A stretch of 64,000 bases of DNA from Synechococcus sp. LTW-R (GTDB taxonomy: Bacteria > Cyanobacteriota > Cyanobacteriia > PCC-6307 > Cyanobiaceae). Positions 1-64,000 of this stretch are shown piece by piece. A program made the translations under genes and the position numbers. Every line of letters starts with the position of its first letter. The first letter of the stretch is position 1. The stretch spans positions 2,108,001-2,172,000 of the forward strand of contig NZ_CP059060.1 in assembly GCF_014217875.1 (NCBI RefSeq), in the 5' to 3' direction. The notes beneath the pieces are model-generated. The model made no database searches, was not told the DNA's origin, and worked only from the letters and a program-made list of their open reading frames with translations.

Positions 1-2
1 TG

Positions 3-107
3 TTGGTACCTGGGGTGGGCAATCCCATCGAAAAAGCAGGTGTTTGGCCGGAAAGTAGCGACCACGACAGCGCCTGCCCACCAAGTCTTGAAGTTTCGAA
101 GCGCTAG
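3..107 (+). CDS. Possible 3' end of a truncated gene, product unknown
   Basis: The frame starting at base 3 is open from the window edge to a TAG at 105-107 and would give the last 34 residues of a protein that I do not recognise. Its stop shares the four bases CTAG with the stop of the convergent cysteine desulfurase gene, a style of tail-to-tail overlap repeated many times in this window. Third-position GC is lower than in neighbouring genes, so coding is uncertain. The same stretch has an inverted repeat (14-21 with 75-82), so it could instead be part of an RNA. Confidence 0.3.
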   Translation: MVPGVGNPIEKAGVWPESSDHDSACPPSLEVSKR

Positions 108-1243
108 GGCCGTCGCAGGGTCTTGAGCGTGTCCTCTAGGACGTCTCCGGCGCGCTCCACGTCGGCGCGGGTGCTGGGGCGTCCCAGGCTGAAGCGCACC
201 GAAGCGGCCGCCTCAAGGCGACTCCGGCCCAGGGCTTGCAGCACATGGGAGGGTTCGCCGGCGGCGCAGGCGGAGCCGCTGCTGACCGCCAGGTCGCGCC
301 TGAGGGCTTGATGCAGGGCGGTTCCCTCGACGCCCTGGATGGTGATGTTGAGGTTGTGGGGTAGGCACTGCGTGGCGCTGCCATTGCGCTCGATTCCCCC
401 CAGGCCTTGGCAGCGCTCCCAGAGCGCATCCCGCAATTGGGCGAGCCGTGGCCCGCGGCTGTCCCGATCCGCCTCGCCCAGCTCCACGGCTTTTGCCAGG
501 CCGACGATCAAGGGCACCGGCAGGGTGCCCGCCCGCAGTCCCCGCTCTTGACTGCCCCCGTGTTGCTGGGGGGCGAGCTCGACCCCGGGGCGGATCGCGA
601 GGGCGCCGATGCCTTTGGGGCCATAGAGCTTGTGTCCGCTGAGGCTCAGCAGATCGAGGCCGGACGGCAGGGGCACATGCCCGGCCGCCTGGGCCCCATC
701 GCAGTGGACGAGAACCTGCCGTTCGTGGCAGAGCTGAACGATGGCCTCCATCGGTTGGAGGACGCCGATCTCGTTGTTGGCGGCCATGACGCTCACCAGC
801 AGCGTCTCTGCGCTCAGGGCCTCCTCCAGTTGGTTGAGGTCGATCCGGCCATCGGCCTGGGGCGCGAGGCAGACCAGCTCGAAGCCATGCCCCGCCAGGT
901 AGCGCATCGGATCGAGGACGGCCCGGTGTTCGGTGGCCAGGCAGATCAGGCGCCGGCGGGATCCGCCCCGCCGCAGCTCCGCCTCTGCGACCCCTTTGAT
1001 CGCCAGGTTGTTGGCTTCGCTGGCACCGCTGCAGAAGATCAGCGCCTCGGGACCGAAGCCCAGGCTGGCGGCGATGCTGCTTCTGGCGTGCTGCACGACG
1101 GCGGCCGCGGTCAAGCCCGGGCGATGCAGCCGGCTGGCGGGGTTGGCGAAGTCCTCGGTCCACCAGGGCGCCATCGCCTGCACCACCGCCGGATCGCAGG
1201 GGGTGGTGGATTGGTAATCGAGATAGGTGACGCCGGAGGCCAT
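104..1243 (-). CDS. Cysteine desulfurase (IscS/NifS family)
   Basis: A PLP-dependent class V aminotransferase-fold enzyme of 379 residues that would take sulfur from cysteine for Fe-S clusters and other thio-cofactors in the cytoplasm. The N-terminus has the family's YLDxxxTTP motif. CSGASEANN (about 71-79) matches the TSGATESNN signature. The PLP lysine is K205 in SLSGHK. The persulfide cysteine is C326 in SSGSACAAGEPS, a loop typical of the IscS/NifS branch rather than SufS. An ATG 60 bases further upstream is in frame but would run into the divergent secreted-protein gene, so I chose the ATG at 1243. No scaffold gene (iscU or sufBCD) is nearby. Confidence 0.9.
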   Translation of the reverse strand: MASGVTYLDYQSTTPCDPAVVQAMAPWWTEDFANPASRLHRPGLTAAAVVQHARSSIAASLGFGPEALIFCSGASEANNLAIKGVAEAELRRGGSRRRLICLATEHRAVLDPMRYLAGHGFELVCLAPQADGRIDLNQLEEALSAETLLVSVMAANNEIGVLQPMEAIVQLCHERQVLVHCDGAQAAGHVPLPSGLDLLSLSGHKLYGPKGIGALAIRPGVELAPQQHGGSQERGLRAGTLPVPLIVGLAKAVELGEADRDSRGPRLAQLRDALWERCQGLGGIERNGSATQCLPHNLNITIQGVEGTALHQALRRDLAVSSGSACAAGEPSHVLQALGRSRLEAAASVRFSLGRPSTRADVERAGDVLEDTLKTLRRP

Positions 1244-1284
1244 CGCCGCCCATGCTGGCAACCATGCTGCCGTTCTCGGGCGCC

Positions 1285-1800
1285 ATGGGCCGTCGCATTG
1301 CATTCCTGTCGTTGCTGCTGGGCTCCGCCGCCCTGGGTTTGGGCGCCCGGGCTCAGGAGGTGCGTGATGGTGTCTTCTTCAAGCCCTCCGAGCAGCGCCC
1401 CGCCGATCTGGTGGTGCTGCGGGAATGGGGAACGATCGAGGGCGTGCACCTGATCGGGGTGCACGGGTTGAAGCCGGATCCCAACGACGCCACGGCCCGA
1501 ACGATCGTCGTCTGGGTGGAATCGCCGACGGGGGTGGAGCTGGCCGTCGACAACCTGCGCTGCAGTGCCAGCGCGCCGATGCGCCTGACCAAGCGCGGCA
1601 ATGCGCTCCTGATTAAAGAGCTCAACCCCGGCGGCCAGGTGACCGATGCGAATCGCCTGGATCACAAGATTTGGTGGGCGGCCTGTTTCCCGGAGCAGGC
1701 CGGCAAGGATCCCGCGACCCTTCAGGCCTTGGCCCGCCAGTTGGGCTACTCCGGTCAGCTGATCGAGCAGCAGCAGGTTTTGCCTGGAAACCCTCGATAG
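1285..1800 (+). CDS. Secreted hypothetical protein
   Basis: A 171-residue protein with a clear signal peptide: a basic start (MGRR), a hydrophobic stretch and an AxA-type cleavage site near residue 22. The mature part is a compact domain with two cysteines, in LRC and AAC contexts, that could form a disulfide in the periplasm. I do not recognise the family. An in-frame ATG exists at 1252, but the one at 1285 puts the signal peptide at the N-terminus. It is divergent from the desulfurase gene and ends 9 bp before the response regulator, with which it may be co-transcribed. Confidence 0.7.
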   Translation: MGRRIAFLSLLLGSAALGLGARAQEVRDGVFFKPSEQRPADLVVLREWGTIEGVHLIGVHGLKPDPNDATARTIVVWVESPTGVELAVDNLRCSASAPMRLTKRGNALLIKELNPGGQVTDANRLDHKIWWAACFPEQAGKDPATLQALARQLGYSGQLIEQQQVLPGNPR

Positions 1801-1809
1801 ATTGCGGGG

Positions 1810-2541
1810 ATGAGCCTCGAACCTGAAACCCAGCCAGACGTCACGCCAGCGTCACCCGCCCGCTTGCTTCTGGTGGATGACGAACCGGGGTTGCGTACCG
1901 CCGTGCAGGCCTACCTGGAGGACGAGGGGTTCCAGGTCACGACGGCCGTCGATGGCGAAGACGGCTGGGCGAAGGCCCAGGAGTTGCTGCCCGACGTCGT
2001 GATCAGCGACGTGATGATGCCCCGCCTCGATGGCTATGGCCTGCTGCGAAAGCTCCGCGAGGACGAGCGCCTGGGCGGGACCCCGGTCATCTTCCTGACG
2101 GCGAAGGGGATGACGGCCGATCGCATCGAGGGCTTTCAGGCCGGCTGCGACGACTACATCCCGAAGCCGTTTGACCCCGACGAACTGGTGGCGCGGGTCC
2201 ACAACGTGGTGAAGCGCCAGGAGCGGCTGCTGACCGAGGCCGCCCGCTTTGCCGATGCGGACATCGGCCAGATGGCCAAGCAGATCACCGAGATCCGCTC
2301 CCTGCTGGCCACCGGTGGCAGCAAGCAACCGGCGGCGGCCGTGAAGCACGAGTTCACCCCCCGGGAAGCCTCGGTGCTGCAGCTGGTGGCGGAGGGAATG
2401 ATGAACAAGGAGATCGCCCGGCGCCTGGAGACCTCCATCCGCAACGTCGAGAAGTACGTGAGTCGGCTGTTCACCAAGACCGGGACCGCGAGCCGCACGG
2501 AACTGGTGCGTTACGCCCTGGAAAACGGCCTGGTTGAGTAA
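1810..2541 (+). CDS. Response regulator, receiver plus LuxR-type HTH (Ycf29-like)
   Basis: A 243-residue two-component regulator. The receiver domain (about 18-135) has the acidic pair in VDDEP, phosphoacceptor D67 in ISDVMMP, and K119 in PKPF. A linker of about 50 residues leads to a C-terminal LuxR/NarL helix-turn-helix (about 180-243; FTPREASVLQLVAEGMMNKEIA). This architecture matches the cyanobacterial and plastid Ycf29 group, but the assignment is by resemblance only. Its cognate kinase is not in the window. The stop overlaps the start of the next gene by 8 bp, which indicates translational coupling. Confidence 0.85.
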   Translation: MSLEPETQPDVTPASPARLLLVDDEPGLRTAVQAYLEDEGFQVTTAVDGEDGWAKAQELLPDVVISDVMMPRLDGYGLLRKLREDERLGGTPVIFLTAKGMTADRIEGFQAGCDDYIPKPFDPDELVARVHNVVKRQERLLTEAARFADADIGQMAKQITEIRSLLATGGSKQPAAAVKHEFTPREASVLQLVAEGMMNKEIARRLETSIRNVEKYVSRLFTKTGTASRTELVRYALENGLVE

Positions 2542-3490
2542 GGACTGGCTGCCGGCGGCCCTGAACGGCGGCCACCGCTACCGGGACCGGGTTCAGGCGG
2601 CTGCGGCCAGCGTGGTGGGCTACTACGCCGAGCGTTATGCCCATTCCGATCCGTCGGTCTGGATGGAGCGCTTGGCCGCCGGTGAGATCTGGTGCAACGG
2701 CGAACAGCTCCGGGCCGATGGGGCGCTGTTCGCCGGGGATCAACTGATCTGGCATCGGCCCCCCTGGGAGGAGGCCGCCGTGCCGGTGCTGAGCCAGCGC
2801 GCGGTCGTCTTCGATGACGGCGACCTGCTGGTGCTGAACAAACCCAGCGGCCTGCCGGTGCTGCCCGCCGGAGGATTCCTGGAGCACACGCTGCTCAGCC
2901 AGCTGCGGCCCTGGGCGCCGGAGGCCCGGCCCGTGCATCGCCTGGGTCGCTTCACCTCCGGGCTGTTGGTCTGCGCGCGGCGGCGCGCAACCCGCGCCAA
3001 CTTGAGTGCGCGCCTGCGGGAGAGCACCGCAGAGGCCAGCGTCAGCCGCGGCTGCCGGAAGGTCTACCGGGCGTTGACCGCAGCGTTGCCGGCAGCTTGG
3101 GGGCTGGGGGAGACCCGCCCGATTACGACCCCGATTGGGCGGCGGCCCCATCCGCTGCTGGGGGAGCTGTGGTGTGTGGCCTTGGCGGACGACGACGGTG
3201 CCCTGCCATCCCGCAGCGCGCTCACCCTGCTGGAGCGCCGGCCGGAGGGCTGCTTGGTGGAGGTGGAGATCGCCACGGGACGCCCCCATCAGATCCGGAT
3301 CCACACCGCAGCGATCGGATCGCCACTGCTGGGCGATCCCCTCTATCTGCCGGGGGGAGCGGCGCGCCCTGAGGTGCTCCCCGGAGCGGGCGGTTACCAG
3401 CTGCATGCCCACCGCCTGCGCCTCGAGCCGGAGGGTTTGCAGCTGGAGGCGCCCCTGCCCTCAGGCCTTCTCGAAGGCCAGCAGCCGTGA
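2534..3490 (+). CDS. RluA-family RNA pseudouridine synthase with atypical active site
   Basis: A 318-residue protein with an N-terminal S4-like RNA-binding region (about 17-75) followed by an RluA/RsuA catalytic domain. VLNKPSGLPV (about 100) and the late GRPHQIRIH segment are typical of the family. The catalytic motif normally reads HRLDxxTSG. Here it is HRLGRFTSG, so residue 138 is glycine where the catalytic aspartate is expected. Start is a TTG overlapping the response regulator stop. The 3' end overlaps chlM by 30 bp tail to tail. It may be a divergent active subfamily or a non-catalytic RNA-binding protein; the rRNA or tRNA target is unknown. Confidence 0.8.
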   Translation: MSKDWLPAALNGGHRYRDRVQAAAASVVGYYAERYAHSDPSVWMERLAAGEIWCNGEQLRADGALFAGDQLIWHRPPWEEAAVPVLSQRAVVFDDGDLLVLNKPSGLPVLPAGGFLEHTLLSQLRPWAPEARPVHRLGRFTSGLLVCARRRATRANLSARLRESTAEASVSRGCRKVYRALTAALPAAWGLGETRPITTPIGRRPHPLLGELWCVALADDDGALPSRSALTLLERRPEGCLVEVEIATGRPHQIRIHTAAIGSPLLGDPLYLPGGAARPEVLPGAGGYQLHAHRLRLEPEGLQLEAPLPSGLLEGQQP

Positions 3491-4186
3491 GAAGTAGAAG
3501 GGGGCCTTGTTCAGGCTGCGGCGCTTGAGCACGAAGCCCGCCGCTTCAGCGGCCTGGACGATGCCCTTCTCGCGCAGGGTGTAGGCGCGGGTGGTCTTGC
3601 TGGGGCCGGGGAAGAGCTGGCCGATTTTTTTGAGGACGGCCAGCACTGGGGTGTAGGGCGCAAAGCTGACGATCAGGTGCTTCTCGGCCATGGAGGCGAG
3701 GTGGCGCACCATCTCCTCGGCCGGTTCCTGGGGGTAGTGGATGAAGACATCCAGGCAGACCACGGTGTCGTAGCGACCGCTGAGGCTCTCGAGGTCGGAG
3801 GCCAAGTAGCTGACCTGCCCGGGGGCGATGCCGGCCTCGTTGGCCCGGCGCTCCGCCTCCTGGACCATGGCCTCGGAGAGGTCAGAGGCGGCGATGGAGC
3901 CGGCCCCGAGCTGGGCCAGGGGCAGCGTCAAGCTGCCGACCCCGCAGCCGGCATCACAGAAGCTGCGGCCGCCCAGGTTCCCCTGCTCCTGAAGCCAGGC
4001 CAGCACGTTGTCGACGGTCTTTTGGTGGCCGATGCGGATGTTCCGCTGCACCTTGTTGACGTCACTGGATTCGCTGTAGATGCGGTTCCAGCGATCGAAC
4101 CCGGTGGTTTCGAAATAGCCCTTCACCTCTTGCTTCTCGGCCTGCTTGTCCGCGGCCTTGGCGTTGAGGAGCTGATCGGCGGGCAT
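3461..4186 (-). CDS. chlM: Magnesium-protoporphyrin O-methyltransferase
   Basis: This enzyme transfers a methyl group from SAM to Mg-protoporphyrin IX, a committed step of chlorophyll synthesis after magnesium chelatase. The 241-residue length is usual for cyanobacterial ChlM. The N-terminal region has YFETTGFDRWNRIYSES, a strong family signature. The SAM-binding glycine-rich loop is FCDAGCGVGSLTLPLA (about 77-91). VCLDVFIHYP and the C-terminal RLLAFEKA also match. The gene is convergent with and overlaps the pseudouridine synthase by 30 bp, and follows nagA on the same strand after 32 bp. Confidence 0.95.
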   Translation of the reverse strand: MPADQLLNAKAADKQAEKQEVKGYFETTGFDRWNRIYSESSDVNKVQRNIRIGHQKTVDNVLAWLQEQGNLGGRSFCDAGCGVGSLTLPLAQLGAGSIAASDLSEAMVQEAERRANEAGIAPGQVSYLASDLESLSGRYDTVVCLDVFIHYPQEPAEEMVRHLASMAEKHLIVSFAPYTPVLAVLKKIGQLFPGPSKTTRAYTLREKGIVQAAEAAGFVLKRRSLNKAPFYFSRLLAFEKA

Positions 4187-4218
4187 TCGGCGCAGGAGGG
4201 AGATGGGGCGGATCCTAT

Positions 4219-5370
4219 TCAGGCGGCCCGGCTCCAGCGCAGGTCAGCACTGGGTCCCGTCCAACGCAGGGTTTCGCCGAGGGGCAGCCCCTGGAGTTGC
4301 TGCGGCACCCGGGTCGCCCCACCCAGCAGGCGCCGGGGCAGGACGGTGGCCGCGGCGATGGCGCGATCCGGATCGCCGCTCCAGCGGGCTAACCGTTTGA
4401 CCCCCTCGAGCAGTGGCAGGGTGACCCCGGCCAGGGTGCCGTCCTCGAGCCGGCAACTCCCCTGCTCGACGATCAGCGTGCGTTCATCCCAGCGGTGCAG
4501 CCCGTCCGCCAGGCCGTAGGGGGCCAGGGCATCACTGACAAGCACGACTTGCTCGGGCGCCAGCCGCTGCAGCAGGACCGCCATGGTCGGATCCACGTGG
4601 ACCCCATCGGCGATCAAGCCGAGCGCGATATCGCCGCGCCGGGCCGCCGCTCCGATCGGACCGGGACTGCGGTGCTGGAGTCCCGCCATCGCGTTGAAGC
4701 TGTGGGTCAACATCCCCACCCCTTGCTCGAAGGCGCGGCTGGCCTGCTCTGCACTGGCCTCGCTGTGCCCCAGGCTGACCAGGATCCCCCGATCGCGCAG
4801 GGCGGCGATGACCGCCTCGGCCCCCGTCAGCTCCGGCGCCAGGGTCACCAGGGCGATCTCCGCTTCGTGGCCGCCGATGCGGGCTTCGAGGGCCTCCAGG
4901 CTCGGCGTAGCCAGGTGTTCGGAGGGGTGGGCTCCCCGTTTGCCATGGGCGAGGAAGGGCCCCTCCAGATGGGCCCCGAGCAGGCGGCAGCGGCCGCTGC
5001 GGTGTTGCAGGCGTGCCTGCTGCAGCACCGCCAGGGCTTGGCGCAGCGGGGCGACCGCGCAGGTCACGAGGGTCGGGCTGATCGCTTCAACCCCGTCGCG
5101 CCAGAGCAGCTCGAGTAGCTCCAGCAGTCTGGGGAGATCGCTGGGCTGCAGTTCGGGGAAGGCCAATCCCAGCCCGCCGTTGATCTGCCAGTCGATCCCG
5201 GCGGGACTCAGCCAGTCCCCCTGCCAGTGCTCACCGGCGGCGGCTCTGCCCGGGGGCATGGGCTGGATGCTGGCGATCCGCTCCTGGGCCAGGCCGATGC
5301 GCCAGAGCCCTGGCTCTCCAGGCAGGCGAACGTGGCTCAGCCAGCGCATTCGATGCGAGAACGGAACCAT
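4219..5370 (-). CDS. nagA: N-acetylglucosamine-6-phosphate deacetylase
   Basis: A metal-dependent amidohydrolase of about 383 residues that would deacetylate GlcNAc-6-phosphate, feeding amino-sugar recycling from peptidoglycan. Visible family motifs are [11 protein letters not shown] near the N-terminus, HLEGPFL with the metal-binding glutamate, LGHSEAS, THSFNAM, IADGVHV and [10 protein letters not shown]. The reading frame extends upstream, but into the divergent purE gene; the ATG at 5370 or the one at 5349 (MRWLSHV) are the reasonable starts. No nagB deaminase or GlcNAc transporter is nearby, so the role is probably recycling rather than catabolism. Confidence 0.9.
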
Positions 5371-5402
5371 GTCATCCTCGCTGCGAAAGCCGAAACGTGC
5401 CG

Positions 5403-5924
5403 ATGTCTGACGCTGCGCTGGTGGCTGTGGTGATGGGGAGCGACTCCGACCTGCCCACCATGCAGCCCGCCGTTGAGATGCTCCAGCGGCTGGGGGTGGA
5501 GGCGGAGGTCCGGGTGCTCTCGGCCCACCGCACACCCCTGGAGATGGTGGAGTTCGCCCAAGCCGCCGCCGGCCGCGGCTTCAAGGTGATCATCGCGGGG
5601 GCCGGCGGCGCCGCCCACCTGCCGGGGATGGTTGCCTCCTTGACGGTGTTGCCCGTGATCGGCGTGCCGGTCCAGACCCGGGCCCTCTCCGGCGTGGATT
5701 CCCTGCACTCGATCGTGCAGATGCCGGCCGGGATCCCGGTGGCCACGGTGGCCATCGGCAATGGCGCCAACGCCGGCCTGCTGGCGGCCCAGATCCTGGC
5801 CACGGCCGATTCCGCCCTCGCGACCCGCTTGGCGGAGTACCGCCAGTCCCTTCACGATCAGGTGGCGGCTAAGGACGCCCGCTTGCTGGAGCTGGGCAGT
5901 GCCGCTTACTTGGCACAAATGTGA
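5403..5924 (+). CDS. purE: N5-carboxyaminoimidazole ribonucleotide mutase
   Basis: A class I PurE of 173 residues that converts N5-CAIR to CAIR in purine biosynthesis. The N-terminal [12 protein letters not shown] and the SAHRTP loop form the active site. [19 protein letters not shown] and SIVQMPAG are also diagnostic. An in-frame GTG lies two codons upstream, but the ATG at 5403 gives the usual length. Only 32 bp separate it from the divergent nagA start, so promoters must lie partly in coding sequence. The partner purK is not in the window. Confidence 0.95.
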
Positions 5925-5951
5925 TTGGTTGAGGCGGTGTTGGGGTGACCC

Positions 5952-7049
5952 ATGCTTGAGCGTTTGGTTCTGCCGCCCTGGTTGCGCCTGAGCCTGGCGC
6001 TGCCGCTCTTGGCCTTGAACCTATGGGTGCTTCGGCAGTTGCTGTTGCCCCTCGCCCCCTTCCCGGCGCTCTTCGTCGGGGCGGCGTTGATCGCCTTTTT
6101 GCTCGACCTGCCTACCCGTTGGTTGGCCCGCCGCGGGCTGCCCCGGGGCTTGGCGGTGCTCTTGGTGGTGGGGTTGTCCTTGACCCTCTTGGTCTTGGCG
6201 GCCCTCTGGTTGGTGCCGCGGTTGATCGAGCAGCTCGGGGAGCTGATCAACTCCCTGCCCTCGTGGTTGGTGGAGGCCGAGGCCCTGCTGGATCGCCTGG
6301 AGATCTGGGCCGCCGATCGCGGCCTGCCCACGGAATTCACCGACTTGAGCAGCACCCTCTTCGCCCGGGCGAGCCAGCTCGCGAGTCAACTCAGCCAACG
6401 GGCTCTGGGGATCCTGGGGGCCACGGTGGGGCTCACGGTCAACATCGTGATCGTGGCCGTCCTGGCCCTCTTCCTGTTGCTGGGGGGCGACCCGATCGTG
6501 GCGGGCCTGGCCCGCTGGTTGCCTGATGGCACCCGGGAGTTGGTCACCGGCACATTGAACCGCACCTTCCGCGGCTACTTCGCCGGCCAGGTCCTCTTGG
6601 CCTTGATCCTCAGCGCCCTGCAGATCGTGGTCTTCACCCTGCTGGGGATTCCCTATGGGGTGCTGTTTGCGGTGGCGATTGGCTTCACCACCCTGGTGCC
6701 CTACGCCAGTGCCCTGACCATCGTTCTGGTGAGCGTTCTGCTCGCCTTGGATGATCCCCGCACCGGCATTGAGGTTCTGGCGGCGGCCATCAGCGTCGGC
6801 CAGGTGGTGGACCAGGTAATCCAGCCCCGCTTGATGGGCAGCATCGTTGGCCTGCAGCCCGCTTGGCTGCTGGTCGCGTTGCCCATCGGCGCCCGTGTGG
6901 GCAGCCTGATGGGCTTCGGCGATTTGCTCGGCTTGCTGCTGGCGGTTCCGGTCGCCAGCTGCCTGAAAACCTTTCTGGATGCCTGGGGGCAGCAGCCTGC
7001 CCCCGAGGCGATCACTGAGGAATCACGCCCGCTTCGCGCAGGTGGTTGA
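5952..7049 (+). CDS. AI-2E family (PerM/YdiK-like) membrane protein
   Basis: A 365-residue polytopic inner-membrane protein. The arrangement is typical of PF01594: three N-terminal hydrophobic segments, a soluble region with LINSLPSWLVEAEALLDRL (about 100-115), then further membrane helices including the family segment NRTFRGYFAGQ and VVDQVIQPRLMG. Family members have been linked to autoinducer export or ion antiport, but the substrate cannot be inferred here. It starts 27 bp after purE and may be co-transcribed. Its last 38 bp overlap the 3' end of cysC on the opposite strand. Confidence 0.85.
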   Translation: MLERLVLPPWLRLSLALPLLALNLWVLRQLLLPLAPFPALFVGAALIAFLLDLPTRWLARRGLPRGLAVLLVVGLSLTLLVLAALWLVPRLIEQLGELINSLPSWLVEAEALLDRLEIWAADRGLPTEFTDLSSTLFARASQLASQLSQRALGILGATVGLTVNIVIVAVLALFLLLGGDPIVAGLARWLPDGTRELVTGTLNRTFRGYFAGQVLLALILSALQIVVFTLLGIPYGVLFAVAIGFTTLVPYASALTIVLVSVLLALDDPRTGIEVLAAAISVGQVVDQVIQPRLMGSIVGLQPAWLLVALPIGARVGSLMGFGDLLGLLLAVPVASCLKTFLDAWGQQPAPEAITEESRPLRAGG

Positions 7050-7653
7050 TCACCACGTCGACGCAGGCCTCCAGGCTTTGGCTGCCGGTGTCCACCCGCA
7101 GTTCGGGGTTCTCCGGCGCTTCGTAGGGGCTTGAGATGCCGGTGAATTCCTTGATCTCCCCGGCGCGGGCTTTGGCGTAGAGGCCTTTGGTGTCCCGCTC
7201 TTCGCAGACGCTCAGGTCGGCGGCGCAGTGGATCTCCACAAAGTCACCGCCCTCCACCAGGGCCCGGGCCCGGTCACGGTCGGCCTTGAAGGGGGAGACG
7301 AAGGCGGTCAGCACGACCACGCCGGCATCCAGGAACAACTTGCTTACTTCACCGATCCGCCGGATGTTCTCCTCGCGGTCCGCATCGGAGAAGCCCAGGT
7401 CCTTGCAGAGCCCGTGGCGGATGTTGTCGCCATCTAGCACGTAGCAGGCCAGGCCGCGCTCGAAGAGGGCCTGGTTGACCGCGTTGGCGAGGGTGCTCTT
7501 GCCGGAGCCACTCAGGCCGGTGAACCAGAGGATGGCGCTGCGATGACCCCGCTGCTCAGCGCGGGCCGCGCGATCCACCGAGGCGTGGTGCCAGGCGATG
7601 TTGGTGGAGGCGCCCTTATTGGTGAGCTCTCCGTAGGTGGGGGATGCGGTCAT
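7012..7653 (-). CDS. cysC: Adenylylsulfate kinase
   Basis: A 213-residue kinase that phosphorylates adenylyl sulfate to PAPS in assimilatory sulfate activation. The Walker A loop is GLSGSGKS (about 46-53), followed by LDGDNIRHGLCKDLGFS, a strong CysC signature. SPFKADRD contains the serine that is phosphorylated in some family members. The C-terminal FTGISSPYEAPE..PEL is characteristic. It stands alone: sat and cysH are not nearby. The 3' end overlaps the AI-2E-family gene by 38 bp. Confidence 0.95.
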   Translation of the reverse strand: MTASPTYGELTNKGASTNIAWHHASVDRAARAEQRGHRSAILWFTGLSGSGKSTLANAVNQALFERGLACYVLDGDNIRHGLCKDLGFSDADREENIRRIGEVSKLFLDAGVVVLTAFVSPFKADRDRARALVEGGDFVEIHCAADLSVCEERDTKGLYAKARAGEIKEFTGISSPYEAPENPELRVDTGSQSLEACVDVVINHLREAGVIPQ

Positions 7654-7706
7654 GGCGGGCCTGGGGAGCGACGTCGGGCCATTCTCCCCGCTGGCTGGTC
7701 CAACCC

Positions 7707-8033
7707 TCAGCCGCCGGCTTGCTTGGGCCGATACCCCGCCTTCTCCAGGGCGGCGAGGGCGGCGGCCACCTGGTCCCCCTGCAGTTCGATCACCCCGTCC
7801 TTGACGGTCCCGCCGGTGCCGGCCGCCGCCTTTAGCTGTTTCAGCAGCGCCTTGAGGTCGCTCTCTGCCGCCTCCAGACCGGTGATGGCCGTCACCATCT
7901 TTCCGCCCTTGCCCGCCTTGGTGCGCTGCACCCGCACCCGCTGCTGGGCCTTGGGGGTCGAGGCCGCAGGGGCGCCGCTGGCCCGCTCCAGGCTTTCAGG
8001 CCGTGTGAACTCTTGCCAGCCACCCTTCGGCAT
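7707..8033 (-). CDS. SUI1/YciH-family translation initiation factor-like protein
   Basis: A 108-residue protein whose C-terminal part (from QRVRVQRTKAGKGGKMVTAI) is the SUI1/eIF1 fold. It includes the conserved KxGGxVT-like segment and the GTGGTVKDGVIELQGDQ loop seen in bacterial YciH proteins. Such proteins bind the small ribosomal subunit and influence start-codon fidelity; the exact role in bacteria is unsettled. An in-frame ATG at 8078 would add 15 residues, but the start at 8033 (MPKGGWQEF) fits the usual N-terminus better. It is divergent from a small predicted gene. Confidence 0.85.
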   Translation of the reverse strand: MPKGGWQEFTRPESLERASGAPAASTPKAQQRVRVQRTKAGKGGKMVTAITGLEAAESDLKALLKQLKAAAGTGGTVKDGVIELQGDQVAAALAALEKAGYRPKQAGG

Positions 8034-8069
8034 CGCTTTGGATGTGTCTTGGTTCCAGTTCAGCGCAAC

Positions 8070-8074
8070 GGAGG
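8070..8074 (+). promoter_or_regulatory. Shine-Dalgarno sequence of the small gene at 8081
   Basis: GGAGG lies 6 bases before the ATG at 8081. A strong ribosome binding site is uncommon in this window, and it is the main support that the short reading frame is translated. Confidence 0.6.
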
Positions 8075-8080
8075 CCAACC

Positions 8081-8293
8081 ATGGATTTGCCGGCCGTTCA
8101 GATCGAGGTCTGGCGCCTGGGTCTGCAGGGACAGCCTCCCCGGGAGGTCTGTCGCCCCCAGCCCATCAGCGGCTCGTTGGCGAGTTCCGTCAGCGGCAGC
8201 GACCTCTGCCGTCAGGAGGCCCAGCACATCCGGATCGATCAACCCGCGGGTTGGCCAGTCCTCCCCCCACCGCCAGTTCCTACCCTGGACTGA
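8081..8293 (+). CDS. Small conserved-looking hypothetical protein (70 aa)
   Basis: This reading frame between the SUI1 gene and trpB begins with ATG behind a GGAGG site and has high third-position GC like the neighbouring genes. The product starts MDLPAVQIEVWRLGLQG and ends in a proline-rich tail (PPPPVPTLD). No membrane segment or known domain is visible. It ends 15 bp before the trpB start, so the two could be co-transcribed. Function unknown. Confidence 0.5.
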   Translation: MDLPAVQIEVWRLGLQGQPPREVCRPQPISGSLASSVSGSDLCRQEAQHIRIDQPAGWPVLPPPPVPTLD

Positions 8294-8308
8294 ATCCGCG
8301 CGCTCCTG

Positions 8309-9580
8309 GTGACCAGCACCGTTCCTTCGATGACGTCGGCCCAGGGCGCCCCCGACCCGGCGGAACTGGCCCTGGAGTCCAGGCCCAACAGCATGGGTCG
8401 CTACGGCCAGTTCGGTGGTCAGTACGTCCCCGAAACCCTTATTCCCGCCCTGGCGGAACTGGAGCAGGCCGCGGCGGAGGCCTGGAAGGATCCTGCCTTC
8501 ACCGACCGGCTCAACCATCTGCTGCGCACCTACGTTGGCCGGCCCAACCCCCTCTATGAAGCGGAGCGGCTCAGCGAGCACTACCGCCGCCCCGAGGGCG
8601 GTCCGCGCATTTGGCTGAAGCGTGAGGACCTGAACCACACCGGCGCCCACAAGATCAATAACGCCCTCGGGCAGGCCCTCCTGGCCCTGCGGATGGGCAA
8701 GAAGCGGATCATTGCGGAAACCGGTGCCGGTCAGCACGGTGTGGCCACGGCCACGGTCTGTGCCCGCTTCGGCCTCGAGTGTGTCGTCTACATGGGCGCC
8801 GAGGACATGCGCCGTCAGGCCCTGAACGTCTTCCGGATGCGCCTGCTCGGGGCCACGGTTCAGCCCGTGACGGCGGGCACGGCCACTCTGAAGGACGCCA
8901 CCAGTGAGGCGATCCGCGATTGGGTGACCAATGTGGAGACCACCCACTACATCCTCGGTTCCGTCGCTGGCCCCCATCCCTTCCCGATGTTGGTGCGTGA
9001 CTTCCACGCTGTGATCGGCGAGGAAACCAAGCGCCAGTGCCATGAGGCCTTCGGCCGCAACCCCGATGTGTTGGTGGCCTGTGTGGGCGGTGGCTCCAAC
9101 GCCATGGGGCTGTTCCATCCCTTTGTCCCCGACACCAACGTCCGCTTGATCGGTGTCGAAGCCGCCGGCGACGGTGTCCCGACGGGCCGCCACGCCGCGA
9201 CCATCACCGAAGGCCGTCTGGGTGTGCTCCACGGCGCCATGAGCCTGCTGCTGCAGGACAGCGAAGGGCAGGTGCAAGAGGCCCACTCGATCAGCGCGGG
9301 CCTGGACTATCCCGGCGTGGGCCCCGAGCACAGCTACCTCAAGACCATCGGCCGGGCCGAGTACGGCGCCGTGACGGATGCAGAGGCCTTGGACGCCCTG
9401 CAGCTGCTCTGTCAGCTCGAGGGCATCATTCCCGCGCTGGAGACCGCCCACGCTTTCGCCTGGCTCGACAAGCTCTGCCCGACCTTGGCCCCTGGCACCG
9501 AGGTGGTCCTCAACCTCTCCGGCCGCGGCGACAAGGACGTCAACACCGTGGCCGATCGCTTCGGCAGCGCCCTCAGCTGA
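8309..9580 (+). CDS. trpB: Tryptophan synthase beta chain
   Basis: A PLP enzyme of 423 residues that joins indole and serine to make tryptophan. The N-terminal [15 protein letters not shown] is the classic TrpB start. The PLP lysine is K115 in [13 protein letters not shown]. The phosphate-binding loop is GGGSNAMG, and the C-terminal NLSGRGDKD is also diagnostic. The first possible start is GTG at 8309; an ATG at 8330 is an alternative. trpA is not adjacent, which is common in cyanobacteria. It overlaps hrcA by 8 bp tail to tail. Confidence 0.97.
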
Positions 9581-10571
9581 GCAGGCGGTCGAGATACCCC
9601 GCGACGCCTTCTACCGCTGAACGCGCGGTGGAATAGGCCATCCGCATCGGACCGATCAGGGCCACCTGGCCGCTCGCTCCGGTGCGGCTGCCATAGCTGG
9701 CCTGCACCACGGCGCAGTGCTGCAGGGCGGGATGGGGATGCTCTGAGCCAATCCAGACCCCACCGTGACCGCTGGCGGCTTCGCTTTGCAGGACCTGCTG
9801 AGGCTCCAGCTCCACGAGCTGCAGCAGCGGTTTCAGGCTCGAGCTGCTTTGGAACTCGGGTTGTCCGAGCAGCCCGGCCACCCCGAGGCTCACCGCCCCT
9901 TCGCCGCCACCGCCCCGGGCCAGGCTGTGGCTGCTCAGGCCCTGACGGAGGAGTTCGCCGCTGCTGCCCAGTTGGCTCGGCAGGGCCTTCCAGTTCAGGC
10001 GGCCGGCGCCCCCTTGGAGTTGATCGCTGGCCCAGCGCTCCAGGGCCGGCACCTGGGCCCCGAGTTCCTCGGGCATCCGCAGGTTCAAGCAGCTGGCCGC
10101 CGCCCCCTTTTCCACGAGCAGCACCAGCAGCCGGTCGTTGCTCGGCACCAGGCGGAGCGTCTCGAGGCTTCCCCCGAGTTCCTGGGGCCGCGTGATCAGG
10201 CTCATCAAGCCCGTGAGGTCCGCGAGGCGGCGGGCGAGTTGCAGCAGCAGGTCATCCAGGGCCGCCCACTGGAGACTCAGTCCCGTGAGTTCGCGGCTGA
10301 GTTGGCTGGCGGCGGCCCCGGGGGCGGGCAGCAGGCAGTCGACGTAGTGGCGATAGCCCAGTTGGCTCGGGACGCGGCCGGCGGAGGTGTGCGGTTGGGT
10401 GAGCAGTCCGCGCTGCTCCAGGGCGCCCATCGCCGAGCGCACCGTGGCCGGGCTGGCCTTCAGGCCAAAGCGCCGCACCAGGGTTTGGCTGCCGACGGGC
10501 TCCGTGGTGTCGACGTAGTGCTGCACCGTCGCCTGAAGCACCTCCTGTTGCCGGCGGGGCAGGGGCTGCAA
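9573..10571 (-). CDS. hrcA: Heat-inducible transcription repressor
   Basis: HrcA binds CIRCE operators to repress groEL and other chaperone genes. The 332-residue protein has an N-terminal winged helix ([20 protein letters not shown], then [18 protein letters not shown]). This is followed by the [18 protein letters not shown] signature and a C-terminal GAF-like region ending in [11 protein letters not shown] and the helix VAGYLDRLL. The start is TTG. No CIRCE element or chaperone gene is seen in the window. It lies 38 bp upstream of nothing on its own strand but follows the ABC exporter gene, with which it may share a transcript. Confidence 0.93.
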
Positions 10572-10609
10572 AACGGTGCATCAGAGCCGCTGGGCGGATG
10601 CTACGGGGC

Positions 10610-12775
10610 CTAAACGCTGGCGCGTGCTGAATGCAGGAAAAAGCGGCGGTAGTCCGGGTCCTGATCCAGCAAATCCAGGAAGCGATCGCGGTCCAGCCGC
10701 AGCAGCAGGCCATCCCCCCGTGCCCGCACCGTGACGGCCCGTGGTTGGTCCTCGATCAGGCCGGCATCGCCGAAGAAGTCCCCCTCTTCCACCAGCCCTT
10801 GCTTGATCGGAATCCCGCCCCAGAGGTCGTCTTGCAGCACCTCCAAGGTGCCGGCCACCACGACGTAAAAGGCATCCGGCGCGTCCCCTTCGCGGAAGAC
10901 CTCCTCGCCGTGGCGGATGCGGTCGCTGACAAATTCCGCGGCCAGCCAGTGCAACAGCTTTGGATCCACCCCATGGAAGAGGGGGATCGTGGCCAGGCGC
11001 TCGGGCGTGATCCGCACCCGTTGCGACAGGTTGAAGCCGCTCATCTGGCGGTGCCAGAAGGAGGCATAGAGCCCGCCTGCGGCCAAGAGGTCGTTGTGGT
11101 GCCCGAGCTCCACCACCTGGCCGCGATCGATCACGGCGATCTGATCCATGGCCGCCGCCGCCCGCAGCCGGTGCAGGACGGAGACCACCGTGCGGCCCGC
11201 GCTGAGCCGGCGCAGGGTGGCGTTGATGGCCTCTTCGGTGCTGGGGTCGAGGGCGCTGGTGGCCTCATCCAGCAGGAGCAGCCTCGGGTTGCGCACGATT
11301 GCCCGGGCGATGGCGATCCGTTGCTTTTGGCCGCCGGAGAGGCGACCGCCGCCGGAGCCCACCGGGGTATGTAAGCCCTCCGGCAGGGTCTGGATGAGGT
11401 CCCCCAGCTCGGCGGCTAAGGCCGCCTCCAGCACCTCCTGATCGCTGGCCTCGAGGCGGCCCAGTCGGATGTTGTCGGCGATGGAGAGATCAAAAAGCAC
11501 CGTCTCCTGGGGCACCAAGGCCACCTGCTCAAGCCATTGGCCGCGGTCGGTCTCGCTGAGGGGAATCCCATCGACCCGCAGGCAGCCGCGTTGCGGTTCG
11601 ATCTGCCGCAGCAGCAGCCGCAGCACCGTGCTTTTCCCCCCTCCGCTGGGACCCACCAGGGCCAGGGAGCTGTTGGCGGGGATGGTCAGGTTGAACTGGC
11701 TGAGCCCGCCGCCACCGGGGTAGCGGAACTGCACCTGCTCGATGACCAGCTGCTGCCGCAGGTCCGGTGGGCGGGGCTCAATCCCCCGGGCCACCGCCGG
11801 CCGTTGCTCGGAGCGCCGCGCCGCCGGCAACTCGTGCTCCAGCAGGTTCAGGGCGGTCGTGGCGGCCTGCAGCGGCAGCAGGGAGGCCCCCAGTTGCCAC
11901 ATGCCACTGACCATGGCGGTGGCGATCCCGAGGGCCGAGACCAGTTGCCCGACCGTGAGCTGTTGCTCCAGCACCAGCCAGGTGCCGAGGGCGAACACGC
12001 TGACCAGGGTGAGCATCGCGGAGGCGGTCAGGGCGGCCTGCTGGAGGCCCGACACCGCCCCGACCCGTTGGGCCCAGCGCATCAACTCCCGGTTGCGTCG
12101 ATTGAATTCCGAGCGGGTGGGACTGCGCAGGCCAAAGAGATCCACGAGCTCCCGGCTGCGCAGGCGCTCGCTGGCGTAACTGAGCAGCAGGCCGGCCTGC
12201 TCGACCCGTGCCTCTTCCCGCCGGGCCAGGGCCGGGGTGAAGGCCACCTGACTGACAAGCAGCAGCGGGGTGAGCACGATCGCCACCAAGGCGAGCCGCC
12301 AGTCGCTGGTGAAGAGCAGCAGAACCCCCAACAACAGCTGGGCCACGGTCCAGGTGAACAGCGGCAGCTGGGTGACCACCACGTTCTCGAGGGTGGGAAT
12401 CTGCAGGGCCAGTAGGCCCTGCTCACTGCCTTCGCTGCTGCCGTCGCTCGGGTTGGGTTGCTCCAGGAGATGCCCGAACAGCCGCTGGCGAAAGCTTGTT
12501 CCCAGTTGGCTTCCCAGGGCTGCAAACAAACGGATGGAGAGGCCATTGCAGGCCACCGCCACCAGCAGCCAGGCGCACGGCAGCAGGACGAGCAACGCCA
12601 CCGGCGGGCCCCCGCTGGCTTTGCCAATGACCTGGTCGATGACCAGCTGCAGCAGTACCGGGATCCCGACCATCAGCAGCGGGTCCGGGAGGACCGTGAG
12701 GATGGCCAGGACCGCCTTCAGCCGCTGGTTGCCGAAGTAGCGCCACAGTCGGAGGGGCAGCAGCAGCGGAAACAT
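10610..12775 (-). CDS. ABC exporter (type I) with C-terminal cyclic-nucleotide-binding domain
   Basis: A 721-residue half-transporter. Residues about 1-315 hold the membrane domain with hydrophobic segments. The ATPase follows, with Walker A GPSGGGKST (about 375-383), signature LSGGQ (about 479), Walker B LLLLDEA (about 499) and an H-loop histidine in SVLHRL. Residues about 595-721 form a CRP-like beta-roll (EVFREGDAPDAFYVVVAGTLEVLQ). The phosphate-binding cassette reads FGDAGLIEDQPRAVTV, keeping the arginine but with Asp instead of the usual Glu. Substrate unknown. An in-frame ATG 30 bases upstream is possible. Expected to act as a dimer in the inner membrane. Confidence 0.9.
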   Translation of the reverse strand: MFPLLLPLRLWRYFGNQRLKAVLAILTVLPDPLLMVGIPVLLQLVIDQVIGKASGGPPVALLVLLPCAWLLVAVACNGLSIRLFAALGSQLGTSFRQRLFGHLLEQPNPSDGSSEGSEQGLLALQIPTLENVVVTQLPLFTWTVAQLLLGVLLLFTSDWRLALVAIVLTPLLLVSQVAFTPALARREEARVEQAGLLLSYASERLRSRELVDLFGLRSPTRSEFNRRNRELMRWAQRVGAVSGLQQAALTASAMLTLVSVFALGTWLVLEQQLTVGQLVSALGIATAMVSGMWQLGASLLPLQAATTALNLLEHELPAARRSEQRPAVARGIEPRPPDLRQQLVIEQVQFRYPGGGGLSQFNLTIPANSSLALVGPSGGGKSTVLRLLLRQIEPQRGCLRVDGIPLSETDRGQWLEQVALVPQETVLFDLSIADNIRLGRLEASDQEVLEAALAAELGDLIQTLPEGLHTPVGSGGGRLSGGQKQRIAIARAIVRNPRLLLLDEATSALDPSTEEAINATLRRLSAGRTVVSVLHRLRAAAAMDQIAVIDRGQVVELGHHNDLLAAGGLYASFWHRQMSGFNLSQRVRITPERLATIPLFHGVDPKLLHWLAAEFVSDRIRHGEEVFREGDAPDAFYVVVAGTLEVLQDDLWGGIPIKQGLVEEGDFFGDAGLIEDQPRAVTVRARGDGLLLRLDRDRFLDLLDQDPDYRRFFLHSARASV

Positions 12776-12825
12776 CGGCCGGCTCAACCAGCCAACCGAT
12801 AGCAAGCAGCTGCGGTTTTGACCGC

Positions 12826-13170
12826 TTAGTAGCGGGGCACGCTGGGGTCGGCGGAGACACTCCAGGCATCGATGCCCCCCTGCAGGTTCAGGACCTGCTC
12901 GTAGCCCTGGGCCTCCATCAGCCAGCAGGCAAATTGCCAGCTGCGAATGCCGGCATGGCAGAGCACGACCACCGGTACGTCTCGGTTGATCAGGCTTGAG
13001 ATCTGCTCAATCCAGGTCTCCGATTGGCTCAAGGGGAGATGGGTGACGGGCTGATGGAGCCGCGCGAGGTCCAGCTCCATGGCTTCCCGCACATCCACCA
13101 GTTGCAGCGTTTCTTCGGCGTCCAGACGGCGCTTCAGTTCGCTGGCGCTAATGCTTGTGGGAGTTGCCAT
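12826..13170 (-). CDS. Rhodanese-like domain protein
   Basis: A single-domain rhodanese of 114 residues. The N-terminus has ISASELKRRLDA..LQLVDVREAMELDLARL, the usual CH2A region, and the active-site loop is VVVLCHAGIRSWQFA with the expected cysteine. The segment LNLQGGIDAWSVSADPSVPRY is typical of the C-terminus of GlpE-like proteins. It could carry persulfide sulfur; the partner is unknown. It lies 50 bp downstream of the ABC exporter start on the same strand and is divergent from the DUF3352 gene. Confidence 0.9.
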   Translation of the reverse strand: MATPTSISASELKRRLDAEETLQLVDVREAMELDLARLHQPVTHLPLSQSETWIEQISSLINRDVPVVVLCHAGIRSWQFACWLMEAQGYEQVLNLQGGIDAWSVSADPSVPRY

Positions 13171-13250
13171 CGCTGAACCCTACCGACGGCAACGGGGGTG
13201 CCAAAGATCGCCTTGATGCATAAAGATGAGGCCAATCCTGTAAGCAACGC

Positions 13251-14840
13251 ATGAAGGCCCGCCCCTTCTTGGCGGCACTGCTGGCGGTGGCGTTGGCGAT
13301 GCTGAGCTTCGGCTTGGCGGGCTGGTGGCTGCTGTTGCAGCGCAGTCCCCTCGCGTTGCAACACCAGGCCCTCTCCATGCCGCTGGCGGCCCGCTTCGTC
13401 CCTCGGACCGCGCCCCTCAGCCTGCACTGGCTCGTCGGTCCGGATCAGCCTGCTGCCTACGCCCGGGCCGTCGCCCCGCCGCGGCAGCGCCGCCAGGCCG
13501 CCGCCGCCGCCGATCGCCTGCGCGATGGGGCGTTTGCCGCCGCAGGCCTGGACTATTCCTCCGAACTCTCCCCTTGGCTTGGGGATGAAAGCAGCTTCGC
13601 TCTACTGACCCCACCCGGTCGCGAGGAGGCCCCTGGCTGGGTCTTGGCCCTGCGCAGCCGTGACAATGAAGGGGCCCGCCGCTTTCTGCAGCGCTTTTGG
13701 CAGACCCGCAGCCTGGCGGGCACCGATCTGCAGATCACGAGCTATCGCGGCATGGGCTTGATCAGCGGCCGGGGGGCGCTGTTGGGGCAGGACCCCCAAC
13801 CCCTGGCCACGGCGCTGATCAATGACGACTTGGTCTTGATCGCCTCCGGTCGCGGCGTGCTCGAGCAGGCGCTCGATGTCTCCCAAATCGATGAACTGAA
13901 TCAGGCGGCCAGCGCTCCCCTGCAAAAAGCCATCCAACGGCTGGGCGAAGGGGTGGCGCTGCTGACGGCCCGCCCCGAAGCAATGGAGCAGTGGCTGGGC
14001 CTGCCGGTCGGCGAGGACGCCGCCGCGGTGGAGTTGGTGCTCGCGCTCACCCCGCAGGGGTCTGGGCTTCAGGTCGATGGCCTGGCCCAGCTGCGGGAGG
14101 CTCTGCCCAGCCTGGGCCCGGTGAACACTGAGCTGATGCGCCAGGTGCAGGTGGCAGCCGACAGCTTGGCCCTGCTGACCAATCCGGCTCAACTGCTCGC
14201 TGATCAGGACGCCAATGGTTGGAGCACCCTGCTGGGTCCAGCCCTGAGCCAGGCGCTGCAACGGGAGAACGGCCCCCTGCCGGCCCTTGTGGCCGCGGCG
14301 GATTCCGGTCCCCTGCTTTGGGCACACCAGGCTGAAGGTTGGTTGCTCGGCACCCGCGCGGATCGTCCCGCGGCGGAGACCCTGCAGCCGGCCCTGGAGG
14401 CCGATGGTTACAGCGCGTCTCCCCTGGAGAGCCGCGGTCAGACCCTTCAGGCCTGGACCCGGCTGGAGTCGAAGCCCGTGAAGGGCAACCCCGATCAGCT
14501 TCAGGCGCAGTTGGCTGGCGCCCGGGCGAGCCAAGGGGGCGTGGCCTGGTGGGGGCAAGGCCTGGCGATCCTGAACCAACAGCACGAAGGCCGTCGTTCG
14601 CCCCAGGAACGCCTCGATCAACTGGAGCTCTTGGGCTCGCCCCAGGCTCCCTTCCAGTGGTCGATGGATGCCCAGGCGGCCCAGGGCCTCTTGAGCCACT
14701 GGAAGCCCTGGCGTCTGGTGGGGACCCTCTCGAGCTCGTCCCTGACACCGATGGTCGATGGGGCCGCGTTGAGCCTGGAGCCCGACGGCTCTGAGCAACG
14801 CAGCCTGCGGCTTCGCGCCCTCTTGCAACTGCACTCCTGA
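13251..14840 (+). CDS. DUF3352-family membrane-anchored protein
   Basis: A 529-residue protein with one N-terminal hydrophobic segment (about 7-30) that serves as a signal anchor, followed by a large alpha/beta periplasmic region. The segment AARFVPRTAPLSLHW and the following arrangement of FAAAGLDYSSELSPWLGDE match the cyanobacterial DUF3352 family, whose function is not known to me. It ends two bases before sixA and is likely co-transcribed with it. Confidence 0.8.
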   Translation: MKARPFLAALLAVALAMLSFGLAGWWLLLQRSPLALQHQALSMPLAARFVPRTAPLSLHWLVGPDQPAAYARAVAPPRQRRQAAAAADRLRDGAFAAAGLDYSSELSPWLGDESSFALLTPPGREEAPGWVLALRSRDNEGARRFLQRFWQTRSLAGTDLQITSYRGMGLISGRGALLGQDPQPLATALINDDLVLIASGRGVLEQALDVSQIDELNQAASAPLQKAIQRLGEGVALLTARPEAMEQWLGLPVGEDAAAVELVLALTPQGSGLQVDGLAQLREALPSLGPVNTELMRQVQVAADSLALLTNPAQLLADQDANGWSTLLGPALSQALQRENGPLPALVAAADSGPLLWAHQAEGWLLGTRADRPAAETLQPALEADGYSASPLESRGQTLQAWTRLESKPVKGNPDQLQAQLAGARASQGGVAWWGQGLAILNQQHEGRRSPQERLDQLELLGSPQAPFQWSMDAQAAQGLLSHWKPWRLVGTLSSSSLTPMVDGAALSLEPDGSEQRSLRLRALLQLHS

Positions 14841-14842
14841 CC

Positions 14843-15403
14843 ATGGCGAGCCGCAAATGCGAGCTGCTGTTGGTGCGTCACGGCATCGCGGAAGAGCGCA
14901 GTGAGGACCTCGATGACGCCCAACGCAGCCTGACGCCGGAGGGCCGCGAGCGCACGAGCCAGCAGCTGGAGCGCCTGCTGGAGCTGGACCTGGCCTGCGA
15001 CCTGGTGCTCAGCAGTCCGCTGGTACGAGCCCGCCAGACCGCCGAATTGATCGTGAGTGCCGGCTTGGCGCCTGAATTGGAGTTGGCGGCGTCCCTGGCG
15101 CCCCTGGCGGATCCCCTGCCCCTGCTCGAGCGTTGGCTCGGGCCCCTCTCCCCACGGCCCGGTTGGAAGCGTCTGGCGCTCGTGGGCCATGAACCGGACC
15201 TGAGCACCCTGGCGGCCCTTTTGATCGGCGTGCCGATGGCCCGTGCCCCCAAGGCGATTCGGCTCAAGAAAGCGGGGGCTTTGCTGTTGCAATGGCCCGC
15301 GGCACCGGGGGCGGAGTTGCAGGGTTCGGCCCGTTTGGAGATGGTTCTGCCGCCGCGCGTGTTGCTCGGTCGACGACAGTCCCGAATCCAGGGCGGGCCT
15401 TAG
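14843..15403 (+). CDS. sixA: Phosphohistidine phosphatase SixA
   Basis: A 186-residue histidine-phosphatase-superfamily protein. The catalytic RHG motif is at residues 12-14 (LLLVRHGIAEE), followed by RSLTPEGRERT and SSPLVRARQTAEL. A second catalytic histidine lies in LVGHEPDLSTL. SixA removes phosphate from histidine in phosphorelay proteins in other bacteria; the target here is unknown. It starts 2 bp after the DUF3352 gene and ends 26 bp before citrate synthase. Confidence 0.88.
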   Translation: MASRKCELLLVRHGIAEERSEDLDDAQRSLTPEGRERTSQQLERLLELDLACDLVLSSPLVRARQTAELIVSAGLAPELELAASLAPLADPLPLLERWLGPLSPRPGWKRLALVGHEPDLSTLAALLIGVPMARAPKAIRLKKAGALLLQWPAAPGAELQGSARLEMVLPPRVLLGRRQSRIQGGP

Positions 15404-15429
15404 GTTGCCGTTGAAGCAACCCCGATCCC

Positions 15430-16590
15430 ATGGCTGAGGAGGCAACCCCAACAGCAGCGACTCCGGCGTATCGCCCGGGTCTGGAGGGGGTGCCGGCGAC
15501 GCAATCGGCGGTCTGTGACATCGACGGCCAGAAGGGTCTGCTGACCTATCGCGGCTACCGGGTCGATCAACTGGCCCAGCAGAGCACGTTCCTTGAGACC
15601 ACTTATCTGCTGATTTGGGGCGAGCTTCCCGATGCGGAACAGCTGGCGGCCTTTGAGCAGGAGGTGCAGATGCACCGCCGGGTCAGCTTCCGGATCCGGG
15701 ACATGATGAAGTGCTTCCCGGCCAGCGGCCATCCGATGGACGCCCTGCAGAGCAGCGCGGCCTCCCTCGGGCTCTTTTATTCCCGCCGAGCCCTCGACAA
15801 CCCTGAATACATCTATTCAGCGGTGGTCCGCCTGATCGCCAAGATCCCGACGATGGTGGCGGCGTTCCAGCTGATCCGCAAAGGCCAGGATCCGATCCAG
15901 CCTCGAGATGACTTGCCCTATGCGGCCAACTTCCTCTACATGCTCACCGAGCGGGAGCCCGATCCCCTGGCGGCACGGATCTTCGATGCCTGCCTGATCC
16001 TCCACGCCGAGCACAGCCTCAACGCCAGCACCTTCAGTGCGCGGGTGACCGCCAGCACCCTGACGGATCCCTACGCGGTGGTGGCTTCGGCGGTGGGCAC
16101 CCTGGCGGGGCCCCTCCATGGCGGCGCCAACGAAGACGTCTTGGCCATGCTCGAAACCATCGGCTCCGCCGATCAGGTGCGGCCTTGGTTGGATCAGGCC
16201 ATTGCGGAGAAGCGCAAGATCATGGGCTTCGGCCACCGGGAATACAAGGTCAAGGACCCCCGCGCCGTGATCCTGCAGAAGTTGGCGGAGGAACTCTTCG
16301 ACGAGTTCGGCCACGATCCCCTCTACGACCTGGCCCGGGAGCTCGAAGCGGTGGCCGCGGAGCGTCTGGGTCCCAAGGGGATCTATCCCAACGTCGACTT
16401 CTATTCCGGCTTGGTCTACCGGAAGCTGGGCATCCCCCAGGACCTGTTCACGCCGATCTTCGCGATCGCTCGCACCGCGGGCTGGCTGGCCCACTGGAAA
16501 GAACAGCTGGGTGCCAACCGGATCTACCGCCCCACGCAGATCTACACCGGTTCGACCGGTCGCGATTGGCAGCCCATCGAAGGCCGTTAA
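15430..16590 (+). CDS. gltA: Citrate synthase
   Basis: This enzyme condenses acetyl-CoA and oxaloacetate to citrate, feeding 2-oxoglutarate and nitrogen assimilation in an incomplete or branched TCA cycle. The 386-residue length is that of short, dimeric-type citrate synthases. Catalytic features are the HAEHSLNAS histidine, GPLHGGANE, and MGFGHREYKVKDPRA with the second catalytic histidine. The aspartate region is NVDFYSGLVYRKLGIP. The upstream DUF3352-sixA genes are in the same direction. ndhA follows after 41 bp. Confidence 0.96.
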   Translation: MAEEATPTAATPAYRPGLEGVPATQSAVCDIDGQKGLLTYRGYRVDQLAQQSTFLETTYLLIWGELPDAEQLAAFEQEVQMHRRVSFRIRDMMKCFPASGHPMDALQSSAASLGLFYSRRALDNPEYIYSAVVRLIAKIPTMVAAFQLIRKGQDPIQPRDDLPYAANFLYMLTEREPDPLAARIFDACLILHAEHSLNASTFSARVTASTLTDPYAVVASAVGTLAGPLHGGANEDVLAMLETIGSADQVRPWLDQAIAEKRKIMGFGHREYKVKDPRAVILQKLAEELFDEFGHDPLYDLARELEAVAAERLGPKGIYPNVDFYSGLVYRKLGIPQDLFTPIFAIARTAGWLAHWKEQLGANRIYRPTQIYTGSTGRDWQPIEGR

Positions 16591-16631
16591 GGGCTGCGGC
16601 GGCCTAAGTTGCCCCAATCAAGAGACCACCC

Positions 16632-17774
16632 ATGGTGATCGCCAATCCCGCTGTCGTGAGTGCCGGACTCGACCTCGAGGCCAGCTTCACCGACGTGTTT
16701 CAGGGCTTCGGCTTGTCGCCGGGGATGGCCCACTTGCTCTGGTTGCCGCTGCCGATGCTGGTGGTGTTGGTCGCCGCCGTGGTGGGCGTGCTGGTCAACG
16801 TCTGGTTGGAGCGGAAGATCTCGGCCGCGGTTCAGCAGCGCATCGGCCCCGAATACGCGGGTGCCTTGGGCATCCTTCAGCCCCTCGCCGATGGCCTGAA
16901 GCTCCTCTTCAAAGAGGACATCATTCCGGCCCGGGCCGACGGCCTGCTCTTCACCCTGGGCCCGGTGCTGGTGCTCGTTCCGGTGATCCTGAGCTGGCTC
17001 GTGGTGCCCTTTGGCCAGCACCTGCTCATCAGCAATGTCGGGGTGGGGATCTTCCTCTGGATCTCCCTGAGCAGCATCCAGCCCATCGGCCTGCTGATGG
17101 CCGGTTACGCCTCCAACAACAAGTACTCCCTCCTGGGTGGACTGCGCGCGGCAGCCCAGTCGATCTCCTACGAGATCCCCCTCGCCTTGGCCGTGTTGGC
17201 CGTGGTGATGATGAGCAACTCCCTCAGCACCGTTGACATCGTCAACCAGCAGACGGGCGCCGGGATTCTCAGCTGGAACATCTGGCGCCAGCCCGTGGGC
17301 TTCGTGATCTTCTGGATCTGTGCCCTGGCGGAGTGTGAGCGCCTTCCCTTCGACTTGCCTGAGGCGGAAGAGGAGCTGGTCGCTGGCTACCAGACCGAGT
17401 ACGCGGGCATGAAGTTTGCCCTCTTCTATCTGGGCAGCTACATCAACCTGGTGCTCTCCGCCCTGCTGGTGGCGGTGCTCTACCTGGGTGGCTGGGGATT
17501 CCCGCTGCCGGTGGAGTGGGTCGTGAACCTGACCGGCCAACCGATCGATGCCCCCCTGGTGCAGGTGATCACGGCCACGACCGGCATCGTGATGACCGTG
17601 TTGAAGGCCTACCTGCTGGTCTTCTTCGCGATCCTGCTGCGTTGGACCGTGCCCCGGGTGCGCATCGACCAGCTGCTGGATCTCGGCTGGAAGTTCCTGT
17701 TGCCGGTCGCCCTGGTCAACCTGCTCGTGACCGCCGGCCTCAAGCTCGCGTTCCCGGCCTTCTTCGGCGGCTAA
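16632..17774 (+). CDS. ndhA: NAD(P)H-quinone oxidoreductase subunit 1
   Basis: The NDH-1 membrane subunit at the junction with the peripheral arm, where plastoquinone binds. It has 380 residues with about eight hydrophobic helices. Diagnostic segments are [20 protein letters not shown] (about 57-76), [16 protein letters not shown], and [24 protein letters not shown]. First gene of the conserved cyanobacterial ndhA-ndhI-ndhG-ndhE operon, needed for respiration and PSI cyclic electron flow in thylakoids. Confidence 0.97.
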
Positions 17775-17850
17775 TTCTCGACCGCCTACCCCCTTTGCCA
17801 GGTCGCCAGGCCATCATGGTGCCGGCGCTACCGCCCCTTCCCACCACTCC

Positions 17851-18447
17851 ATGTTCGGGTTCCTCAAGAAAGTCGGTGACTACACCCGCGACGCGGTGGG
17901 TGCAGCCAACTACCTCACCCAGGGGCTTTCGGTCACCTTTGACCACCTGCGCCGCAGGCCGATCACGGTTCAGTACCCCTACGAAAAACTGATCCCGTCG
18001 GAGCGTTACCGCGGCCGAATCCACTACGAGTTCGACAAGTGCATCGCCTGTGAGGTGTGTGTACGCGTCTGCCCGATCAACCTGCCGGTGGTGGATTGGG
18101 TGATGAACAAGGCCACCAAGAAGAAGGAGCTCCGCAACTACTCCATCGACTTCGGGGTGTGCATCTTCTGCGGCAACTGCGTGGAGTACTGCCCGACCAA
18201 CTGCCTCTCGATGACCGAGGAGTACGAGTTGGCCGCCTTTGACCGCCACAGCCTGAACTACGACAACGTCGCCTTGGGACGTCTCCCCACCAGCGTCACG
18301 AGCGATCCAGCGGTGCTCCCCCTGCGCGAGTTGGCCTATCTGCCCAAGGGCGAGATGGATCCCCATGGCGTTGATCCCAATCGCCCGCGGGCCGGCAAAC
18401 TTCCCGCCGATGTCCTCGAGACTCTGCCGAAGGAGGAGAACGCCTGA
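17851..18447 (+). CDS. ndhI: NAD(P)H-quinone oxidoreductase subunit I
   Basis: The ferredoxin-like NDH-1 subunit of 198 residues that carries two [4Fe-4S] clusters. The first cluster motif is [12 protein letters not shown] and the second [12 protein letters not shown], both complete. The N-terminal [19 protein letters not shown] is an amphipathic membrane-contact segment. It begins 76 bp after ndhA and overlaps the ndhG start by one base (TGATG). NDH-1 in cyanobacteria takes electrons from ferredoxin. Confidence 0.97.
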
Positions 18448-19046
18448 TGACCATCGCTTCCTCCACGCAGTTCATCTGCTTTGTAGTGCTCTCGGCCGTG
18501 GTGGCCATCGGAGCCCTGGGCGTGGTGCTGCTGCCGAGCATCGTTTACTCGGCCTTCCTGCTGGGTGGTGTCTTCCTCTCGGTCGCCGGCCTCTATCTGC
18601 TGCTGAATGCCAGCTTTGTGGCGGCAGCGCAGGTGCTCGTCTACGTCGGTGCGGTCAACGTGCTGATCCTGTTCGCGATCATGCTCGTGAACAAGAAGGA
18701 AGACCTGGCGGCCATTCCTGGGTTGGCGGTGCGTCGACTCCTCTCCGGTGCCGTCTGTGGCGGCCTGTTTGTCCTGCTGCTGCGGGTGGCTTTCACCACC
18801 CCCTGGGCCCTGCCTGGTCCGACCCCCATCGGCGAAGAGGCGACGATTCGCATCGGCGAGCACCTCTTTAGCGATTACCTGCTGCCGTTTGAGCTGGCAT
18901 CGGTGCTGCTGTTGATGGCGATGATCGGTGCCATCGTCCTGGCCCGACGCGATGTCTACAGCTCCGATGTGGTCACCGGTGAGCCGGCCGACCAAGGTCT
19001 GATCGAGAAATCCCGCACGCCCCTGCTCCTGGAGAAAACCAACTGA
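18447..19046 (+). CDS. ndhG: NAD(P)H-quinone oxidoreductase subunit 6
   Basis: An NDH-1 membrane subunit of 199 residues with about five hydrophobic helices. The conserved core is [28 protein letters not shown] (about 50-78), typical of NuoJ/NdhG. The C-terminal region ends in a hydrophilic tail with PLLLEKTN. Both ends overlap the neighbouring ndh genes by one base, implying tight translational coupling. Confidence 0.95.
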
Positions 19047-19375
19047 TGACCATCGAGCTGCCCACCACGGTCCCTCTCCAGGCTTATCTCGCTCTGGCGG
19101 CGATCCTGTTTTGCACGGGTGTTTGGGGACTGATCAACAGCCGCAACGCCGTGCGGGTGCTGATGAGCATTGAGCTAATGCTCAACGCCGTGAACATCAA
19201 CCTGATGGCCTTCTCCAGCTACCTCGATGGTCAGCTGATTCGCGGCCAGGTCTTCGCGATTTTCGTGATCACCGTGGCGGCGGCTGAGGCCGCCGTCGGA
19301 CTGGCGATTCTCCTCTCTCTGTATCGGAACCGTGAAACGGTGGATATGGAGCGTTTCAACTTGCTGCGTTGGTAG
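19046..19375 (+). CDS. ndhE: NAD(P)H-quinone oxidoreductase subunit 4L
   Basis: The smallest classical membrane subunit of NDH-1, 109 residues with three hydrophobic helices. The segments [20 protein letters not shown] and [14 protein letters not shown] contain the acidic residues of the NuoK/NdhE proton channel. Last gene of the ndhAIGE operon. The NAD kinase gene starts 28 bp later on the same strand. Confidence 0.96.
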
Positions 19376-19403
19376 CCAGGCTGGGCGCAAGCACAGCTGG
19401 CTT

Positions 19404-20315
19404 ATGCGCCTTGAGACCGTTTGGTTGATCCATCGAGCGGCCAGCCAGGCCGCTCTGCGCCAAGCCCGGCGCTGTGCCCAAACCCTGCGGGACCAGGGTG
19501 TGAAGGTGGCCGTGGCCATGAGTGGGGCCAACGCGAACCCCTTCCCGGGTCTGTTGGCCGATGAGGGCACCCATCCCGACTTGGCGGTGGTCTTGGGCGG
19601 CGATGGAACCGTGCTGGGGGCTGCGCGCCACTTGGCCCCCCTCGGGGTGCCGATCCTCTCCTTCAACGTCGGCGGCCACTTCGGCTTTTTGACCCAGGAG
19701 CGTAAGCTGCTGGGTCATGGCCATGAGACCGAAGGCGCCTTCGACCTCTGGCAACGGCTGCGGGATGACCGCTTTGCCTTAGAGCGGCGGATGATGCTCG
19801 AGGCCCGCACCGACAGCAGCGACACGGTCCATACGGCCCTCAATGACCTCTACTTGAGGCCGGGGATCGATGAGGTCACCCCCACCTGTGTGTTGGAGTT
19901 GGAGATCGACGGCGAGGTAGTCGATCAGTTTCGCGGTGATGGCCTGATCATGTCGACGGCCACCGGTTCCACGGGGTATTCCATGGCGGCGGGCGGGCCC
20001 ATCCTTCACCCCGGTGTGGAGGCGATTGTGGTGAACCCGATCTGTCCGATGAGCCTCTCCAGCCGCCCGCTCGTGGTGCCCCCAAGGGCGCAACTGGCGG
20101 TCTGGCCGCTGGGGCCTTCTAACAGCCGAGTGCGTCTCTGGAAGGACGGGGCCTTTGCGGCCGTCCTCGAGCCAGGGGATCGCTGTGATGTGCGCCGATC
20201 CCCCAATCACGCCTTGATGGTGCTGCTCGAGCAGAGCCCCTCCTATTACCGGACCCTGACCCATAAGTTGCATTGGGCCGGCAGTCTGACGGCCGCTGAG
20301 CCCTCTCCGAACTGA
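19404..20315 (+). CDS. nadK: NAD kinase
   Basis: Phosphorylates NAD to NADP. The 303-residue protein has the catalytic GGDGT motif at about 65-69 ([16 protein letters not shown]), then [10 protein letters not shown], the substrate loop ALNDLYL, and [14 protein letters not shown]. The ATG at 19404 gives the usual N-terminus ([10 protein letters not shown]); an in-frame upstream codon lies inside ndhE. Placed directly after the NDH-1 operon, it may be expressed with enzymes that use pyridine nucleotides. It is one of the two NAD kinase types cyanobacteria carry; which one cannot be settled here. Confidence 0.95.
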
Positions 20316-20324
20316 ACCGCTCCC

Positions 20325-20840
20325 ATGGCCCTCGAGATTGAGCGTCGCTTCCTGGTCTCCGGCCAGCAGTGGCGCGACGTGGTGGCTTGGCAGCGGGATT
20401 TTGCCCAGGGCTACCTGCCGAACTCTTCGGAGGCGATGACCTCACGGGTTCGCCTCGCTGGCCCTGAGGAGGCCTGGCTGACCCTCAAATTCCCGGCCGG
20501 CGGCATCGCCCGCCAGGAGTTTGAGTACCCGATTCCAGCGGCGGACGCCTCAGCCCTGCTGGAGTGCTGCGAGGCCAAGTTGATCAAGCGTCGTTATGGC
20601 TTGGACTTGCCAGGTGGTGACTGGGTCCTGGATGTCTTTGAGGGGGAGAACGCCCCCTTGGTGATCGCCGAGGTGGAGCTGGAGCAGGCCGATCAAGCCG
20701 TGGCGATTCCCGCTTGGTGCTCCACCGAAATCACGGGCCTTGGTGCCTTCAGCAATGCGGCCCTGGCCAGCCATCCCTTTGGGCACTGGAGTGAGGCGGA
20801 ACAGGCCCCCTGGCGAAAGGCGTTGACTGAGCTGCTTTAG
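20325..20840 (+). CDS. CYTH-domain protein (probable inorganic triphosphatase)
   Basis: A 171-residue CYTH (adenylate cyclase/thiamine triphosphatase) domain. The N-terminal signature is EIERRFLV, equivalent to the ExExK motif but with arginine in the lysine position. Alternating charged strands follow (SRVRLAG, WLTLKFPAG, VLDVFEGENAPLVIAEVELE) as expected for the beta tunnel that binds triphosphate and metal. The likely activity is tripolyphosphate hydrolysis. It begins 10 bp after nadK and is probably in the same transcript. Confidence 0.85.
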   Translation: MALEIERRFLVSGQQWRDVVAWQRDFAQGYLPNSSEAMTSRVRLAGPEEAWLTLKFPAGGIARQEFEYPIPAADASALLECCEAKLIKRRYGLDLPGGDWVLDVFEGENAPLVIAEVELEQADQAVAIPAWCSTEITGLGAFSNAALASHPFGHWSEAEQAPWRKALTELL

Positions 20841-20853
20841 GATTTGCTTAAGA

Positions 20854-21045
20854 ATTGCTCGGATCGGGTTGCTCGGCCTCTACGACCAAGACGGTGTGCT
20901 GCGCTGCTCCGGGCTCGATCAGGCCGAGTGTCTGGCCTATGCCGAGCTCTTCGCCTTGGCGGAGGGCGCCTTCAGCATCGAACCGTTGTTTGCGGGGGCG
21001 GACCCCGGCTCTACGCCTCGTCCGCAGGCAGGTTGCAGCAATTGA
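20854..21045 (+). CDS. Small hypothetical protein with non-ATG start
   Basis: The frame from 20827 to a TGA at 21043-21045 is open, with strong third-position GC bias. The translated core reads IGLLGLYDQDGVLRC, then SGLDQAECLAYAELFALAEG, which looks like real protein sequence. There is no ATG or GTG at the start; candidates are ATT at 20854 (AGGA about 11 bases before) or TTG at 20869. It follows the CYTH gene by 13 bp and overlaps the last 35 bp of the PedR-like gene on the opposite strand. Function unknown. Confidence 0.4.
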   Translation: MARIGLLGLYDQDGVLRCSGLDQAECLAYAELFALAEGAFSIEPLFAGADPGSTPRPQAGCSN

Positions 21046-21280
21046 ACCCATCACGGCAGATCTTGCCGTGATCCATCGCCCAGTTCAGGAGTGCCACGCG
21101 GTTCTTGGCGCCCGTCTTGGTGAAGACGTTGCTCACGTGGTTGTCCACGGTGCGCTTGCTGATCATCAGGTGCTCGCCAATCTCTTGATTGGTCAGGCCT
21201 TGGGCGACCAGTTGGATGATTTCCAGTTCCCGCTCGGAGAGGTCCATGGGGGAATGGCCGAGGCTGCTTCGATCCGTCAT
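21011..21280 (-). CDS. pedR: PedR-type LuxR-family transcriptional regulator
   Basis: An 89-residue stand-alone LuxR/GerE helix-turn-helix protein without a receiver domain: LSERELEIIQLVAQGLTNQ, then EIGEHLMISKRTVDNHVSNV. The size and the cysteine-containing tail (ICRDGFNCCNLPADEA) match cyanobacterial PedR. PedR senses photosynthetic electron transport through thioredoxin-dependent reduction of a C-terminal cysteine (known for Synechocystis; inferred here). A longer start 51 bases upstream is possible. It is divergent from metF, separated by 93 bp. Confidence 0.78.
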   Translation of the reverse strand: MTDRSSLGHSPMDLSERELEIIQLVAQGLTNQEIGEHLMISKRTVDNHVSNVFTKTGAKNRVALLNWAMDHGKICRDGFNCCNLPADEA

Positions 21281-21373
21281 CCAGGCCCCGAGACACCTCG
21301 TCACTGTAGGCAGCAGATCCCGTCTGGGCATGGCTGCGGTGGTTAATGATGGGCCCTGTTAAGCAAGGTTGTT

Positions 21374-22258
21374 TTGCGGCTACAGCAGGCGCTTGAGGCG
21401 GGCGACTTTGCCCTGACGGCAGAGGTGATGCCCCCCCGCGGTGGGGAGATCAAGCGGACCCTGGAGCACGCCGCGCTCTTGAAGGATTGGGTTCACGCCG
21501 TGAACGTGACCGATGGCAGCCGTGCGGTAATGCGCATGAGCAGCCTGGCGGTCTGCCGGCTGTTGCTCGATGCCGGGGTGGAGCCGGTCTGGCAGCAGGC
21601 CTGCCGCGACCGCAACCGCATTGGCCTGCAGGCGGATCTCCTCGGGGCCCATGCCCTCGGCATTCGCAACATCCTCTGTCTCACCGGTGATCCGGTGCGC
21701 GCCGGCGATCAACCCCAGGCCAGGCCGGTGAATGAGTTGGAGTCGGTGCGCCTGCTGCAGCAAGTCGCAGCGTTTAACCGGGGTGAGGATCCGGTGGATG
21801 GCCTGCTGCCGGACGGTCCCACGGACCTGTTCGCCGGTGCTGCTGCTGATCCGCAGAGCCCTAGCTGGAGTGGTCTAAGCAGCCGGATTAGCCGCAAGCA
21901 GAAAGCCGGGGCGCGCTTTGTCCAAACCCAGATGGTGATGGATGAGGACTGCCTGAAGCGCTTTGTCGATGAGATCACCGCGCCCCTGGGACTCCCCGTC
22001 TTGGCGGGAGTGTTTTTACTGAAGTCCGCGAAGAACGCCGCCTTCATCAACCGGGTCGTTCCTGGCGCCTGCATCCCGCAATCGATCATTGATCGCCTCG
22101 CGGCGGCAAGCAATCCCGCCGATGAAGGCATCACGATCGCCGCAGAGCAGGTCAGCCGTTACGCCAGGACCTGCCAGGGGGTGCACCTGATGGCGGTGAA
22201 GGCGGAAGAGCGCATCCCGCTGATTCTGGAGCGGGCTGGCTTCAGCCCGCGTTGCTGA
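21374..22258 (+). CDS. metF: Methylenetetrahydrofolate reductase
   Basis: A 294-residue TIM-barrel flavoprotein that reduces 5,10-methylene-THF to 5-methyl-THF for methionine synthesis. The N-terminal LTAEVMPPRGGE carries the catalytic glutamate, followed by VNVTDGS, NILCLTGDP and a C-terminal GVHLMAVKAEERIPLILE. The start is TTG, with AAGG about 6 bases upstream. FAD-binding segments RDRNRIGLQADLLGA are visible. It overlaps the 3' end of the nucleotide-sugar gene by 17 bp. Confidence 0.92.
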   Translation: MRLQQALEAGDFALTAEVMPPRGGEIKRTLEHAALLKDWVHAVNVTDGSRAVMRMSSLAVCRLLLDAGVEPVWQQACRDRNRIGLQADLLGAHALGIRNILCLTGDPVRAGDQPQARPVNELESVRLLQQVAAFNRGEDPVDGLLPDGPTDLFAGAAADPQSPSWSGLSSRISRKQKAGARFVQTQMVMDEDCLKRFVDEITAPLGLPVLAGVFLLKSAKNAAFINRVVPGACIPQSIIDRLAAASNPADEGITIAAEQVSRYARTCQGVHLMAVKAEERIPLILERAGFSPRC

Positions 22259-23423
22259 TCGCCAGGTCGGTGCCGAGCAGGTCGGCCATCGCCTTCTGCT
22301 GCGGCGACGGTTTGGCGTAATCCTGGCGGCGCGCGTCAGTGATCAGCCAATCCAGGGCCGCTTCCTGCAGGTCGAAGTGATCGCCGTTGCGGTCGACGCA
22401 GTAGCGACCAAACACCAGCTTCTCCACCAGGCGGACACCGGGGCCGATGCGGGAATAGTCAAAGATGATCGAGTTATCGACGGTCGCGCCTTCGCAGATG
22501 TGGCAGCTCGGGCCGATCATCGCCGGTCCGATGATCGTGGCGCCGTCTTCGATCTTCGTCATGCCGCCGACGTAGATCGGTCCCTCAACGTGGATCTTGT
22601 CCCAGTTCGCCGCCACATTGAGGCCGGCATAGATCCCGGGACGCACTTCCTTGCCGGGGATCTGAACCTGACGGACCTGGCCCTGGAGCACGCTGCGGAT
22701 GGCCTGCCAGTAGTCGGGCACCTTGCCGATGTCCACCCACTCGAAATCCATCGGCAGGGCGTAGAACGGCGCGCCGTTGGCGACCAGCTGGGGAAAGAGA
22801 TCCGAGCCGATATCGAAGGGAACGCCTTCGGGGACGAAATCGAGAACTTCCGGCTCAAAGATGTAGATGCCGGTGTTGATCATGTCGCTGGCGGCTTCTT
22901 CCACAGAGGGCTTCTCTTGGAAGGACTGCACACGCCCGTCGTCATCGGTTACAACGACGCCGTAGCTGCTGACCTGATCGCGGGGGACGCGCTTGGTGAT
23001 CAGGCTCGCCATGGCCCCCTTGGCCTTGTGGCGTTTGACGGCTTCGCTGAGATCGAGATCGATCAGCGCATCGCCGCAGAGCACCACGAAGGTGTCATCA
23101 AAGAAATGCTGGAAGGTCTGGATTTTCTTCAGTCCGCCAGCGGATCCAACGGCGTCACCGATCAGCTCGCCGTCTTCAATTCGGCCTTCAAAGCTATAGG
23201 CAATTTCAACGCCAAAGCGTTGACCATCCCGGAAATAGTTCTCGATCTCCTCGGCCAGGTGGGAGACATTCACCATCACTTCGGTGAATCCGTGCTCCCG
23301 GAGAAGTTCCAGCAGAAACTCCATCACGGGTTTCTGAAGGATGGGGATCATCGGCTTCGGGATCGTGTGAGTAATGGGTCTCACACGGGTTCCCTTGCCC
23401 GCAGCCAGGATCATCGCCTTCAT
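22242..23423 (-). CDS. Nucleotidyltransferase / NDP-sugar pyrophosphorylase
   Basis: A 393-residue sugar nucleotidyltransferase. The N-terminal LAAGKGTRVRPITHTIPKPM binds the NTP. LCGDALIDLDL holds the metal-binding aspartate, and INTGIYIFEPEVLDFVP and EWVDIGKVPDYWQA are typical of GDP-mannose or glucose-1-phosphate pyrophosphorylases. The C-terminal part (from about 255) is a left-handed beta-helix with IYVGGMTKIEDGATI-type repeats. The exact nucleotide and sugar are not determined. It probably supplies activated sugar for cell-surface polysaccharide. Confidence 0.85.
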   Translation of the reverse strand: MKAMILAAGKGTRVRPITHTIPKPMIPILQKPVMEFLLELLREHGFTEVMVNVSHLAEEIENYFRDGQRFGVEIAYSFEGRIEDGELIGDAVGSAGGLKKIQTFQHFFDDTFVVLCGDALIDLDLSEAVKRHKAKGAMASLITKRVPRDQVSSYGVVVTDDDGRVQSFQEKPSVEEAASDMINTGIYIFEPEVLDFVPEGVPFDIGSDLFPQLVANGAPFYALPMDFEWVDIGKVPDYWQAIRSVLQGQVRQVQIPGKEVRPGIYAGLNVAANWDKIHVEGPIYVGGMTKIEDGATIIGPAMIGPSCHICEGATVDNSIIFDYSRIGPGVRLVEKLVFGRYCVDRNGDHFDLQEAALDWLITDARRQDYAKPSPQQKAMADLLGTDLAISNAG

Positions 23424-23445
23424 CGAGCCACCCTACGCAAAAGAC

Positions 23446-24345
23446 TTAGGCCGCAAGGGGTTCGCGAGCCGGCCCCCGAGCTGACCCTCGCGCCGACTCG
23501 AGTTCGGCGGGCAGCGGAAGTTGCACCGATTCCCGCTCATCGAGCAGACGCTTGAGTTGCAGGGGGCCAAACAATCCGCCCTGCTGCTCCAGCTCCACTT
23601 TTCCCTGGGAACAGAGGAAGAGCAGCGCCCAAAAGACACCCACCCGATCGCGATCCAGGTCCTCTGGCGCCACCTCGGCCCAGGCTTCGACGAGGCCCTC
23701 AAAGCCTGTCCACTCCAAGGATTGAGGCCACTGCAGCAGGAATTGGCTGAGGGCCGCGGTGGTCTCGGGCAGTTTTTCCCGGTGGGCCAGGGCAGCGACC
23801 TGCTCAATCGCGGCCCGATCGCTGTAGCGGCGGCTGCGTTGGCGGTTGCGGACTTGTCCCTCTTCCTCCTCAAGGCGCTCGGCAATGTCCTCGAGCTGCC
23901 GAATCAGTTCGCCCAGGGTGACCGGCCGTTGCAGCGGCGGCGGCGCGACGGGGCGCCGCAGCAGATGGCGCTCGGGTTTGCGGGGCAGCTCCAGGCCTGG
24001 GGTCAGCAACCAACCCTGGCCTTCGGCGTCGAAATCAAAGTCAAACCCGTCCTCGAGTTCCGGCTCGGCGGGGAAGGTTTGGGCTTCGAGGACCTCGGCC
24101 TTCAGGCTGACCAGCACCGACGCGGCCAAAAAGGCCTCGCTGGTTTCGGCGAGATCCTGCTCGTAACTTCCGCCGCGTCCCTTGTTCAGCGCCGCCACCA
24201 GCTTGGGCACCTCAATCCGCTGGCGGAGTTGATCGAGAAAGCCGTCCACGACAGCGATCACATCGACGTCCCAGGGGTCTAGGTCACCCCGTTCAGCGGC
24301 GTCTTGCAACAGCCGGATCGCAAGCCTGGCGCCACCTTCGGCCAC
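23446..24345 (-). CDS. scpA: Segregation and condensation protein A
   Basis: The kleisin subunit of the SMC-ScpAB condensin that organises and separates chromosomes. The 299-residue protein has the N-terminal AERGDLDPWDVDVIAVVDGFLDQL signature near the start and an N-terminal SMC-binding helix. LAASVLVSLKAEVL is also typical. The C-terminal winged-helix region includes FWALLFLCSQGKVELEQ. Start is GTG. smc and scpB are not in the window. It is followed by the NDP-sugar gene after 22 bp. Confidence 0.85.
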   Translation of the reverse strand: MAEGGARLAIRLLQDAAERGDLDPWDVDVIAVVDGFLDQLRQRIEVPKLVAALNKGRGGSYEQDLAETSEAFLAASVLVSLKAEVLEAQTFPAEPELEDGFDFDFDAEGQGWLLTPGLELPRKPERHLLRRPVAPPPLQRPVTLGELIRQLEDIAERLEEEEGQVRNRQRSRRYSDRAAIEQVAALAHREKLPETTAALSQFLLQWPQSLEWTGFEGLVEAWAEVAPEDLDRDRVGVFWALLFLCSQGKVELEQQGGLFGPLQLKRLLDERESVQLPLPAELESARGSARGPAREPLAA

Positions 24346-24467
24346 GGTTTCTTGCGGACTGAACTGAAGCTACCGGCTTTAAGCGGGTTAAGCCAGTCCC
24401 CACCCGCGATGTCAGACCATTCTTTTGATGGATTTGCGCCCTGAATCTGGCGGCGGTTGAAGTCGAA

Positions 24468-24827
24468 CTAGGCCGCTTCTCCCTGGGCGGAGCTTTCACC
24501 CGCGGCCGGCAGCAACCCCAGCTGCGCGTCGACGGTGGCGCGGTAGCGCTGGACGTCTTCCTCCAGCTCGCGAATCCGGACCTGTTGGGCTTCGATCTCG
24601 CCGGGATCCATCTGGTTTTCCACCCGCTTGACCACGCCGGTCCACACCGCAAAGACCCAGGCGGCCGTCGCGCCGACGCCGCCCACCACAAGCAACAAGG
24701 CCGCCAGCGGCATCGTCGTGGTCACCCCGGGCAGGAAGCGCACGGTGGTTGGAGCGGTGTTCTCCAGGGTGAACATCACCGTGGCCAAACCAAAGCTGAA
24801 GATCAGCAGGAAGTTCAGCTGCTTCAT
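24468..24827 (-). CDS. LapA/DUF1049-family membrane protein
   Basis: A 119-residue protein with two hydrophobic helices (about 4-24 and 38-62) linked by a short loop with APTTVRFLPG, then a coiled-coil stretch (EIEAQQVRIRELEEDVQRY). This is the lipopolysaccharide assembly protein A domain layout, known to have many copies in cyanobacteria without a fixed role. It lies downstream of ndhD, separated by a structured-looking 96-bp spacer. Between it and scpA is a 122-bp gap with nothing recognisable. Confidence 0.75.
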   Translation of the reverse strand: MKQLNFLLIFSFGLATVMFTLENTAPTTVRFLPGVTTTMPLAALLLVVGGVGATAAWVFAVWTGVVKRVENQMDPGEIEAQQVRIRELEEDVQRYRATVDAQLGLLPAAGESSAQGEAA

Positions 24828-24861
24828 GGCTGCGCGGGGCCGCTGGTCGTGCTGAATCGAG

Positions 24862-24919
24862 ATTACGGAGATCGTGCCGGTCTGGCACGCGCAACCCCGA
24901 AGGGGCTGCGCTTCGTAAT
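24862..24919 (-). other. Predicted three-way-junction RNA element between ndhD and lapA
   Basis: A 6-bp closing stem (ATTACG with CGTAAT, 24862-24867 and 24914-24919) encloses two hairpins: GTGCC-5-nt-GGCAC (24874-24888) and a 10-bp stem closing a UUC(G) loop (24889-24911). Read on the minus strand the long stem is continuous using one G-U pair; on the plus strand it has an A-C mismatch, which favours a minus-strand RNA. It lies 4 bp after the ndhD stop and 35 bp before the lapA start. It has no trailing U run, so it is not a classical terminator. Confidence 0.4.
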
Positions 24920-24923
24920 GGCC

Positions 24924-26552
24924 CTAGCTGAGGGCTGGGGCCTGCAGTGGGGCCTGTCGAATCAAACCGGCTCCCGCAGGGGCTGTGAGGGCCTTCATTG
25001 AGCTCTCATTTCGGGCCACCAGCTGTTCCATCGAGGCCTTGTAGCTATCGGTCATCAACCGCGGGTAGAGGCCAATGCCGATAATCGGCACCAAGAGACA
25101 GCCAATGATGTAGATCTCGCGGGGCTCGGCATCCACCAGGTTGGTGTGGTCGACCAGCTCGGCTTTTTCCTTGCCGTAGAAGATCTCCCGCAGCATCGAG
25201 AGCAGGTAGATCGGGGTCAGGACCACGCCGATCGCGGCGAGGCCGTCAATCGCCACCCGGAAGGGCAGGGTGTAGGCATCGTCGGTGGCGAAACCCACGA
25301 AGACCATCAGTTCGCTCACGAAGCCGCTCATCCCAGGCAGGGCCAAGGACGCGAGCGAGCAGACCGTCCAAAGCGCAAACATCTTGCGCATCTTCTGGCC
25401 GACCCCACCCATCTCGTCGAGCTGAAGGGTGTGGGTGCGGTCGTAGGTCGCGCCCACCAGGAAGAAGAGCGAGGCGCCAATCAGACCGTGGCTGATCATT
25501 TGCAGCATCGCGCCGCTGGATCCCAGGGCGCTGAAGCTGCCAATGCCAATCAGCACAAAGCCCATGTGGCTGATGGAGCTGTAGGCGATCTTGCGTTTGA
25601 GGTTGCGCTGGGCGAAGGAGGTCAGGGCGGCATAAATGATGTTCACCACCCCCAGCACCACCAACAGCGGGGCGAAGACGGCGTGCCCATCCGGAAGGAT
25701 CTGGCAGTTGAAGCGCAGCAGCGCATAGCCGCCCATCTTCAGCAGGATGCCGGCCAACAACATGTGGACCGGGGCCGTGGCCTCGCCGTGGGCATCCGGC
25801 AGCCAGGTGTGGAGTGGAACGATCGGCAGCTTCACGCCGAAGGCGATCAGCAAGCCCGCATAGGCCAACAGCTGGAACTTCAAGGGGAAGCCCTTGGCCA
25901 TCAGGTCGCTGTACTCAAAGCTCGTGTGGCCGCCGTAGAAGGCCATCGCCAAGCCCGCCAGGAGGATGAACAGCGAGCTGCCAGCGGTGTAGAGGATGAA
26001 TTTGGTGGCGGCGTACTGGCGTTTTTTGCCGCCCCAAATCGCCAGCAGGAGATAGACCGGAATCAGCTCCAGCTCCCAAGCCAGGAAGAAGAGCAGCATG
26101 TCCTGGACAGCGAAGACGGCGATTTGGCCGCCATCCATGGCCAGCAACAGGAAATAGAACAGCCTCGGCTTAAAGCTCACCGGCCAGGCCGCCAGGACGG
26201 CGAGGGCTGTGATGAAGCTCGTGAGCAGGATCAGCGGCATGGAGATGCCGTCGGCGCCCACCGACCAGGCCAGCCCCAGTTCGGGGAGCCAGCTCACCCG
26301 CTCGACCAACTGCAGATTCGGGTCGCTGGGGTCGTAGCCCGTCAGGTACCCGCCCACCGTCAGTAGGAAGGTGATCAGGGCAATCCCGAGGGCGAACCAG
26401 CGGACCTGCTTCCCCTCTCCCTGGTCAGGGATGAAGGGGATGCAGAGGGCCGCTCCGATGGGGAACAGGATCGAGGCGCTGAGCCAGGGGAAGGCCGTGC
26501 TGCTCGCCTGTTCCGCCGCGACGGCCAGGGTTGAAACGAAGTCCAGGAGCAC
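24924..26552 (-). CDS. ndhD: NAD(P)H-quinone oxidoreductase subunit 4
   Basis: A proton-pumping antiporter-like NDH-1 subunit of 542 residues with about 14 hydrophobic helices. Family segments include [45 protein letters not shown], and [15 protein letters not shown]. It most resembles the NdhD1-type subunit of respiratory/cyclic NDH-1 rather than the CO2-uptake type, because it pairs with an ndhF of similar type immediately upstream. The GTG start lies 2 bp after a perfect hairpin, and no Shine-Dalgarno site is visible. Confidence 0.95.
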
Positions 26553-26554
26553 CG

Positions 26555-26569
26555 AAAGCGAGTCGCTTT
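26555..26569 (-). promoter_or_regulatory. Hairpin adjoining the ndhD start codon
   Basis: AAAGCG-3-nt-CGCTTT forms a perfect 6-bp inverted repeat that ends 2 bases before the GTG of ndhD. An in-frame TAA (26568-26570) sits at its upstream edge, so the GTG is the only reasonable start. The stem occupies the place where a ribosome binding site would be expected and could tune ndhD translation (inference). Confidence 0.35.
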
Positions 26570-26645
26570 AGGCGGAGTGTAGAAATGCTCACCACGACGC
26601 GCTCCTAGGAGTGGTCGATGTCACACAGAGCGTTGTGAGCGGCGC

Positions 26646-28655
26646 TTAGCCCAGGGCGCCGAAGAGCACCACCAGGGCAATCACGCCCCCAAAAACGATC
26701 AGGGCATAGAACTGGGCGCGGCCCGTTTCGAAGTACTTCAGGCCCTCGCCGCTGCCAAGGGTGACCAGGCCGGTGAGGTTGACCACGCCATCCACCACCT
26801 TCGAGTCCACCTCCAGAACGGAGCGGGCCAGCTTGCGGCTGCCTTGCACGAAGAGCTTGTCGTTGATGGCGTCCAGGTACCACTTGTTGGCCAAGAAGGC
26901 ATTGACGCTGGGGAAGCGACCCGCCACCGCCGTGGCCAGGTCCAGCTTCCGAAGGGCATAGGCCAAGACCGCCACCGTGATGCCAATCACGGAGATCGCG
27001 ACGGAGGCACCGGCTAGGGGCAGGAATTCACCCCAGCTGAAGTGTTCGGCCACCTCGGCGGCCTCCTGGGGGTCCAGCAGCGTGCCAAAGCGGCTGTTCC
27101 AGGGCATTCCCAAGAGGCCCACCAGGACCGAGGGCACAGCGAGGACGGCCAAGGGCATGGCCATCTGCCAGCCGGATTCATGGGGATGCTCGGCGTGGGC
27201 ATGGTGCTCGTCGCCGTCGTCATCGGCGCCTTTGCCGGCGGCGGCCATCAACTGGGCCTGCATGGCCTTGTCGTTTCCGCGGAACTCCCCTTCGAAGGTC
27301 AGGAAGTACAGCCGGAACATGTAGAAGGCGGTCATGCCGGCGGTCACGAAGCCGGCTGCCCAGAGGATCGGGAAGCTGCCGAAGGCCTGGCCCAGGATTT
27401 CGTCCTTGCTCCAGAAGCCGGCCAGGGGAGGAATGCCACTGATGGCCAGGCAGCCAATGAAGAAGGTGCTGCCGGTGACCGGCATGTATTTGCGCAGTCC
27501 GCCCATCAAGCGCATGTCCTGTGCCAGGACCGCCTCGTGGCCGACCACCTCTTCCATGGCGTGGATCACGGAGCCGGAGCCCAGGAAGAGCATCGCCTTG
27601 AAGAAGGCATGGGTGACCAGGTGGAACATGCCCGCCACCGGGGCCCCGCAACCCATGGCCAGCATCATGTAGCCGAGTTGGCTGACGGTGCTGTAGGCCA
27701 GACCTTTCTTGAGGTCCATCTGGGTGAGGGCAATCGAGGCCCCCAAGAACAGGGTGATAGTTCCAATGACGGCCACGACCACCTGCACTTCAGGGAAGGG
27801 CACATAAACGGGCTGGAGGCGGGCCACCAGGAAGACGCCCGCCGCCACCATGGTTGCCGCGTGAATCAGGGCCGAGATGGGGGTTGGACCCTCCATAGCA
27901 TCGGGCAGCCAGACATGGAGAGGGAACTGGGCCGACTTCGCCATCGGTCCCATGAACACCAGCAGGCAGAGCAGGATCGCGATGCCGTTGGAGACGCTCC
28001 CGGTGCTGATCGCCTCCTGGAGGCGCACACCGATCTCTTCAAAGCCGAAGCTGCCGGTGGCCCAGAACAGTCCGAGGATGCCCAGCAACAGCCCGAAGTC
28101 ACCGACGCGGTTCACCACAAAGGCTTTCTGGGCGGCATTGGCGGCGCCATCGCGGTCGTACCAGAAGCCGACGAGCAGGTAGGAGCACATGCCCACCAGC
28201 TCCCAAAACACGTAGATCTGCAGCAGGTTGGGGCTGATCACCAGCCCAAGCATCGAACTGCTGAACAGGGCCAGATAGGTGAAGAAGCGGACATAGCCCT
28301 TGTCGTGGGCCATGTAGCCGTCGGAGTAGATCATCACCAGGACGGCGATGGTCGTCACTAGCGAGAGCATCACGGCTCCCAGGGCGTCCACCCGGAAGCC
28401 CATCTCCAGGGTGAAGGCCCCCGCGCTGGCCCAGTCGAACAAGACCTCGGTGGTGCCGGCGCCCGCCAGCTGCTGGGCGAGCACGGCGTAGCTCAAGACC
28501 GCAGCGGCCCCGACGCAGCTGATCAAGAGCAGCGCAACCGGTTTGCGCAGGCGGTTGACCGTGCGGTTAAAGCTGATGAGCCCCAGGCCCACGATCGCGG
28601 CCCCGATCAGCGGGAGCACCGGGATGAGCCAGGCGAGTTCGGCGGGCGACGGCAT
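26646..28655 (-). CDS. ndhF: NAD(P)H-quinone oxidoreductase subunit 5
   Basis: The distal proton-pumping NDH-1 subunit, 669 residues with about 16 hydrophobic helices. Diagnostic segments are YLLVGFWYDRDGAANAAQKAF, FPLHVWLPDAMEGPTPISAL, AYSTVSQLGYMM and the long amphipathic region before the C-terminal helix. A histidine-rich insert (DGDEHHAHAEHPHESG) lies around residues 472-488. It precedes ndhD on the same strand by 93 bp, so the two are presumably co-transcribed. Confidence 0.95.
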   Translation of the reverse strand: MPSPAELAWLIPVLPLIGAAIVGLGLISFNRTVNRLRKPVALLLISCVGAAAVLSYAVLAQQLAGAGTTEVLFDWASAGAFTLEMGFRVDALGAVMLSLVTTIAVLVMIYSDGYMAHDKGYVRFFTYLALFSSSMLGLVISPNLLQIYVFWELVGMCSYLLVGFWYDRDGAANAAQKAFVVNRVGDFGLLLGILGLFWATGSFGFEEIGVRLQEAISTGSVSNGIAILLCLLVFMGPMAKSAQFPLHVWLPDAMEGPTPISALIHAATMVAAGVFLVARLQPVYVPFPEVQVVVAVIGTITLFLGASIALTQMDLKKGLAYSTVSQLGYMMLAMGCGAPVAGMFHLVTHAFFKAMLFLGSGSVIHAMEEVVGHEAVLAQDMRLMGGLRKYMPVTGSTFFIGCLAISGIPPLAGFWSKDEILGQAFGSFPILWAAGFVTAGMTAFYMFRLYFLTFEGEFRGNDKAMQAQLMAAAGKGADDDGDEHHAHAEHPHESGWQMAMPLAVLAVPSVLVGLLGMPWNSRFGTLLDPQEAAEVAEHFSWGEFLPLAGASVAISVIGITVAVLAYALRKLDLATAVAGRFPSVNAFLANKWYLDAINDKLFVQGSRKLARSVLEVDSKVVDGVVNLTGLVTLGSGEGLKYFETGRAQFYALIVFGGVIALVVLFGALG

Positions 28656-28700
28656 CCGGCACTCAGGGAATCAGGGCGAGTGTAGGCAGCCCGGTGGGCC

Positions 28701-29441
28701 TCAACCCAGCCAGTGGGCGAGCCCTAATCGACTGAAGCCTGTCGCGGCGACCCCGATGTAGCGATGGGCCCACCAGAAGACCCCCACGGCGATGGCGATT
28801 CCCAGTTGGGCCGGCCGGAGGAATTCAGAGGCCACCAACTGCTGACGGCCATCGAGCACGGCGCGGAAGGGAACGAAGGAGGTGCTGGCTCTGAGTTCCT
28901 CAAAGGCTTCGCCAAAGCGGTTGCTGAGGCGACGGTCTCCGTTCCAGACGGCGAAGAGATGGTGAGCGATTAAGCCGACGCAGGTGGCGACCATGAAGCT
29001 GCTGCCAATCCAGAGCAGGTGGGTGCAGCACCAGAGGATCTGACCGATCGCCTGGGGGTGGCGACTGACGCGGATGATGCCGGTGGCATACATCCGCACC
29101 TGGGGTTTGAGGACCGCCGGAATTTCCAGCAGGTTGTAGGTGGCGGGGTAGAGGAACAGAAAGGAGATGGCAGTCCCGACCCAGACCAGCGGCACCATCC
29201 AGGGCTGGTCCTGGAGGTTCCAGAGCCGGATCCCGTCGTAGCGATGGGCCAGGAAGTAGCCGATGACCACGACCGCTGAGGGAATGCTGATGGCGGCAAA
29301 CAGCAGCCGCCAAGCCCGTTCCCCAATGCGCTCAGCCCCCCAGTAGCGCAGGGAGGCGCCGCCGCTGTGGATGACGGCAAACACCAGGAGCAGAGCCAGC
29401 ATGACCAGGCTGCTGTGGTGGAGGTTGCTGACGCCGCTCAC
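28701..29441 (-). CDS. NnrU-family membrane protein (Z-ISO-like)
   Basis: A 246-residue protein with about six hydrophobic helices. The segments FAVIHSGGASLRYWG and VSRHPQAIGQILWCCTHLLW identify the NnrU/MpeP family. Plant and cyanobacterial members act as 15-cis-zeta-carotene isomerase (Z-ISO), a heme protein between phytoene desaturase and zeta-carotene desaturase. The crtP and crtB genes lie 2 kb away, which supports a carotenoid role, but it is inference. Start is GTG. It lies 45 bp downstream of nothing coding and ends just after the ndhF promoter side; ndhF starts 45 bp further. Confidence 0.75.
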   Translation of the reverse strand: MSGVSNLHHSSLVMLALLLVFAVIHSGGASLRYWGAERIGERAWRLLFAAISIPSAVVVIGYFLAHRYDGIRLWNLQDQPWMVPLVWVGTAISFLFLYPATYNLLEIPAVLKPQVRMYATGIIRVSRHPQAIGQILWCCTHLLWIGSSFMVATCVGLIAHHLFAVWNGDRRLSNRFGEAFEELRASTSFVPFRAVLDGRQQLVASEFLRPAQLGIAIAVGVFWWAHRYIGVAATGFSRLGLAHWLG

Positions 29442-29542
29442 GACCCGGGTTGCTTTGGATGCAGCGGATTCTCGCCAAGCGCCTGAACCGGCTGGCCACT
29501 CGACCTAGAGTTCTGATCCCCCGCTGAACCGCAGCGCCCTCC

Positions 29543-30529
29543 ATGGCTGATCTGCCGTTCACTCTTGATCAGCTGCGCATCCTGCGGGCGATCGCCAGCG
29601 AGGGCAGCTTTAAGAAGGCCGCCGACAGCCTCTACGTCACCCAGCCGGCGGTCTCGCTGCAGATCCAGAACCTGGAGAAGCAGCTCAATGTTTCCCTGTT
29701 TGATCGGGGTGGTCGCAAGGCCCAGCTCACCGAAGCCGGTCACCTGCTGCTGAGCTACTGCGATCGGATCTTGAGCCAGTGCCAGGAAGCCTGCCGCGCC
29801 CTCGAGGACCTGCACAACCTCAAAGGCGGCTCGTTGATCGTGGGGGCGAGCCAGACCACGGGCACCTATTTGATGCCCCGGATGATCGGTCTGTTCCGGC
29901 AGAAGTATCCCGAGGTGGCGGTGCAGCTGCAGGTGCACAGCACCCGCCGCACCGGCTGGAGCGTGGCCAACGGTCAAATCGACCTGGCGATCATTGGTGG
30001 CGAGCTACCGAGTGAGCTCAACGAGTTGCTGCAGGTCATTCCCTACGCCAGTGATGAGCTGGCCCTGGTGCTGCCCACCAAGCACCCCTTGGCCCGCCTG
30101 CCGGAGCTGAGTAAGGACGACCTGTACAGGCTGGGCTTTGTCTCCCTGGATGCCCAGTCCACGACCCGCAAGATGGTCGACCAATTGCTGGCGCGCTCGG
30201 GTTTGGACGTGTCGCGCCTGAAGATTGAGATGGAGCTCAACTCGTTTGAGGCCATCAAAAACGCGGTGCAGAGCGGCCTTGGTGCAGCCTTTTTGCCGGT
30301 GGTCTCGATCGAGCGGGAATTGGCCGCCGGCAACCTGCACCGTCCGGCCCTCGCCGATCTCTCGGTCCGCCGCCAGCTGAAGTTGATCACCCATCCCGCC
30401 CGCTACTGCTCGCGGGCGGCGGATGCGTTCCGCAAGGAGATCCTGCCGGTCTTCGCCAGCCCTGACAGTCCCTTGCGCCGGCCTTCCGCCGCGAGTGCAC
30501 CGGCGGAACCCGAGCGCGTCGATGCCTGA
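29543..30529 (+). CDS. rbcR: LysR-type regulator, RbcR/NdhR-like
   Basis: A 328-residue LysR-family regulator. The N-terminal helix-turn-helix is [20 protein letters not shown] plus [17 protein letters not shown]. The substrate-binding domain begins [18 protein letters not shown] and carries the effector pocket. The sequence is very like plastid Ycf30/RbcR, which controls Rubisco and carbon-concentrating genes in response to carbon metabolites. It is divergent from the NnrU-family gene with 101 bp between them. The C-terminal 25 residues ([15 protein letters not shown]) are low-complexity. Confidence 0.85.
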
Positions 30530-30554
30530 GGGCCCCAGCTCCGATCAGGACAGA

Positions 30555-31186
30555 TCAGAACTGATCGGCTTCAGGGGTGATACCGGCGGCATCGTCGGCG
30601 ATGCCCTTAGTGATGAATTTGTTGTCGCTGATGTCGGTCTGGTAGACGCAACGCACGATCGGTTGGTCCTTGACCGAGCCGATGTAAGCGAAGGTGTTCA
30701 TCCGCTGCTTGCACTGCCGCATCTGCTCGGAGGTAACCGCACCCTCCTTCTGCAGAACGCTCCAGTTTTCTCGCCTGATCACGCAGCCGGGCCGCAGCGC
30801 CGGTTGGGTGACGAAGCTCGAGCTGGGGTTCATGGTTGTGTACAGCTCGATGTCCATTACGAAGGCACTCGCTCCCCACTGCCGGCAGAACTCCGGATCC
30901 GGAACGGCCATGTCGAGCTGCTGGGAGCTGGCGATGTTGCCCTGGTCCCCCTGGGTGTTGCTGGAGATGCCGGTGCCGATGCCGATCCCCACCACAAGAA
31001 CGCCGCCGAGCAAAGCGACCGTGCCCATGTTGAACTGAAATCCACCGCCCCCACCTGGGGCTCCACCGCCGCCTGATCCGGGTCCCCGGGGCCGGCCGCC
31101 ACCGCGACGGGGGTCGCCGTAGCTGTCACGGCCGCGCTCGTCGCCGTAGCGATCGTCGTAGCTGCTGCGGCCGTAGCGGGAGCGGG

Positions 31187-31190
<4 letters not shown>
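30555..31190 (-). CDS. DUF3172-family membrane protein
   Basis: A 211-residue protein with a long disordered N-terminal region of Arg, Gly, Tyr and Pro (about 1-50), one hydrophobic helix (about 55-75), and a C-terminal domain with three cysteines (EFCRQWG, PGCVIRR, RQCKQRM) plus one in VRCVYQ. The layout matches the cyanobacterial DUF3172 family; function unknown. It overlaps ndhM by 4 bp (ATGA), so it is co-translated with that NDH-1 subunit. Its 3' end is 25 bp from rbcR, convergent. Confidence 0.8.
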
Positions 31191-33071
<1,881 letters not shown>

Positions 33072-33072
<1 letters not shown>

Positions 33073-34004
33073 TGGCGGCGGTGACAGCAACGGCTGATCT
33101 CTCCACCATCCCCTCCCTTGAGGACGCGTTTGAAGCCTGTCGCCAGGAAACGGCGGAGTGGGCCAAGACCTTTTATCTGGGCACCCTGCTGATGCCCCCG
33201 GCCAAGCGCCGGGCGATTTGGGCCATTTACGTCTGGTGCCGCCGCACCGACGAATTGATGGATAGCCCCGAGGCGATGGCGCGTCCCGTCTCGGAGCTGG
33301 CCGAACGCCTCGATCGCTGGGAGGAGCGCACCCGCGCCTTCTTCAAGGGCGAAGTCCAGGACGGTCTCGATCGCGTGATGGTCGACACCCTCGAGCGCTA
33401 CCCCCAACCGTTGCAGCCCTATCTCGACATGATCGAGGGGATGCGGATGGACCTGACCACCACCCGCTACGCGAGCTTCGACGACCTGAAGCTCTACTGC
33501 TACCGCGTTGCGGGAACGGTGGGGTTGATGACGCAGGAGGTGATGGGGATTGACCCGGCCTACACCTCGGCTCCCTGGAGTGATCCGCCGGACACCAGTG
33601 ATGCGGCTGTCGCCCTCGGCATCGCGAACCAGCTCACCAACATTCTTCGCGACGTCGGAGAAGACCGTGGTCGCGGGCGGATCTACCTGCCCCAAGAGGA
33701 CCTGCAGCGCTTTGGCTACAGCGAAGAGGAGTTGCTTGCTGGAACCCTCAACGACAGTTGGCGTGAACTGATGCGATTCCAGGTGAACCGCGCCCGCGAG
33801 TGGTTCGCGCGTTCTGAAGCCGGTGTTCGCTGGTTGGCCCCCGACGCCCGCTGGCCGGTCTGGGCATCCTTGCGCCTCTACCGCGGCATTTTGGATGTGA
33901 TCGAAGAACTCGATTACGACGTTTTCAATCACCGCGCCTTTGTGCCAAGAACCGGCAAGTTCCTCGATCTGCCGCGTTCCTTCGTGATCGCTCAGGCCCG
34001 CTGA
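33072..34004 (+). CDS. crtB: Phytoene synthase
   Basis: Condenses two geranylgeranyl diphosphates to phytoene, the first committed carotenoid step. The 310-residue protein has both Asp-rich substrate motifs: DELMD (60-64, in VWCRRTDELMD) and DVGED in ANQLTNILRDVGEDRGRGRIYLP. The squalene/phytoene synthase signature YCYRVAGTVGLMTQEVMG is intact. The ATG overlaps the crtP stop (TGATG). The last 13 bp overlap the alpha/beta hydrolase gene on the other strand. Confidence 0.97.
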
Positions 34005-34942
34005 GGGCTCTCCCAGCCCAGCTGCAGCCAACGCTCCAGGATTGGATTGACCTGTTCGGGGGCCTCGTCATGGGGGCAGTGCCCAAGGCCCGGCAGTACC
34101 TCAAGCTCCTGCACGCAAGGGAACGTCTGCTCCCAGCGCCGGGCTTCCTCGAGTGGCTCCCAGGGATCCGCCTCACCCCAGAGCATCCGCACGGGTACGG
34201 TCAGTCGCTCCAGCAGCTGCGGCGCTAGCCAGTCATCAAAGAGATTGACGAAGCCCCGGAAGCTCTCCGTTGCTCCGGGCTTCTGGCTGGGCTTCAACAG
34301 CAGTTGGACCAGCGCGTCATCGACGTTGGCGCCGCTGGGATAGGCCTGCTTCAGCACCGCACGCACGGCCCCGGCCCGCGCGAAGAAGCGGAAGAGGTTG
34401 CTCACGATCCAGCGCTGCCGCACCAGCGCCATCACCAAAGGCCGCGAGAGTTGCGCGCCGAAGGGCTGCTCCGGTAAGCGCTTGAGGTCGAGTTCCCGCT
34501 CGGCGCAGTCGATCAGCACCACCTGGGCCGGAGGCTGACCGTTTTCCGAGAGCATCCGGGCGGCATTCAAGGAGACGACCCCGCCGATGGAGTTGCCGAT
34601 CAGCTGCAGCGTCACCGGGCCAGTGGCTGCGATGACCTCGCGATAGAAGTCCACGAGTTGGCTGGCCCAGAGGTCAAAGCCGTAGCGCACGCTGCCCGCG
34701 GTCTCCGGTTCATTGACTAGGCGAGACAGGGGTTTGCTGCTGCCGCCAAAGCCGAGGAGATCAATCGCGTAGACCCACTGGTCGTTGGCGAGGGCCTGGA
34801 GGTTGTGCCGCCAATGGCCTTTGGAGGCGCCGAACCCATGCACACAAAGAACGGCTCGACCGCAGGCGGTTGAGCCGTTCTGGGGAGGGATTTGGGTGTA
34901 GCTGATCTGATGGCCTTTCCAGCTCCAGATCAGCTCATCCAT
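33992..34942 (-). CDS. Alpha/beta-fold hydrolase
   Basis: A 316-residue alpha/beta hydrolase. The oxyanion region is VLCVHGFGASKGHWRHN (about 31-47) and the nucleophile is S118 in IGNSIGGVVSLNAARM. A likely acid aspartate is in LWGEADPWEP and the catalytic histidine in LPGLGHCPHDEAP. The sequence resembles plant pheophytinase/chlorophyll dephytylase-like hydrolases, which fits its place beside pigment genes, but the substrate is not established. The ATG at 34942 avoids overlapping the RNA-binding protein gene, which ends 5 bp upstream. Confidence 0.85.
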   Translation of the reverse strand: MDELIWSWKGHQISYTQIPPQNGSTACGRAVLCVHGFGASKGHWRHNLQALANDQWVYAIDLLGFGGSSKPLSRLVNEPETAGSVRYGFDLWASQLVDFYREVIAATGPVTLQLIGNSIGGVVSLNAARMLSENGQPPAQVVLIDCAERELDLKRLPEQPFGAQLSRPLVMALVRQRWIVSNLFRFFARAGAVRAVLKQAYPSGANVDDALVQLLLKPSQKPGATESFRGFVNLFDDWLAPQLLERLTVPVRMLWGEADPWEPLEEARRWEQTFPCVQELEVLPGLGHCPHDEAPEQVNPILERWLQLGWESPQRA

Positions 34943-34947
34943 TGCAA

Positions 34948-35379
34948 TCAGACCGCAGCCTTCTGGTTGTCGAGCAGACCCTTCAGCTTGGCCAGTTCGC
35001 CAGCCCAACGGGGATCGGGAGCACCCTCTTCCACGGTGTCGCGGTGGACGACCTTGTTGACGGCCTTGCGGGCCACGGCGGGACCGGTGCTGCCACCGGG
35101 GCCGCGGCGGTCGTTGCCACCACGACGGTCATCGCGGCGCTCGGAGCGCTCGATGCGCAGGTTGTTGCCGCCGAAGTCACGGCCGTTGAGCTGCTCGATC
35201 ACCGCGTCGGCGACCTTCTCATCGTTGATGTTGGCGAAGCCGAAGCCACGGCCAGCGCCGGTCTCACGGTCCTGGACGGCCTTGAAGCGGATGCCTTCGC
35301 CCACGCTGGCGAACAGAGCCTCGAGCTCTTTGGTATCGAAGCTCTGGGGCAGGTTGCCGACGTAAAGACGAACGCTCAT
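34948..35379 (-). CDS. RNA-binding protein, single RRM
   Basis: A 143-residue protein with one N-terminal RRM (about 1-80). RNP2 is LYVGNL and RNP1 is RGFGFANI, both intact. A basic Arg/Gly/Asp linker (about 80-97) is followed by a C-terminal helix-rich tail (PDPRWAGELAKLKGLL) rather than the long glycine-rich end of typical cyanobacterial Rbp proteins. Such proteins often bind mRNA and are cold-induced. The 169-bp upstream region could be a long 5' leader; no Shine-Dalgarno is obvious. The alpha/beta hydrolase follows 5 bp downstream. Confidence 0.88.
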   Translation of the reverse strand: MSVRLYVGNLPQSFDTKELEALFASVGEGIRFKAVQDRETGAGRGFGFANINDEKVADAVIEQLNGRDFGGNNLRIERSERRDDRRGGNDRRGPGGSTGPAVARKAVNKVVHRDTVEEGAPDPRWAGELAKLKGLLDNQKAAV

Positions 35380-35548
35380 GGGATGAGAGGGAAGGAACGG
35401 AAACGTGTGGGTTCTGGCTGGTCGGGGTTAATCACGAAGCGGCAGCACCGAACCCGACAGCGGAGTTCAATCGGCGACCTACGGCGTAATGCTGTGCCCT
35501 AACTGGCTGGATTCAGGTCGTTGATAACGCCTTTCATAGTGAAGTTAA

Positions 35549-36784
35549 TCACGGCGGGGTCCCCTCTTCCTGGCGTTTCAGCCAACGGCGGGCCGCTTCG
35601 AGGGCCTCCGCGGTGTCATGGAGGCGGCCAAAGGCCTGCTCGAGCATCAGGAATTGCAGCAGTGATCCCAGCTGGGGAGAGGCTTTGAGGCCTAACTCCC
35701 GCTGCAGTTGATCCCCATTGATCGGTGCTTGTGGATGAAAGAGCCGGTCCTCAGGGTTGCGCCAGCGCTCCAGCCAGCGCTGGACGGGATCCGGGCCCCA
35801 ATGCAGCAGCAAGGCCGGCAGATCGCCGCTGAGCTCCCGGTGCAGTTTCAGGCGTTCCGGTTCCGCCAGGCCGTCGGCGCGGCTCTCCGGGGCGTCGTGA
35901 CCTAGCCGCTGCTGCCACTGCCGCAGGCGCTGAACCCGTTGCTGCAGTTTCCGGCTGCTCTTTAGTTGCTGCAAGCCCGCTCCGTCGAGGATCGCGGCCA
36001 TCCGGGCCAAGGGCAGGGCGTCTCGCCACTCCTCGGCCCTCAGCCCCAGGGCCTCCGCCTGTTGCCAGCTGAGGGGCTCGAGTGCCGCCGAGGCCGGACC
36101 GTTGTGTTGCCACGGCGCGAGGAGCCCCCAGTCCAGGCAGCGCTGCAGACCCCGATGGCCCTCAGGGCTTTGGCAGAGCTTCTCGAGTTCCGCCAGGATC
36201 CGCTCGCCTGCCACGCCCGTTAGCTGCTGGCGGTGCTGCTGAATCCAGGCTGCGGTTTGGCTCTCCAGCTGGAAGCCGAGTTCGCTGGCAAGCCGTAGGC
36301 CCCGCAGCAGGCGCAGGGCGTCGTCCAGCAGGTTGGCTTCGGCGAGGGCCACCATCTTTCCGCTTTGCAGATGGCCCAGCCCCCCATGGGGATCCACCAG
36401 GCGGTCCCGCTCGGCAAGCGGCAGGGCCATGGCGTTGATGCTGTAGTCCCGCCGCTGCAGGTCCGCCTCCAGGCTGGGCCCCTCGCGGCGGGCCAGGTCC
36501 ACGCTCCAGCCGCGGATGACCAGCCGGGCGATGTCCCGCTCCGCATCCAGCACCACCGGACTGCCGCCGTAGCGCTTACTCAGCGCCTTGCAGAGCTCAA
36601 TGGCCCCTTCAGCCACGACCAGGTCAAGGTCAGGGGCTGGCCCCAGCCGGTTCAGCAGGGCATCGCGCACGGCCCCGCCCACCAGGGCGGCATCGCCCGG
36701 GAAGGCGGAGACGGGAAGCGGCCAGTCCTCAGCCCGCAACGCCCCCCAGGCGGCTGCCGCTGCAGAACCGCCAGAGCCGGGCAC
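35549..36784 (-). CDS. CCA tRNA nucleotidyltransferase / poly(A) polymerase family
   Basis: A class II nucleotidyltransferase of about 411 residues. The head domain has VGGAVRDALLNRLG and the metal-binding DLDLVVAEG, then RRDYSINAMALPL, the flexible loop and DPHGGLGHLQ. The C-terminal part is helical and Leu/Gln-rich. It adds CCA to tRNA 3' ends or makes poly(A); cyanobacterial members cannot be assigned more closely by eye. An ATG at 36820 is in frame but would overlap the divergent ycf34 start, so I use the GTG at 36784. Confidence 0.83.
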   Translation of the reverse strand: MPGSGGSAAAAAWGALRAEDWPLPVSAFPGDAALVGGAVRDALLNRLGPAPDLDLVVAEGAIELCKALSKRYGGSPVVLDAERDIARLVIRGWSVDLARREGPSLEADLQRRDYSINAMALPLAERDRLVDPHGGLGHLQSGKMVALAEANLLDDALRLLRGLRLASELGFQLESQTAAWIQQHRQQLTGVAGERILAELEKLCQSPEGHRGLQRCLDWGLLAPWQHNGPASAALEPLSWQQAEALGLRAEEWRDALPLARMAAILDGAGLQQLKSSRKLQQRVQRLRQWQQRLGHDAPESRADGLAEPERLKLHRELSGDLPALLLHWGPDPVQRWLERWRNPEDRLFHPQAPINGDQLQRELGLKASPQLGSLLQFLMLEQAFGRLHDTAEALEAARRWLKRQEEGTPP

Positions 36785-36812
36785 AATGAGCCCATCTGCG
36801 CTGACGCTGGAG

Positions 36813-37064
36813 ATGTGCATCTGCGTGGACTGCCGCTGGGTCGACCAGTGCCAGGCCTACCACGCAGTCGAGCGTCAGCACGGGGTGAAGCACCTCTGCG
36901 TGGACCCGCCGTTCGCCCCCAGTGAGCCCAAGATCCACGTGCAGGTGCGGGACCTTGGTGCAAGCGCTGTCGGTGTCGAGTGGGACGTGCGCGCCTGCGG
37001 CAGTTTTGAGCTCGAGCGCGGTCGCTGGCAGCGCCTGTGCCCCGGGGAGGTGCTGCCCACATGA
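36813..37064 (+). CDS. ycf34: Ycf34 family iron-sulfur protein
   Basis: An 83-residue plastid/cyanobacterial protein. The N-terminus MCICVDCRWVDQC and the following AYHAVERQHGVKHLC hold five cysteines, consistent with the Fe-S cluster reported for Ycf34, which links redox state to photosynthetic electron transport. The ATG at 36813 directly follows GGAG and matches the family N-terminus; an ATG 27 bases upstream is also in frame. It overlaps the tsaB start by 4 bp (ATGA). Confidence 0.88.
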   Translation: MCICVDCRWVDQCQAYHAVERQHGVKHLCVDPPFAPSEPKIHVQVRDLGASAVGVEWDVRACGSFELERGRWQRLCPGEVLPT

Positions 37065-37702
37065 GCGCGCCGTCCCTGTTGCTGGCCCTGCACAGCTCGA
37101 GTGAAAGCCTCGGGGTGGGCCTCTGTGATCTGCAGGCGCCCGAGGCTCCGCCCCAGTGCGCCAGCTTCCCCCTGGGCCGTCAGCTCTCCAACGACCTGCT
37201 GCCCTGCGTCGAGCAGCTGCTGCCCGCGGAGCGCTGGCCGCAGCTGGCGCGGATCGTGGTGGCGACCGGGCCCGGGGGCTTCACCGGAACCCGCCTCACC
37301 GTGGTTCTGGCACGCACCTTGGCCCAGCAGCTCCAGATCCCCTTGCACGGCTTCGGCAGCTTCCTGCTGATGGCCCGTCGCCTGGCGGAGGCGGGGGTGC
37401 TCACGGGGGATCAGCCCCGATTCTGGCTGCAGCAAACCCTGCCCCGCCGCGGGATCGTGGCGGGGGCGTATCGCCTCGATGCCGCCGCTCTGGGCGGGAT
37501 TCGGGAGATCGATGAGCCCCGCTTGTTCCGTCCTGAGGAGGAGGGGCCAGGCGGGGAGCCTGGAGCGCCTGCCGAGGTCGACGCGGAGCAGGATGTGCGG
37601 CAGCTGCTGGCCCTTGGCCGCTTGGCCCACGCAGCGGCCTTGCCGGGGCCCTGGGAGACGGTGCTGCCGCTCTATCCCACCAGCCCGGTAGATGGGGCAT
37701 GA
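37061..37702 (+). CDS. tsaB: tRNA threonylcarbamoyladenosine biosynthesis protein TsaB
   Basis: A 213-residue Kae1-like ASKHA protein that with TsaD and TsaE makes t6A at position 37 of ANN-decoding tRNAs. The N-terminus LLALHSSSESLGVGL is the phosphate-loop region. LARIVVATGPGGFTGTRLTVVLARTLAQ is the strong TsaB signature. The C-terminal half is short and Glu/Gly-rich. It overlaps ycf34 (ATGA) at its start and the YdcF gene (ATGA) at its end, so all three are co-translated. Confidence 0.93.
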   Translation: MSAPSLLLALHSSSESLGVGLCDLQAPEAPPQCASFPLGRQLSNDLLPCVEQLLPAERWPQLARIVVATGPGGFTGTRLTVVLARTLAQQLQIPLHGFGSFLLMARRLAEAGVLTGDQPRFWLQQTLPRRGIVAGAYRLDAAALGGIREIDEPRLFRPEEEGPGGEPGAPAEVDAEQDVRQLLALGRLAHAAALPGPWETVLPLYPTSPVDGA

Positions 37703-38340
37703 CCCACGCCCAACCCCCAACGGCGACGCGGCCCGGCGGCAGGTGCCGGCGCCCGCGTCGCCGTGGCAGAACCCGGCGCGTCCTCCTTTTGGCGGGATTG
37801 CTCGCGCTGGCGTGGAGCAGCCGGGCTTTTTGGTTTCCCTCCCTGCCTCCACCGCAGTTGGTGCTCGTGCTCGGCGGCGATGTGGAGCGGGAGCGGGTTG
37901 GGGCGGAGGTCGCCCAGCGCGATGGACTGCCCGTGATCGTCAGCGGTGGCAGCAACCCGGAGTACGCCCATTGGTTGTTCCGCGGCCGGGGCCTCGATGA
38001 CAGCCGGGTGCTGCTCGACTACCGCGCCACGGACACCCTGAGCAACTTCACCTCGGTCGTGGATGACCTCAAGCGCGCCAAGATCCGCCACGTGCTGCTG
38101 GTCACCAGCAGCGACCACATGGACCGGGCTCTGATGGTCGGTCGGGTCGTGGCCGGGAGCCGCGGGATTGGTCTGACGCCCCTGGCGGTGCCCTGCGGCA
38201 ACCGCTGCTTCCCTGAGGACTGGCGCAAGGTCTGGGGAGATGGACTGCGGGCGGCCCTTTGGGTGGTGAGCGGCCGGGACCTCAGGGACTGGGCGGCAGA
38301 GCGTTTTGGTCCGCTTCTGGAGGAAGTGCGGGGCCGCTGA
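37699..38340 (+). CDS. YdcF/DUF218-family membrane protein
   Basis: A 213-residue protein with a basic N-terminus (about 12-27), a hydrophobic anchor (about 28-48) and a DUF218 domain. Family motifs are LVLVLGGDVERERVG near residue 54, VIVSGGSNPEY, and LDYRATDTLSNF. DUF218 proteins (ElyC, SanA, YdcF) act in the envelope, some on undecaprenyl carriers; the role here is unknown. The 3' end overlaps plsC on the other strand by 59 bp. Confidence 0.82.
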   Translation: MTHAQPPTATRPGGRCRRPRRRGRTRRVLLLAGLLALAWSSRAFWFPSLPPPQLVLVLGGDVERERVGAEVAQRDGLPVIVSGGSNPEYAHWLFRGRGLDDSRVLLDYRATDTLSNFTSVVDDLKRAKIRHVLLVTSSDHMDRALMVGRVVAGSRGIGLTPLAVPCGNRCFPEDWRKVWGDGLRAALWVVSGRDLRDWAAERFGPLLEEVRGR

Positions 38341-39034
38341 TCAAGCCCTGATCGAGTAGGGCATTGATCTGCGCTTGGCAGGCCGCGGTGGCTTGATCGA
38401 GATCCGCCCGTTTGCGCGAGGCCGGGGGCGGGATCGGCGTGCCGATGCGGATGTGGACCGGCACGAGTCGGGCGCTGCGGGATCCGGTGCCCAGGGCGCG
38501 GTGGCTGTTGATGATCGCCACGGGCAGCAGGGGCACGCCTGCGCGGGCGGCGAGCAGGGCGGCTCCAGCCTGGGGATTGTTCACGCGACCATCCACCTGG
38601 CGGGTGCCATCGATGAAGACCCCGGTGGCCCAGCCCTGATCGAGGCGATCGGTGGCGACGCGGATGGCTTCGCGGTCACTGGCGCCCCGGGAGACCGGGT
38701 AGGCGCCGCACGCGCGGATGATCGGACCGAGCAGCGGGATCTTGAACAGTTCCGCCTTGGCCATGAAGGCCACGGGGCGCCCCAGGGCGTGGCCCAGGAG
38801 CGGTGGATCCAGGTGGGAGCCGTGGTTGGCGACCACCACCAGGGCCCCGTCCATGGGCACATTGCCGTTGCCGGCCGTGCGGCCCCGGAACAGCAGCCGG
38901 TAGATCGGGAAGACCAGCAGGTAGCTCACCAGCCGGTAGGTGAGGCTCGGCCGCGGCGTGCGGATCAGGGCCGGCGGTTCGGCGGGTTTGCGGCGCCGCA
39001 GAACGCGCTTGACCGCTTTGACGGGGCGGTTCAC
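38282..39034 (-). CDS. plsC: 1-acyl-sn-glycerol-3-phosphate acyltransferase
   Basis: Adds the second acyl chain to lysophosphatidic acid in membrane lipid synthesis. The 250-residue protein has the HX4D motif in VVANHGSHLDPPLLGHA, a second block FIDGTRQVDGR (in place of FPEGTRS) and a third block VPLLPVAII. An N-terminal hydrophobic helix precedes the motif. The GTG start overlaps the fabD stop (GTGA). Last gene of the rpaB-plsX-fabH-fabD-plsC series. Confidence 0.9.
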   Translation of the reverse strand: MNRPVKAVKRVLRRRKPAEPPALIRTPRPSLTYRLVSYLLVFPIYRLLFRGRTAGNGNVPMDGALVVVANHGSHLDPPLLGHALGRPVAFMAKAELFKIPLLGPIIRACGAYPVSRGASDREAIRVATDRLDQGWATGVFIDGTRQVDGRVNNPQAGAALLAARAGVPLLPVAIINSHRALGTGSRSARLVPVHIRIGTPIPPPASRKRADLDQATAACQAQINALLDQGLISGPALPPEADQNALPPSP

Positions 39035-39921
39035 AACCCCAGGTCGGCGGCGGTGGCGACCTGCGCGTTGCTGATGCCTTCGCTGCTGCGCTTGATCAGA
39101 CCACTGAGGACGTTGCCCGGACCGATCTCCACGGCGGTGCTGATGCCCGCGGCCGTCATCGCGTCCATCGTTTCGCGCCAGCGCACGCCCGTGGTCATCT
39201 GGCTGCGCAGGCGTTCCTTGAGGGCCGCACCGCTGGTCTCCGGGGTGGGGTCGGTGTTGCTCAGCACCGGAATGGCGGCGTCGGCAAAGCTCACCCCCTC
39301 CAGGGTGGTGGCGAAGGCGGCGGCGGCCTCGGCCATGAAGGGGGAGTGGAAGGCCCCGCTCACCGCCAGGGGGATGGCCCGCTTGCACTTGAGCTGGCTG
39401 CTCACACTGCCGACGGCGTCCGGGCTGCCGGAGAGGACCACCTGGGCACTGCTGTTGTCGTTGGCGATCACCACGCCCTCGGTGGCGTTCACGAGCGCTT
39501 CGAGTTCACCGCGGTCAAAGCCCATCACGGCGGTCATCGCGCCGCCGCCGGCGGCGGCCATCAGCTCGCTGCGGGTCTTCATTAGCTGGATGCCCGTCTC
39601 GGCATCGAACACCCCGGCGGCGTAGAGGGCCACCAGTTCCCCGAGGCTGTGGCCCGCCACCAGATTCGCGCTGCGGCCCTGGGCCTTCAGGCCATCCACC
39701 AGCAGGCTCTCCACCACAAAGAGGGCCGGCTGGGTGTTGCGGGTGTCGTTCAGGTCGCTGAGGTCACCTTCGGCGTCGCCGTTGCAGATCGCGAGCAGGT
39801 CGCGGCCCAGCAGGTTGGAGGCGGCTTCAAAGCGAGCCTTGGCACCAGGGAGCTCCAGCACCCCTGCAGCCATGCCCACCTTCTGAGAACCCTGTCCAGG
39901 GAAAACCCAGGCGTTACCCAT
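39031..39921 (-). CDS. fabD: Malonyl-CoA:ACP transacylase
   Basis: Loads malonate onto acyl carrier protein for fatty acid synthesis. The 296-residue protein starts MGNAWVFPGQGSQKVGMA. The active serine lies in VAGHSLGELVALYAAG, with the supporting arginine in TRSELM. The catalytic histidine is in AVSGAFHSPFM. It is 28 bp downstream of fabH and overlaps plsC by 4 bp. Confidence 0.96.
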   Translation of the reverse strand: MGNAWVFPGQGSQKVGMAAGVLELPGAKARFEAASNLLGRDLLAICNGDAEGDLSDLNDTRNTQPALFVVESLLVDGLKAQGRSANLVAGHSLGELVALYAAGVFDAETGIQLMKTRSELMAAAGGGAMTAVMGFDRGELEALVNATEGVVIANDNSSAQVVLSGSPDAVGSVSSQLKCKRAIPLAVSGAFHSPFMAEAAAAFATTLEGVSFADAAIPVLSNTDPTPETSGAALKERLRSQMTTGVRWRETMDAMTAAGISTAVEIGPGNVLSGLIKRSSEGISNAQVATAADLGL

Positions 39922-39949
39922 GGCCGCGCGTTGAAGTGACGGGGGGAGC

Positions 39950-40969
39950 CTACGCGGGGCCCTTCCAGCGCAGCAGGGCTCCGCCCCAGCTCAATCCGGC
40001 GCCAAAGCCGCTGCTGGCGATTAGGTCTCCGGGTTGAACGCGGCCGTCCTTGACCGCCTCATCCAGCATTAAGGGAATGGTGGCCGCGGAGGTGTTGCCG
40101 TAGTTGCTCAGGTTGCTCAGGACCCGCTCGTGGGGAATCTTGAAGCGATCGGCCACCGCATCGAGGATGCGTTGGTTGGCCTGGTGCAGCAGCAGCCAAT
40201 TCAGTGCTTCGGCGTCCGTGCCGGTGGATTCCAGCAGCTCCTTGAGGACTGCGGGAACTTCGCGCACGGCGAACTTGTAGACCTCCTGGCCATTCATGCG
40301 CAGGGGTTCAAAGCCACCCTGCTGGGCGCTGACGCCGTCGAGCACCGGGTGGTGGGTCTCGGTTTGAGCCAGGGTCAAGCATCCGTTGCGGCTGCCGTCG
40401 GAGCGCATGCGGAAGCCCAGCAGGCCGTCCTCGTCGGCGGGGCAGGCTTCGACCGCCACGGCGGCCGCGGCATCACCAAAGAGCACGCAGGTGGTGCGGT
40501 CGTCCCAATCCACCCAGCGGCTGAGCTGATCGGCACCGATGACGAGGGCCCGGCGCATGGCGCCGCTCCCTAGGTACTGCCCAGCGGTGATTAGGGCGAA
40601 GAGGAAACCGCTGCAGGCGGCGGTCAGGTCAAAGGCCACCGCCTGTTTGGCACCGAGGGCCCCTTGCACCCTGGGGGCGGTGCCGAAGAGGTCGTCGGGG
40701 CTCGAGGTGGCCATCAGGATCAAGTCCAGATCCTCGGGCTTCCATCCCGCGTGCTCCAGGGCGGCCTCAGCCGCTCGGGTCGCGATCACGGTTAGGGGTT
40801 CGTCGGCGTTGCAGATCCGCCGGGCACCGATGCCGGTGCGGGTGCGAATCCATTCGTCGCTCGTGTCGACTCGGGTGCTGAGCTGCTCGTTGCTCACGCG
40901 GTTGACCGGCACTGCGCTGCCACACCCCACCAGGGCCATGCCGAAGGGGGCTTTGGCAGCGCTGGTCAT
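39950..40969 (-). CDS. fabH: 3-oxoacyl-ACP synthase III
   Basis: Starts fatty acid chains by condensing acetyl-CoA with malonyl-ACP. The 339-residue thiolase-fold protein has the catalytic cysteine in FDLTAACSGFLFAL, histidine in LLHQANQRI and asparagine in NYGNTSAATIPL. TSDEWIRTRTGIGARRI at the N-terminus is typical of FabH. Located between plsX and fabD, 28 bp from each. Confidence 0.96.
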   Translation of the reverse strand: MTSAAKAPFGMALVGCGSAVPVNRVSNEQLSTRVDTSDEWIRTRTGIGARRICNADEPLTVIATRAAEAALEHAGWKPEDLDLILMATSSPDDLFGTAPRVQGALGAKQAVAFDLTAACSGFLFALITAGQYLGSGAMRRALVIGADQLSRWVDWDDRTTCVLFGDAAAAVAVEACPADEDGLLGFRMRSDGSRNGCLTLAQTETHHPVLDGVSAQQGGFEPLRMNGQEVYKFAVREVPAVLKELLESTGTDAEALNWLLLHQANQRILDAVADRFKIPHERVLSNLSNYGNTSAATIPLMLDEAVKDGRVQPGDLIASSGFGAGLSWGGALLRWKGPA

Positions 40970-40997
40970 GTGGCCTGGCCCGAGACGGTGGGGTCAG

Positions 40998-42359
40998 TCA
41001 ACCACAGGTGACGGTCGTGTTTTCGGCTTCGCTCAGGCGGTGTAGGTCGTCCATCACGCCGTGGTTCGCGGCGGAATGGGCGATCCGCAGAGCGCTGACC
41101 ACAGACAGGGCTTTGCTGCTGCCGTGGCCGATGACGCAGACCCCATTGACCCCGAGGAGCAGGGCGCCGCCATGTTCGGCGTGGTCCAGGCGCTTCTTGA
41201 TCCGCCGCAGGTTGCTCATCAAAAAGGCGGAGCCGACCTTGCCGCGGCGGCCGCGGGGGAGTTCGGCCTTGAGGACATCCAGCAGGACACTGCCGACGCT
41301 CTCAAGGAACTTCAGCAGCACGTTGCCGGTGAAGCCATCGCAGACCACCACATCGAAGTCGCCGGAGAGGACATCACGGCCTTCGCAGTTGCCCGCAAAA
41401 CGGAACCGGGTTTCGGCGGCCATCAGCGGGTAGGTCTTGAGGGCTTGGTCGTTCCCCTTGCACTCCTCTTCGCCGATGTTCAGCAGTCCAATGCGGGGCT
41501 CTCGGACCTGCAGGACATCGCGGCTGTAGATGTTCCCCAGCAGCGCCCACTGGTGCAGATAGCTGGGCTTGGCGTCCATGTTGGCGCCGACATCCAGCAC
41601 CAGAACTTGCTGCGCGGGATCTTTGGTCGGGAAGAGGGCGCCAATGGCGGGGCGATCAATGCCTTTGAGGCGGCCCAAGCGGAAGATCGCCGAGGCCATG
41701 ACGGCTCCGGAGTTGCCGGCGGAGTAAATGGCGGTGGCTTCCCCGGCCTTCACCAGATCCATGGCCATGTTGATGCTGGCGTCGCGCTTCTTGCGCACCA
41801 CCGTGGCCTCCTCGTTCATGCCCACCGAGGGGCCACTAGAGACGAGCTCAATCAGCCCCTGTTGTTGCGCCTCACGCAGTGCCTCACCCAGACCGAGTTC
41901 GGCAACGGCCGCGTCCACGGCGGCGGTTTCGGCCACGAACTTCACCCGCACCGGCAGCAGGCGCACGGCCCGCAGACAGCCTTCAAGGATCGGACCTGGG
42001 GCGTAGTCGCCGCCCATGCCATCGACCGCCACCCAGAGCCGATCGGCATCGTTGATGGCCTCGCCATCGACGCCGCCTGCCCCCTGTTGGAGACGGCGCA
42101 GCGGGTCAAACACCAAGGGTTGCAGCACCGTGTTGGCCGCGGCACCCGCTGCTCCAGCGGCGGTTCCAGCCGTGCTGACGACGGAACCGGCCATTGAGCC
42201 TGCGGCGGTCCCAGCGGCCGAAGCCGAATCAACCAGGGTGGTGACGGCCGCGTTGCGCCGATACCAAATCACCAAACGCCGAATGGCCTTCGGGCGGTTC
42301 CGGCGGCTCGATGCGCCGGGGCCAGTCGCGTCAGTTGGATTCTGGGGCAACGGCTTCAA
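40998..42359 (-). CDS. plsX: Phosphate acyltransferase PlsX with long N-terminal extension
   Basis: PlsX makes acyl-phosphate from acyl-ACP, starting phospholipid synthesis. The core starts near residue 107 with LWVAVDGMGGDYAPGPI, then YSAGNSGAVMASAIFRLGR, DVGANMDAKPSYL and CDGFTGNVLLKFLES. The protein is 453 residues, about 100 longer than usual. The extra N-terminal part contains an Ala/Gly/Ser-rich stretch (about 45-80) with AGTAAG/AGSMAG repeats, possibly membrane-associating. The TTG start lies 29 bp inside rpaB; a GTG at 42272 is an alternative, but most of the extension remains. Confidence 0.9.
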   Translation of the reverse strand: MKPLPQNPTDATGPGASSRRNRPKAIRRLVIWYRRNAAVTTLVDSASAAGTAAGSMAGSVVSTAGTAAGAAGAAANTVLQPLVFDPLRRLQQGAGGVDGEAINDADRLWVAVDGMGGDYAPGPILEGCLRAVRLLPVRVKFVAETAAVDAAVAELGLGEALREAQQQGLIELVSSGPSVGMNEEATVVRKKRDASINMAMDLVKAGEATAIYSAGNSGAVMASAIFRLGRLKGIDRPAIGALFPTKDPAQQVLVLDVGANMDAKPSYLHQWALLGNIYSRDVLQVREPRIGLLNIGEEECKGNDQALKTYPLMAAETRFRFAGNCEGRDVLSGDFDVVVCDGFTGNVLLKFLESVGSVLLDVLKAELPRGRRGKVGSAFLMSNLRRIKKRLDHAEHGGALLLGVNGVCVIGHGSSKALSVVSALRIAHSAANHGVMDDLHRLSEAENTTVTCG

Positions 42360-43080
42360 CGATGCGTTGGAACAGATAACCGGTGCCGCGAGCCGTGAGG
42401 ATCAGCTCGGGGTTGGCCGGATCGTCTTCCAGTTTGGAGCGCAACCGGGAGATATGAACATCGACCACCCGGGTATCCACATGGCGCTCGGGGGTGTAGC
42501 CCCAGACCTCTTTGAGGATTTCGCCGCGGCTGAAGGGTTCCCCGCTGCGGCCCACCAAGAGTTCCAGCAGGCTGAATTCCATGCCGGTCAGGCGAATCCG
42601 CTCATCACCGCGGAAGACCTGCCGTTTGTTGGTGTCGATCCGAATGTCGTTGATCTGGATCAGGCCCGAGTTCGGAATGCCGGCGGCGCCTTCCTTGCCG
42701 ATGCGACGCAGCACGCAACGGATGCGGGCCTCGAGTTCCTTCGGGCTGAAGGGCTTGACCACGTAGTCGTCCGCCCCTAGCTCGAGTCCCGTGATCCGGT
42801 CGGCGACATCGCCGAGCGCTGTGAGCATCACGATGGGGACGTCGGACTCCTTGCGGAGTTCCTGGCAGACGCCGTAGCCATCGAGCTTCGGCATCATCAC
42901 GTCGAGCACCACCAGATCGGGGGGGCTGTTCCGAAACGCTTCGAGGGCTTCCTGGCCGTCGCAGGCGGTGACGACCGTGTAGCCAATCATCGAGAGCCGC
43001 GTCTCCAGGATGCGGCGGATGCTGGCCTCGTCGTCCACGACCAGAATCGTTTCCTTGGCTGGAGCGGAAGAGGCCGTCAT
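42331..43080 (-). CDS. rpaB: Response regulator RpaB (Ycf27)
   Basis: An OmpR/PhoB-type regulator of 249 residues. The receiver (about 10-125) has VVDDEAS, phosphoacceptor D60 in VVLDVMMPKLDGYG and the KPFSPKE lysine. The winged helix includes FSLLELLVGRSGEPFSRGEIL and VDVHISRLRSKLEDD. The sequence is close to RpaB, which binds HLR1 elements of high-light genes and is essential in cyanobacteria. First gene of a run with plsX, fabH, fabD and plsC. It is divergent from radA, 124 bp apart. Confidence 0.95.
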   Translation of the reverse strand: MTASSAPAKETILVVDDEASIRRILETRLSMIGYTVVTACDGQEALEAFRNSPPDLVVLDVMMPKLDGYGVCQELRKESDVPIVMLTALGDVADRITGLELGADDYVVKPFSPKELEARIRCVLRRIGKEGAAGIPNSGLIQINDIRIDTNKRQVFRGDERIRLTGMEFSLLELLVGRSGEPFSRGEILKEVWGYTPERHVDTRVVDVHISRLRSKLEDDPANPELILTARGTGYLFQRIVEAVAPESN

Positions 43081-43113
43081 TGCGCCAGTCTGGGTGGCCG
43101 TTACTAAGTGATT

Positions 43114-43132
43114 AGACCTACTGAAGAGGTCT
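43114..43132. promoter_or_regulatory. Inverted repeat between rpaB and radA
   Basis: AGACCT-7-nt-AGGTCT forms a perfect 6-bp inverted repeat, 34 bp upstream of the rpaB start and 72 bp upstream of radA. It could be a regulator binding site for one of the two divergent genes, or a leader hairpin. I do not see a clear HLR1 box (two GTTACA-like repeats) for RpaB autoregulation. Confidence 0.3.
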
Positions 43133-43204
43133 TTCGGGGTTCACGTTCGACGAATCCCACCTTTCGTCATACACCTTCTTCATCCCCCCGCCGCCCCCAG
43201 CGCT

Positions 43205-44647
43205 TTGGCTCGCACCACCAGCACCTACGTCTGTCAGAGCTGCGGAGCCCAAACCCGGCAGTTTTTTGGACGCTGCTCGAGCTGCGGCAGTTGGAACAGC
43301 CTGGTGGAGCAATCCACCCCTGCGAGCGATAACCGCCGCCGCCGTCCTGTGGCGGTGGCCGATGCCGAAAGCGAGATTCCCGCGGCTCCTCGTCGCTCGG
43401 AGCCCATCGCCGCCGTAGGCGACCGCCCCCTGCAGCGCCTGGGCAGTGGCTACAGCGAATTTGACCGGGTGCTGGGCGGTGGTTTGGTGCCGGGCTCGTT
43501 GGTGCTGCTCGGGGGGGATCCCGGCATCGGTAAGAGCACCTTGCTGCTGCAGAGCGCCCAGGCGATAGCGGCCCGCCATTCCGTTTTGTATGTCAGTGCG
43601 GAGGAATCCGCCCAGCAGGTGAAGCTGCGCTGGCGCCGCCTGGCGGAGGAGCAAGGCGAGCTGCCGCCGCCCCAAGAGGATGCCTCGGGGCTGCAGCTCC
43701 TGGCGGAAACCGATCTGGAGTTGGTGCTGCAGGAGCTGGAGGCCCTGCGGCCCGCCGTCGCCGTGATCGACAGCATCCAGGCACTGCATGACGGGGAATT
43801 GGGCAGTGCCCCGGGCTCAGTGGCCCAAGTGCGGGAATGTGCCGCCGCGTTGGCTCGGATCGCTAAGCGCCAGAACACGGCGCTTCTCCTGGTGGGCCAC
43901 GTCACCAAGGAAGGGATGTTGGCCGGTCCGAAGGTGCTCGAGCACCTGGTGGATGCCGTTCTGACCTTTGAGGGGGATCGTTTCGCCAGCCATCGCCTGC
44001 TCCGGGCGGTCAAGAACCGCTTTGGCGCCACCCATGAATTGGGGGTCTTTGAAATGCGCGGCCAGGGCCTGGCCCAGGTGCTCAACCCCAGCGAGCTGTT
44101 CTTGGGTAGCGACGAACCCAGCGCAGGAACCGCGACGATCGTTGCCTGCGAAGGCACGCGCCCACTTGTGGTCGAGCTCCAATCCCTGGTCAGCACCACG
44201 AGCTATGCCAGCCCCCGGCGCACCGCGACCGGCATCGGTACCAATCGCCTGCACCAAATCCTGGCGGTGCTCGAGAAACACCTCGGCCTTCCCCTCTCCC
44301 GCTTCGATTGCTATCTGGCGGTGGCGGGCGGACTGGATGTGGAGGAACCCGCCGCGGACTTGGGGGTCGCGGCCGCCGTCGTGGCGAGCTACCGCGACCT
44401 GACCCTGCCGCCGGGGACGGTCCTGGTGGGAGAGCTGGGCCTGGGCGGCCAGTTGCGGCCCGTCGGCCAGCTGGAGCAGCGCCTGCAGGAGGCGGCGCGG
44501 TTGGGCTTCAACCGGGCCGTGGTCCCCAAGGGCTCGGGCTTGGGACGGCTGGCGGCCGGGCTGGACCTGCAGCTCCACGAAGCGGGGAGCGTTGCCGAAG
44601 CCCTGGTGGCCGCCCTGGGGGTGAACCCCGCCGACGACAGGGCCTAA
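43205..44647 (+). CDS. radA: DNA repair protein RadA
   Basis: A RecA-like branch-migration helicase of 480 residues used in recombinational repair. The N-terminal zinc finger has C10, C13, C24 and C27 (CQSCGAQTRQFFGRCSSCG). The ATPase has GGDPGIGKSTLLL (about 104). The RadA-specific KNRFG motif is in AVKNRFGATHELGVFEM. The C-terminal Lon-like domain includes FDCYLAVAGGLDVEEPAADLG. Start is TTG. Confidence 0.95.
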   Translation: MARTTSTYVCQSCGAQTRQFFGRCSSCGSWNSLVEQSTPASDNRRRRPVAVADAESEIPAAPRRSEPIAAVGDRPLQRLGSGYSEFDRVLGGGLVPGSLVLLGGDPGIGKSTLLLQSAQAIAARHSVLYVSAEESAQQVKLRWRRLAEEQGELPPPQEDASGLQLLAETDLELVLQELEALRPAVAVIDSIQALHDGELGSAPGSVAQVRECAAALARIAKRQNTALLLVGHVTKEGMLAGPKVLEHLVDAVLTFEGDRFASHRLLRAVKNRFGATHELGVFEMRGQGLAQVLNPSELFLGSDEPSAGTATIVACEGTRPLVVELQSLVSTTSYASPRRTATGIGTNRLHQILAVLEKHLGLPLSRFDCYLAVAGGLDVEEPAADLGVAAAVVASYRDLTLPPGTVLVGELGLGGQLRPVGQLEQRLQEAARLGFNRAVVPKGSGLGRLAAGLDLQLHEAGSVAEALVAALGVNPADDRA

Positions 44648-44674
44648 TTCAACGACTACTCAGAAGTCGCCAAC

Positions 44675-45196
44675 TCAGAAGTAGACGTCGACGCTGCCGC
44701 GACCGCTCGTCTTGAGCCAGTTCTGGGCTTCGATGTAGTTGTTGGGCGCGAGGCGGATGGCCTTGCCCCAGAAGTCGGCCGCGAGATCAAAGCGGCGATC
44801 GGCCTCATCGGTTTCGCCCTGCTCTTCGGCGATGCAGCCCAGGTGGTGGTGAATCACCGCCATGTTGTTCAGCGCCTGGGGCATCTTGCTGTTGAGATCC
44901 AGGGCTTGGCCGTACTGCTCGAGTGCTTTTTCGTGCTCGCCGTTGCTGGCGTACACGAGGGCCATGTTGTAGAGGATGAAGGCCTTGTCGTTGGGGTCCT
45001 CCTCCAGCTTCAGGGCTTCTTTGTAGTTGTCCAACGCTTCGGCGTATTCCCCGTCCGCCTGGGCGCTCATGCCATCGCGGTAGTAGGCGAAGGCCTCCTT
45101 GGCCCGTTGGTTGGTCGGCAGCACCTTGAGGATCAGGTCCGCCATGACCGTGAAGCTCTTGTCGATGAAGTTGTCGTTGCGCTGGGAGCGGGGCAC
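44675..45196 (-). CDS. ycf3: Photosystem I assembly protein Ycf3
   Basis: A TPR protein of about 173 residues that chaperones PsaA/PsaB into photosystem I. The N-terminus [20 protein letters not shown] is diagnostic. Three TPR units follow: [40 protein letters not shown], and [20 protein letters not shown]. The start at 45196 (GTG) matches the family N-terminus; another GTG 9 bases upstream is in frame. Convergent with radA, 27 bp apart. Confidence 0.95.
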
Positions 45197-45297
45197 GGCA
45201 GGCACGGGAGCTTCGTCGCACCATCCTGACTTGTGCTCCGCGGTTCAGGGGAGAAGCGTGAAAAGTCCCTAGCCTTGGGCCTGCCCTCCCTGCTCGC

Positions 45298-47640
45298 GTG
45301 CCGTCCGACCTCGAGCCAGCCGCCCAGCCGGTCGCGCCGCTCTTGCTGGATGTGGAGGGGATGAAATGCGGTGGCTGTGTCCGCTCGGTGGAGCAACGCC
45401 TGCTGGCCCAACCGGGGGTGCGCCAGGCGAGCGTCAATTTGCTCAACCGGACCGCCTGGGTGGGTCTGGATCCTGAGGCCGTCACCGCGGAGCCGGCGCA
45501 GCCCTTGATCGAGGCCCTGGCCGCCATGGGCTACGCGGCCGCGGTTCGCAACCTGGATGGCGACGATCGGCCGCTGAGCCTGGAGGAGCGGCGGCAGCAA
45601 CAGGGCTGGTGGCAGCGCTGGCGCCAATTGATGGTGGCGTTGCTGCTGCTGCTCTTCTCGGTCTCCGGGCATCTGGCGGAGGCCGGTGAGCTGCCCTTGG
45701 CCCCCTTGGCGGACATCCGCCTGCATGCCCTGGTGGCGACGGCAGCCCTGCTGCTGCCTGGGCGCCCGATCTTGGCTCAGGGCTGGCGTTCGGCCTGGGC
45801 CGGTGCCCCGGGGATGGACACCCTGGTGGGACTGGGGATGGGGAGCGCCTACCTGGCCAGCCTGGTGGCCTTGCTTTGGCCGGCCGTGGGCTGGCAGTGC
45901 TTCTTCAACGAGCCGGTGATGCTGCTGGGCTTCGTGTTGATGGGCCGCTTCCTGGAAGAGAGAGCGCGGTTCCGCACCGGACGGGCCCTCCACGAGTTAG
46001 CCCGCTTGCAACCCGACGAGGCGCTCCTCGTGCTCGGCGATCGCGTCGAGTCGGTTCGCGTTGGTGCCCTGCGGCCCGGGGATCGGCTGCGCCTGCTGCC
46101 GGGGGATCGGGTCCCCGTGGACAGCCGCGTGCTGGACGGCCAATCGACCTTGGATGTCTCCAGCCTCACCGGTGAGCCGCTGCCGTTGTTGGCGGCTGCC
46201 GGCCAGGAGCTCGCCGCGGGTGCGTTGAATCTGCAGTCGAGCCTCGAGCTCGAGGTGTTGCGACCGGGCCGCGAGAGCGCGGTGGCTCGGATCATTGCCC
46301 TGGTGGAGGGTGCCCAGGCCAGGAAAGCGCCGATTCAGACCCTCACCGATCGGGTGGCGGGCCGCTTCAGTGTTGTGGTGATGCTGCTGGCCGCCGCCAC
46401 CTTTCTCTTCTGGTGGTTGATCGGTGCCCAGCTCTGGCCCCACGTCCTCAGTGCGGCGCCGTCGATGCACCAGCACGGCGGCCATCGCAGCTTGGGCCTC
46501 GGCGCTGAAACCCCCTTCGTCTTGGGGCTGCAACTGAGCATCGCCGTGCTGGTGGTCGCCTGCCCCTGCGCCTTGGGCTTGGCGACGCCCACGGCGATCA
46601 CGGTCGGCAGCGGCCGGGCGGCTCGCTCAGGGGTGCTCTTCCGCGGGGGCGATGTGATCGAGGCGGCCTCCCGGCTGCGCACCCTCTTTTTTGACAAGAC
46701 TGGAACCCTGACGGTTGGCAGGCCCACGGTGAGGGCTGTGGATCCTGGGGCCAGCGAAGCCGTGTTGATCCAACTGGCCGCCAGCTTGGAGGCCCAGACC
46801 CGGCACCCCTTGGCCCACGCCCTGCTGCAGCGGGCCCAGCAGCTGGAGCTCCCGTTGTTGGACGTGCGTGAGGCCCGCACCCTGGCGGGTGATGGCGTCA
46901 GTGCCGAGGTGGAGGGCCATGGCCTCTGCCGGGTGGGTCGTCCCGCCTGGCTGCTCGAGGACGGCGTGGCGATCGCCAAGGAGCAGCGGCGTTGGTGGAC
47001 TGAACAGGAAGCGCAGGGGGCGACGGTGGTGGCCGTGGCTCTTGCGGGCTCAAGCCAACTGCAGGGGCTGATTGCTCTCGAGGATCAAGCGCGCGACGAC
47101 GCCCAAGGCGCCCTGGCCCAGTTGCGAGCGATGGGTTTGGCGTTGGGCCTGTTGAGTGGCGATCGTCAGTCGCCGGTTCGGCACCTGGCGGCCCAGTTGG
47201 GCCTGCCGCCCGAGGAGTTGGCCTGGGAATTGCTGCCGCAGCAGAAGTTGGAGCGCATCGACCAGGCACGACGGGACTCCAGCCCCGTTGGCATGGTCGG
47301 CGATGGGATCAACGACGCGCCGGCCCTGGCCGCGGCGGATCTGGGCATTGCGGTGGGGACTGGAACCCAGATCGCGATCGATACCGCCGACCTGGTGGTG
47401 CTGGGAGAACGCCTCGAAGCGATCCCGATGGCGTTGCGCCTTGCCCGCCGCACGATGGCCAAGGTCCGTCAAAACCTGATTTGGGCCTTTGGCTACAACC
47501 TGGTCGTGCTGCCGATCGCCGCCGGGGTGCTCCTGCCAGGCTTTGGCGTCGTGCTGTCACCACCGCTGGCAGCTCTGTTGATGGCCATGAGCTCGATCAC
47601 GGTTGTGGTGAACGCCTTGCTGTTGGGGCGCGATGACTAA
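45298..47640 (+). CDS. Copper-type P1B ATPase (CopA/CtaA/PacS-like)
   Basis: A 780-residue heavy-metal pump. The N-terminal metal-binding domain has GMKCGGC (C24, C27). The transmembrane CPC motif lies at 422-424 (VVACPCALGLATPT), the phosphorylated aspartate at D466 (DKTGTLT), with HPLAHAL and GDGINDAPALAAADLGIAVG in the ATP domain. A histidine-containing loop (SMHQHGGHRS) precedes the CPC helix. The motifs fit copper or silver export or thylakoid supply; direction cannot be told. GTG start, overlapping tmk by 8 bp. Confidence 0.93.
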   Translation: MPSDLEPAAQPVAPLLLDVEGMKCGGCVRSVEQRLLAQPGVRQASVNLLNRTAWVGLDPEAVTAEPAQPLIEALAAMGYAAAVRNLDGDDRPLSLEERRQQQGWWQRWRQLMVALLLLLFSVSGHLAEAGELPLAPLADIRLHALVATAALLLPGRPILAQGWRSAWAGAPGMDTLVGLGMGSAYLASLVALLWPAVGWQCFFNEPVMLLGFVLMGRFLEERARFRTGRALHELARLQPDEALLVLGDRVESVRVGALRPGDRLRLLPGDRVPVDSRVLDGQSTLDVSSLTGEPLPLLAAAGQELAAGALNLQSSLELEVLRPGRESAVARIIALVEGAQARKAPIQTLTDRVAGRFSVVVMLLAAATFLFWWLIGAQLWPHVLSAAPSMHQHGGHRSLGLGAETPFVLGLQLSIAVLVVACPCALGLATPTAITVGSGRAARSGVLFRGGDVIEAASRLRTLFFDKTGTLTVGRPTVRAVDPGASEAVLIQLAASLEAQTRHPLAHALLQRAQQLELPLLDVREARTLAGDGVSAEVEGHGLCRVGRPAWLLEDGVAIAKEQRRWWTEQEAQGATVVAVALAGSSQLQGLIALEDQARDDAQGALAQLRAMGLALGLLSGDRQSPVRHLAAQLGLPPEELAWELLPQQKLERIDQARRDSSPVGMVGDGINDAPALAAADLGIAVGTGTQIAIDTADLVVLGERLEAIPMALRLARRTMAKVRQNLIWAFGYNLVVLPIAAGVLLPGFGVVLSPPLAALLMAMSSITVVVNALLLGRDD

Positions 47641-48277
47641 GCGCGGGCGCTTTCTGGTGCTGGAGGGCATCGACGGGTGTGGCAAGACCACCCAGATCGA
47701 AGCCCTCAAAGCGTGGCTCCCCGCGAGTGGTCTGATGCCCGAGGGCGCACAACTGCTGGTGACGCGAGAGCCGGGGGGGACGGCCCTGGGACAGGCCTTG
47801 CGTCAGCTGTTGCTGCATCCTCCGGGGGAGGCGGCTCCCGAGTCCACGGCGGAGCTGCTGCTCTACGCGGCCGATCGCGCTCAGCATGTGCAGCAGCGCA
47901 TTACGCCGGCCCTGGCGGCGGGCCATTGGGTGCTGAGCGATCGCTTTGTGGGATCGACGGCGGCTTACCAGGGCTATGGCCGCGGCTTGTCCCTGGACTT
48001 GATTGATCAGCTCGCCGCAATTGCCACGGCTGGGGTGCAGCCGGACCTCACGGCCCTGTTGGAGATCCCCTTGGCGGAGTCCTTGCGCCGGCGGGGCCAC
48101 CGCCCGGCCGACCGCATCGAAGCCAGCGGCGAGGCCTTCTTGGCGCGGGTTTGCGCGGGCTTTAGTGCCTTGGCTCAGCAACACGGCTGGTGCCGCATTG
48201 AGGCCAGCCAATCGCCTGAGGCGGTTAGCCGGGCCCTGCAGGTGGCGATTGAGGAGGTCTGCCGCAGCGATGGCTGA
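47633..48277 (+). CDS. tmk: Thymidylate kinase
   Basis: Phosphorylates dTMP to dTDP for DNA synthesis. The 214-residue protein has the P loop FLVLEGIDGCGKTTQIEAL near the N-terminus, TREPGGTALGQALRQLLLH, the DR motif in LSDRFVGSTAAYQGYGRGL and the lid-region RRGHRPADRIEASG. It overlaps the P-type ATPase at its start and holB by 8 bp at its end; the tmk-holB pair is common in bacteria. Confidence 0.96.
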   Translation: MTKRGRFLVLEGIDGCGKTTQIEALKAWLPASGLMPEGAQLLVTREPGGTALGQALRQLLLHPPGEAAPESTAELLLYAADRAQHVQQRITPALAAGHWVLSDRFVGSTAAYQGYGRGLSLDLIDQLAAIATAGVQPDLTALLEIPLAESLRRRGHRPADRIEASGEAFLARVCAGFSALAQQHGWCRIEASQSPEAVSRALQVAIEEVCRSDG

Positions 48278-49250
48278 GCTGTTTGAGGACCTGCTGGGGC
48301 AATCCCAAGCGGTAGCGCTGCTGCGGGCTGGTCTGCAGCAGCAGCGCCTGGCGCCGGCCTATCTGTTCTGCGGTCCCGATGGAGTGGGTCGCCGTTTGGC
48401 GGCCTTGCGCTTCCTGGAGGGAGCCATTGCGGGGCTGGATGGCTCACCTTCGGTGAGACGTCGGCTGCAGGACGGCAACCATCCCGACCTGCTCTGGGTG
48501 GAGCCCACTTATTCGGAGAAGGGACAGTTGGTTCCTGCGTCCCAGGCCGAAGCCGCTGGCGTGAGCCGAAAGGCGCCCCCGCAGCTGCGGCTGGAGCAGG
48601 TCCGGGCCGTCTCCCAGTTTTTGGCCCGCCGGCCGGTGGAGTCCTCCCGTTGCCTGGTGGTGATGGAAACCGTGGAGGCGATGGCCGAAGGAGCCGCCAA
48701 TGCCCTCCTGAAAACCCTCGAGGAACCCGGCGACGGGATGCTGATCCTGCTGACGGCCTACCCGGATCGCCTGCTCAGCACGATTCGCTCGCGCTGTCAG
48801 TCGATTCCCTTTGGGCGGCTGGATCCCCAGACGTTGGAGGCGGTGCTGCAGCGCCATGGCCATGGGGGGATCACCCAGGCTGGTGATCCGCCGGAGTTGC
48901 TCGAACTCGCGGCGGGTTCACCGGGGGCGCTGCTGGAGCAACGGGCGCAATGGCAGTCCCTGCCGGAGGGGTTGACCGATCGCTGCAGTGCGTTTTCGGC
49001 CCCCAATGGTGCGCAGACCCCGATGGTGGCCCTGTCCTTGGCCCGCGATCTCTGTGAGGTGCTGGATGTGGAGCAGCAGCTCTGGCTGCTGGACTGGTGG
49101 CAGCTCCACCTCTGGCGCCAACGGCAGGACCCTTCTCCGCTAAAGCGTCTGGAGCAACTCAGGTCTCAACTGCGCAGTTACGTCCAGCCGCGCTTGGCCT
49201 GGGAGGTGGCGCTGCTGTCGCTTGCGGGGGTGGGATTGGGCAGCGCCTAG
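48270..49250 (+). CDS. holB: DNA polymerase III delta' subunit
   Basis: A clamp-loader subunit of 326 residues. It starts [22 protein letters not shown] and has [22 protein letters not shown], where the Walker A is degenerate as expected for delta'. The sensor region [40 protein letters not shown] and [14 protein letters not shown] are typical AAA+ clamp-loader segments. The ATG at 48270 overlaps the tmk stop. The stop overlaps rpaA tail to tail by 4 bp. Confidence 0.92.
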
Positions 49251-50017
49251 GCGGCGGTGCGGCGGTTGTCTCGGGCCTGTTGCACCAGTTGGGCGAGCGC
49301 TTCCTGGTTGTCTCCACTGGGGAGTTCCAGGCAGTAGCCGGCGCCGTAGACGGTCTTGATGAAGCGGGGCTTGCGGGGATCGGGCTCGAGCTTGGTGCGC
49401 AGGTGCCGCACGTGAACGCGGATGGTTTCGATGTCGTCGTCCGGCTCGTAGCCCCAGACCTCCTTGAGGATCAGTGAGGGGGCAACGGTTTGGCCGTGGC
49501 GCTGCAGGAGGCAGTGGAGCAGCTCGAACTCCAGGTGGGTCAGCCGGACGGGTTCGTCGAACCAGATCGCTTCAAAGCGCTCCGGGACCAGGGTCAGGCA
49601 GCCGTAGCTCAGGATCTCGTTGTGCTTCGTCGAGAGCGGAGCCCGATCGGAGCGGCGCAGGAGCGCCTTGATGCGCACCAGGAGCTCTTCCAGGTCGAAC
49701 GGCTTCGCAAGGTAGTCGTCTGCACCGGAGTTGAAGCCGCTGACCTTGTCCTTGGTGCTGCCCAGGGCCGTCAGCATCAGGACGGGGATGCGGGAGGTGC
49801 GCTCATCACGCCTCAGCCGTTGGCAAAGGGTGAGGCCATCCACCTTGGGCAGCATGAGGTCCAGCAGGACCAGGTCAGGGGTGTATTGCAGGGCCAGGGC
49901 CTGGCCTTTGATGCCGTCCTCGGCCCGTTGCACGTCGAAGCCGCTGTGCTCCAGGTGGCCGGCCACAAGCTCGCGCATGTCGCCGTCGTCTTCGATCAGC
50001 AGGATGCATGGCTTCAT
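49247..50017 (-). CDS. rpaA: Circadian-output response regulator RpaA
   Basis: An OmpR/PhoB-type regulator of 256 residues that is the main output of the Kai clock through SasA/CikA phosphorylation (known in Synechococcus elongatus). The phosphoacceptor is D53 ([13 protein letters not shown]). The DNA-binding domain has [20 protein letters not shown], then the [20 protein letters not shown] segment. The start [11 protein letters not shown] matches RpaA proteins; the frame extends 48 codons upstream but this is leader. The leader holds overlapping inverted repeats. Convergent with holB, 4-bp overlap. Confidence 0.95.
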
Positions 50018-50285
50018 GACTGGTTCCTGGGTTGACGGATGCGCGGTTGCAGTGAAGGGCCGAAGTTCACCGCCGGTATTCTCCGTGGCTTTTTGTGCTT
50101 CTGCACAACAAGCCTTCCGCTTGTTGTGGCCTGGAAGTCTTGCTGAACCTAGGGCTCGCAACGGGTTTGCCTGAATCGCGCCCGCCGCGATGGCGCGGAA
50201 TCTTCAGGTTTTCTTTCGTCTTTTGGGTTGCGGATCTCGGCCGTTTGTTGTGAAGCGTGTTCCGCCTTCCCTTGGGCTCCAAGCA
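50018..50285 (-). promoter_or_regulatory. Long upstream region of rpaA
   Basis: This 268-bp stretch between the tRNA-Asn terminator and rpaA holds no convincing gene. It contains the octamer TTGTTGTG at 50121-50128 and 50245-50252 (plus strand), and its inverse CACAACAA at 50104-50111. The octamer repeats could be an operator, and the hairpin pair lies within it. No clear -10/-35 pair was found by eye. Confidence 0.4.
50093..50128 (-). promoter_or_regulatory. Two overlapping, mutually exclusive hairpins upstream of rpaA
   Basis: On the minus (rpaA) strand a perfect 10-bp stem CACAACAAGC-ggaag-GCTTGTTGTG (50128 to 50104) is followed by TTGTGC-agaa-GCACAA (50108 to 50093). The two share the segment TTGTG, so only one can form. 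They lie 76-111 nt before the rpaA ATG. The arrangement resembles leader switches, but there is no U run after either hairpin. Confidence 0.45.
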
Positions 50286-50313
50286 AAAAGCCCAGCCGTG
50301 AGGCTGGGCTTTT
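50286..50313 (-). terminator. Rho-independent terminator of tRNA-Asn
   Basis: A 12-bp perfect stem (AAAAGCCCAGCC with GGCTGGGCTTTT) with a four-base loop. On the minus strand it begins 7 bp after the tRNA-Asn end and is followed by a T run. The A/T tails on both sides could make it work in both directions. Confidence 0.8.
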
Positions 50314-50319
50314 CAAGAA

Positions 50320-50391
50320 CTCCCCGGGCGGGATTCGAACCTGCGACCAATCGATTAACAGTCGACCGCTCTACCGCTGAGCTACCGAGGA
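50320..50391 (-). tRNA. tRNA-Asn (GTT)
   Basis: A 72-nt cloverleaf read from the minus strand. The acceptor arm pairs TCCTCGG with CCGGGGA (one G-U pair), with discriminator G. The D arm is GCTC-AGCGGTA-GAGC. The anticodon loop CTGTTAA carries anticodon GTT. The T arm is GCAGG-TTCGAAT-CCTGC. CCA is not encoded, which fits the presence of a CCA-adding enzyme gene in the window. A terminator follows 6 bp later. Confidence 0.95.
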
Positions 50392-50424
50392 ATGATCCCT
50401 GTCGAGACCCGAAGAACATACCTT

Positions 50425-51120
50425 TCAGCCCTTCCTCGTCGCAAGGGGCTTGAGCTGGTTTTGCACCGTCGAGCCGGTCTGCCAGGTGCCGATGCTGCCG
50501 CGCTCCATCAGGGCGGCTCCGTCGCACCAGCTCAGTTCCTCCAATCGATGGGTGATCCAGAGGGCGGTGATCGGTGCCTCCTGCCGGTGGCAGAGCTGGT
50601 GAATCAGGCTGATGACCTCCTGCTGACTGGTTTCATCTAGGAGCGCGGTGGGTTCATCCATCAGCAGGAGTTGGGCATCGCTCGCCAGGGCTCCCGCGAT
50701 GGCGAGCCGTTGCTTTTGTCCCCCGCTGAGGCTGTGGATGGGCCGTTGGCGAAAGCCCCCCAGTCCCACCTGCTGGAGGACCTGATGGACCCGTTCGAGT
50801 CGCTCGCTCGCCGTGAGGCTGCTGGGAAGCGAGAGCTCGAGATCGCTGCCGCAGCTGGGTAGCAGGAGTTGGTGGTCCGGGTTCTGAAAGACCAGGGCCG
50901 GTTTGAGTGGTCGCTGGAGCTGGCCTTGGCTGGGCTCAAGGAGGCCAGCGATCAGGCGCAGCAGGGTGCTCTTGCCGCAGCCATTCCCGCCCACCAGCAT
51001 CCAAAGCCCGGGGCGGGGAATGGTGAGGTTGCAGTGATTGAGGGCGCGGTGACCGGTCGGCCAGGTGAATCCCAGCCGCTCGGCCACCAGAGAAGGCTGC
51101 CCTCCATCCGCCTTAGCCAT
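50425..51120 (-). CDS. ABC transporter ATPase, energy-coupling-factor/CbiO-like
   Basis: A 231-residue ATP-binding subunit. Walker A is [11 protein letters not shown] (about 43-53), the Q-loop [18 protein letters not shown] is typical of ECF/CbiO-type ATPases, the signature is LSGGQKQRL and Walker [14 protein letters not shown]. The substrate (a vitamin or metal ion) cannot be inferred; no permease gene is adjacent. The C-terminus is short. It overlaps the UPF0367 gene upstream by 8 bp. Confidence 0.85.
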
Positions 51121-51376
51121 CGAAGCTGAAGCCGGGGCGCTTGCTGCCGCCGCCGAGGCTCGACTTTTCGTAGGTCTGGACCGCGACGACTTCAGAGGTC
51201 AGCAGGCTGATGCGCTTGCTTTCCTCTTTCTCGCAGTGCAGCTCGAGCAGACGGGGCTGCCCGGATTCCATGGCCTGCTGGATCTGGTTGTAGAGGTCCT
51301 GCGCGGCGCTTTGCTCCTTGCGCTGGACCGCGACGGGCATCGGGCTCAGCTTCAACGAGAGCTCAATTACAAACAC
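51113..51376 (-). CDS. UPF0367 family protein
   Basis: An 87-residue protein conserved in cyanobacteria, with the pattern [21 protein letters not shown], then [12 protein letters not shown] and [20 protein letters not shown]. No membrane segments or known catalytic motif. GTG start. Divergent from psbD; 172 bp lie between them. Co-translated with the ECF-type ATPase (8-bp overlap). Function unknown. Confidence 0.82.
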
Positions 51377-51438
51377 AGGAGCAGGGTTTCAAGCAGGCCC
51401 CACTTTGGCGAACCGCAGCACCGGTTGCTGTTGGCCTG

Positions 51439-51450
51439 AGTACAAGTACT
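51439..51450. promoter_or_regulatory. Palindrome in the psbD upstream region
   Basis: AGTACAAGTACT is a perfect 5-bp inverted repeat with a 2-base spacer, 99 bp upstream of the psbD ATG and 63 bp upstream of the UPF0367 start. It could be an operator. A TACAGT that could serve as a -10 of psbD lies at 51513-51518 (weak). No convincing HLR1 element was found. Confidence 0.3.
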
Positions 51451-51548
51451 TATCGCTTGATCAGCCTTGCTGGAAATTGCGCGCGAGCTCGCCGCAAGCG
51501 TCCTGTTCCCCGTACAGTGCGCGTGTAACGCTTCATGAAGCCGCTCTC

Positions 51549-52604
51549 ATGACGATCGCTGTAGGGCGCGCGCCGCAGCGGGGATGGTTCGACGTCCTCG
51601 ATGACTGGCTCAAGCGCGACCGCTTCGTTTTTGTCGGGTGGTCGGGTCTGCTCCTGTTCCCCACTGCCTATTTGGCACTGGGTGGCTGGCTGACCGGCAC
51701 CACCTTTGTCACCTCCTGGTACACCCACGGCATTGCCAGCTCCTATCTGGAGGGCTGCAACTTCCTCACCGCTGCGGTGAGCAGCCCGGCTGATGCCATG
51801 GGCCACTCTCTCCTTCTGCTCTGGGGCCCAGAAGCCCAGGGCGACTTCGTGCGCTGGTGCCAGCTCGGCGGTCTCTGGACCTTCGTGGCCCTGCACGGCG
51901 CCTTCTCCCTGATCGGCTTCATGCTGCGTCAGTTCGAGATTGCCCGTCTGGTCGGCATCCGTCCGTACAACGCCATCGCCTTCTCCGGCCCGATTGCGGT
52001 GTTCGTCAGCGTTTTCCTGATGTACCCCCTCGGCCAGAGCAGCTGGTTCTTCGCTCCGAGCTTCGGCGTGGCAGCGATCTTCCGCTTCCTGCTGTTCCTC
52101 CAGGGCTTCCACAACTGGACCCTGAACCCCTTCCACATGATGGGCGTGGCCGGCATCCTCGGCGGGGCACTGCTGTGTGCCATCCACGGCGCCACCGTGG
52201 AGAACACCCTGTTTGAAGACAGCGAGCAGGCCAACACCTTCAAGGCGTTCGAGCCCACTCAGGAAGAAGAGACCTATTCGATGGTCACCGCCAACCGCTT
52301 CTGGAGCCAGATCTTCGGGATCGCGTTCTCCAACAAGCGCTGGCTGCACTTCTTCATGCTGTTCGTGCCCGTCATGGGCCTCTGGACCAGCTCCATCGGC
52401 ATCATTGGCCTGGCCCTCAACCTGCGTGCCTACGACTTCGTGTCGCAGGAAATCCGCGCTGCTGAGGACCCCGAGTTCGAGACCTTCTACACGAAGAACA
52501 TTCTTCTGAACGAAGGCCTGCGCGCCTGGATGGCCCCCGCGGACCAACCGCACGAAAACTTCGTCTTCCCTGAAGAGGTTCTGCCCCGCGGCAACGCTCT
52601 TTGA
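51549..52604 (+). CDS. psbD: Photosystem II D2 protein, monocistronic copy
   Basis: The D2 reaction-center subunit of 351 residues with five membrane helices. Ligand residues are in place: Y159 (Tyr-D), H196 (P680), H213 and H267 (non-heme iron); numbering is one less than in 352-residue D2. The N-terminus [22 protein letters not shown] and the C-terminus [12 protein letters not shown] are standard. psbC is not downstream: a terminator follows 43 bp after the stop. Cyanobacteria usually have one psbD overlapping psbC and one alone; this is the lone type, often high-light-induced. Confidence 0.97.
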
Positions 52605-52614
52605 TTCAGACGAT

Positions 52615-54285
52615 TCAACTCAGTTCACGCGTCGCGTGATCCTTTGGCGCCCCCTCGGGGGCGCTTTTTGATGTCTCTGGATCGGCCGCCTCAAAGAGGA
52701 GCTGTTCATGGCTGAATCCGCTGGGGTCCCACCAGCTCAGGTCGGCTGAGCGGTAGGCCAGCACGTTGAACATGCCGCGGATGTGGTGATAGCTGATATG
52801 GCAATGGAAGGCCCAGATCCCGGGGTGGATGGCATCGAAGGCAATCCGGCAGCGACCGCCTTTGGGCACCAACACGGTGTCCCGCATCGGGCCCGACAAC
52901 GGTTGGCCGTCGATTTCAACGACTTGGAATTCGTGGCCATGCAGATGCATGGGATGGCCCATCGGGGTCGGATTGCTGAAGACCATCTCGACCCGTTGCC
53001 CGTCTTCCACCCAATAGGGGTCGCGGTAGGGATAGAAGCGATCGTTCAGCCCCCAGCGATAGGAGGGGGCGGGTCCCGTGAGGGCAACGGGAATGGTGTT
53101 GTCGGCGGCCTTGCTGGGTAGGGGCCGCTTGGCCCTGAGTTGCTGGTCCTGGGTGAAGTCGAGCTGGCCGGTCCATTGCTCGGTTTGCGGTGCCAATGGG
53201 GGCACGGTCTGCCCGGGGGCGCTGCGCAGGACGACGCCGCAGCGCAGATTGCTTTGCTCCCCCCAAGCCAGCATGGGAAAGACGCCGGGTGTCTCCGGTA
53301 AGCGGATCCTCAGGCTGAGCCGTTGGGCGACGGCGAGTTGGAAGACCGATCCCCGGATCGGTTCCACGGGGTTGGCATCGGTGCGCAGGAGCTCGCCCTC
53401 CAGTTCGCCCAGGTCGAGGAAGAAATTCATGAAGGCGCTGGCGGCGATCCAGCGAATGGCCACGGTCTCCCCTGGCTTCACATCGATGATCTGCGGCGCA
53501 TCGAGGGAGCGGTCATTGGCCAAGAGGGCGTCATAGACGACATCGGGCAGCATCAACTGACCGGCTTCACGCTTCCAGTTGAACCGTTCCTTCACTGGAT
53601 CCCAGCCCTGGGTGAGCAGGGGCCGTTCGGCCTGCCAATCAAATCCCCGCAGGCTGCGGGCCATGGCGGTGTCGCCGCCGCGTTGGCCAGCGACGACGTT
53701 CTTCAAGATCGTGTTCGCCGGCGTGAAGCTGAAATCCCGCAGCGTCACCGTGACGGTTTGATCGGCCCAGGCGTCCTGCTCCTCGCTGAGGATCAAGAAG
53801 GGTTCAGCGACAAAGCTTTGGGTCTGCAGCCCGTAATGGGAGTGCATCCAGAAGGTCCCGTCCTGTTGGAGGGGGTAGTGAATGCGTTGCCGCTCCCCCG
53901 GCGGGATGGGGGGTTGGGTCACATAGGGCACCCCATCCATGGGATTGGGAAGGATCAGGCCATGCCAGTGCACCGTCGTGGGAACCGGCAGCTGGTTGAC
54001 CAGTTCCAGATCCACCCCTTGCTCCCGTCGGGTGATGTAGCCCCGTTGGCCATTCCGTTGCCGGATGCAGCCCCGTTGCACGGTCCGGCCGAGCACGGTG
54101 ATCGGTGCCGTGCCGATCTCGAGCACGGTGGTGTTTCGGTTCAGGGGGCGCCGGAAGCTGGCCTGGCTGACGAACCGTTCCCAGCTGTTTTCGGCTTTCG
54201 CTCGGGTGCGGCTGATCCAGGACTGCGTCGAGCTGCCCAGGGCTGCGGCGAGCAGTCCGAGACGAAGGACGGATCGACGACGCAT
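52615..54285 (-). CDS. Multicopper oxidase
   Basis: A 556-residue periplasmic cupredoxin-type oxidase. The N-terminus (MRRRSVLRLG, then a hydrophobic stretch) looks like a Tat or Sec signal. All four copper-binding motifs are present: HWHG (106-109), HSHYG (148-152), HPMHLHGH (444-451) and HCHISYHHIRGM near residue 500, with the type 1 cysteine, histidines and methionine. It could oxidise metal ions or phenols. The last 55 bp include a terminator for the convergent psbD. The intergenic RNA unit lies 82 bp upstream, divergent. Confidence 0.93.
   Translation of the reverse strand: MRRRSVLRLGLLAAALGSSTQSWISRTRAKAENSWERFVSQASFRRPLNRNTTVLEIGTAPITVLGRTVQRGCIRQRNGQRGYITRREQGVDLELVNQLPVPTTVHWHGLILPNPMDGVPYVTQPPIPPGERQRIHYPLQQDGTFWMHSHYGLQTQSFVAEPFLILSEEQDAWADQTVTVTLRDFSFTPANTILKNVVAGQRGGDTAMARSLRGFDWQAERPLLTQGWDPVKERFNWKREAGQLMLPDVVYDALLANDRSLDAPQIIDVKPGETVAIRWIAASAFMNFFLDLGELEGELLRTDANPVEPIRGSVFQLAVAQRLSLRIRLPETPGVFPMLAWGEQSNLRCGVVLRSAPGQTVPPLAPQTEQWTGQLDFTQDQQLRAKRPLPSKAADNTIPVALTGPAPSYRWGLNDRFYPYRDPYWVEDGQRVEMVFSNPTPMGHPMHLHGHEFQVVEIDGQPLSGPMRDTVLVPKGGRCRIAFDAIHPGIWAFHCHISYHHIRGMFNVLAYRSADLSWWDPSGFSHEQLLFEAADPETSKSAPEGAPKDHATRELS
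52647..52669 (+). terminator. Rho-independent terminator of psbD
   Basis: A GC-rich stem GCGCCCCC/GGGGGCGC with a 2- to 4-base loop, followed by TTTTT. It lies 43 bp after the psbD stop and inside the 3' coding end of the multicopper oxidase (encoding the APEGAPKD tail). Confidence 0.85.
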
Positions 54286-54366
54286 CCCTGCAGTCCAACT
54301 GTCCGTTGCTTAGCCAGCCGAAGCGGTGTTGTCGCATTCGCCACGCCGCACTGGGCTCAGCCTCGA

Positions 54367-54372
54367 TAGAAT
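54367..54372 (+). promoter_or_regulatory. Possible -10 box of the intergenic RNA unit
   Basis: TAGAAT in CGATAGAATTTAG resembles the TATAAT consensus. It would put the transcription start near 54380. No good -35 is seen at the expected spacing. Confidence 0.35.
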
Positions 54373-54476
54373 TTAGAGGTACCGTTAGCAGTGATGTGGC
54401 GCCGCAGAACCCTTCGGGCGGAAGCGTTGCCGGATGCATCGCCGGCTGACACCAACCCCCACAGGAGGAGGTGCCC

Positions 54477-54530
54477 GTGTCCCACAGTTGTAAGAAGCAG
54501 GGTCTGCTGATCGCGGAGAACGCCGGCTGA
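54477..54530 (+). CDS. Candidate 17-residue peptide MSHSCKKQGLLIAENAG
   Basis: GTG start behind AGGAGGAGG with ideal spacing, ending in TGA. An in-frame GTG two codons upstream is also possible. The peptide has one cysteine, two lysines and a short hydrophobic stretch. It is far below the size range that normal gene prediction would call. It could be a leader peptide, a small regulatory protein, or an unused frame. Confidence 0.4.
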   Translation: MSHSCKKQGLLIAENAG

Positions 54531-54586
54531 TTTCGGCGCCTCATTCCTAGATCAAACGGTTCCGCGCCAGAGCGGACCCGGCGAGA

Positions 54587-54624
54587 GCCCCCGATTCCTC
54601 TTGAGGAATCGGGGGCATCGTTTT
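54587..54624 (+). terminator. Strong intrinsic terminator downstream of the peptide frame
   Basis: A 13- to 14-bp perfect stem (GCCCCCGATTCCTC with GAGGAATCGGGGGC) with a tiny loop, followed by CATCGTTTT. It lies 56 bp after the peptide stop and 29 bp before the next gene, so it can end a small RNA or attenuate the downstream membrane-protein gene. Confidence 0.8.
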
Positions 54625-54652
54625 GACTGGGTCCTCTCCCTCTGGCCAGTCC

Positions 54653-55888
54653 ATGACGAGCACAAGGCAATCACTGGATTGTCCGGGTTCGCTCTTGATG
54701 CTGCTGGCGGCCGTCATTCAGTTTTTTCGCGCAGGATCCCTCGGACTGGAGTGTTGGGTCCCCGGGCGTTCGCTGACTTTTTGCGTCGATCAGTACTGGG
54801 TCAATCAACTGCTGAAGAACTACGCCGGTGGATTCACCAAGCGCGGTTTTAGCGGCGAGCTGCTGCGGCACCTGTTGCCATCGGGAGTGGATCTGATTGA
54901 GCTCAACGTCTTCGCCTTGCTGCTCTTCATGGCTCTGGCGTTGTTGCTGTATGCCGTTGTGCGCACGCTGCTCGGGCGCTCCGGTTGGGCGCCACTGCTG
55001 ATCAGCCTCTTGCTGATGTTCGCGCCCTTTGGCAAGTCCCTGGCGGAGACAGCCTTGGATCCGCTGCAGCTCTGTTTGCTGCTGGTGGCTTCGGTGCTGT
55101 TGACCCCTGCTCAAAGCCGAGCGCGAGATGCGGTCGTGTTGGTCTCCTTTGTTCTCGCCGCCTTGATCTATGAGGGCTGCGCCCTGCTGCTCTTGCCAGT
55201 CGGTTTCTGGTTGATGCGAGCGACCCTTTGGCGCTGGCTCCCCCTGGCGCTGGCGGCCGCGTTGCTGCTGGTGTTCCAGCAACCCGATGCACCGAGCGTC
55301 GGGCAGGCGGCGCGGGAGGCCTTGGTGGCGGTTAATCCCCTCACCGGTGAGCAACTGCGCTACAGGGATGGCGGTGGCTTGGCCGCCTCGGTGAGTTTCA
55401 GCTTCAACGTGAAGCAGGAGTTCAGCCGCTATCTCTCTGATTCGCCCCGAGAGACGTTGTCACGGATGGCACGTTCCTTGGGTGCCGTGCTGGTTTATGG
55501 CATTGCGCTGTTGACGGCCATGGCGGAACGCAGACCCGCTGAACGCAGCCTGGGCATTCGGGTCTGGCTTCTCTGGGTGCCTGTGGCCTTGCCCTTCGTC
55601 TTGATCACCCATGACTGGCTGCGGTACGGCGTGATCCTGTTGCTCCTGGCGATGGTGGTGACGGCCGCCCAATGCCCGCCGCGCCCGCTCGAGTCAGGTC
55701 CGATGACGCGGCCCGAGTGGCTCGCGAGCGGCCTGATCGCGATGGCGGTAGCCGTGGGGCCCGCCACGGGTGATGTCCGGAAATTCCTGCCCCACAACTA
55801 TTTCCACGCCTCCCTGCTGATGCTGCTGGTGGCGCTGGCGGTGCTGCTGATCGAGCAACGCCGACTCAAGATTCAGCAGAACGGCTGA
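54653..55888 (+). CDS. Polytopic membrane protein of unknown function
   Basis: A 411-residue protein with about ten hydrophobic segments. The segment CVDQYWVNQLLKNYAGGFTKRGFSG, then ELLRHLLPSGVDL, sits in the first loop. It is not one of the families I recognise, but the position beside glycosyltransferases suggests a role in surface polysaccharide (for example a polymerase). The ATG at 54653 is the best start. It ends 23 bp inside the opposite-strand YbhN-type gene. Confidence 0.6.
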   Translation: MTSTRQSLDCPGSLLMLLAAVIQFFRAGSLGLECWVPGRSLTFCVDQYWVNQLLKNYAGGFTKRGFSGELLRHLLPSGVDLIELNVFALLLFMALALLLYAVVRTLLGRSGWAPLLISLLLMFAPFGKSLAETALDPLQLCLLLVASVLLTPAQSRARDAVVLVSFVLAALIYEGCALLLLPVGFWLMRATLWRWLPLALAAALLLVFQQPDAPSVGQAAREALVAVNPLTGEQLRYRDGGGLAASVSFSFNVKQEFSRYLSDSPRETLSRMARSLGAVLVYGIALLTAMAERRPAERSLGIRVWLLWVPVALPFVLITHDWLRYGVILLLLAMVVTAAQCPPRPLESGPMTRPEWLASGLIAMAVAVGPATGDVRKFLPHNYFHASLLMLLVALAVLLIEQRRLKIQQNG

Positions 55889-56810
55889 GGTCGGGTTGGC
55901 GCACCAGCGCCAGGACGCCGACCAGGCAGGGAACGGCGAGGGTGCAGAGCCGTAGCAGCAGCGTGACGGCCAGGGCTTGGGAGCGGTCGGCTCCGTAAAG
56001 CATCGCCAAGCCAATCGAGGTGGCTTCACTGGTGCCCAAGCCGGCGGGCAACAGCGAGATCACACCGCCCAGGCCGGTCGCCGTTCGAATCACGGCGGTT
56101 TGATGCAGGCTCAGGTCCACACCGAGGGCCTGGTAAAGCGCCACCAATAATCCCGCCTCGATCATCCAGCAGATGCAGGCCAGCAGGGTGCCGACGATGA
56201 GGGGTTTGGGTTTCATCAACTGCCGCATCCGGCCCATGGCCAGCAGGGCTTCGCGCAGCAGGCGAATCAGACCGTTCCAGCGCTGATGCAGCGGCAGGCG
56301 CTCGAGCCAATGCTCCAGTCTGCGGAGGACCCGGGGGTGGGTCAGCACCCAGCCGCCCACACCGAGAACCGCAAGGCCGATCAGCATTGCGATCCAGACC
56401 TGCTCCCCGAGACCCCAGCTCAGCACGAGCAGGGCACTGGCCAGATCAGCCAGCCGTTCCGCCAGGGTGATGCCAACGCCCACGGTCAGCGGGAAGCCGT
56501 GGCGCCGCTGCAGCCAGAGGCCGCGGACCGCTTCGCCGCTGCGCCCCGGGGCGGCGATCAAGGCGAGGCCCGCCGCATAAGTCTTGGCGGCGGGTTTGAG
56601 GGGCAGGGGGAAGCCCAGTTGGCGCAGGTAATAGGACCAGCGGCCAATCAGCACGAGGTGGCTCCCCAGGCAAATGCCCGGGGCCAGGATCCACCAGCGC
56701 CAGGGCAGTTCCCCCAGGGTGGCGCTGACGTCCTGGATGCCAAAGGCGGTGGTGAGCCCGAGGTAGATCGCGAGGGCTGCGACCAGCCCGAAGAGCCAAC
56801 GGCGCCGCAT
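55866..56810 (-). CDS. YbhN/UPF0104-type membrane protein (LPG synthase TM-like)
   Basis: A 314-residue protein with about eight hydrophobic segments. The segments LIAAPGRSGEAVRGLWLQRRHG, then LAERLADLASALL, and LLPAGLGTSEATSIGLAMLY are signatures of the lysylphosphatidylglycerol synthase transmembrane family, members of which act with lipid-linked sugars (such as AglD). The ATG at 56810 overlaps the methyltransferase-GT2 stop (ATGA). Last gene of the glycan operon. The lipid substrate is not known. Confidence 0.75.
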   Translation of the reverse strand: MRRRWLFGLVAALAIYLGLTTAFGIQDVSATLGELPWRWWILAPGICLGSHLVLIGRWSYYLRQLGFPLPLKPAAKTYAAGLALIAAPGRSGEAVRGLWLQRRHGFPLTVGVGITLAERLADLASALLVLSWGLGEQVWIAMLIGLAVLGVGGWVLTHPRVLRRLEHWLERLPLHQRWNGLIRLLREALLAMGRMRQLMKPKPLIVGTLLACICWMIEAGLLVALYQALGVDLSLHQTAVIRTATGLGGVISLLPAGLGTSEATSIGLAMLYGADRSQALAVTLLLRLCTLAVPCLVGVLALVRQPDLSRSAES

Positions 56811-58204
56811 CAGGGAATGAACCTCAACTTGCGGGCGGCATAGACGCACATCTGCCCCAGGATCAAGCCCTCTTTGACGTGGGCGATGTTCGAGCTGCCG
56901 TAGCTGCGTTCTTGATAGCGGACAGGCACTTCGACAATCTTCAGATTCAGCTTGCTGGCGCCAAAGAGCAGGTCAAAGTCTCCGAATGGGTCGAAGTCCC
57001 CGAAGTAACTGCGACCTGCTTTGAGCCGTTCGTAGTCGTCCTTCCAGATCACCTTGGTGCCGCACAGGGTGTCCTTGAGCCGTTGGCGCAGCAACCAGGA
57101 GAAGGCGGCGGCAAAGAAGCGGTTGGCCGCGGTGTTCAGCGGCGGCATCGCTTCCCAGCTGCGGGGGTAGACGAGGCGGCAGCCGTTGACGAACTCACCG
57201 CGCCCATCGGCCATGGCCTGGGCGAAACGCGGTAGATCCTCCGGTCTGACGGTCAGATCGGCGTCGAGGATCATCAGCACATCCCCTTCCGCTTGGTCGA
57301 AACCGAGCCAGACCGCATCGGCCTTGCCTTTGCCCGTCTGGCGGAATTTCTTCAGGCTCATCGGGCCTTGGTAGGTCTCGCAGACCCGCTCGATCTCCTC
57401 CCAGGTGTTGTCGGAGGAATGCCCCTCGACAAAGATCACTTCGGTGAAACGGCCCAGTTCCGGCAGCCGTTCAATCGCTGGGACGATGTTGCCGGCTTCG
57501 TTGCGCGCCGGGATGACGACGCTGACGCTTGGGTTCTGGCGCTGTTGACGGGCGGGCCTGGCCACCATCCAGTGGGTGAGCCCCAGGTTGTCGATCAGCG
57601 GCAGTTGGCTCAGCCAACGGTTGGCTAGGGGGGTAAGCAGCGGAATCTGGCGGGGGATCAAGCAGCGCTGGCCCTCCTTGAGCACCTCCCAGCTCGCGAG
57701 ATCGAGCAGGTTTCGGACATCGTTCGGGGTCAGCCAGCTCTCCGGGGGCTGCGGTTGCCGCTGGCCCAGGCGTTCCGCGGTCTTCAGCAGCGGTTGCCAG
57801 AGCCAATTGTGGAAACTCACCACCAAGCGGGTCCGGGGGTGACAAAACGCCTCCAGCCGCTCCAGCACCCCTTGCACGTCCTGCAGCGTGTTCAGGGTGT
57901 TCGGCAGCAGGATCACATCGAACGGTTGGGTCTCGCCGATGCTCTGCGGGGTCATCGTCTCGGCGTTGGTCGCCAGGATCCGCAGTTCGGGATGGCGCTC
58001 CCGGGCGACAGCGGCCACCTCCGGGTCCAGCTCAATCCCAACCCCATGGGCCGGTTGCAGGTGAGCCAGAAGATCACCGGTGCCGCAGCCCACCTCCAGC
58101 ACCCGTAGCCCCGGCGGAACCAGCAGCTGATGCAGCCGCTCGAGATCCGCGTAATAGGTGCGGTTGCGTTGGCGGAACTGGATCTGCTGGCTCGAGGTGG
58201 TCAT
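56810..58204 (-). CDS. Methyltransferase-glycosyltransferase family 2 fusion
   Basis: A 464-residue two-domain protein. The N-terminal class I SAM methyltransferase (about 1-210) has VLEVGCGTGDLLAHL (35-49). The C-terminal GT2 (about 227-464) has SVVIPARNEAGNIVPAIE, FVEGHSSDNTWEE and the DXD-like LDADLTV (313-319). It resembles polyprenyl-phosphate sugar synthases, so it may charge a lipid carrier. Overlaps its neighbours by 4 bp at one end and 1 bp at the other. A fusion of these two activities is uncommon and suggests coupled methyl and sugar transfer, or two roles. Confidence 0.82.
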   Translation of the reverse strand: MTTSSQQIQFRQRNRTYYADLERLHQLLVPPGLRVLEVGCGTGDLLAHLQPAHGVGIELDPEVAAVARERHPELRILATNAETMTPQSIGETQPFDVILLPNTLNTLQDVQGVLERLEAFCHPRTRLVVSFHNWLWQPLLKTAERLGQRQPQPPESWLTPNDVRNLLDLASWEVLKEGQRCLIPRQIPLLTPLANRWLSQLPLIDNLGLTHWMVARPARQQRQNPSVSVVIPARNEAGNIVPAIERLPELGRFTEVIFVEGHSSDNTWEEIERVCETYQGPMSLKKFRQTGKGKADAVWLGFDQAEGDVLMILDADLTVRPEDLPRFAQAMADGRGEFVNGCRLVYPRSWEAMPPLNTAANRFFAAAFSWLLRQRLKDTLCGTKVIWKDDYERLKAGRSYFGDFDPFGDFDLLFGASKLNLKIVEVPVRYQERSYGSSNIAHVKEGLILGQMCVYAARKLRFIP

Positions 58205-60588
58205 GAACGAAGCAGGTGGAGGGTCTGGGGCAGATCCAGGCGCAGGGCGCTGGCCACGATGCGCAGCGTGCGCAAGGTGGAGTTGTTGGGGCTCATCTTC
58301 GCTGCTTGATCAAGCGCCACCTGGGCTTGGACCGGTCGAAAGCGATAAAGCTCTACGACTCCAAGCCCGAGCAGGGCATTCGGATTGGAGGGATCCAGGC
58401 TCTTGATCTGGGTCAAGGTCTGCGCCGCATCGCTGGCATGCCGTTGCAGCGCCTGGGCGAGGGCCAGGCTGTAGAGGTCGTTCAGGTCACCGGGATCGTC
58501 CTGGAGTCGGGCCAGCAGGATGGCTTCGGCGTCGGCCAAATAGATCTGCTCGGGGTCGCTCTGGTTGAGCTGGCCGACCTTGGAGAAGAGGCTGTCCAGT
58601 TCCCCGCGGCGCAGCTGGCCCCCGAGGTCGCGCAGCAGGGCGACACGGTTGGCGGCCAGGGCGCCGGGCTCCTGAGTCCCAGCCTCTAGTTCAAGGGTGC
58701 TGGCCTGCGGCAGCGGGATCGCCCGTCGCTTGCCGTTGGCCGCGAGCAGTTGCAGTTGGGCGCGCCAGCTCCCGCCGTTGTTGCTGAAGGCGAGCTCCTG
58801 CTGGACGGTGGCGCAGCCTTGAGGCAGGCGCAGTAAGCCTTGGCCGAGGGCCTGATCCGCTTCAAGCCTCTGCCCGGCTTGCTCCATGCTGACCAGCAGC
58901 CGCGAACCCTGAAGAACGGCGCTCGGGCCGGAGACCTGGATGTCCAGGCCGCCTGGAATCGCAGTGATGGATCCGCTGAGCGGACCGGAGCAACGCACCG
59001 GCTTGGCGCTGACGCTGAGGGATCGGCGGCGCAGCAGCTGGGCCTGGCTGCCATCGGGGAGGGGCCAGCTCTTGACCAGTTCGAATGCGGGAGAGCTCTG
59101 CAGTAGTTCGGCTTGGCGCGCCTGCCGCTCATCGCTCATGACCCCCTGGTCTCCGCCTTTGCTGAGGAACCAATCGAAGTTGCTGAGTTCCTCTTCCAGC
59201 CGCTCCTTCGGGGCCACGGTCTGGCGGGCGGCCATGCGGAATTTCTGGCGCCGCCCCTCGGCCTCGAGGTTGAAGGCGTTCAGCCCTTCGCTGTCGGGCA
59301 GCACCGCCAGGGTGGAGAGCTGGTTGGGGCTGGTCTCGCGGACCGTCGCCACGATCGCCTCGAGGGGCCAGCCCCCCTGGGGGTTGGGGCGATGGGGCGG
59401 AAAGCTGCTCAGCTTCGGTCCCCAGCCGAATTGGCTCCAGAGCGCTCCGAGCAGGGCGACGAGCACCAGTGCGGCCTGCCAAACGGGGGTCCAGCGGCGC
59501 TCGACGCTGGCCACCACCAGGCCCAGCCCCACCGCCAGCTGCGGCAGGAGGGGCAGGACAAAACGAAAGTCCTTGCTGGTCATCAGGATGCACACCAGCA
59601 GGCCCCCGAGCGGAAAGCTCAACCACCAGAGCAGCCAGGCCTTGTCGGCCTTGAGCGGGGGCCTGCGCTGCACCAGGGCGATGCCCCCGCCCACCAGCAC
59701 CAGGACCGTCAGGCTGCTGCCCAACATCGCCGGCAGCGACTTCAAGTAGTAGAGCCACCCCTCCAGGCTGTTGGCCTCCAAGCCGTCTTGGTAGGCGACC
59801 CCCCATTGGCGGGCTTTGTTGATGGTGCTCAGGATTGTCAGCCAGTTCTGGCTGAACCAGGGCCAGACCAGCAGCCAGGCGATCAGTCCCCCGGTTGCCC
59901 CCTCGGCGAGGGGACGCCAGTGGCCGTGGCGCGCTTCGCGCAGGCCGCCGACCAGCAGCAGCACCAGAGGCAGCCAGAGCAGGACGAGCCCCGTGGGCCG
60001 GGTCAGGGCGACGAGCCCCAGGCCGATGCCGCTGAGGACGGACCAGAGCCAGCGCCGTTGGCGGGCGAACCAGCGTCGCTGGCTGAGCACCCACCAGCCG
60101 GCGGTCATCAGCGCGGTCAGGCTCAGATCAATCAGGTAGTCGGTGCGTTGGTTGAGCAACGCGGGGGCGGCCGCGACAAACAGCGCCGCCCAGAGCCCCG
60201 CGCGGCGGCTGTGCAGTTGGCGTCCCAGGCCGTAGCAGCTCAGCAGCAGGATCCCGTTGAAGACTGCGCCGGAGGCGATCGCGCTGCTGAAGCTCGGCCC
60301 GAGCAGCTGCAGAACGGGGGCGCTCAGCATGTAGGTCAGCGGCCCCCGGTAGCTGGGGGCCTGGGCCCAGAGGCTGTGCCACCAGCCGCCGCTCCAGGGG
60401 GCCGGCTGGCTGAGCACCTGCCAAACACCCAGGGCGCGGCTGAGGTGATCTCCCTGGTCCCAGGCCGGTGGGGCCTGGTGTTGCTGAATCCAGAGGCCAT
60501 CCAGCAGCAGACAGATCAGCCAGAGGGCCAGCAGCAGAAGGCCATCACGCCGGTTCAGTTGCCGCTGGGGCTGCGTACCAAGGTCCAT
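58201..60588 (-). CDS. GT39-type glycosyltransferase with C-terminal TPR-like region
   Basis: A 795-residue protein. The N-terminal part (about 1-400) has about twelve hydrophobic helices. An acidic loop after helix 1 (PPAWDQGDHLSRALGVW, D44, D47) is the usual catalytic site of C-type transferases. A large soluble middle follows, then about 660-795 with helical repeats (LADAEAILLARLQDDPGDL, ALAQALQRHASDAAQ, PNALLGLGVVELYRF) of TPR type. It could move sugars from polyprenyl-phosphate donors in the periplasm. Overlaps GT39 gene 2 upstream (34 bp) and the fusion gene downstream (4 bp). Confidence 0.8.
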   Translation of the reverse strand: MDLGTQPQRQLNRRDGLLLLALWLICLLLDGLWIQQHQAPPAWDQGDHLSRALGVWQVLSQPAPWSGGWWHSLWAQAPSYRGPLTYMLSAPVLQLLGPSFSSAIASGAVFNGILLLSCYGLGRQLHSRRAGLWAALFVAAAPALLNQRTDYLIDLSLTALMTAGWWVLSQRRWFARQRRWLWSVLSGIGLGLVALTRPTGLVLLWLPLVLLLVGGLREARHGHWRPLAEGATGGLIAWLLVWPWFSQNWLTILSTINKARQWGVAYQDGLEANSLEGWLYYLKSLPAMLGSSLTVLVLVGGGIALVQRRPPLKADKAWLLWWLSFPLGGLLVCILMTSKDFRFVLPLLPQLAVGLGLVVASVERRWTPVWQAALVLVALLGALWSQFGWGPKLSSFPPHRPNPQGGWPLEAIVATVRETSPNQLSTLAVLPDSEGLNAFNLEAEGRRQKFRMAARQTVAPKERLEEELSNFDWFLSKGGDQGVMSDERQARQAELLQSSPAFELVKSWPLPDGSQAQLLRRRSLSVSAKPVRCSGPLSGSITAIPGGLDIQVSGPSAVLQGSRLLVSMEQAGQRLEADQALGQGLLRLPQGCATVQQELAFSNNGGSWRAQLQLLAANGKRRAIPLPQASTLELEAGTQEPGALAANRVALLRDLGGQLRRGELDSLFSKVGQLNQSDPEQIYLADAEAILLARLQDDPGDLNDLYSLALAQALQRHASDAAQTLTQIKSLDPSNPNALLGLGVVELYRFRPVQAQVALDQAAKMSPNNSTLRTLRIVASALRLDLPQTLHLLRS

Positions 60589-62126
60589 GGGGCCAGATCA
60601 TCGCCCGCGGCCAGGGGAATGAGGTCCCGATTGGCCGAATCCTGCAGCGCGGCTGACTCGATCCAGGTCAAAGCGCCGGGGGCGAGGTCTTGTGCGTTCT
60701 CGAGCTTGGGACCGAGCTGCGGTGTGCCCAGGGCGACGAGGATCAATTGGGCATGGGCCTGGCCGCTCAAGGAGCCTTGGCTGATCACGGCCACCGGTTC
60801 GGCGGCCAGTAGCGCAGGCAGCTCACCAGCGCTCAGGGCTTGGCGCACGGCGGGGGAGCGATCACTAAAGAGTCCTCCCTGCACGAGCAGGCTGAGGGCC
60901 AGCCAGGGACCGATCAAGACGGCGGCGAGGACGCGTTTCTGTGACTGTTGTTGGGGCAGGAGGGCCCAGCTCAGGCCGAGCACGAGGGCTGCTAGCCCCA
61001 CCAGTGCTGGCGCCAGGGGCGGGATCTCGAGGTTGAGCAGGTTGCCGGGCAGCAGCAGGAGCACCCCGGCGAGGCTCAGCAGAACGCCGAGGCCCGCCAG
61101 GCACCAGGCGATGGCCCGCGGCCGGGCGATCCCGGATTGCGCGAAGAGACGCAGGCCGCTGGCGGCCCAGATCGCCAGAAACGGCGTGAGCTGCAGGCCG
61201 TAGTACGGGGTCTTGGTGCGGAAGCAACTCAGCAGCAGCAGCAGGCTGAGCGGATAGACCAGCAGAAGCAGTCCCTGTTCGGAGCGCCAGCGCTTCAGCC
61301 CCCACACCAGCCCAGCGATGGCCACCAGACTCCAGGGTGCGCAGTTGGCCGGAATGTTCCAGAAGTAATAGAAGGGCCCGGCGCTGTAGACGTCGCTTTC
61401 GGAGAGGAAGAGCAATTTGTCCAGCAGTCCGCCGACCACGCCGGCGCCGTAGTGCTGCAGGCTCAAACCCAGCCAGAGCGCCACGGGAAGCCAACCCAGC
61501 AGCAGTCCGGACCAGAAGGCCGGCGCGCGCAGCAGGAACCGTCGCTTGAGCAGGAGGAAGGGCAGCAGGGCGAGGACCGGCAGGGCGGTCATGAAGCCTT
61601 TGATCAAAAAGGCTGGCCCCAGCCAGAGTCCTGCCGCGATCCGCCAACCGCCTGACGCTTGGGGCTGGGCCTGCAGCAGGGCCCATACCCCGAGCAGCTC
61701 GAGGGCCAGCAGGGGCATGTCCTGGCTGGCGAGGTGGGCGTAGTTAATAAAGAGAGGCGTGAGGGCCAGAAGGGCTGCACTCAGCCAACCCAAGCCTGGG
61801 CCGAGCAGACCAGAGGCCAGGCGTGCGGTGAGCCAGAGCGCAAGAGCTGCCGCCAGCAGAGATGGCAGGTGTGCCGCCCAGCTGTTGGGCCCGAAGAGGC
61901 TTTGGGCACTGGCGATCAGCCACTGGACGCCGATGGTGCGATCAAACAGGGGTTGGTCCCACCAGAGGGGCGCCAGCCACTGGCCACTCTCTTGGATCCA
62001 GCGGGCCTGCAGGGCGTAGTACCCCTCGTCGTGGGCCAGGTAGCTGCGGGGCGCGACGCTGATCAACAGCGGCAGGAAGGGCAGCCACCGAAAACCAGAC
62101 TTTTGGTATCCGTTGCTACGTGTCAT
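60555..62126 (-). CDS. GT39/ArnT-like glycosyltransferase
   Basis: A 523-residue polytopic protein with about eleven helices. The first loop has RSYLAHDEGYYALQARWIQE, with D33-E34 as the catalytic acidic pair of GT39. QPLFDRTIGVQWLIA follows. Sugar acceptor and donor cannot be read from sequence. The ATG at 62126 is preferred over a GTG five codons upstream. First gene of the four-gene glycan operon and divergent from the porin, 97 bp apart. Confidence 0.83.
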   Translation of the reverse strand: MTRSNGYQKSGFRWLPFLPLLISVAPRSYLAHDEGYYALQARWIQESGQWLAPLWWDQPLFDRTIGVQWLIASAQSLFGPNSWAAHLPSLLAAALALWLTARLASGLLGPGLGWLSAALLALTPLFINYAHLASQDMPLLALELLGVWALLQAQPQASGGWRIAAGLWLGPAFLIKGFMTALPVLALLPFLLLKRRFLLRAPAFWSGLLLGWLPVALWLGLSLQHYGAGVVGGLLDKLLFLSESDVYSAGPFYYFWNIPANCAPWSLVAIAGLVWGLKRWRSEQGLLLLVYPLSLLLLLSCFRTKTPYYGLQLTPFLAIWAASGLRLFAQSGIARPRAIAWCLAGLGVLLSLAGVLLLLPGNLLNLEIPPLAPALVGLAALVLGLSWALLPQQQSQKRVLAAVLIGPWLALSLLVQGGLFSDRSPAVRQALSAGELPALLAAEPVAVISQGSLSGQAHAQLILVALGTPQLGPKLENAQDLAPGALTWIESAALQDSANRDLIPLAAGDDLAPWTLVRSPSGN

Positions 62127-62155
62127 TGCTGTTTGTGGCACATGACCGCTTTTCT

Positions 62156-62199
62156 GGCCCCTCAGGGGCCTTGATCATCACAAAGAGACCTCGTGTCTC
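62156..62199 (+). promoter_or_regulatory. Two hairpins upstream of the porin gene
   Basis: GGCCCCTCAGGGGCC (62156-62170) and GAGAC-5-nt-GTCTC (62185-62199) are both perfect stems in the short gap between the divergent GT39 gene and the porin. They could shape the 5' leader of the highly expressed porin mRNA. The ATG at 62224 is preceded by GAGGA. Confidence 0.4.
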
Positions 62200-62223
62200 G
62201 ATCCTCTATTGGTGTGAGGACCA

Positions 62224-63822
62224 ATGAAACTGTTCCAGAAGCTTCTTCTGGCGCCTGCAGCTCTGGGCCTTCTGGCTCCTGTCGCTGCAAACGCCTCTGA
62301 CGTCAACATTGCTGGCCTGAGCCAGTACGGCACCGAAGAGCAGGTGACTTCGATCACCCAGTTCTCCGACGTGCAGCCCACCGACTGGGCTTATCAGGCA
62401 CTGAGCAACCTGATCGAGCGCTACGGCTGCGTCGCTGGTTACCCCAACGGCACCTACCGCGGCAACCGTGCGATGACCCGCTATGAAGCGGCCGCACTGC
62501 TGAACGCTTGCCTCGACCGGGTCACTGAAGTGACCGATGAGCTCAAGCGCCTGATGAAGGAATTCGAGCGTGAGCTGGCTGTGCTCCGCGGTCGCGTGGA
62601 CGGCCTCGAGGCCCGCGTCGGCGAGCTGGAAGCAACCCAGTTCTCCACCACCACCAAGCTGCGTGGCGTCGCCACCTTCATGCTGGGTGCTCAGAGCTTC
62701 TCCGGCTCCAACAACACTGCGAACGTTGATGCCGTTAAGGCTGCTCAGGGCGGCACCACCTTCAACTACGACCTGAAGCTGTTCTTCGACACCAGCTTCA
62801 CCGGCAAGGACCTGCTGCGCACCATGCTGCGCTCCGGTAACTTCGGCGCCTCTGGTCTTGCAGGTCTCTCTGCAACTGAGGTCGGCTTCGAAGAGCCCGC
62901 AGGTGCAAACTCTGTCGCCGTCAACCGCCTCTTCTACAACTTCCCCGTTGGAGAAGACTTCAGCGTGACCGTTGGTGGTCGCGTTCGTGTTGACGACGCA
63001 GGCATGCTCGGCGTTTGGCCCAGCGTCTACCCCGCCGACACCATCCTCGACTTCTTCACCTACGCCGGTGCTCCTGGCGCATATGACCTCGATGGTCTGG
63101 GTGCTGGTGCCGGTATCACCTACAACAACGTTCTGGGCTTCGACGGCGTCACCCTGAGCACCAACTACGTTGCTATCAACGGCAACGATGCTGCCAACGG
63201 CGGTATCGCAACCGAGAACTCCAGTTCTGTCAGCGTGAGTCAGCTGGCTTACACCGGCAACAGCTTCCCCGTCATCGGTGGTAGCGCCTGGAGCATTGCC
63301 GCTGCTTACACCTACAGCCAAGCCAACACCCTGTTTGTTGGTACCCCTTACTCGCTGACCTACGGCGCTACCGGAACCACCAACAGCTTCGGCCTGAGCG
63401 GCTACTGGGTTCCCGAGAGCACCGGTTGGATTCCTTCCGTCAGCACCGGCTGGGGCACCAGTTCCTTCGAGAACGGCGCTGTTCGTACCGACACCTGGGC
63501 TAAGGCTCAGTCCTGGTACGTGGGTCTCCAATGGCCTGACACCTTCGTCAAGGGCAACGACCTCGGCATGGCCGTCGGCCAGGCTCCCTTCGTGACCAGC
63601 ACCGGTTACGGCGCCGTCGAAGGTCCTAAGACGCCTCTGGACTCCAACTACATGTGGGAGTGGTGGTACAAGTTCCAGGTGACCGACAACATCACCGTCA
63701 CCCCTGCGCTGTTCTACATCAACAACTTCCAAGGTCAGGACGGCAAACTTGCCTCCGACGGTCAGTACGACGCCACCCTCAACAACCTCGGTGGCATCCT
63801 GAAGACCACCTTCAAGTTCTGA
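62224..63822 (+). CDS. SLH-domain outer-membrane porin (SomA/OprB type)
   Basis: A 532-residue outer-membrane porin. A signal peptide (about 1-24, ending ANA) is followed by an SLH domain (FSDVQPTDWAYQALSNLIER, then YPNGTYRGNRAMTRYEAAALLNACLDR) that binds pyruvylated peptidoglycan-linked polysaccharide. A coiled coil (about 100-140, EFERELAVLRGRVDGLEARVG) and the OprB-type beta-barrel follow, ending in a C-terminal aromatic FKF. Codon use is more T-rich at the third position than neighbours, a sign of high expression. It imports ions and small solutes. Confidence 0.93.
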   Translation: MKLFQKLLLAPAALGLLAPVAANASDVNIAGLSQYGTEEQVTSITQFSDVQPTDWAYQALSNLIERYGCVAGYPNGTYRGNRAMTRYEAAALLNACLDRVTEVTDELKRLMKEFERELAVLRGRVDGLEARVGELEATQFSTTTKLRGVATFMLGAQSFSGSNNTANVDAVKAAQGGTTFNYDLKLFFDTSFTGKDLLRTMLRSGNFGASGLAGLSATEVGFEEPAGANSVAVNRLFYNFPVGEDFSVTVGGRVRVDDAGMLGVWPSVYPADTILDFFTYAGAPGAYDLDGLGAGAGITYNNVLGFDGVTLSTNYVAINGNDAANGGIATENSSSVSVSQLAYTGNSFPVIGGSAWSIAAAYTYSQANTLFVGTPYSLTYGATGTTNSFGLSGYWVPESTGWIPSVSTGWGTSSFENGAVRTDTWAKAQSWYVGLQWPDTFVKGNDLGMAVGQAPFVTSTGYGAVEGPKTPLDSNYMWEWWYKFQVTDNITVTPALFYINNFQGQDGKLASDGQYDATLNNLGGILKTTFKF

Positions 63823-64000
63823 TCCAGAACAACTGGGGCTCTTCCCTCACACATAGGGCCCCACTTTCTTCTCACGCACCGTCCTCGAAGACCTCGATCA
63901 ACCCCGGCTCTGTCCGGGGTTTTTTGTTGCCGGAAGGCCTGCGATTCGGCCTGAAATTGTCTTTTCGGTGGGTGGCTCGTCGCATTTGATACGCGGATCC
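63823..64000. other. Intergenic region at the right edge
   Basis: Apart from the terminator, I see no gene here. A short frame runs to the end of the sequence without a recognisable product. Confidence 0.5.
63901..63925 (+). terminator. Rho-independent terminator of the porin gene
   Basis: ACCCCGG-6-nt-CCGGGGT followed by TTTTTT, 79 bp after the porin stop. Confidence 0.9.

Follow-up and report, generated by a model that had tools for sequence, protein, structure and literature searches.

The locus at positions 54367–54624 of the Synechococcus sp. LTW-R sequence raises the question of what a very short open reading frame does when it lies between an RNA hairpin and a terminator: whether its peptide is the product, whether it controls a neighboring gene, or whether it forms part of an RNA that acts by itself. 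The window, i.e. the whole stretch of 64,000 nt that was analysed, belongs to a genome that consists of a single contig of 2,415,533 bases. The unit is intergenic, with a divergent multicopper oxidase gene on one side (positions 52615–54285, with a Pfam Cu-oxidase match) and a 421-residue frame of the same strand on the other; a Pfam scan of this frame gave no match. A first-pass annotation had proposed a ligand-controlled small peptide or an attenuator, with a layout resembling that of the glutamine-II riboswitch class.

Anatomy of the intergenic unit

The features of the unit are collected in Table 1. The TAGAAT box, the hairpin-rich segment, the ideal ribosome site, the GTG frame of 17 codons and the 13-pair terminator with its T run, all listed in the first-pass annotation, are present and recur in homologs. 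A TANNNT box is found 95–125 nt before the start of the frame in 105 of 118 homologs, as against 38 ± 5 (maximum 54) in shuffled sequences; a consensus promoter scan of positions 53800–55200 gave no sigma-70-type site. The whole unit (249 nt) folds better than nearly all shuffled versions, 1 of 200 giving an equally good fold (z = −3.6), and the leader alone is not exceptional, with 16 of 200 shuffles as good (z = −1.4). The core contains near-invariant stretches, e.g. GGGTCTGCTGATCGCGGAGAA and GCGGACCCGGCGAGAGCC.

Table 1. Features of the intergenic unit (positions in the window)
Feature	Position	Strand	Basis or remark
-10-like box TAGAAT	54367–54372	+	sequence; no -35 box found
Predicted transcript, ~245 nt	54379–54624	+	start predicted from -10 box, end from terminator
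5′ hairpin (P1–P3)	54384–54450	+	covariation across 22 sequences
Hairpin P1	54384–54389/54444–54450	+	part of 5′ hairpin
Hairpin P2	54391–54397/54436–54442	+	part of 5′ hairpin
Hairpin P3	54398–54403/54426–54431	+	3′ bulge 54432–54435, variable loop
Shine-Dalgarno region AGGAGGAGGTGCC	54463–54475	+	contains AGGAGGAGG at 54463–54471
17-codon frame GTG...TGA, MSHSCKKQGLLIAENAG	54477–54530	+	17 codons plus TGA
Proposed rod	54500–54579	+	3′ half of frame pairs with sequence 3′ of stop
Rod R1	54500–54507/54572–54579	+	pairing conservation
Rod R2	54512–54517/54561–54566	+	pairing conservation
Rod R3	54522–54525/54557–54560	+	pairing conservation
Rod R4	54528–54531/54551–54554	+	pairing conservation
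Loop 3′ of stop	54531–54549	+	54535–54541 complementary to 54469–54475 and beyond
Terminator region	54580–54624	+	13-pair stem 54587–54616, then ATCGTTTT
Terminator lower stem	54580–54584/54618–54622	+	conserved, across internal loop, then TTTT

A search of the whole window with Rfam at its own thresholds found tRNA-Asn alone and nothing at the unit. At E ≤ 10, positions 54100–54900 show five weak matches far under the cut-offs, none of them to a metabolite class; the best of them is Pseudomon-1 with 20.9 bits against a cut-off of 50. The proposed glutamine-II or glutamine class is contradicted by these searches, as neither RF01704 nor RF01739 matches at gathering in the window or at E ≤ 10 in 54100–54900. 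Elsewhere in the source genome the searches returned two RF01704 matches above threshold, one RF01739 match below the cut-off and one 6S RNA, and thus they are capable of finding such RNAs. The 6S RNA model (RF00013) does not match at the unit, nor does tmRNA with either ARAGORN or Rfam. A type I toxin was also considered, and no hydrophobic membrane span is seen, as judged by eye, in the homolog peptides.

Secondary structure and covariation

A scan of all column pairs in the homolog alignment gives its highest ranks to the terminator and the 5′ hairpin, and the covarying pairs that the first-pass annotation suggested looking for in related genomes are found strongly in both. In the 5′ hairpin (22 sequences), 94.7% of cells are paired and 67 are double-change cells; none of 500 shuffles scores as high, and slid versions show 32–57% paired. 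Conserved bulges lie within these covarying stems. The terminator gives 94.5% paired with 370 double-change cells, as against 63–116 in slid versions. Its lower stem, which draws on part of the terminator's own T-run, is 98.7% paired with 6 double-change cells against 0–5.

The proposed rod is of a different character. R1–R3 show 97–98% of cells paired as opposed to 11–65% in slid versions, and R4 shows 88%, with slid versions again lower. Double-change cells number 6, 4, 5 and 1 for R1–R4, and 0–5, 0–3 and 0–6 for slid R1–R3. The rod sequence is nearly fixed and therefore offers few double changes, so that the rod is supported by conservation and not by covariation. With nested folding of a piece that begins 14 nt before the start codon, leader excluded, the probability of R1 exceeds 0.5 in 66 of 106 homologs (12 of the 118 were dropped for lack of an anchor) and is 0.14 in the source genome. 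A local hairpin, 54558–54565/54572–54578, is about 97% paired, as is the rod. A two-state switch between this hairpin and the rod was considered and rejected, the hairpin exceeding 0.5 in none of 106 homologs when folded freely and in one when a ribosome occupies the stop codon.

Complementarity of the ribosome site

The first-pass annotation had noted that GACAC (54448–54452) can pair with GTGTC (54477–54481), by which the leader could hide the start. The two segments are complementary in the source genome; the pairing is not conserved. As a switch it was rejected, since its 65% of paired cells is owed to the invariant start codon and a slid version reaches 60%. The pairs 54448–54481 and 54449–54480 are mostly mismatched across homologs. 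Cells changed on both sides number 47, compared with 4–33 in slid versions, and are ascribed to variation of 54448–54449 within P1, the covarying stem to which the left bases of GACAC belong.

The broader notion of a hidden start fares better in one respect: the ribosome site does have complementary partners, of which the most consistent is the loop 3′ of the stop codon and not the leader GACAC. When the loop (stop codon to GATC) is set against the 14 nt before the start, the mean duplex is −14.5 kcal/mol as opposed to −9.3 kcal/mol for shuffled sequences, and reaches −22.3 kcal/mol in the source genome. Of 111 homologs (7 of 118 were dropped from this test), 66 have a duplex with p ≤ 0.05, against 9 of 118 for a control stretch of the leader. 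As a partner of the loop the ribosome site outdoes all other 5′ windows in only 60 of 111. Complementarity is retained by the divergent loops of L083 and L132, and is missing from those of L087, L103 and L114. Nested folds, in which pseudoknots are not representable, pair the ribosome site with the leader at 0.43, with codons 1–8 at 0.13 and with the loop at 0.09. There is thus some support for a start that could be hidden by pairing, with the most consistent candidate partner situated 3′ of the frame.

The 17-codon open reading frame

The homolog set was drawn from 219 loci, which gave 156 distinct copies, 145 complete enough for use, and 119 representatives with less than 93% identity. Frames could be parsed in 150 of the 156 copies; the other six were omitted, being cut or having the ribosome site too close to the left end. 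Of the 119 representatives, 118 have a frame of exactly 17 codons behind the ribosome site, L100 and L115 being counted among them with 17 codons each; in L112, the sole exception, one base is deleted. The start codon of the 118 is ATG in 64 and GTG in 54, and the stop codon is TGA in 109, TAG in 6 and TAA in 3. The distance from the end of GGAGG to the start codon is 5 nt in 114 of 118 homologs, and each of the columns 54467–54473 shows the same base in at least 118 of the 119 sequences. The copies with TAG in place of TGA (L105, L108–L111 and L118) have an unchanged 17-codon frame, and those among them whose 3′ part was viewed show it shortened.

Frame +1 is interrupted within the span in 114 of 118 homologs, frame +2 in 15. 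As frame +2 is mostly open, openness alone is weak proof of a coding frame; it is the ribosome site, the start, the length and the exchangeable stops that argue for translation.

The amino acid sequence presents a mixed picture. The peptide core is QGLLIAENA, and codons 9–14 and 16 encode G, L, L, I, A, E and A in 106–118 of 118. Residues 2, 3, 6, 7 and 17 are widely variable, Cys5 is kept in 79 of 118, and codons 2, 3, 6 and 7 drift while codon number is constant. Codons 10–11 depart from CTG 19 times, 10 of them silently. Ser4 is encoded by AGT in 115 of 118, and serine at codon 2 by AGT, AGC or TCC; the fixity of the Ser4 codon points to a nucleotide rather than an amino acid constraint. 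Computed over all sequence pairs with no tree, pN/pS is 1.11 for codons 2–17, 0.80 for codons 2–7 and 0.70 for codons 9–16, so that the synonymous-only change suggested as a check in the first-pass annotation is not what is found. RNA constraint depresses silent change, and a value near 1 is therefore compatible with a functional peptide. Residues do not appear specially protected beyond their nucleotides, and translation as such may be more important than the peptide it yields.

Distribution among genomes

A covariance model of the core (model R1), built from 24 sequences, finds the unit in 204 of 400 Cyanobiaceae genomes, and in 146 of the 251 that are at least 90% complete with no more than 5% contamination. 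One match is present in 200 of the 204 carriers and two in G057, G279, G349 and G380; the source genome has a single core match even at E ≤ 10. Six of 25 genomes of the same genus have no core match, and five compact genomes (1.7–1.9 Mb), picked because they were match-free, still show none with laxer filters. In 77 further genomes, searched with the core model under stricter filters, matches are found in two of the five Cyanobiaceae included and in none of the 72 genomes of other families.

Blastn gave matches in 42 of 99 genomes, two of these being short marginal matches outside the family, and many matches contain a conserved block of about 165 nt. In a collection of bacterial and archaeal genomes, 111 stretches contain an exact 24-mer of the core. 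For 80 of the 111 stretches, 79 titles are cyanobacterial and one is Bifidobacterium; the matches listed include Synechococcus WH7803, RCC307 and WH 5701, Prochlorococcus MIT 0701 and several Cyanobium. The exception, a contig titled as a Bifidobacterium breve MAG (L143), carries this cyanobacterial unit and is probably mislabelled or from a contaminated bin. Neither phage records searched by blastn nor viral contigs searched with an exact 20-mer match the unit.

The second copy in G057 (L229, G057:C1:2023847-2023974), about 5.3 kb from the intact one, is decayed: the ribosome site is lost, a stop is found at codon 3, and the rod and terminator are partly kept. In several draft assemblies (among them L038, L048, L053 and L105) the unit is situated 250–500 nt from a contig end. 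The psbD gene is multi-copy and lies directly upstream of the unit in some genomes, and perhaps it is this gene that breaks the assemblies.

Neighboring genes

Neighbors were taken as the longest frames around the unit and counted only where they had a Pfam match; those of L070 and L072 included antisense artefacts. Sixteen of 20 loci were scanned for the next gene, with L068, L069, L073 and L079 left out (the frame at L068 is convergent). Ten of the 16 have a convergent next gene, namely seven DUF2079, two PMT_2 and one acyltransferase. In the other 6 of 16 an OprB porin lies downstream on the same strand; the longest frame of this porin begins 127–319 nt behind the first base of the core. 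In L078, three frames of the same cluster are found in tandem behind the unit, the first being an OprB porin with an SLH domain.

Upstream, 14 of 20 loci have psbD on the strand of the unit, 179–5670 nt before the core. A homolog of the response-regulator gene of the window (49247–50161), which on our reading is RpaB-like, is likewise upstream in 14 of 20. In L066 and L067 the position of the divergent oxidase is held by a frame that resembles a copper P-type ATPase, as judged from one member of the cluster.

A model of the 5′ hairpin (model R2) was searched in 40 genomes, 25 of them of the source genus. Matches of at least 47 bits occur at the unit only; all others are at or below 23 bits and at unrelated places. 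The source genome has one weak second match (G000:C1:79898-79975, 23.1 bits, rough E = 7e-4). That strong matches are confined to the unit argues against an aptamer reused at several genes, not against a single-use one.

Discussion

The explanation that appears best, to which we assign about an even chance, is that the unit is a stand-alone RNA gene of ~245 nt whose product would be both a small mRNA and a structured RNA, folding on itself and gated by its own 3′ part. Comparison of homologs shows the hairpin, the terminator, a conserved frame and a loop complementary to the ribosome site; from these we infer transcription, translation, a rod that forms in the cell, gating and action in trans. 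Behind the 5′ hairpin would come the near-perfect ribosome site and the frame with its constant 17 codons, whose 3′ half would fold with the sequence behind the stop codon into the rod. The tip loop of this rod could pair back to the ribosome site. A ribosome that loads early would open the rod, and an untranslated RNA would close on itself and shut its own ribosome site. The RNA, which probably acts in trans, would then report through its shape and stability whether the frame is translated or not. Vertical inheritance within the Cyanobiaceae belongs to this explanation and shares the evenly balanced standing of the whole.

Single matches in 200 of 204 carriers, the constant frame length with a pN/pS of about 1.1, the replacement of start and stop codons by valid ones only, the covarying hairpin and terminator, the pairing of R1–R3, the complementarity of loop and ribosome site, the convergent next gene in 10 of 16 relatives and the loss of ribosome site and frame together in the decayed G057 copy support this explanation. 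Against it, double changes in the rod are not clearly above those of slid versions, R1 has a low folding probability in the source genome, nested folds pair the ribosome site more with the leader than with the loop, frame +2 is mostly open as well, and the alternative 3′ hairpin is almost never predicted.

Other readings of the same features have to be weighed. If the unit were a micropeptide gene, the 17-residue peptide would be the product and the folds would merely regulate its mRNA. The ideal ribosome site, the exact frame in 118 of 119, the conservation of codons 9–14 and 16, the silent departures from CTG at codons 10–11 and the pN/pS of 0.70 over codons 9–16 fit such a gene; the overall pN/pS of 1.11, the variation at residues 2, 3, 6, 7 and 17, the partial retention of Cys5 and the fixed AGT at Ser4 do not, and we regard it as rather unlikely, at something like one chance in four. 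The opposite view takes the unit as a plain trans-acting regulatory RNA with an incidental frame. It draws on the near-invariant stretches and on a frame +2 that is open in 103 of 118; in 118 of 119, however, the ribosome site, the start, the length and a valid stop codon are all maintained, which an incidental frame would not do, and this view is very improbable.

Two further readings place the frame under or in front of a regulatory switch. A riboswitch of a new class, with the 5′ hairpin as the aptamer that controls the 17-codon frame, would be expected to show conserved bulges inside covarying stems, as this hairpin does. The weak Rfam matches at E ≤ 10 include no metabolite class, and the hairpin is found with at least 47 bits at the unit alone in 40 genomes; such a riboswitch is improbable. 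Still less probable, and clearly unlikely, is a leader-peptide attenuator of the next gene, in which movement of the ribosome over the 17 codons would decide whether the terminator forms. Its anatomy is similar, with a short frame, alternative pairings and a terminator, and the source genome has its next gene on the same strand, as have 6 of the 16 relatives, where it is an OprB porin. The convergent neighbors in the remaining 10 count against it, and so does the position of the terminator stem, which starts at 54580, past the end of the rod at 54579 and past the alternative hairpin, so that no helix examined overlaps a terminator arm. The attenuator of the first-pass annotation can thus hardly be upheld.

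To return to the stand-alone RNA gene, a more specific and tentative proposal, which we think possible though doubtful, is that the 17-codon frame serves as a module for both structure and sensing. The RNA would measure translation and not the peptide, and the loop behind the stop would be an anti-ribosome-site, closing the RNA as translation slows. If this is true, the unit would be a new kind of RNA, by which picocyanobacteria sense translation with a stand-alone element. Conservation of an exact frame length with no special protection of residues is unusual, and it separates the peptide from the act of translation in a way that can be tested. Picocyanobacteria perform a large share of marine photosynthesis, and the unit is present in 204 of 400 sampled Cyanobiaceae species yet stands outside every Rfam family.

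Comparison with known systems

The glutamine-II and glutamine riboswitches are picocyanobacterial RNAs situated before a short frame, with a ribosome site that may be shut by a pseudoknot. The unit shares with them (RF01704, RF01739) a picocyanobacterial RNA ahead of a short frame and possibly a pseudoknot-shut ribosome site. It differs in that their models do not match and that the candidate shutting loop lies behind the stop codon.

In the passages of the literature surveyed, an RNA of this sort with a 17-codon frame is nowhere described, and the unit may carry an earlier name; the portions consulted of PMC7368042 contain nothing on it. Cluster 229 of Axmann et al. (2005), 161 nt in length, was listed, as an untested candidate, under "putative ncRNAs" from MIT 9313 and WH 8102 and not from MED4 or SS120 (PMC1242208). 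Its length is near that of the ~165-nt block, and the unit is found in WH7803, RCC307 and MIT 0701 and is missing from compact genomes. Unlike the unit, cluster 229 is given with no mention of a frame in the table of that paper (PMC1242208). The unit may be cluster 229; this is a guess from length and strain range.

Yfr103 is described as a structured conserved ncRNA of marine Synechococcus and Prochlorococcus, 290–328 nt long, with seven paralogs in CC9605 (PMC5069720). The unit is likewise a conserved structured RNA of picocyanobacteria; going by that description it would be set apart by its predicted length of ~245 nt and by one match in 200 of 204 genomes. Yfr6 is reported as a structured RNA of about 244 nt with a central short frame of 33 residues, present in Prochlorococcus MED4 and SS120 and absent from WH 8102 and MIT 9313 by Northern blot (PMC1242208, PMC2518516). 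As so described, it resembles the unit as a structured RNA of nearly the same length with a short frame, and differs in the size of that frame (33 residues, as opposed to 17) and in distribution.

Dual-function small RNAs such as SgrS/SgrT, RNAIII and Spot 42 have their own promoter and terminator, are structured and carry a short translated frame. SgrS and RNAIII are named in the part of PMC2518516 consulted. The unit appears similar to this group in its conserved promoter- and terminator-like signals, its predicted structured RNA and its putative translated short frame. Unlike in these RNAs, the frame of the unit is itself part of the conserved fold, and its length is constant.
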